From Asticcacaulis sp. (lineage in GTDB: Bacteria; Pseudomonadota; Alphaproteobacteria; Caulobacterales; Caulobacteraceae), in contig NZ_JAIWNX010000206.1 of assembly GCF_020217185.1 (NCBI RefSeq), positions 1 to 11,433 of the forward strand: a stretch of 11,433 nt of DNA, written 5' to 3'. Of the stretch, positions 1 to 11,433 are shown piece after piece. Below the pieces are notes generated by a model, which made no database searches, was not told the DNA's origin, and worked only from the letters and a program-made list of their open reading frames with translations. A program made the translations under genes and the position numbers. The number at the start of each line of letters is the position of its first letter. Position 1 is the first letter of the stretch.

Positions 1-2097
1 CAACTGCTCCTCAAGCTGACGCTTGGCCGTCACGTCGATACCGACGCCCGTGCGGCGCACCGCCTTGCCGTTCTCGAAATAGGTATGGCCGCGCGACAAC
101 ACCCAGTGCACTGAGCCATCCGGGTGGATCAGGCGGTATTCCAGTTCGATATCGCCGTGACGGGTCAGGCCTTCGGCCATAGTGGTGCGCAAGGCCGCCC
201 GATCATCGGGATGCACATTAGAGAGAAACACCTTGCGGCTGACGCCGCTCACGCCCGCTTTGGGATCGAGCGCATAGACGCTGGCAATGCCCTCATCGTA
301 ATGGAAGAGGTCGCTGGCCACGTCATAGGTCCACACGCCGATGCCATCGACGGCCCCCAGTGCCAGACGGGCAAAATCGCGGCTGTCTTCCAGTTCGCGA
401 GCGCGCCGGATGTCGTCGCTAATGTCGCGCGCCACGCAATAGACAAGGCCGTTTTCCTCGTTCGCTGTCCACGAAAAGGTCCGATACTGGCCGTCGCGAT
501 CACGCAGCCGGTTTTCAAAGCGCCACGTACTGCCGCCCGCTGCCAGAGAGCGCAGTTGTGTGCGCGTCGTTTCGTGATCGTCGGGGTGTTCAAGCCACTG
601 GGCCGTCTGACCGATCAGCTCCTCAGCCGTCCAGCCCAGAAGACGGGTCCAGGCCGCACTGACCTTCAGCCAGCGCCCTTCGCTATCGGTAATCAGGAAC
701 GGGTCCTGCGACAGGGACCACAGCCGATCGCGCTCCTCAAGCTCGCGCACGGTTTGCAGCAGGAGGACGTCCTGCTCCAGACGCTGCGTGACGTCATAGG
801 CAAACTGATAGGCGCCGATAATCTCGCCATCGAGCCCGTATAGCGGGGCGGCGCGGATTTCATAGGCGTACCGTCCGACAGTCTCTTCTCCAAACTCTTC
901 TATCGTGAGTACGGATTCACCCGCCAAAGCCTGATCCCACAGGGCCCGCACATGCGTCACCGCGTCGGGGTGATCGGCCAGCCGTTCCAGCAGGTTGTCG
1001 CCAACGCGCGGCGTAATGCCGAACAGACGTTGAAACTCGGCAACGGTGGCGCGATTAATAGCGCGCCAGTTATAGTCGGTGTCGATGACGTGGATAAAGG
1101 CTTCGGTCGCTTCGACCACATCGGCCAGAATCTTGCGCTCGGAAAGAGCGTGCGTCACCCGGTCTTCCAGCGTGGCATTGAGCGCCTTCAGGGCGTCTTC
1201 GGCGCGCTTGTGCTCCGTCACATCATAGCCACCGACGAAGATGCCCGTCACCGCACCCTTGTCGTCGAAGACGGGCTGATAGATGAAATCAATATAGCGC
1301 GTCTCGCTCTGGTTGGAGAGATTGACCGGAAAGCTGCGCGAGGTGAAGGGCTGCCCACTGCGGTACACCTCGTCCAGCAGTTCGTAAAAGCCCTGATCCG
1401 CCACTTCGGGAAACAGTTGCCGCACGCTGTGCCCAAGATAGTCGCGCTCACCGGCAATGGTGCGATAGGCCTCGTTGACATAGGTAAAGACGTGGTCCGG
1501 CCCTTCCAGCGTCGCCACAAAACCCGGCATGTGGCGCAGTGACCGCGCCTGACTTTCACGCTCGGCGGTGGCGGCGCGTTCCGCCAGAACTTTGCGCGTC
1601 GTTTCAACCACGATGGCCAGAATACCGGCCGGGCTTCCGCTGTCATCGCGCACCGGCGAATAGTCGATATCAAACCAGATTTGTTCCGGCTGTCCCGACC
1701 GGTTGAGTTCAAAATGCACGTCGCGATAGGCCAGCGTCTGACCCGCCAGCCCGGTCCGCACAACATTATCGTTGAAGTCTGACGCCTCCGGCCACGCTTC
1801 GCGCGCCCCCATGCCGAGGATTTGCGGATGTTTGCCGGCCGCAATCTGCGCATAGCCGTCATTATACAGCAATATCCCCGCTTCACCCCACAACACGGCC
1901 ATAGGCACGTGCGAGGCGACGATCAGGCTGACGCAGGTCTTCAGGCAGGCCGGCCACGTTTCGATGTCGCCCAGTTCGCTCTGCGACCAGTCTTTTTCTG
2001 CAATCAGGCGTCCGCACGCCCCGCCGATGGACAACAGACTGCGGGCATAGCCGCCAGCGGATAGGGGCGCAAAGCGTGCGTCATCACGGGCGGACAT
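1..2097 (-). CDS. Multi-PAS sensor protein, probably a sensor histidine kinase (partial, N-terminal 699 residues)
   Basis: A continuous minus-strand frame runs without a stop from the ATG at 2097 to the left edge, so the C-terminus is missing. I see five PAS-like units in a row: about residues 45-170, 180-290, 315-432, 437-562 and 570-692. The first has the signature of soluble PAS kinases (WPACLKT, VPMAVLWG, LLYNDGY, KHPQILGMG, then IDYSPVRD and VETTRKVLAER). Later units end in the usual linker forms (YDVTEHKRAED, YDVTQRLEQD, VARDISDDIRR, GIDVTAKRQLEEQL). No signal peptide or membrane segment is visible, so it is probably cytoplasmic. A weak AAGG lies 5 bases upstream of the start. Proteins with this N-terminus usually end in a HisKA or HWE kinase domain, but a diguanylate cyclase or other output is possible because that part lies outside the window. 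The gene is divergent from the galactan genes; a functional link is unproven. Confidence 0.88.
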   Translation of the reverse strand, partial: MSARDDARFAPLSAGGYARSLLSIGGACGRLIAEKDWSQSELGDIETWPACLKTCVSLIVASHVPMAVLWGEAGILLYNDGYAQIAAGKHPQILGMGAREAWPEASDFNDNVVRTGLAGQTLAYRDVHFELNRSGQPEQIWFDIDYSPVRDDSGSPAGILAIVVETTRKVLAERAATAERESQARSLRHMPGFVATLEGPDHVFTYVNEAYRTIAGERDYLGHSVRQLFPEVADQGFYELLDEVYRSGQPFTSRSFPVNLSNQSETRYIDFIYQPVFDDKGAVTGIFVGGYDVTEHKRAEDALKALNATLEDRVTHALSERKILADVVEATEAFIHVIDTDYNWRAINRATVAEFQRLFGITPRVGDNLLERLADHPDAVTHVRALWDQALAGESVLTIEEFGEETVGRYAYEIRAAPLYGLDGEIIGAYQFAYDVTQRLEQDVLLLQTVRELEERDRLWSLSQDPFLITDSEGRWLKVSAAWTRLLGWTAEELIGQTAQWLEHPDDHETTRTQLRSLAAGGSTWRFENRLRDRDGQYRTFSWTANEENGLVYCVARDISDDIRRARELEDSRDFARLALGAVDGIGVWTYDVASDLFHYDEGIASVYALDPKAGVSGVSRKVFLSNVHPDDRAALRTTMAEGLTRHGDIELEYRLIHPDGSVHWVLSRGHTYFENGKAVRRTGVGIDVTAKRQLEEQL

Positions 2098-2179
2098 GGA
2101 AACCTTGGGGAACAGAGCCAGCAGGCCCCATGGCTAAACGCCAGAGTATAAGTTTTCAATAATTGCTATGTGACTCGCA

Positions 2180-2210
2180 GCGGCGGAAAAGACCGCGCGC
2201 TTCATCTTGG
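2180..2210 (+). promoter_or_regulatory. Candidate ECF-sigma promoter or operator, copy 1 (upstream of galactanase)
   Basis: The sequence GCGGCGGAAA (2180-2189), 10 bases, then CTTCATCTTGG (2200-2210) is repeated with identical boxes and spacing at 5445-5475 upstream of the TonB-dependent receptor. The GGAAA core resembles the -35 element recognised by FecI-type ECF sigma factors. The second box lies where a -10 region could be, although I cannot fix the exact hexamers. The element ends 28 bases before the galactanase start, which fits a short-leader promoter. A regulator binding site is the alternative. Confidence 0.6.
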
Positions 2211-2238
2211 TTAGGGACAGTCCTTTCTGGAGTTTCTC

Positions 2239-3618
2239 ATGCCCCTTGCCCACCCGCTTCGCGCCCTGCCCGCCGCCCTGCTGCTGATGCTGGGTACCCT
2301 GCCCGCCGCCGAGGCCCGTGAAGGCCGCGCCTACTATTTCGGCAGCGACCTGTCCTATGTGAATGAGATGGAGGATTGCGGCGCGACCTACAGCCGCGAC
2401 GGCAAGCCAGAAGACGTCTATGCGCTGTTCAAGTCGTCCGGGGCCAATCTGGTGCGCCTGCGCCTGTGGAATGATCCCAAATGGACGCCCTATTCCAATC
2501 TCGCCGACGTGACCAGGGCCATGAAACGGGCCAGGGCCGCCGGTCTGCCCGTCCTGCTCGACTTCCACTATTCCGATGACTGGGCCGATGGCGACAAGCA
2601 ACTGGTACCCGCCGCCTGGGCCCATCTCAGCACCGATCAGCAGGTCGAAGCCCTGTATAAATTCACCTACGACACGCTGATGACCCTCAACGCGCAAGGG
2701 CTGATGCCGGATCAGGTTCAGGTCGGCAATGAAACCAATGGCGAGATGATGGGCTCGGTGACGTGGAAACAGGGCGATCCGGTCAAGCCGATCAACTGGG
2801 AACGCAATGCCCGCCTGTTCAATGCCGGTATCCGCGCCGTAAAGGACGCAGGCCTCAAGGCGGGCAAGACGCCGCGCATCATGCTGCACATCGCTCAGCC
2901 GGAAAACGTCGAGGGCTGGTTCCTCAAGGCGACCAAAGCCGGGATCGAAGGCTATGACCTGATCGGCATCAGCTATTATAAAAAGTGGTCGAAAATGGAC
3001 ATGGCGGGCCTTGGGGCGGTTATCAATCGCCTGCGCCACACCTATCCGGGTAAGGATATTGTGGTGGTCGAAACCGCCTATCCCTATACCGACAAGCATA
3101 TAGACGAAAACGTCAATCTGATGGGCGAAGATTCGACCTTCCCCGCCTATGGCTTTTCGCCCGAAGGTCAGGCGCGCTACCTGCACGACCTAATGCAACT
3201 GACGCTCGACAATGGCGGCGCGGGCGTTGTCTATTGGGAACCGGCGTGGGTGTCCACCAAGTGCAAAACGCGCTGGGGCAGCGGCTCCAACTGGGAAAAC
3301 GCCACCTTCTTCGACTTTGCGGGCAAGGCCCTGCTGGCGCTGGACTGGCCCAAAGCCGATTACGTCTATCCGGTCGAAATGACCTTCCGGGTGAAGGACG
3401 AAGGCCAGTCTGCCCTGTTCGTTAGCGGCGACTTCACCGGTGGTCTGGCCGTGCCGATGACGCGCGAAAACGGCTGGTTCGTCTATCGCAGCTGGCAGCG
3501 CCCCGGTTCGACCCTGCTGGCCGGGGCTGCCACCACCCCCGAAGCCCTGAAAGACGCCCCCGCCTCAGAAATCACCGTCCCGGCGAAGGCCGCCGTGGCG
3601 ACCCTATCGACAAAATAA
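2239..3618 (+). CDS. Arabinogalactan endo-beta-1,4-galactanase, GH53, secreted
   Basis: This 459-residue protein should cut internal beta-1,4-galactosidic bonds in galactan or type I arabinogalactan. Residues 1-26 form a Sec signal peptide (leucine/alanine core, likely cleavage after AEA). Residues about 31-375 match the GH53 TIM barrel: YYFGSDLSYVNEMED at the N-terminus, VRLRLWNDP, LLDFHYSDDWAD, and the catalytic pair E165 in QVGNETNGEM (acid/base) and E278 in VVVETAYPYT (nucleophile). The motif VYWEPAWV near residue 330 is also typical. Residues about 376-459 are an extra C-terminal domain (VEMTFRV, ALFVSGDFTG) that looks like a small beta-sandwich. GGAG at 2229-2232 lies 6 bases before the ATG and supports this start. 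The gene stands alone ahead of the ECF sigma gene, with the shared promoter-like motif upstream. Family assignment is firm; the exact substrate is inferred. Confidence 0.95.
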   Translation: MPLAHPLRALPAALLLMLGTLPAAEAREGRAYYFGSDLSYVNEMEDCGATYSRDGKPEDVYALFKSSGANLVRLRLWNDPKWTPYSNLADVTRAMKRARAAGLPVLLDFHYSDDWADGDKQLVPAAWAHLSTDQQVEALYKFTYDTLMTLNAQGLMPDQVQVGNETNGEMMGSVTWKQGDPVKPINWERNARLFNAGIRAVKDAGLKAGKTPRIMLHIAQPENVEGWFLKATKAGIEGYDLIGISYYKKWSKMDMAGLGAVINRLRHTYPGKDIVVVETAYPYTDKHIDENVNLMGEDSTFPAYGFSPEGQARYLHDLMQLTLDNGGAGVVYWEPAWVSTKCKTRWGSGSNWENATFFDFAGKALLALDWPKADYVYPVEMTFRVKDEGQSALFVSGDFTGGLAVPMTRENGWFVYRSWQRPGSTLLAGAATTPEALKDAPASEITVPAKAAVATLSTK

Positions 3619-3627
3619 TCACACAGC

Positions 3628-3645
3628 GACGTTCGCGCGTCTTTT
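3628..3645 (+). terminator. Weak candidate intrinsic terminator after galactanase
   Basis: A short hairpin GACGT-TCGC-GCGTC (five pairs including one U-G) begins 10 bases after the galactanase stop and is followed directly by TTTT. The stem is short and the T run is only four bases, so termination may be weak or absent. Confidence 0.35.
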
Positions 3646-3714
3646 ATCATACAAATATCTGGTCAAAAACGCGCGGACGTGTTTACTCTGTGAGACAACC
3701 CCGCCTGTGGGCAG

Positions 3715-3746
3715 GTGATGAAAATGGGGAAACCGGTTTTCGTCAC
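3715..3746 (+). promoter_or_regulatory. Inverted repeat enclosing an AAACCGGTTT palindrome, upstream of the ECF sigma gene
   Basis: GTGATGAAAA (3715-3724) and TTTTCGTCAC (3737-3746) can form a 10-pair stem with one U-G wobble around a 12-base loop. Overlapping it, AAACCGGTTT (3730-3739) is a perfect 10-base palindrome with a central CG. That form is common in operators of LacI-family regulators. A related GAAACCGGCTTTTG lies at 3797-3810. No T run follows, so it is unlikely to be a terminator. An operator for an unlinked sugar regulator is one reading and an RNA structure is another; neither is established. Confidence 0.35.
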
Positions 3747-3829
3747 CGGCTGAATCACGAGAGACGGGGGACTCAGGGAGTGCCACCGTGCGTATTGAAA
3801 CCGGCTTTTGCCAAAAAAAGCGCGCTGAC

Positions 3830-3860
3830 GCGGCGGAAACGCGCCGCTCGTGCATTTTAT
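3830..3860 (+). promoter_or_regulatory. Candidate ECF-sigma promoter, copy 3 (degenerate, upstream of the sigma gene)
   Basis: GCGGCGGAAA at 3830-3839 is identical to the first box of the elements at 2180 and 5445. After the same 10-base gap, GTGCATTTTAT (3850-3860) matches CTTCATCTTGG at 6 of 11 positions, including the CAT and a following TT. It ends 31 bases before the sigma start, similar to copy 1. If real, it indicates autoregulation. The same stretch can form a GCGGCG/CGCCGC hairpin (3830-3847), which is a competing explanation. Confidence 0.4.
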
Positions 3861-3891
3861 ACCGTAGAGGCGTCTGCCGGGCGGGGCTGTT

Positions 3892-4461
3892 ATGAGCGCG
3901 CACGACGAACGTCTGGCTTTCATCGGGACGCACATCCTGCCGCATGAGCCGGGGATGCGTCAGTGGCTGTCGCGCGCCGGGCTTTCGCCGTCGGAGCGCG
4001 ACGATCTGGTTCAGGAGGTCTATTACCGCCTGCTGCGCCAGACCAGCTACGCCCATATCACCGACCCGCGCGCCTATCTGTATCGGATGGCGCGCAATCT
4101 GATGCTGGAGCAGATCAGGAAAAACCGCGTCGTGTCGATCACCACCGTTCAAAACCTCGATGAGCTGGGCCGGGCCGATCTGTCGCCCACGCCGGAGCAG
4201 GCCGTTTCGGCGCGCCGCGAGTTGTCGCGCGTCATGGCCTTTATCGAGAGCCTGCCCGCCCGTTGCAAGGCGGTGTTTGAGCTGCGCAAGGTGCACGGCC
4301 TGTCTCAGGCCGAAACCGCCGCGCGGCTGGGCCTCAGCGAGAACGTGGTGGAAAAGGAAACGGCACGCGGCCTCACCCTGATCCTAAAGCAGGTCGCCGA
4401 AGGCGATGCGCCCGCTCTGGTGCCGATGCAACCCACCCGGACCCGGCATGTCGGCCATTGA
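3892..4461 (+). CDS. ECF-subfamily RNA polymerase sigma factor, FecI-like
   Basis: The 189-residue product should direct RNA polymerase to a small set of promoters, held in check by the FecR-like protein encoded next. Sigma region 2 spans about residues 35-90 (SERDDLVQEVYYRLL, then DPRAYLYRMARNLMLEQIRKNR, typical of FecI-type factors). Region 4 spans about 118-170 (IESLPARCKAVFELRKVHGLSQAETAARLGLSE, a helix-turn-helix). Length fits the family. The stop codon overlaps the start of the FecR gene by 14 bases, indicating translational coupling. The ribosome-binding site is poor (GGGG in GCGGGGCTGTT), and an in-frame stop just upstream limits alternative starts. Candidate self-regulated promoter at 3830-3860. 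The signal is inferred to be a galactan-derived sugar from the flanking hydrolases. Confidence 0.95.
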   Translation: MSAHDERLAFIGTHILPHEPGMRQWLSRAGLSPSERDDLVQEVYYRLLRQTSYAHITDPRAYLYRMARNLMLEQIRKNRVVSITTVQNLDELGRADLSPTPEQAVSARRELSRVMAFIESLPARCKAVFELRKVHGLSQAETAARLGLSENVVEKETARGLTLILKQVAEGDAPALVPMQPTRTRHVGH

Positions 4462-5416
4462 CGAGCAGGCTGCGGCCTACATAGCGGCGCGCGCCGCCGG
4501 GCGCTGGGATGAGGCCGATCAGGCTGCGCTTGAGGCGTGGCTGGCGGCCGATACGCGGCATCAGGGTGCCTTTTTCCGCGCCGAAGCCGCCTGGGCCATG
4601 CTCGATCGCGCCAGCGTGATGGGCGCAGGCGTCCCCGCCGATACGCTGCATACCTCTCCTTTTCGGGCCTTAGCCCCCCGCCCGCGGCCCCTCACCCGTC
4701 GCCAATGGCTGGCCGGGGGCGGCCTGATCGCGGCGTCGGTTGCCGGCGCGGCCCTGATCCTGCCCGCATTGACCCATCAGCGGCTTCAGACCGAGGTGGG
4801 TGAACTGCGCAAGGTGCCGCTGAAAGACCAAAGCATCGCCAGCGTCAATACCGATACCACGCTCGATGTCGCGCTGGGGGCCAAACGCCGCGACATCCGC
4901 CTGATCCGTGGCGAGGCGTGGTTTCAGGTCGCCAAGGACAAGACCCGCCCCTTTGTGGTCGAAGCCGATACGGTACGCGCCCGCGCGGTCGGCACGGCGT
5001 TTGGCGTGCGCCGCTACCCCGACGGGGCCGAGGTCATGGTCAGCGAGGGCGTGGTCGAGGTGTGGAACACACAGGCACCGGACACCCCTACACGCCTCGA
5101 GGCCGGGGGCCGGGTCTTTGTGCCCTATGCGTCGCAGCCGATCCGCGCGGAATACGCTCCCGAAACCGTGGATCGTCGTCTGGCGTGGCGCGAGGGGCAG
5201 ATCGCGCTCGATAATGACAGCCTCACCCACGCCGCCGCTGAGTTCAACCGCTACAACAGCCGCAAGATCGTGATTGCCGATCCGGCGCTGGGGGACGAGA
5301 AGCTGGTCGGCTGGTTCCGCGCCGATCAGCCGGACACCTTTGCCCGCTCGGTGCATCTGGCGCTCGACGTGCCGGTGCGCATCGACGACACGCGCATCGT
5401 CATCGGCACGGAATAA
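4448..5416 (+). CDS. FecR-family anti-sigma / transmembrane signal transducer
   Basis: This 322-residue protein should carry the signal from the outer-membrane receptor through the periplasm to the ECF sigma factor. The cytoplasmic N-terminal domain (residues about 5-55, AAAYIAARAAGRWDEADQAAL and WLAADTRHQGAFFRAEAAW) is the FecR_N type that binds the sigma. One membrane segment lies at about 87-108 (WLAGGGLIAASVAGAALILPAL). The periplasmic FecR domain spans about 115-220 (VGELRKVPLKDQS, IRLIRGEAWFQVAKD, RARAVGTAFGVR). The C-terminal part (about 245-320, GQIALDNDSLTHAAAEFNRYN) is an STN-like domain likely to contact the receptor. I prefer the ATG at 4448 (MSAIDEQ) over the in-frame ATG at 4406, because the family begins at this point and it gives the usual 14-base coupling overlap with the sigma gene. 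Confidence 0.93.
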   Translation: MSAIDEQAAAYIAARAAGRWDEADQAALEAWLAADTRHQGAFFRAEAAWAMLDRASVMGAGVPADTLHTSPFRALAPRPRPLTRRQWLAGGGLIAASVAGAALILPALTHQRLQTEVGELRKVPLKDQSIASVNTDTTLDVALGAKRRDIRLIRGEAWFQVAKDKTRPFVVEADTVRARAVGTAFGVRRYPDGAEVMVSEGVVEVWNTQAPDTPTRLEAGGRVFVPYASQPIRAEYAPETVDRRLAWREGQIALDNDSLTHAAAEFNRYNSRKIVIADPALGDEKLVGWFRADQPDTFARSVHLALDVPVRIDDTRIVIGTE

Positions 5417-5444
5417 AATAAATAAGATAAAAATATCGAATGAG

Positions 5445-5475
5445 GCGGCGGAAAGCGTTTCGGGCTTCATCTTGG
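5445..5475 (+). promoter_or_regulatory. Candidate ECF-sigma promoter or operator, copy 2 (upstream of TonB-dependent receptor)
   Basis: GCGGCGGAAA (5445-5454), 10 bases, then CTTCATCTTGG (5465-5475) matches the element at 2180-2210 in both boxes and in spacing, while the 10-base spacer differs. It follows a very A/T-rich stretch (5411-5439) after the FecR stop. It ends 93 bases before the receptor start, leaving a leader of roughly 85-90 bases if it is a promoter. Confidence 0.6.
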
Positions 5476-5481
5476 ATAACA

Positions 5482-5540
5482 GGAGGGGTGACTGCCGCCA
5501 GACCGGCACACCCGATAAAAAGCAACCGCAGTCCCACTCC
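5482..5540 (+). promoter_or_regulatory. Possible 5' leader hairpin of the receptor mRNA
   Basis: GACTGC (5490-5495) pairs with GCAGTC (5528-5533), and the outer GGAG (5482-5485) pairs with CTCC (5537-5540) across a small internal loop. The structure would bury the purine-rich AGGAGGGG at 5481-5488, which looks like a ribosome-binding site but is badly spaced for any start. The function is unknown; it may stabilise or modulate translation of the receptor transcript. Confidence 0.25.
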
Positions 5541-5568
5541 ACGGCGCGGTCCTACGGGAAACACCATA

Positions 5569-8472
5569 ATGATCCAGTTCTCCGGTGCCTCACGAGCCGC
5601 CCTGATCGCCGCGCTGAGCGTCAGCGCCGCCTATAGCGCCCCTGCCTTTGCGCAAAACAAGGCCTTCGCCATCCCTGCGCAACCCGCCGCCAAGGGCGTG
5701 CAGGCTTTCGCCCAGCAGTCGGGCCTTCAGGTGCTGGCCAGCGCCGATGACCTCAATGGCCTGCGCACCAACGCCGTTGAAGGCACGCTGCCCGTTGATA
5801 AGGCCCTGATCCAACTGATCAGCGGCACCGGCCTCAGCCTGAAATCGAACGATGGCCGCGCCGCCGTACTGGTGCGCGCCTCTGCCGCCAGCATCGAGCG
5901 TACCGCCGACACCGCACAGGCCGAAGCCCCCGCCGATGAGCCGGAAGAGGTGACGGTCGTCGGTATCCGCAAGTCGCTGCGCGACGCCATCGACCAGAAG
6001 CGTTCCAGCGCCGGGGTCGCCGAATTTATCTCGGCCAAGGAAATCGGCGTACTGCCCGACGTCACCATCGCCGAATCTCTGGCGCGCCTGCCGGGTGTCA
6101 CCACCTCGCGCGATCGTGGCAATGACAGTCAGGCCTCGATCCGCGGCATCGGCCCGCGCATGGTGCTGGGCACCGTCAATGGCCGCGAAGTGGCGACCTC
6201 CGAGCCCGACCGCAACGTCCGCTGGGAAATCTATCCTTCCGAAGTGGTCGCCGGGGCTGCCGTCTATAAGTCCTCCGAAGCCCGCCTCCTGTCGGGCGGC
6301 ATTTCGGGCACGGTCGATCTGCAAACCATCCGTCCCCTCGCCTATTCGGGGCCGCAGTTCGTGGCCCGCGCCGGGGCCGTCTATTACGACGGCGGCAAGG
6401 CGTTTCCGGGCTATGACGGCCTCGGCTGGCGCGCCTCGGGCTCATGGGTGAAGAAGGTCAATGACCAGTTCGCCTTTGTCGTGGGCCTGACAGGTCAGAA
6501 GCAGAAGAACGGCTATGAGAGCTTCCGTGGCTGGGGCTTCAACGACGACTCGATCCGCGCCGGTAACTCGACCGGCCCGGTCGTCGCGGGCGGCCCCAAG
6601 GTGCCGACGCCGTGGGGCGCGGGGTCCGAAGCCAAGTTCCTCGATGCCGACCGCTATTCGGCCTCGCTCGGCGCACAATACCGCCCGAACGCGCAGTTCG
6701 AACTGACCTACGATCTGCTCTATTCGAAGTACAAGATCAAGGAAGACCAGAACCAGACCTGGTACGGCGAAAACAACTGGGGCAACTGGGCCGGTGGCAA
6801 TACGGGCAGCTTCAGCAATCCGGTCATCGTCAATGGCGATCTGGTCGGGGCGACGACCGCGTGGTCGCGTCTGATGCCGGTCGTGGCACGCTATGCCGAA
6901 GACAAGTCGCTGCTGGTCACCGGTCTGAACGGCAAGTGGTCGAGCGAACTGTGGACTATCACCGCCGATCTCTCCTATTCGAATGCCGAACGTGAAAACA
7001 CCTGGCGCGCCATCAAGATGGAATATTATCCGTCCAGCATGACGTGGCTTTTGAGCGAAGACCCGTTCATCACCGTCACGCAACCGCCGGAGACGGCCAC
7101 CCTGTCCACCGTGGCCGGGACCAATGACGTGGGTAAGGTCAAGGACGAACTGACGTCTGGTCAGCTCGATTTCCGCCGCGACTTCGGCGGTGACTTCTGG
7201 ACCTCGTTGCAGTTCGGCGCCCGCTATGCCGACCGCACCAAGTCCGAAGCCACCGGCTATACGCAGGCCGCGGGCCCCGTTACGGCCAGCCTGAACGCCT
7301 CGACCCTGACGGCCTATAAGCTGGAGAATTTCAACGTTCCGGCCATGTTGAAGGGCGATTTCGACGCCCTGCGCACGCAGGTCTATGGCCCCAACGCCTT
7401 CAGCCTGTCGCCGGATCAGATCGCCTACAATTCCGAAGTCTCGGAAAAGGTTGGCGAAGCCTATGTGCAGGGCAATTTCGCCTCGACCTTCATCGACGCT
7501 CCGGTCACGGGTAATGTCGGCCTGAGGGTCGTCAATGTCGATAGCCAGTCGTCTGGCGCCTCGCGCACCAGCGTCTGGGTCGAAGCCACGCCCGGCAACT
7601 GGGTCGAGCGCGTGACCCTGACCCCCACCACGGGCGGCGTCAGCTACACCAAGGTCCTGCCCTCGGCTTCGGTCAAGGTGCAGGTGATCGACAATGGCTT
7701 CCTGAAACTCGGTCTGGCCCGCGTCATGTCGCGCGCGCCGCTGAACGAACTGAAGGCCAATCGCGCCATCTCGACCTCGGCCCCCTATACGGGTTCGGCC
7801 GGCAACCCCTATCTGAAGCCGTTTGAGGCCGATCAGATCGACGTCTCTTATGAATACTACTTCCGTCCGGACTCGCTGTTCGCGGTGGCGGGCTATTACA
7901 AGAACGTCAAGAACTATGTCGGCTATAACCAGCGCACCGAAACGATCAACGGCAATGTCTATACCCTGACCTCGCCGATCAATTCGAGCAAGGGCGGCTT
8001 CATTTCGGGCGTCGAATTCACCTTCCAGACGCCGTTCGACACCTTCTTGCCGAATGTGTCGTGGCTGGACCGCTTTGGCATCTATTCCAACCTGGCTCTG
8101 GTCAATTCCAACATCAAGGAATTCGTCCCGGCGGGTAACCCGCTGCCGATGAACGGCGTGGCCGATACCACGGCCATTCTTGACCTGTGGTATTCGGACA
8201 AGAAGTTCGAAGCGCGTCTGGGGGCCAAGTACCATTCGGAATACACCGCCATCCTCGGCTGGGATTCGACCAATCTGGTGCGCGTGATGCCGGAAACGAC
8301 GCTCGACTTCTCCGCGGGCTATAATATCAACTCCAGCGTCTCGCTGCGCTTCCAGGCGGGCAACCTGCTGGATACGCCGATGAAGGTCTATACGGACTAT
8401 AAGTCAAACCGTGTGGGCGACATGTCCTATTATGGCCGTCGCTTCCTGTTCGATCTGACGTACAAATTCTAA
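5569..8472 (+). CDS. TonB-dependent outer-membrane receptor with STN signalling domain (Xanthomonas/Caulobacter type)
   Basis: This 967-residue outer-membrane receptor should import an oligosaccharide using TonB energy and signal its presence to the neighbouring FecR protein. In order: signal peptide 1-28 (cleavage after APAFA), STN domain about 32-104 (FAIPAQPAAKGVQAFAQQSGL, ending LVRAS), a proline/glutamate linker, a TonB-box-like EEVTVVG at 126-132, plug about 136-255 (RKSLRDAIDQKRSS, EIGVLPDVTIAESLARLPGV, IRGIGPR, GGISGTVDLQT), and a beta-barrel to the end, closing with FDLTYKF and its terminal phenylalanine. I place the start at 5569 (MIQFSGAS) because the signal peptide begins there. 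The in-frame ATG at 5440 and GTG at 5488 would add a basic, non-signal leader. GGGAA at 5556-5560 is a modest ribosome-binding site. The receptor type is sure; the galactan substrate is inferred from neighbours. Confidence 0.95.
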   Translation: MIQFSGASRAALIAALSVSAAYSAPAFAQNKAFAIPAQPAAKGVQAFAQQSGLQVLASADDLNGLRTNAVEGTLPVDKALIQLISGTGLSLKSNDGRAAVLVRASAASIERTADTAQAEAPADEPEEVTVVGIRKSLRDAIDQKRSSAGVAEFISAKEIGVLPDVTIAESLARLPGVTTSRDRGNDSQASIRGIGPRMVLGTVNGREVATSEPDRNVRWEIYPSEVVAGAAVYKSSEARLLSGGISGTVDLQTIRPLAYSGPQFVARAGAVYYDGGKAFPGYDGLGWRASGSWVKKVNDQFAFVVGLTGQKQKNGYESFRGWGFNDDSIRAGNSTGPVVAGGPKVPTPWGAGSEAKFLDADRYSASLGAQYRPNAQFELTYDLLYSKYKIKEDQNQTWYGENNWGNWAGGNTGSFSNPVIVNGDLVGATTAWSRLMPVVARYAEDKSLLVTGLNGKWSSELWTITADLSYSNAERENTWRAIKMEYYPSSMTWLLSEDPFITVTQPPETATLSTVAGTNDVGKVKDELTSGQLDFRRDFGGDFWTSLQFGARYADRTKSEATGYTQAAGPVTASLNASTLTAYKLENFNVPAMLKGDFDALRTQVYGPNAFSLSPDQIAYNSEVSEKVGEAYVQGNFASTFIDAPVTGNVGLRVVNVDSQSSGASRTSVWVEATPGNWVERVTLTPTTGGVSYTKVLPSASVKVQVIDNGFLKLGLARVMSRAPLNELKANRAISTSAPYTGSAGNPYLKPFEADQIDVSYEYYFRPDSLFAVAGYYKNVKNYVGYNQRTETINGNVYTLTSPINSSKGGFISGVEFTFQTPFDTFLPNVSWLDRFGIYSNLALVNSNIKEFVPAGNPLPMNGVADTTAILDLWYSDKKFEARLGAKYHSEYTAILGWDSTNLVRVMPETTLDFSAGYNINSSVSLRFQAGNLLDTPMKVYTDYKSNRVGDMSYYGRRFLFDLTYKF

Positions 8473-8493
8473 TCGATTTCAGAGACTTTAGGG

Positions 8494-8525
8494 GCCGGGT
8501 TTTCGCTTGAAGACCCGGCTTTTTT
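8494..8525 (+). terminator. Strong intrinsic (rho-independent) terminator after the receptor gene
   Basis: GCCGGGTTTTC (8494-8504) pairs with GAAGACCCGGC (8509-8519) in an 11-pair stem with one U-G wobble, closed by the loop GCTT. Six T residues (8520-8525) follow directly. It lies 21 bases after the receptor stop and only 36 bases before the GH2 start. Confidence 0.85.
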
Positions 8526-8561
8526 ATTTGTAAGATAATTGTAAAACCAGAGGGAACCGTC

Positions 8562-11042
8562 ATGACCGATCTCAACCGTCGCCGCCTGCTGCAAACCGCT
8601 GCCGTCACCGGAGCGGCCCTGACGGCACCGCACGCCGTAGCGACCGCGAAGGCGACCGAGCCCGTCATCGACTTTTTCCCGCAGGACGACCTCGGCCCGC
8701 GTGAGCGGGTCTCGCTCGATCTCGACTGGCGCTTCACCTTTGGCCACGCCAGCGATATGAGCCGCGATTTCGATTACGGGCTGGCGCTACGTACCCACGC
8801 CAAGCAAGGCGCGCGCGTCGCCACCTGCGTCGGCGCGGATTTTGATGATTCCAACTGGCAAAAGATCGACGTGCCGCACGACTGGGCCGTCGCCCTGCCC
8901 TTTGCGCAAGGCGTCAAAGGCCCCATCGCCAATGGCGAGGATGAGCCCGACATGCTGGCGGCGCACGGCTATAAACCCATCGGCCGCGACTTCCCCGAAA
9001 CCTCTATCGGCTGGTATCGCCGCGTGGTGCCGGTGTCGCCTGCGGATAAGGGCAAGCGTCTGTGGATCGAGTTCGACGGCGTGTTCCGTAACGCGCTGAT
9101 CATCTTCAATGGCTTTATCCTGAAACGGCATGAGAGCGGCTACACCTCGTTTCAGGTCGATATCACCGACTTTATCAATACGGACGACAAGCCCAATATC
9201 CTGACCGTGCGCGTTGATGCGACCGAAGGCGAAGGCTGGTTCTACGAAGGCGCGGGCATCTATCGCCACGTCTGGCTGGTGAAGACCCACGCCGTGCATG
9301 TCCCGCAATGGGGCGTCTGCGTGCGCGGAAAGACCGACGGCACGGTCGAGATTGAAACCACGGTACGCAATGCCTCCGCTCAGCCGCGCAACGTCAAACT
9401 CACCTCGACCATCGGGGGTAAGGAAGCGCAGGACGGGGCCACGGCTGAGGTGGCTGCGGGCGAGTCCACCACCGTGCGTCAGACGCTGAAACTGACCAAC
9501 CCCATCCTGTGGTCGGTCGATACACCGCACCTCTACTGGCTGGAAACAACCGTTGAGGCGGACGACGGTATTCAGGACAGGGTGGTGACCTATTTCGGCC
9601 TGCGCGATATCCGCTTTGACGCCGAAAAAGGCTTTCTGCTCAACGGGAAGCCGGTCAAACTTAAAGGGACCAACAACCATCAGGACCACGCCGGGGTCGG
9701 CGCCGCCATCCCTGACGCCCTGCAAGTCTGGCGTTTGCAGCAACTGAAAGACATGGGCTCCAACGCCTATCGCTGCTCGCACAATCCGCCGACCCCCGAA
9801 GTGCTGATGGCCTGCGACCGGCTGGGCATCCTCGTCATCGACGAAACGCGCAAGATGTCGTCCAGTGAGGACGGCCTCTATCAACTCGACGCCATGATCC
9901 GTCGCGACCGCAACCATCCGTCGGTCATCGCCTGGTCGATCTGCAACGAAGAACCGCTACAGGGCACCGAACGCGGCATCGAAGTCGCCAAAACCATGAA
10001 GGCCCTGTGCAAGCGCCTTGACCCCACCCGTCCGGTGACGGCGGCGCTCGACAATTCCTACGGCAAGGGCATCACCTCGGTCGTCGATGTGCTGGGCTTC
10101 AACTATCGCCATCACCTGATGGAAAAGTTCCACGCCGACTATCCGAACATCCCCATCTATGGCTCGGAAACCGGCTCAACGGTCTCAACGCGCGGCGAAT
10201 ACGTCAATGACCCGGCGCGCTCCGTGTTGCGGGCCTACGACACCGAGCATCCGTGGTGGGCCTCGACCGCCGAAGCCTACTGGCCGCTGTTCGACGAGAA
10301 GGCCTTTATTGCCGGTGGCTTCATTTGGACGGGCTTCGATTATCGCGGCGAGCCGACGCCCTATAACCGCTGGCCGGCCATTTCGTCGCAATTCGGCATT
10401 CTCGACACCTGTGGCTTCCCGAAGGACAATGCCTTCTATTACCGCGCCTGGTGGAAGAATGAGCCGCTTCTGCACCTGTTCCCACACTGGAACTGGGAAG
10501 GCAAGGAAGGGCAAAACATCCCCGTCTGGGTGCATTCGAATCTCGATGCCGTCGAACTGTTCGTCAATGGTAAGTCGCAGGGCAAGAAGAGCGTCGTCAA
10601 AAACCGCCACCTCGAATGGGATGTGGTCTATCAGCCGGGCAAGATTCAAGCCTTTGGCTATAAGGGTAACAAGGTGGTCATGAAGGCCACGCGCGAAACC
10701 GCCGGACCGGCGACGAAGCTGGTCCTGACGGCCGATCGCACGGCATTGAAGGCCGATGGCCGCGATGTGGCGGTGTTCAAGGTCGAAGCCTTTGACGCCA
10801 AGGGCCGCCCGGTGCCGAAAGCCGATAATCTGGTGAAATTCTCCCTGTCCGGCGGCGGGGCGGTGATCGGCGTCGGCAATGGTAATCCGGCCAGCCATGA
10901 GGCCGACAAGGCCTCTGAACGCAAGCTGTTCAACGGTCTGGCGCAGGCCATTGTTCAAACCGGACGTTCGGCCGGGCGGATCACGGTGACGGCCTCGGCA
11001 GAGGGGTTGAAACCGTCGAGCGTGACCCTGATCACCGCTTAG
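8562..11042 (+). CDS. GH2 beta-galactosidase-like glycoside hydrolase, Tat-exported
   Basis: This 826-residue enzyme is expected to release terminal beta-linked galactose from oligosaccharides, probably in the periplasm. The N-terminus carries a twin-arginine signal (NRRRLLQT at 5-12, alanine-rich stretch, cleavage near residues 27-29). Then come a GH2 sugar-binding domain about 45-225 (LDLDWRFTFG, VPHDWAV, GWYRRVV), an immunoglobulin-like domain about 235-345, and a TIM barrel about 350-640. The likely catalytic residues are E463 in WSICNEEP (acid/base) and E536 in YGSETGST (nucleophile). A DUF4982-like module follows about 643-705 (VELFVNGKSQGKK), and a C-terminal Ig-like domain about 715-826. 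AGAGGGA at 8549-8555 supports the start. GH2 also includes beta-glucuronidases and beta-mannosidases; beta-galactosidase is favoured by the DUF4982 architecture and the neighbouring galactanase. The gene sits just past a strong terminator. Confidence 0.92.
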   Translation: MTDLNRRRLLQTAAVTGAALTAPHAVATAKATEPVIDFFPQDDLGPRERVSLDLDWRFTFGHASDMSRDFDYGLALRTHAKQGARVATCVGADFDDSNWQKIDVPHDWAVALPFAQGVKGPIANGEDEPDMLAAHGYKPIGRDFPETSIGWYRRVVPVSPADKGKRLWIEFDGVFRNALIIFNGFILKRHESGYTSFQVDITDFINTDDKPNILTVRVDATEGEGWFYEGAGIYRHVWLVKTHAVHVPQWGVCVRGKTDGTVEIETTVRNASAQPRNVKLTSTIGGKEAQDGATAEVAAGESTTVRQTLKLTNPILWSVDTPHLYWLETTVEADDGIQDRVVTYFGLRDIRFDAEKGFLLNGKPVKLKGTNNHQDHAGVGAAIPDALQVWRLQQLKDMGSNAYRCSHNPPTPEVLMACDRLGILVIDETRKMSSSEDGLYQLDAMIRRDRNHPSVIAWSICNEEPLQGTERGIEVAKTMKALCKRLDPTRPVTAALDNSYGKGITSVVDVLGFNYRHHLMEKFHADYPNIPIYGSETGSTVSTRGEYVNDPARSVLRAYDTEHPWWASTAEAYWPLFDEKAFIAGGFIWTGFDYRGEPTPYNRWPAISSQFGILDTCGFPKDNAFYYRAWWKNEPLLHLFPHWNWEGKEGQNIPVWVHSNLDAVELFVNGKSQGKKSVVKNRHLEWDVVYQPGKIQAFGYKGNKVVMKATRETAGPATKLVLTADRTALKADGRDVAVFKVEAFDAKGRPVPKADNLVKFSLSGGGAVIGVGNGNPASHEADKASERKLFNGLAQAIVQTGRSAGRITVTASAEGLKPSSVTLITA

Positions 11043-11096
11043 AACGGCACGGGTTGTCTGACCTTTGCCCATCACCTGCTGAGACAGGTCAAACAC

Positions 11097-11132
11097 CAAC
11101 GCCCTGAAACAGGCCGTTGTCCGCCCTTTTTT
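11097..11132 (+). terminator. Candidate terminator after the first GH2 gene
   Basis: CAACGCCCTG (11097-11106) and CAGGCCGTTG (11110-11119) form a 10-position stem with one C-C mismatch around an AAA loop. Six T residues follow at 11127-11132 after a 7-base gap. The gap and mismatch make it weaker than the terminator at 8494-8525. Confidence 0.4.
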
Positions 11133-11167
11133 ACCCTTGGCCGCACTTTTTGCTGGCCACGTCGTGA

Positions 11168-11206
11168 GTCTGACGCCATAATTTATCAGACAAATAAACA
11201 GACAAA
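11168..11206 (+). promoter_or_regulatory. Inverted and direct repeats upstream of the second GH2 gene
   Basis: GTCTGA (11168-11173) and TCAGAC (11186-11191) are inverted repeats 12 bases apart. CAGACAAA occurs twice in tandem (11187-11194 and 11199-11206), 12 bases apart start to start, just upstream of the ribosome-binding site. Another GTCTGA lies at 11056-11061. The layout suggests an operator near the start of transcription, but no regulator is identified and the GCGGCGGAAA motif is absent here. Confidence 0.25.
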
Positions 11207-11218
11207 AAAGGGTAAGAT

Positions 11219-11433
11219 ATGTCTGGATCGCTCAGGAAGATAGTGATGGGTTCGGTGGCGGCGGGGGTCATGATGCTCGCCGCGGCGCCGGTACTGGCGC
11301 AAACCGCGCCCGTGGCGGAATGGGAGCAGCCTGAGGTGGTAGCGGTGAACCGCGAGCCGATGAAGGCGACCTTCTTCAATTTCGAGAGCCGTGATCTGGC
11401 GCTGAAGGGCGACAAGGCTGCCTCAAAGCGCTT
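11219..11433 (+). CDS. GH2 beta-galactosidase, LacZ-like, N-terminal fragment (cut by window edge)
   Basis: Seventy-one codons plus two bases lie in the window. Residues 1-27 form a Sec signal peptide (basic start SLRKI, alanine/methionine core, cleavage after PVLA). The mature start then reads EWEQPEVVAVNREPMKATFF, followed by NFESRDLALKGDKAASKR. This is the pattern seen at the beginning of LacZ-type GH2 beta-galactosidases (tryptophan, NPEV-like, VNREP, later an ALKGD-like stretch before the sugar-binding domain). AAGGG at 11208-11212 lies 6 bases before the ATG; an internal ATG at 11246 would spoil the signal peptide. It would be the second exported beta-galactosidase of the locus and differs from its Tat-exported neighbour in route and architecture. 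Assignment rests on a short N-terminus only. Confidence 0.75.
   Translation, partial: MSGSLRKIVMGSVAAGVMMLAAAPVLAQTAPVAEWEQPEVVAVNREPMKATFFNFESRDLALKGDKAASKR

Follow-up and report, generated by a model that had tools for sequence, protein, structure and literature searches.

Two genes of a galactan locus, encoding a galactanase and a TonB-dependent receptor, share an upstream two-box motif, which raises the question of what reads it. The window (the whole 11,433-nucleotide stretch analysed) also encodes an ECF sigma factor, a FecR-type anti-sigma factor and a beta-galactosidase (Table 1).

Genes and motif copies in the window

The Pfam matches of the 189-aa sigma were limited to the region-2 and region-4 families (r2, r4_2 and r4) and the ECF family. 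The STN domain of the receptor was found at E 6.6e-08 (32.7 bits against a gathering score of 28.4). By eye, the receptor signal peptide (MIQFSG...) starts at ATG 5569 within a longer open frame of 5440-8472, so that the motif copy at 5445 does lie upstream of the receptor, as had been proposed, despite that frame. The GalA gene is probably transcribed together with the receptor. Rfam matched nothing in the window; folding of the receptor leader is stronger in several relatives than in the window.

Table 1. Genes, putative promoter elements and leader hairpin, in window positions
Feature	Position	Strand	Basis or remark
GH53 galactanase gene	2239..3618	+	Pfam PF07745 E 3e-108; signal peptide by eye
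ECF sigma gene, FecI-like	3892..4461	+	Pfam Sigma70_r2, r4_2, r4, Sigma70_ECF; NCBIfam sigma70-ECF 76.6 bits, cut-off 42.9
FecR-type anti-sigma gene	4448..5416	+	Overlaps sigma stop; Pfam FecR E 2.3e-19
TonB-dependent receptor, N-terminal STN signalling domain	5569..8472	+	Pfam STN, Plug, barrel; TIGR01782 556.9 bits, cut-off 310
GH2 beta-galactosidase GalA	8562..11042	+	NF041462 1143 bits, cut-off 900
Putative -35 GGCGGAAA of galactanase	2182..2189	+	Motif comparison and geometry
Putative -10 CATCTT of galactanase	2203..2208	+	Predicted start ~2216, 23-nt leader
Putative -35 GGCGGAAA of sigma gene	3832..3839	+	Motif comparison
Putative -10 CATTTT of sigma gene, off consensus	3853..3858	+	Predicted start ~3866
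Putative -35 GGCGGAAA of receptor	5447..5454	+	Motif comparison
Putative -10 CATCTT of receptor	5468..5473	+	Predicted start ~5481, 88-nt leader
Hairpin near 5' end of predicted receptor leader	5486..5513	+	Whole-leader z -0.75 in window

The original prediction described two copies of GCGGCGGAAA-N10-CTTCATCTTGG identical in all 21 box positions. Both were recovered at 0 mismatches (2180-2210 and 5445-5475); allowing up to 3 mismatches revealed no further copy in the window, and 200 dinucleotide-preserving shuffles of it contained none; the spacers and flanks of the two are unlike each other. The weaker third copy that had been pointed out (3830-3860) matches at 16 of 21 positions (5 mismatches) and indeed ends 31 bases 5' of the sigma ATG at 3892, and it is likewise true that each of the three copies is on the coding strand of its downstream gene. 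A search of the whole source genome (3.44 Mb, ≤3 mismatches), which had been suggested along with the motif, gave four extra places, each with 3 mismatches, while the reversed-pattern control gave 0. The match at G000:C18:7520 was rejected as a regulon target, since it sits within an open frame. Judged from the sequences compared, the 21-position motif overstates the core, the part common to relatives being (C)GGCGGAAA and CATCTT.

Predicted promoter geometry and conservation

The start distance was taken from a mapped ECF promoter, S. meliloti sorT, as described in PMC6180224. Measured from GGAA, the distance to the -10 is 14 bp at all three window sites versus 17 in sorT; GGAAA, originally likened to FecI-type -35 elements, is therefore rejected as a standard -35, being 3 bp too near the -10. 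The first G of GGCGG has a 21-bp offset, equal to the standard offset in the sorT promoter. Because GGAAA is too close, GGCGG(AAA) is the best reading of the -35; the predicted promoter consists of a -35 GGCGGAAA and a -10 CATCTT with its start 13 nt past the C of CATC. In seven species the GH53 ATG itself lies 13 nt (in one, 14) past this C, which is the start distance of the mapped S. meliloti promoter, and the galactanase mRNAs there should therefore be leaderless.

Conservation in relatives, also put forward originally as a check, was assessed in 14 Asticcacaulis galactan loci (L010 was excluded as a near-copy of L011; named loci and G-numbered genomes are partly identical assemblies), with a search that required GGCGGAAA and C[AG]T[CT] separated by N13/14. 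The site, mostly ending in CATCTT, was found upstream of GH53 in 13/14 loci, of the STN-type receptor in 13/13 and of the sigma gene in 11/13, or in 37 of 40 upstream regions, and the spacing was always 13 or 14 bp. Scored without a fixed pattern, the best core match was 12-14 of 14 positions for GH53, 13-14 for the receptor and 12-14 for the sigma gene apart from two exceptions at 9. GH2 was rejected as a separate target, its best upstream core match being 8-11 of 14 in 12 loci; for GalA in the window no site of its own was found (best upstream core match 9 of 14).

Across 25 genus genomes GGCGGAAA-N13/14-CATCNT matched 61 times, versus 2 for the reversed control, and 42 of the 61 matches lie at GH53, the sigma gene or the receptor of galactan loci. 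The motif stands at galactan genes in 22 of these genomes, G129 has near-variants there, and the remaining two (G029 and G094) have none. The sole pattern match in G129 (= L014) is within a frame elsewhere, its galactan sites ending in CATCTA, CATCTG and CGTCTT. Before the sigma gene, the site is absent in L013 and L015 (best 9 of 14) and in G124 (L192), and G089 and G109 have AGCGGAAA; the L013 galactanase has TGCGGAAA.

An FCD-GntR gene, orthologues of which occur in 25/25 genus genomes, was rejected as a genus-wide target, since the core precedes it in only six (13-14 of 14; the other 19 score 8-10). Its upstream sequence suggests that it is likely a clade-specific additional target in the window's clade, where it adjoins another galactosidase-like gene.

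The sigma, its paralogues and competing explanations

A sigma orthologue (60-100% identity) was found in 23 of the 25 genus genomes; the two that lack it, G029 and G094 (best 34% and 41%), also lack a motif match. The motif is absent from 13 Caulobacter-type galactan loci, where no local sigma or FecR was found; there the best core is 8-11 of 14 before GH53, receptor and GH2, and none of the 13 receptors showed full STN similarity, alignment to the window receptor beginning at residue 75 or later. Galactan genes that have moved away from the sigma, in G119 and G109, still carry the site. In G114 the sigma match contains two in-frame TGA codons, yet promoter-like sites remain.

FecI-like sigmas of the galactan-sigma kind occur, often several of them, in 77 of 149 sampled family genomes, and the paralogues have variant motifs with the same geometry. 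In front of the genes for group-2 sigmas (about 50% identity) stand an unchanged -35 GGCGGAAA and a -10 of CGTTGT or CGTTGC, whereas the receptors of this group are without the site that precedes their sigma; the group-3 variant is TACGG. At E ≤ 1e-20 the source genome shows the galactan sigma and one group-3 paralogue only. A general motif after fecR is missing in 70 of 136 FecI-like loci. Outside the Caulobacterales, 28 FecR-linked loci were tested, of which one proved to be the source genome's own group-3 locus; among the remaining 27, which represent 24 distinct places and come without exception from other orders, two had a loose GGAA..C[AG]TC pair, neither with a spacer of 13/14.

Because the motif tracks the sigma, survives separation of the genes and has variants at paralogous sigmas, we read it as very probably a promoter recognised by the ECF sigma of the same locus and controlling the galactan genes; the central claim of the original prediction, that this is the sigma's own promoter and defines a galactan regulon, is thus strongly supported by the comparison. 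Many carbohydrate receptor genes are under separate regulators, such as sugar-responsive repressors, and the motif might be the binding site of one, the genes being read from other promoters; the core upstream of the FCD-GntR gene itself in six genomes fits this idea. It is nevertheless improbable, as the motif is non-palindromic by eye (so that a palindromic operator is rejected too), is on the coding strand wherever a galactan gene was examined, varies in spacing only between 13 and 14 bp, keeps a constant distance to the ATG in seven species and has its own variants at paralogous sigma-receptor pairs.

That group-2 sigmas share the -35 could mean that a different ECF sigma, such as a group-2 paralogue, reads what is otherwise a genuine promoter. 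The group-2 -10 is not CATCTT, however; at the threshold above, no sigma besides the galactan one and a group-3 paralogue turned up in the source genome, and neither of the two genus genomes that lack the galactan sigma has a motif match, all of which makes this less likely still. Chance, or a recent duplication within the window, might be thought to explain the 21 positions common to both perfect copies, but hardly deserves credence given the shuffles (0/200), the differing spacers and flanks, and the recurrence of the core before the same genes across the genus.

Among the tested sigma columns, the top-ranked for position 2 of the -35 was residue 155 (recognition helix), and for position 2 of the -10 it was residue 72, in region 2. 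Residue 22, with no -35 contact, came a close second to residue 155 (z 14.5 vs 16.1), a sign of shared descent. The residue-155 link reflects one or two switches on the sigma tree, and neither link is significant by independent pairs; both residues were rejected as independent evidence (≤2 and ≤3 starred independent pairs) and kept as suggestive. A plausible but tentative joint reading is that a separate class of FecI-like promoters, NN[C/A]GGAA-N13/14-C[A/G]T[C/T], operates in the Caulobacteraceae. Its -35 would be extended and displaced by 3 bp in the direction of the -10, and the sigmas would diversify by a small code in which residue 155 reads the second -35 base (K-G, N/M-A) and residue 72 the second -10 base (L-A, V/I-G). 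If the code is true, several receptor circuits would be kept apart per cell and each receptor's regulon could be read from sequence. Natural sigmas differing in -35 or -10 alone provide material for testing promoter recognition.

Proposed circuit and comparison with known systems

From the motif, its conservation and its link to the sigma, all visible in the genomes, we infer that the sigma recognises the motif, and likewise what the inducer, the signalling route and the start sites would be. The STN receptor would bind a galactan fragment and signal via FecR, and the sigma, freed or activated, would switch on three units: galactanase, sigma-fecR and receptor-beta-galactosidase. The GntR regulator gene would likely be a fourth target in the window's clade. 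Transcription of the receptor is predicted to depend on the sigma. Autoregulation of the sigma gene is predicted from the putative promoter before it in 11/13 loci, and its off-consensus -10 would give the sigma-fecR unit positive feedback.

No earlier description of FecI-like ECF promoters in Caulobacteraceae was found in the literature searched, which covered few subscription journals, and within it the targets and inducers of the family's FecI-like sigmas are apparently unstudied. With a readable promoter, a receptor whose substrate is unknown yields a small regulon that can be tested, together with a guess at the substrate, in this case galactan.

As in the window, the sigma, FecR anti-sigma and STN receptor of the E. 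coli FecI-FecR-FecA system are encoded together. There the receptor promoter is read by the sigma, which is here predicted from the conserved motif, and the window enzymes suggest galactan rather than iron; the window sigma scores 57.2 bits against the FecI equivalog NF041727, below the cut-off of 260. Whereas E. coli fecIR is described as not autoregulated (PMC9249621), the window sigma gene is itself preceded by the motif. The same source gives TTTACGGGTTT within the -35 region of the promoter of HasI, a FecI-like sigma for heme; it resembles the group-3 TACGG, although the substrate differs. Polysaccharide loci of the Bacteroidetes, a different phylum, are alike in combining a sugar-polymer-sensing SusC-like receptor, an anti-sigma and an ECF sigma; the account in PMC3878776 describes their ECF promoters as challenging to predict when start-site data are lacking, and places pectic galactan in B. 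thetaiotaomicron under a hybrid two-component regulator. The CUT loci of Xanthomonas, described as partly conserved in Caulobacter (PMC1790865), bring together a TonB receptor and carbohydrate genes, as the window does.

The galactan locus and conservation of its motif

The window is one entire contig (G000:C164, in its genome G000) from a member of the Caulobacteraceae belonging to the Asticcacaulis group, and the closest galactanases to its own (95-96%) are found in Asticcacaulis. The original prediction was that a two-box promoter-like motif shared by the galactanase, the receptor and probably the sigma gene may be the promoter of the sigma encoded between them and may define a galactan regulon; by sequence comparison this main idea holds. 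Two perfect copies and a third matching at 16 of 21 positions lie where they had been placed; none occurs in 200 shuffles of the window, and a whole-genome search allowing up to three mismatches found four additional matches, each with three.

Features of the galactan locus and related motif sites
Feature	Position	Strand	Remark
PAS-repeat protein, long	1-2097	-	truncated by contig end; divergent from galactanase
Motif copy	2180-2210		perfect; before GH53
GH53 galactanase	2239-3618	+	
Motif copy	3830-3860		16 of 21 positions; before sigma
ECF sigma	3892-4461	+	
FecR anti-sigma	4448-5416	+	
Motif copy	5445-5475		perfect; before receptor
TonB receptor with STN	5569-8472	+	
GH2 beta-galactosidase GalA	8562-11042	+	
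Motif site of FCD-GntR gene	G000:C157 3179-3206		gene beside GH42/DUF5597 and GH31 genes

Relatives (80) were retrieved using the galactanase as query, and 14 Asticcacaulis loci, including that of the window, were compared; L010, almost identical to L011, was omitted. Because a site had to read GGCGGAAA and C[AG]T[CT] with 13 or 14 bp in between, the invariance of these letters follows from the search itself. The motif is conserved in these relatives, a site being present in 37/40 upstream regions: those of GH53 in 13/14 loci (the exception, L013, carries TGCGGAAA), of the receptor in 13/13 and of the sigma in 11/13, with no required-pattern site before the sigma in L013 and L015. The spacer is 13 bp at 34 sites and 14 at three. 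With the three genes pooled, the undemanded columns that stand out are the C preceding GGCGG (1.3 bits) and the final two -10 letters, TT (0.9 and 1.2 bits); the remaining spacer and flank columns are mostly below 0.6 bits. A second scoring, taking the best of 14 core positions upstream with no letters required, had the same outcome, with scores of 12-14 for GH53, 13-14 for the receptor, and 12-14 for the sigma with two exceptions at 9. Only 8-11 of 14 was reached upstream of GH2 (12 loci), and likewise upstream of GH53, receptor and GH2 in 13 Caulobacter-type loci that lack a local sigma, a control from which L032 and L036 were excluded for FecR or sigma matches nearby.

Distribution in the genus and predicted regulon

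Across 25 genus genomes, several of which are the same assemblies as the named loci so that these counts overlap with the 14-locus comparison, GGCGGAAA-N13/14-CATCNT matches 61 times, versus 2 for the reversed pattern. Galactan loci account for 42 matches (at GH53, sigma or receptor, spread over 22 genomes), five precede the FCD-GntR gene, one precedes a second GH53 in genome G150, and 13 lie elsewhere. Twelve of these 13, all but one in G109:C2, were inspected; a crude frame caller placed all twelve within open frames, as it also does several galactan sites where the frame starts early. Genome G129 contributes a single match, one of these 13; the galactan sites of this genome (L014) end in CATCTA, CATCTG and CGTCTT and fall outside the search pattern.

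A sigma orthologue was found in 23 of the 25 genomes. G029 and G094 have no sigma orthologue (best 34% and 41%) and no motif match, and their best GH53 matches are at 35% and 42%. The locus is split in G119, a draft with GH53-GH2 and sigma-fecR-receptor on separate contigs, and in G109, where receptor-GH2 lies ~0.2 Mb from GH53-sigma-fecR; in each case both parts retain a site. The sigma match of G114 (G114:C1:1767223-1767696; L107, L240) has two in-frame TGA codons, a broken gene or an assembly error; all three motif sites are present despite this.

The predicted regulon of the window comprises the galactanase, sigma-fecR, receptor-GalA and the FCD-GntR gene. GntR orthologues occur in 25/25 genus genomes and the core precedes only six, all from the clade of the window, which would make this gene a recent or clade-specific candidate member; six close relatives cannot prove function. 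The second, more distant GH53 of G150 (G150:C35; L166, L377), 36% identical to that of the window, has the core 59 nt upstream, making it a candidate for an additional target in that species.

Putative promoter elements and predicted transcription start

For the mapped Sinorhizobium meliloti ECF promoter sorT, PMC6180224 gives GGAA, 17 bp and CGTC, transcription starting 13 nt downstream of the C of CGTC. In the motif, only 14 bp separate GGAA from the -10, and it is the first G of GGCGG that has the 21-bp offset of the sorT promoter. Because of this shared offset, the best reading is GGCGG(AAA) as -35 and CATCTT as -10, with the start 13 nt past the C. GGAAA, proposed to resemble a FecI-type -35, does not have the position of a standard one (14 bp from GGAA to the -10 versus 17) and is best read as part of GGCGG(AAA).

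An independent check on the start comes from seven species (L014-L020), where the distance from the C of CATC to the GH53 ATG is 13 nt (14 in L014); with this spacing their galactanase mRNAs should be leaderless, a class reported in PMC4117421 for 375 Caulobacter mRNAs. In the window, GH53 has instead a short leader containing GGAG. Across the genus the promoter stays the same, with leaderless galactanase messages predicted in one branch and leadered ones in the other.

The -10 is CATCTT at 1/11 sigma sites versus 17/26 for GH53 and receptor (Fisher p 0.003, phylogeny uncorrected), which suggests damped autoregulation of the sigma.

Several species have a putative hairpin, with differing stem sequences, close to the start of the predicted receptor leader (5486-5513 in the window; also L009, L012, L013, L015 and L020). 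Folding z for ten leaders was -4.4 (L012), -2.8 (L009), -2.5 (L015), -2.0 (L020), -1.6 (L013), -1.2 (L011) and -0.75 (window), and about 0 or above for L014, L016 and L018.

Paralogous sigmas and candidate recognition residues

Paralogous group-3 sigmas (~44% identity) have TACGGAA-N14-CATC before sigma and receptor alike in the five loci examined. The group-2 sigmas (50% identity; four loci, L177-L180) are preceded by GGCGGAAA-N13-CGTTG[TC], and no site of that geometry lies upstream of their receptors; by eye, CGTTGC is present before the receptors of L177 and L178, with GGAAA farther upstream.

Among 136 distinct FecR-linked sigma loci, mostly from Caulobacteraceae, the general motif occurs within 200 nt after fecR in 66, the site before the sigma being used instead for group-2 rows. 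As controls on the 70 loci without it, letter shuffles give 30/1400 and the other strand 3/70. The same -35 and -10 triplets also precede the sigma in 35/66 (group-2 rows by construction). At -35 position 2, sigmas with K155 have G in 36/37 (one C) and the others A in 27/29 (two C); at -10 position 2, those with L72 have A in 42/47 (G in five) and the others G in 19/19. When residues were ranked by label shuffling over 31 sequences below 80% identity, residue 155 came first for the former (z 16.1; runner-up residue 22, 14.5) and residue 72 for the latter (z 10.9; runner-up residue 73, 6.6). K155 aligns to the S of VRSRI in solved SigE chain 9m9d_F, in the helix known to bind -35 DNA. The sigma tree requires just 1-2 switches at residue 155, and in an independent-pairs test both links fall short of significance. 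No motif at spacer 13 or 14 was found at 27 FecI-like sigma loci (24 distinct places) from other alphaproteobacterial orders.

Judged from these comparisons, the system is a variant of FecI-type surface signalling, differing from it in that the signalling would, by the evidence of the enzymes, be applied to a plant polysaccharide, the sigma is probably autoregulated, and the putative -35 is shifted.
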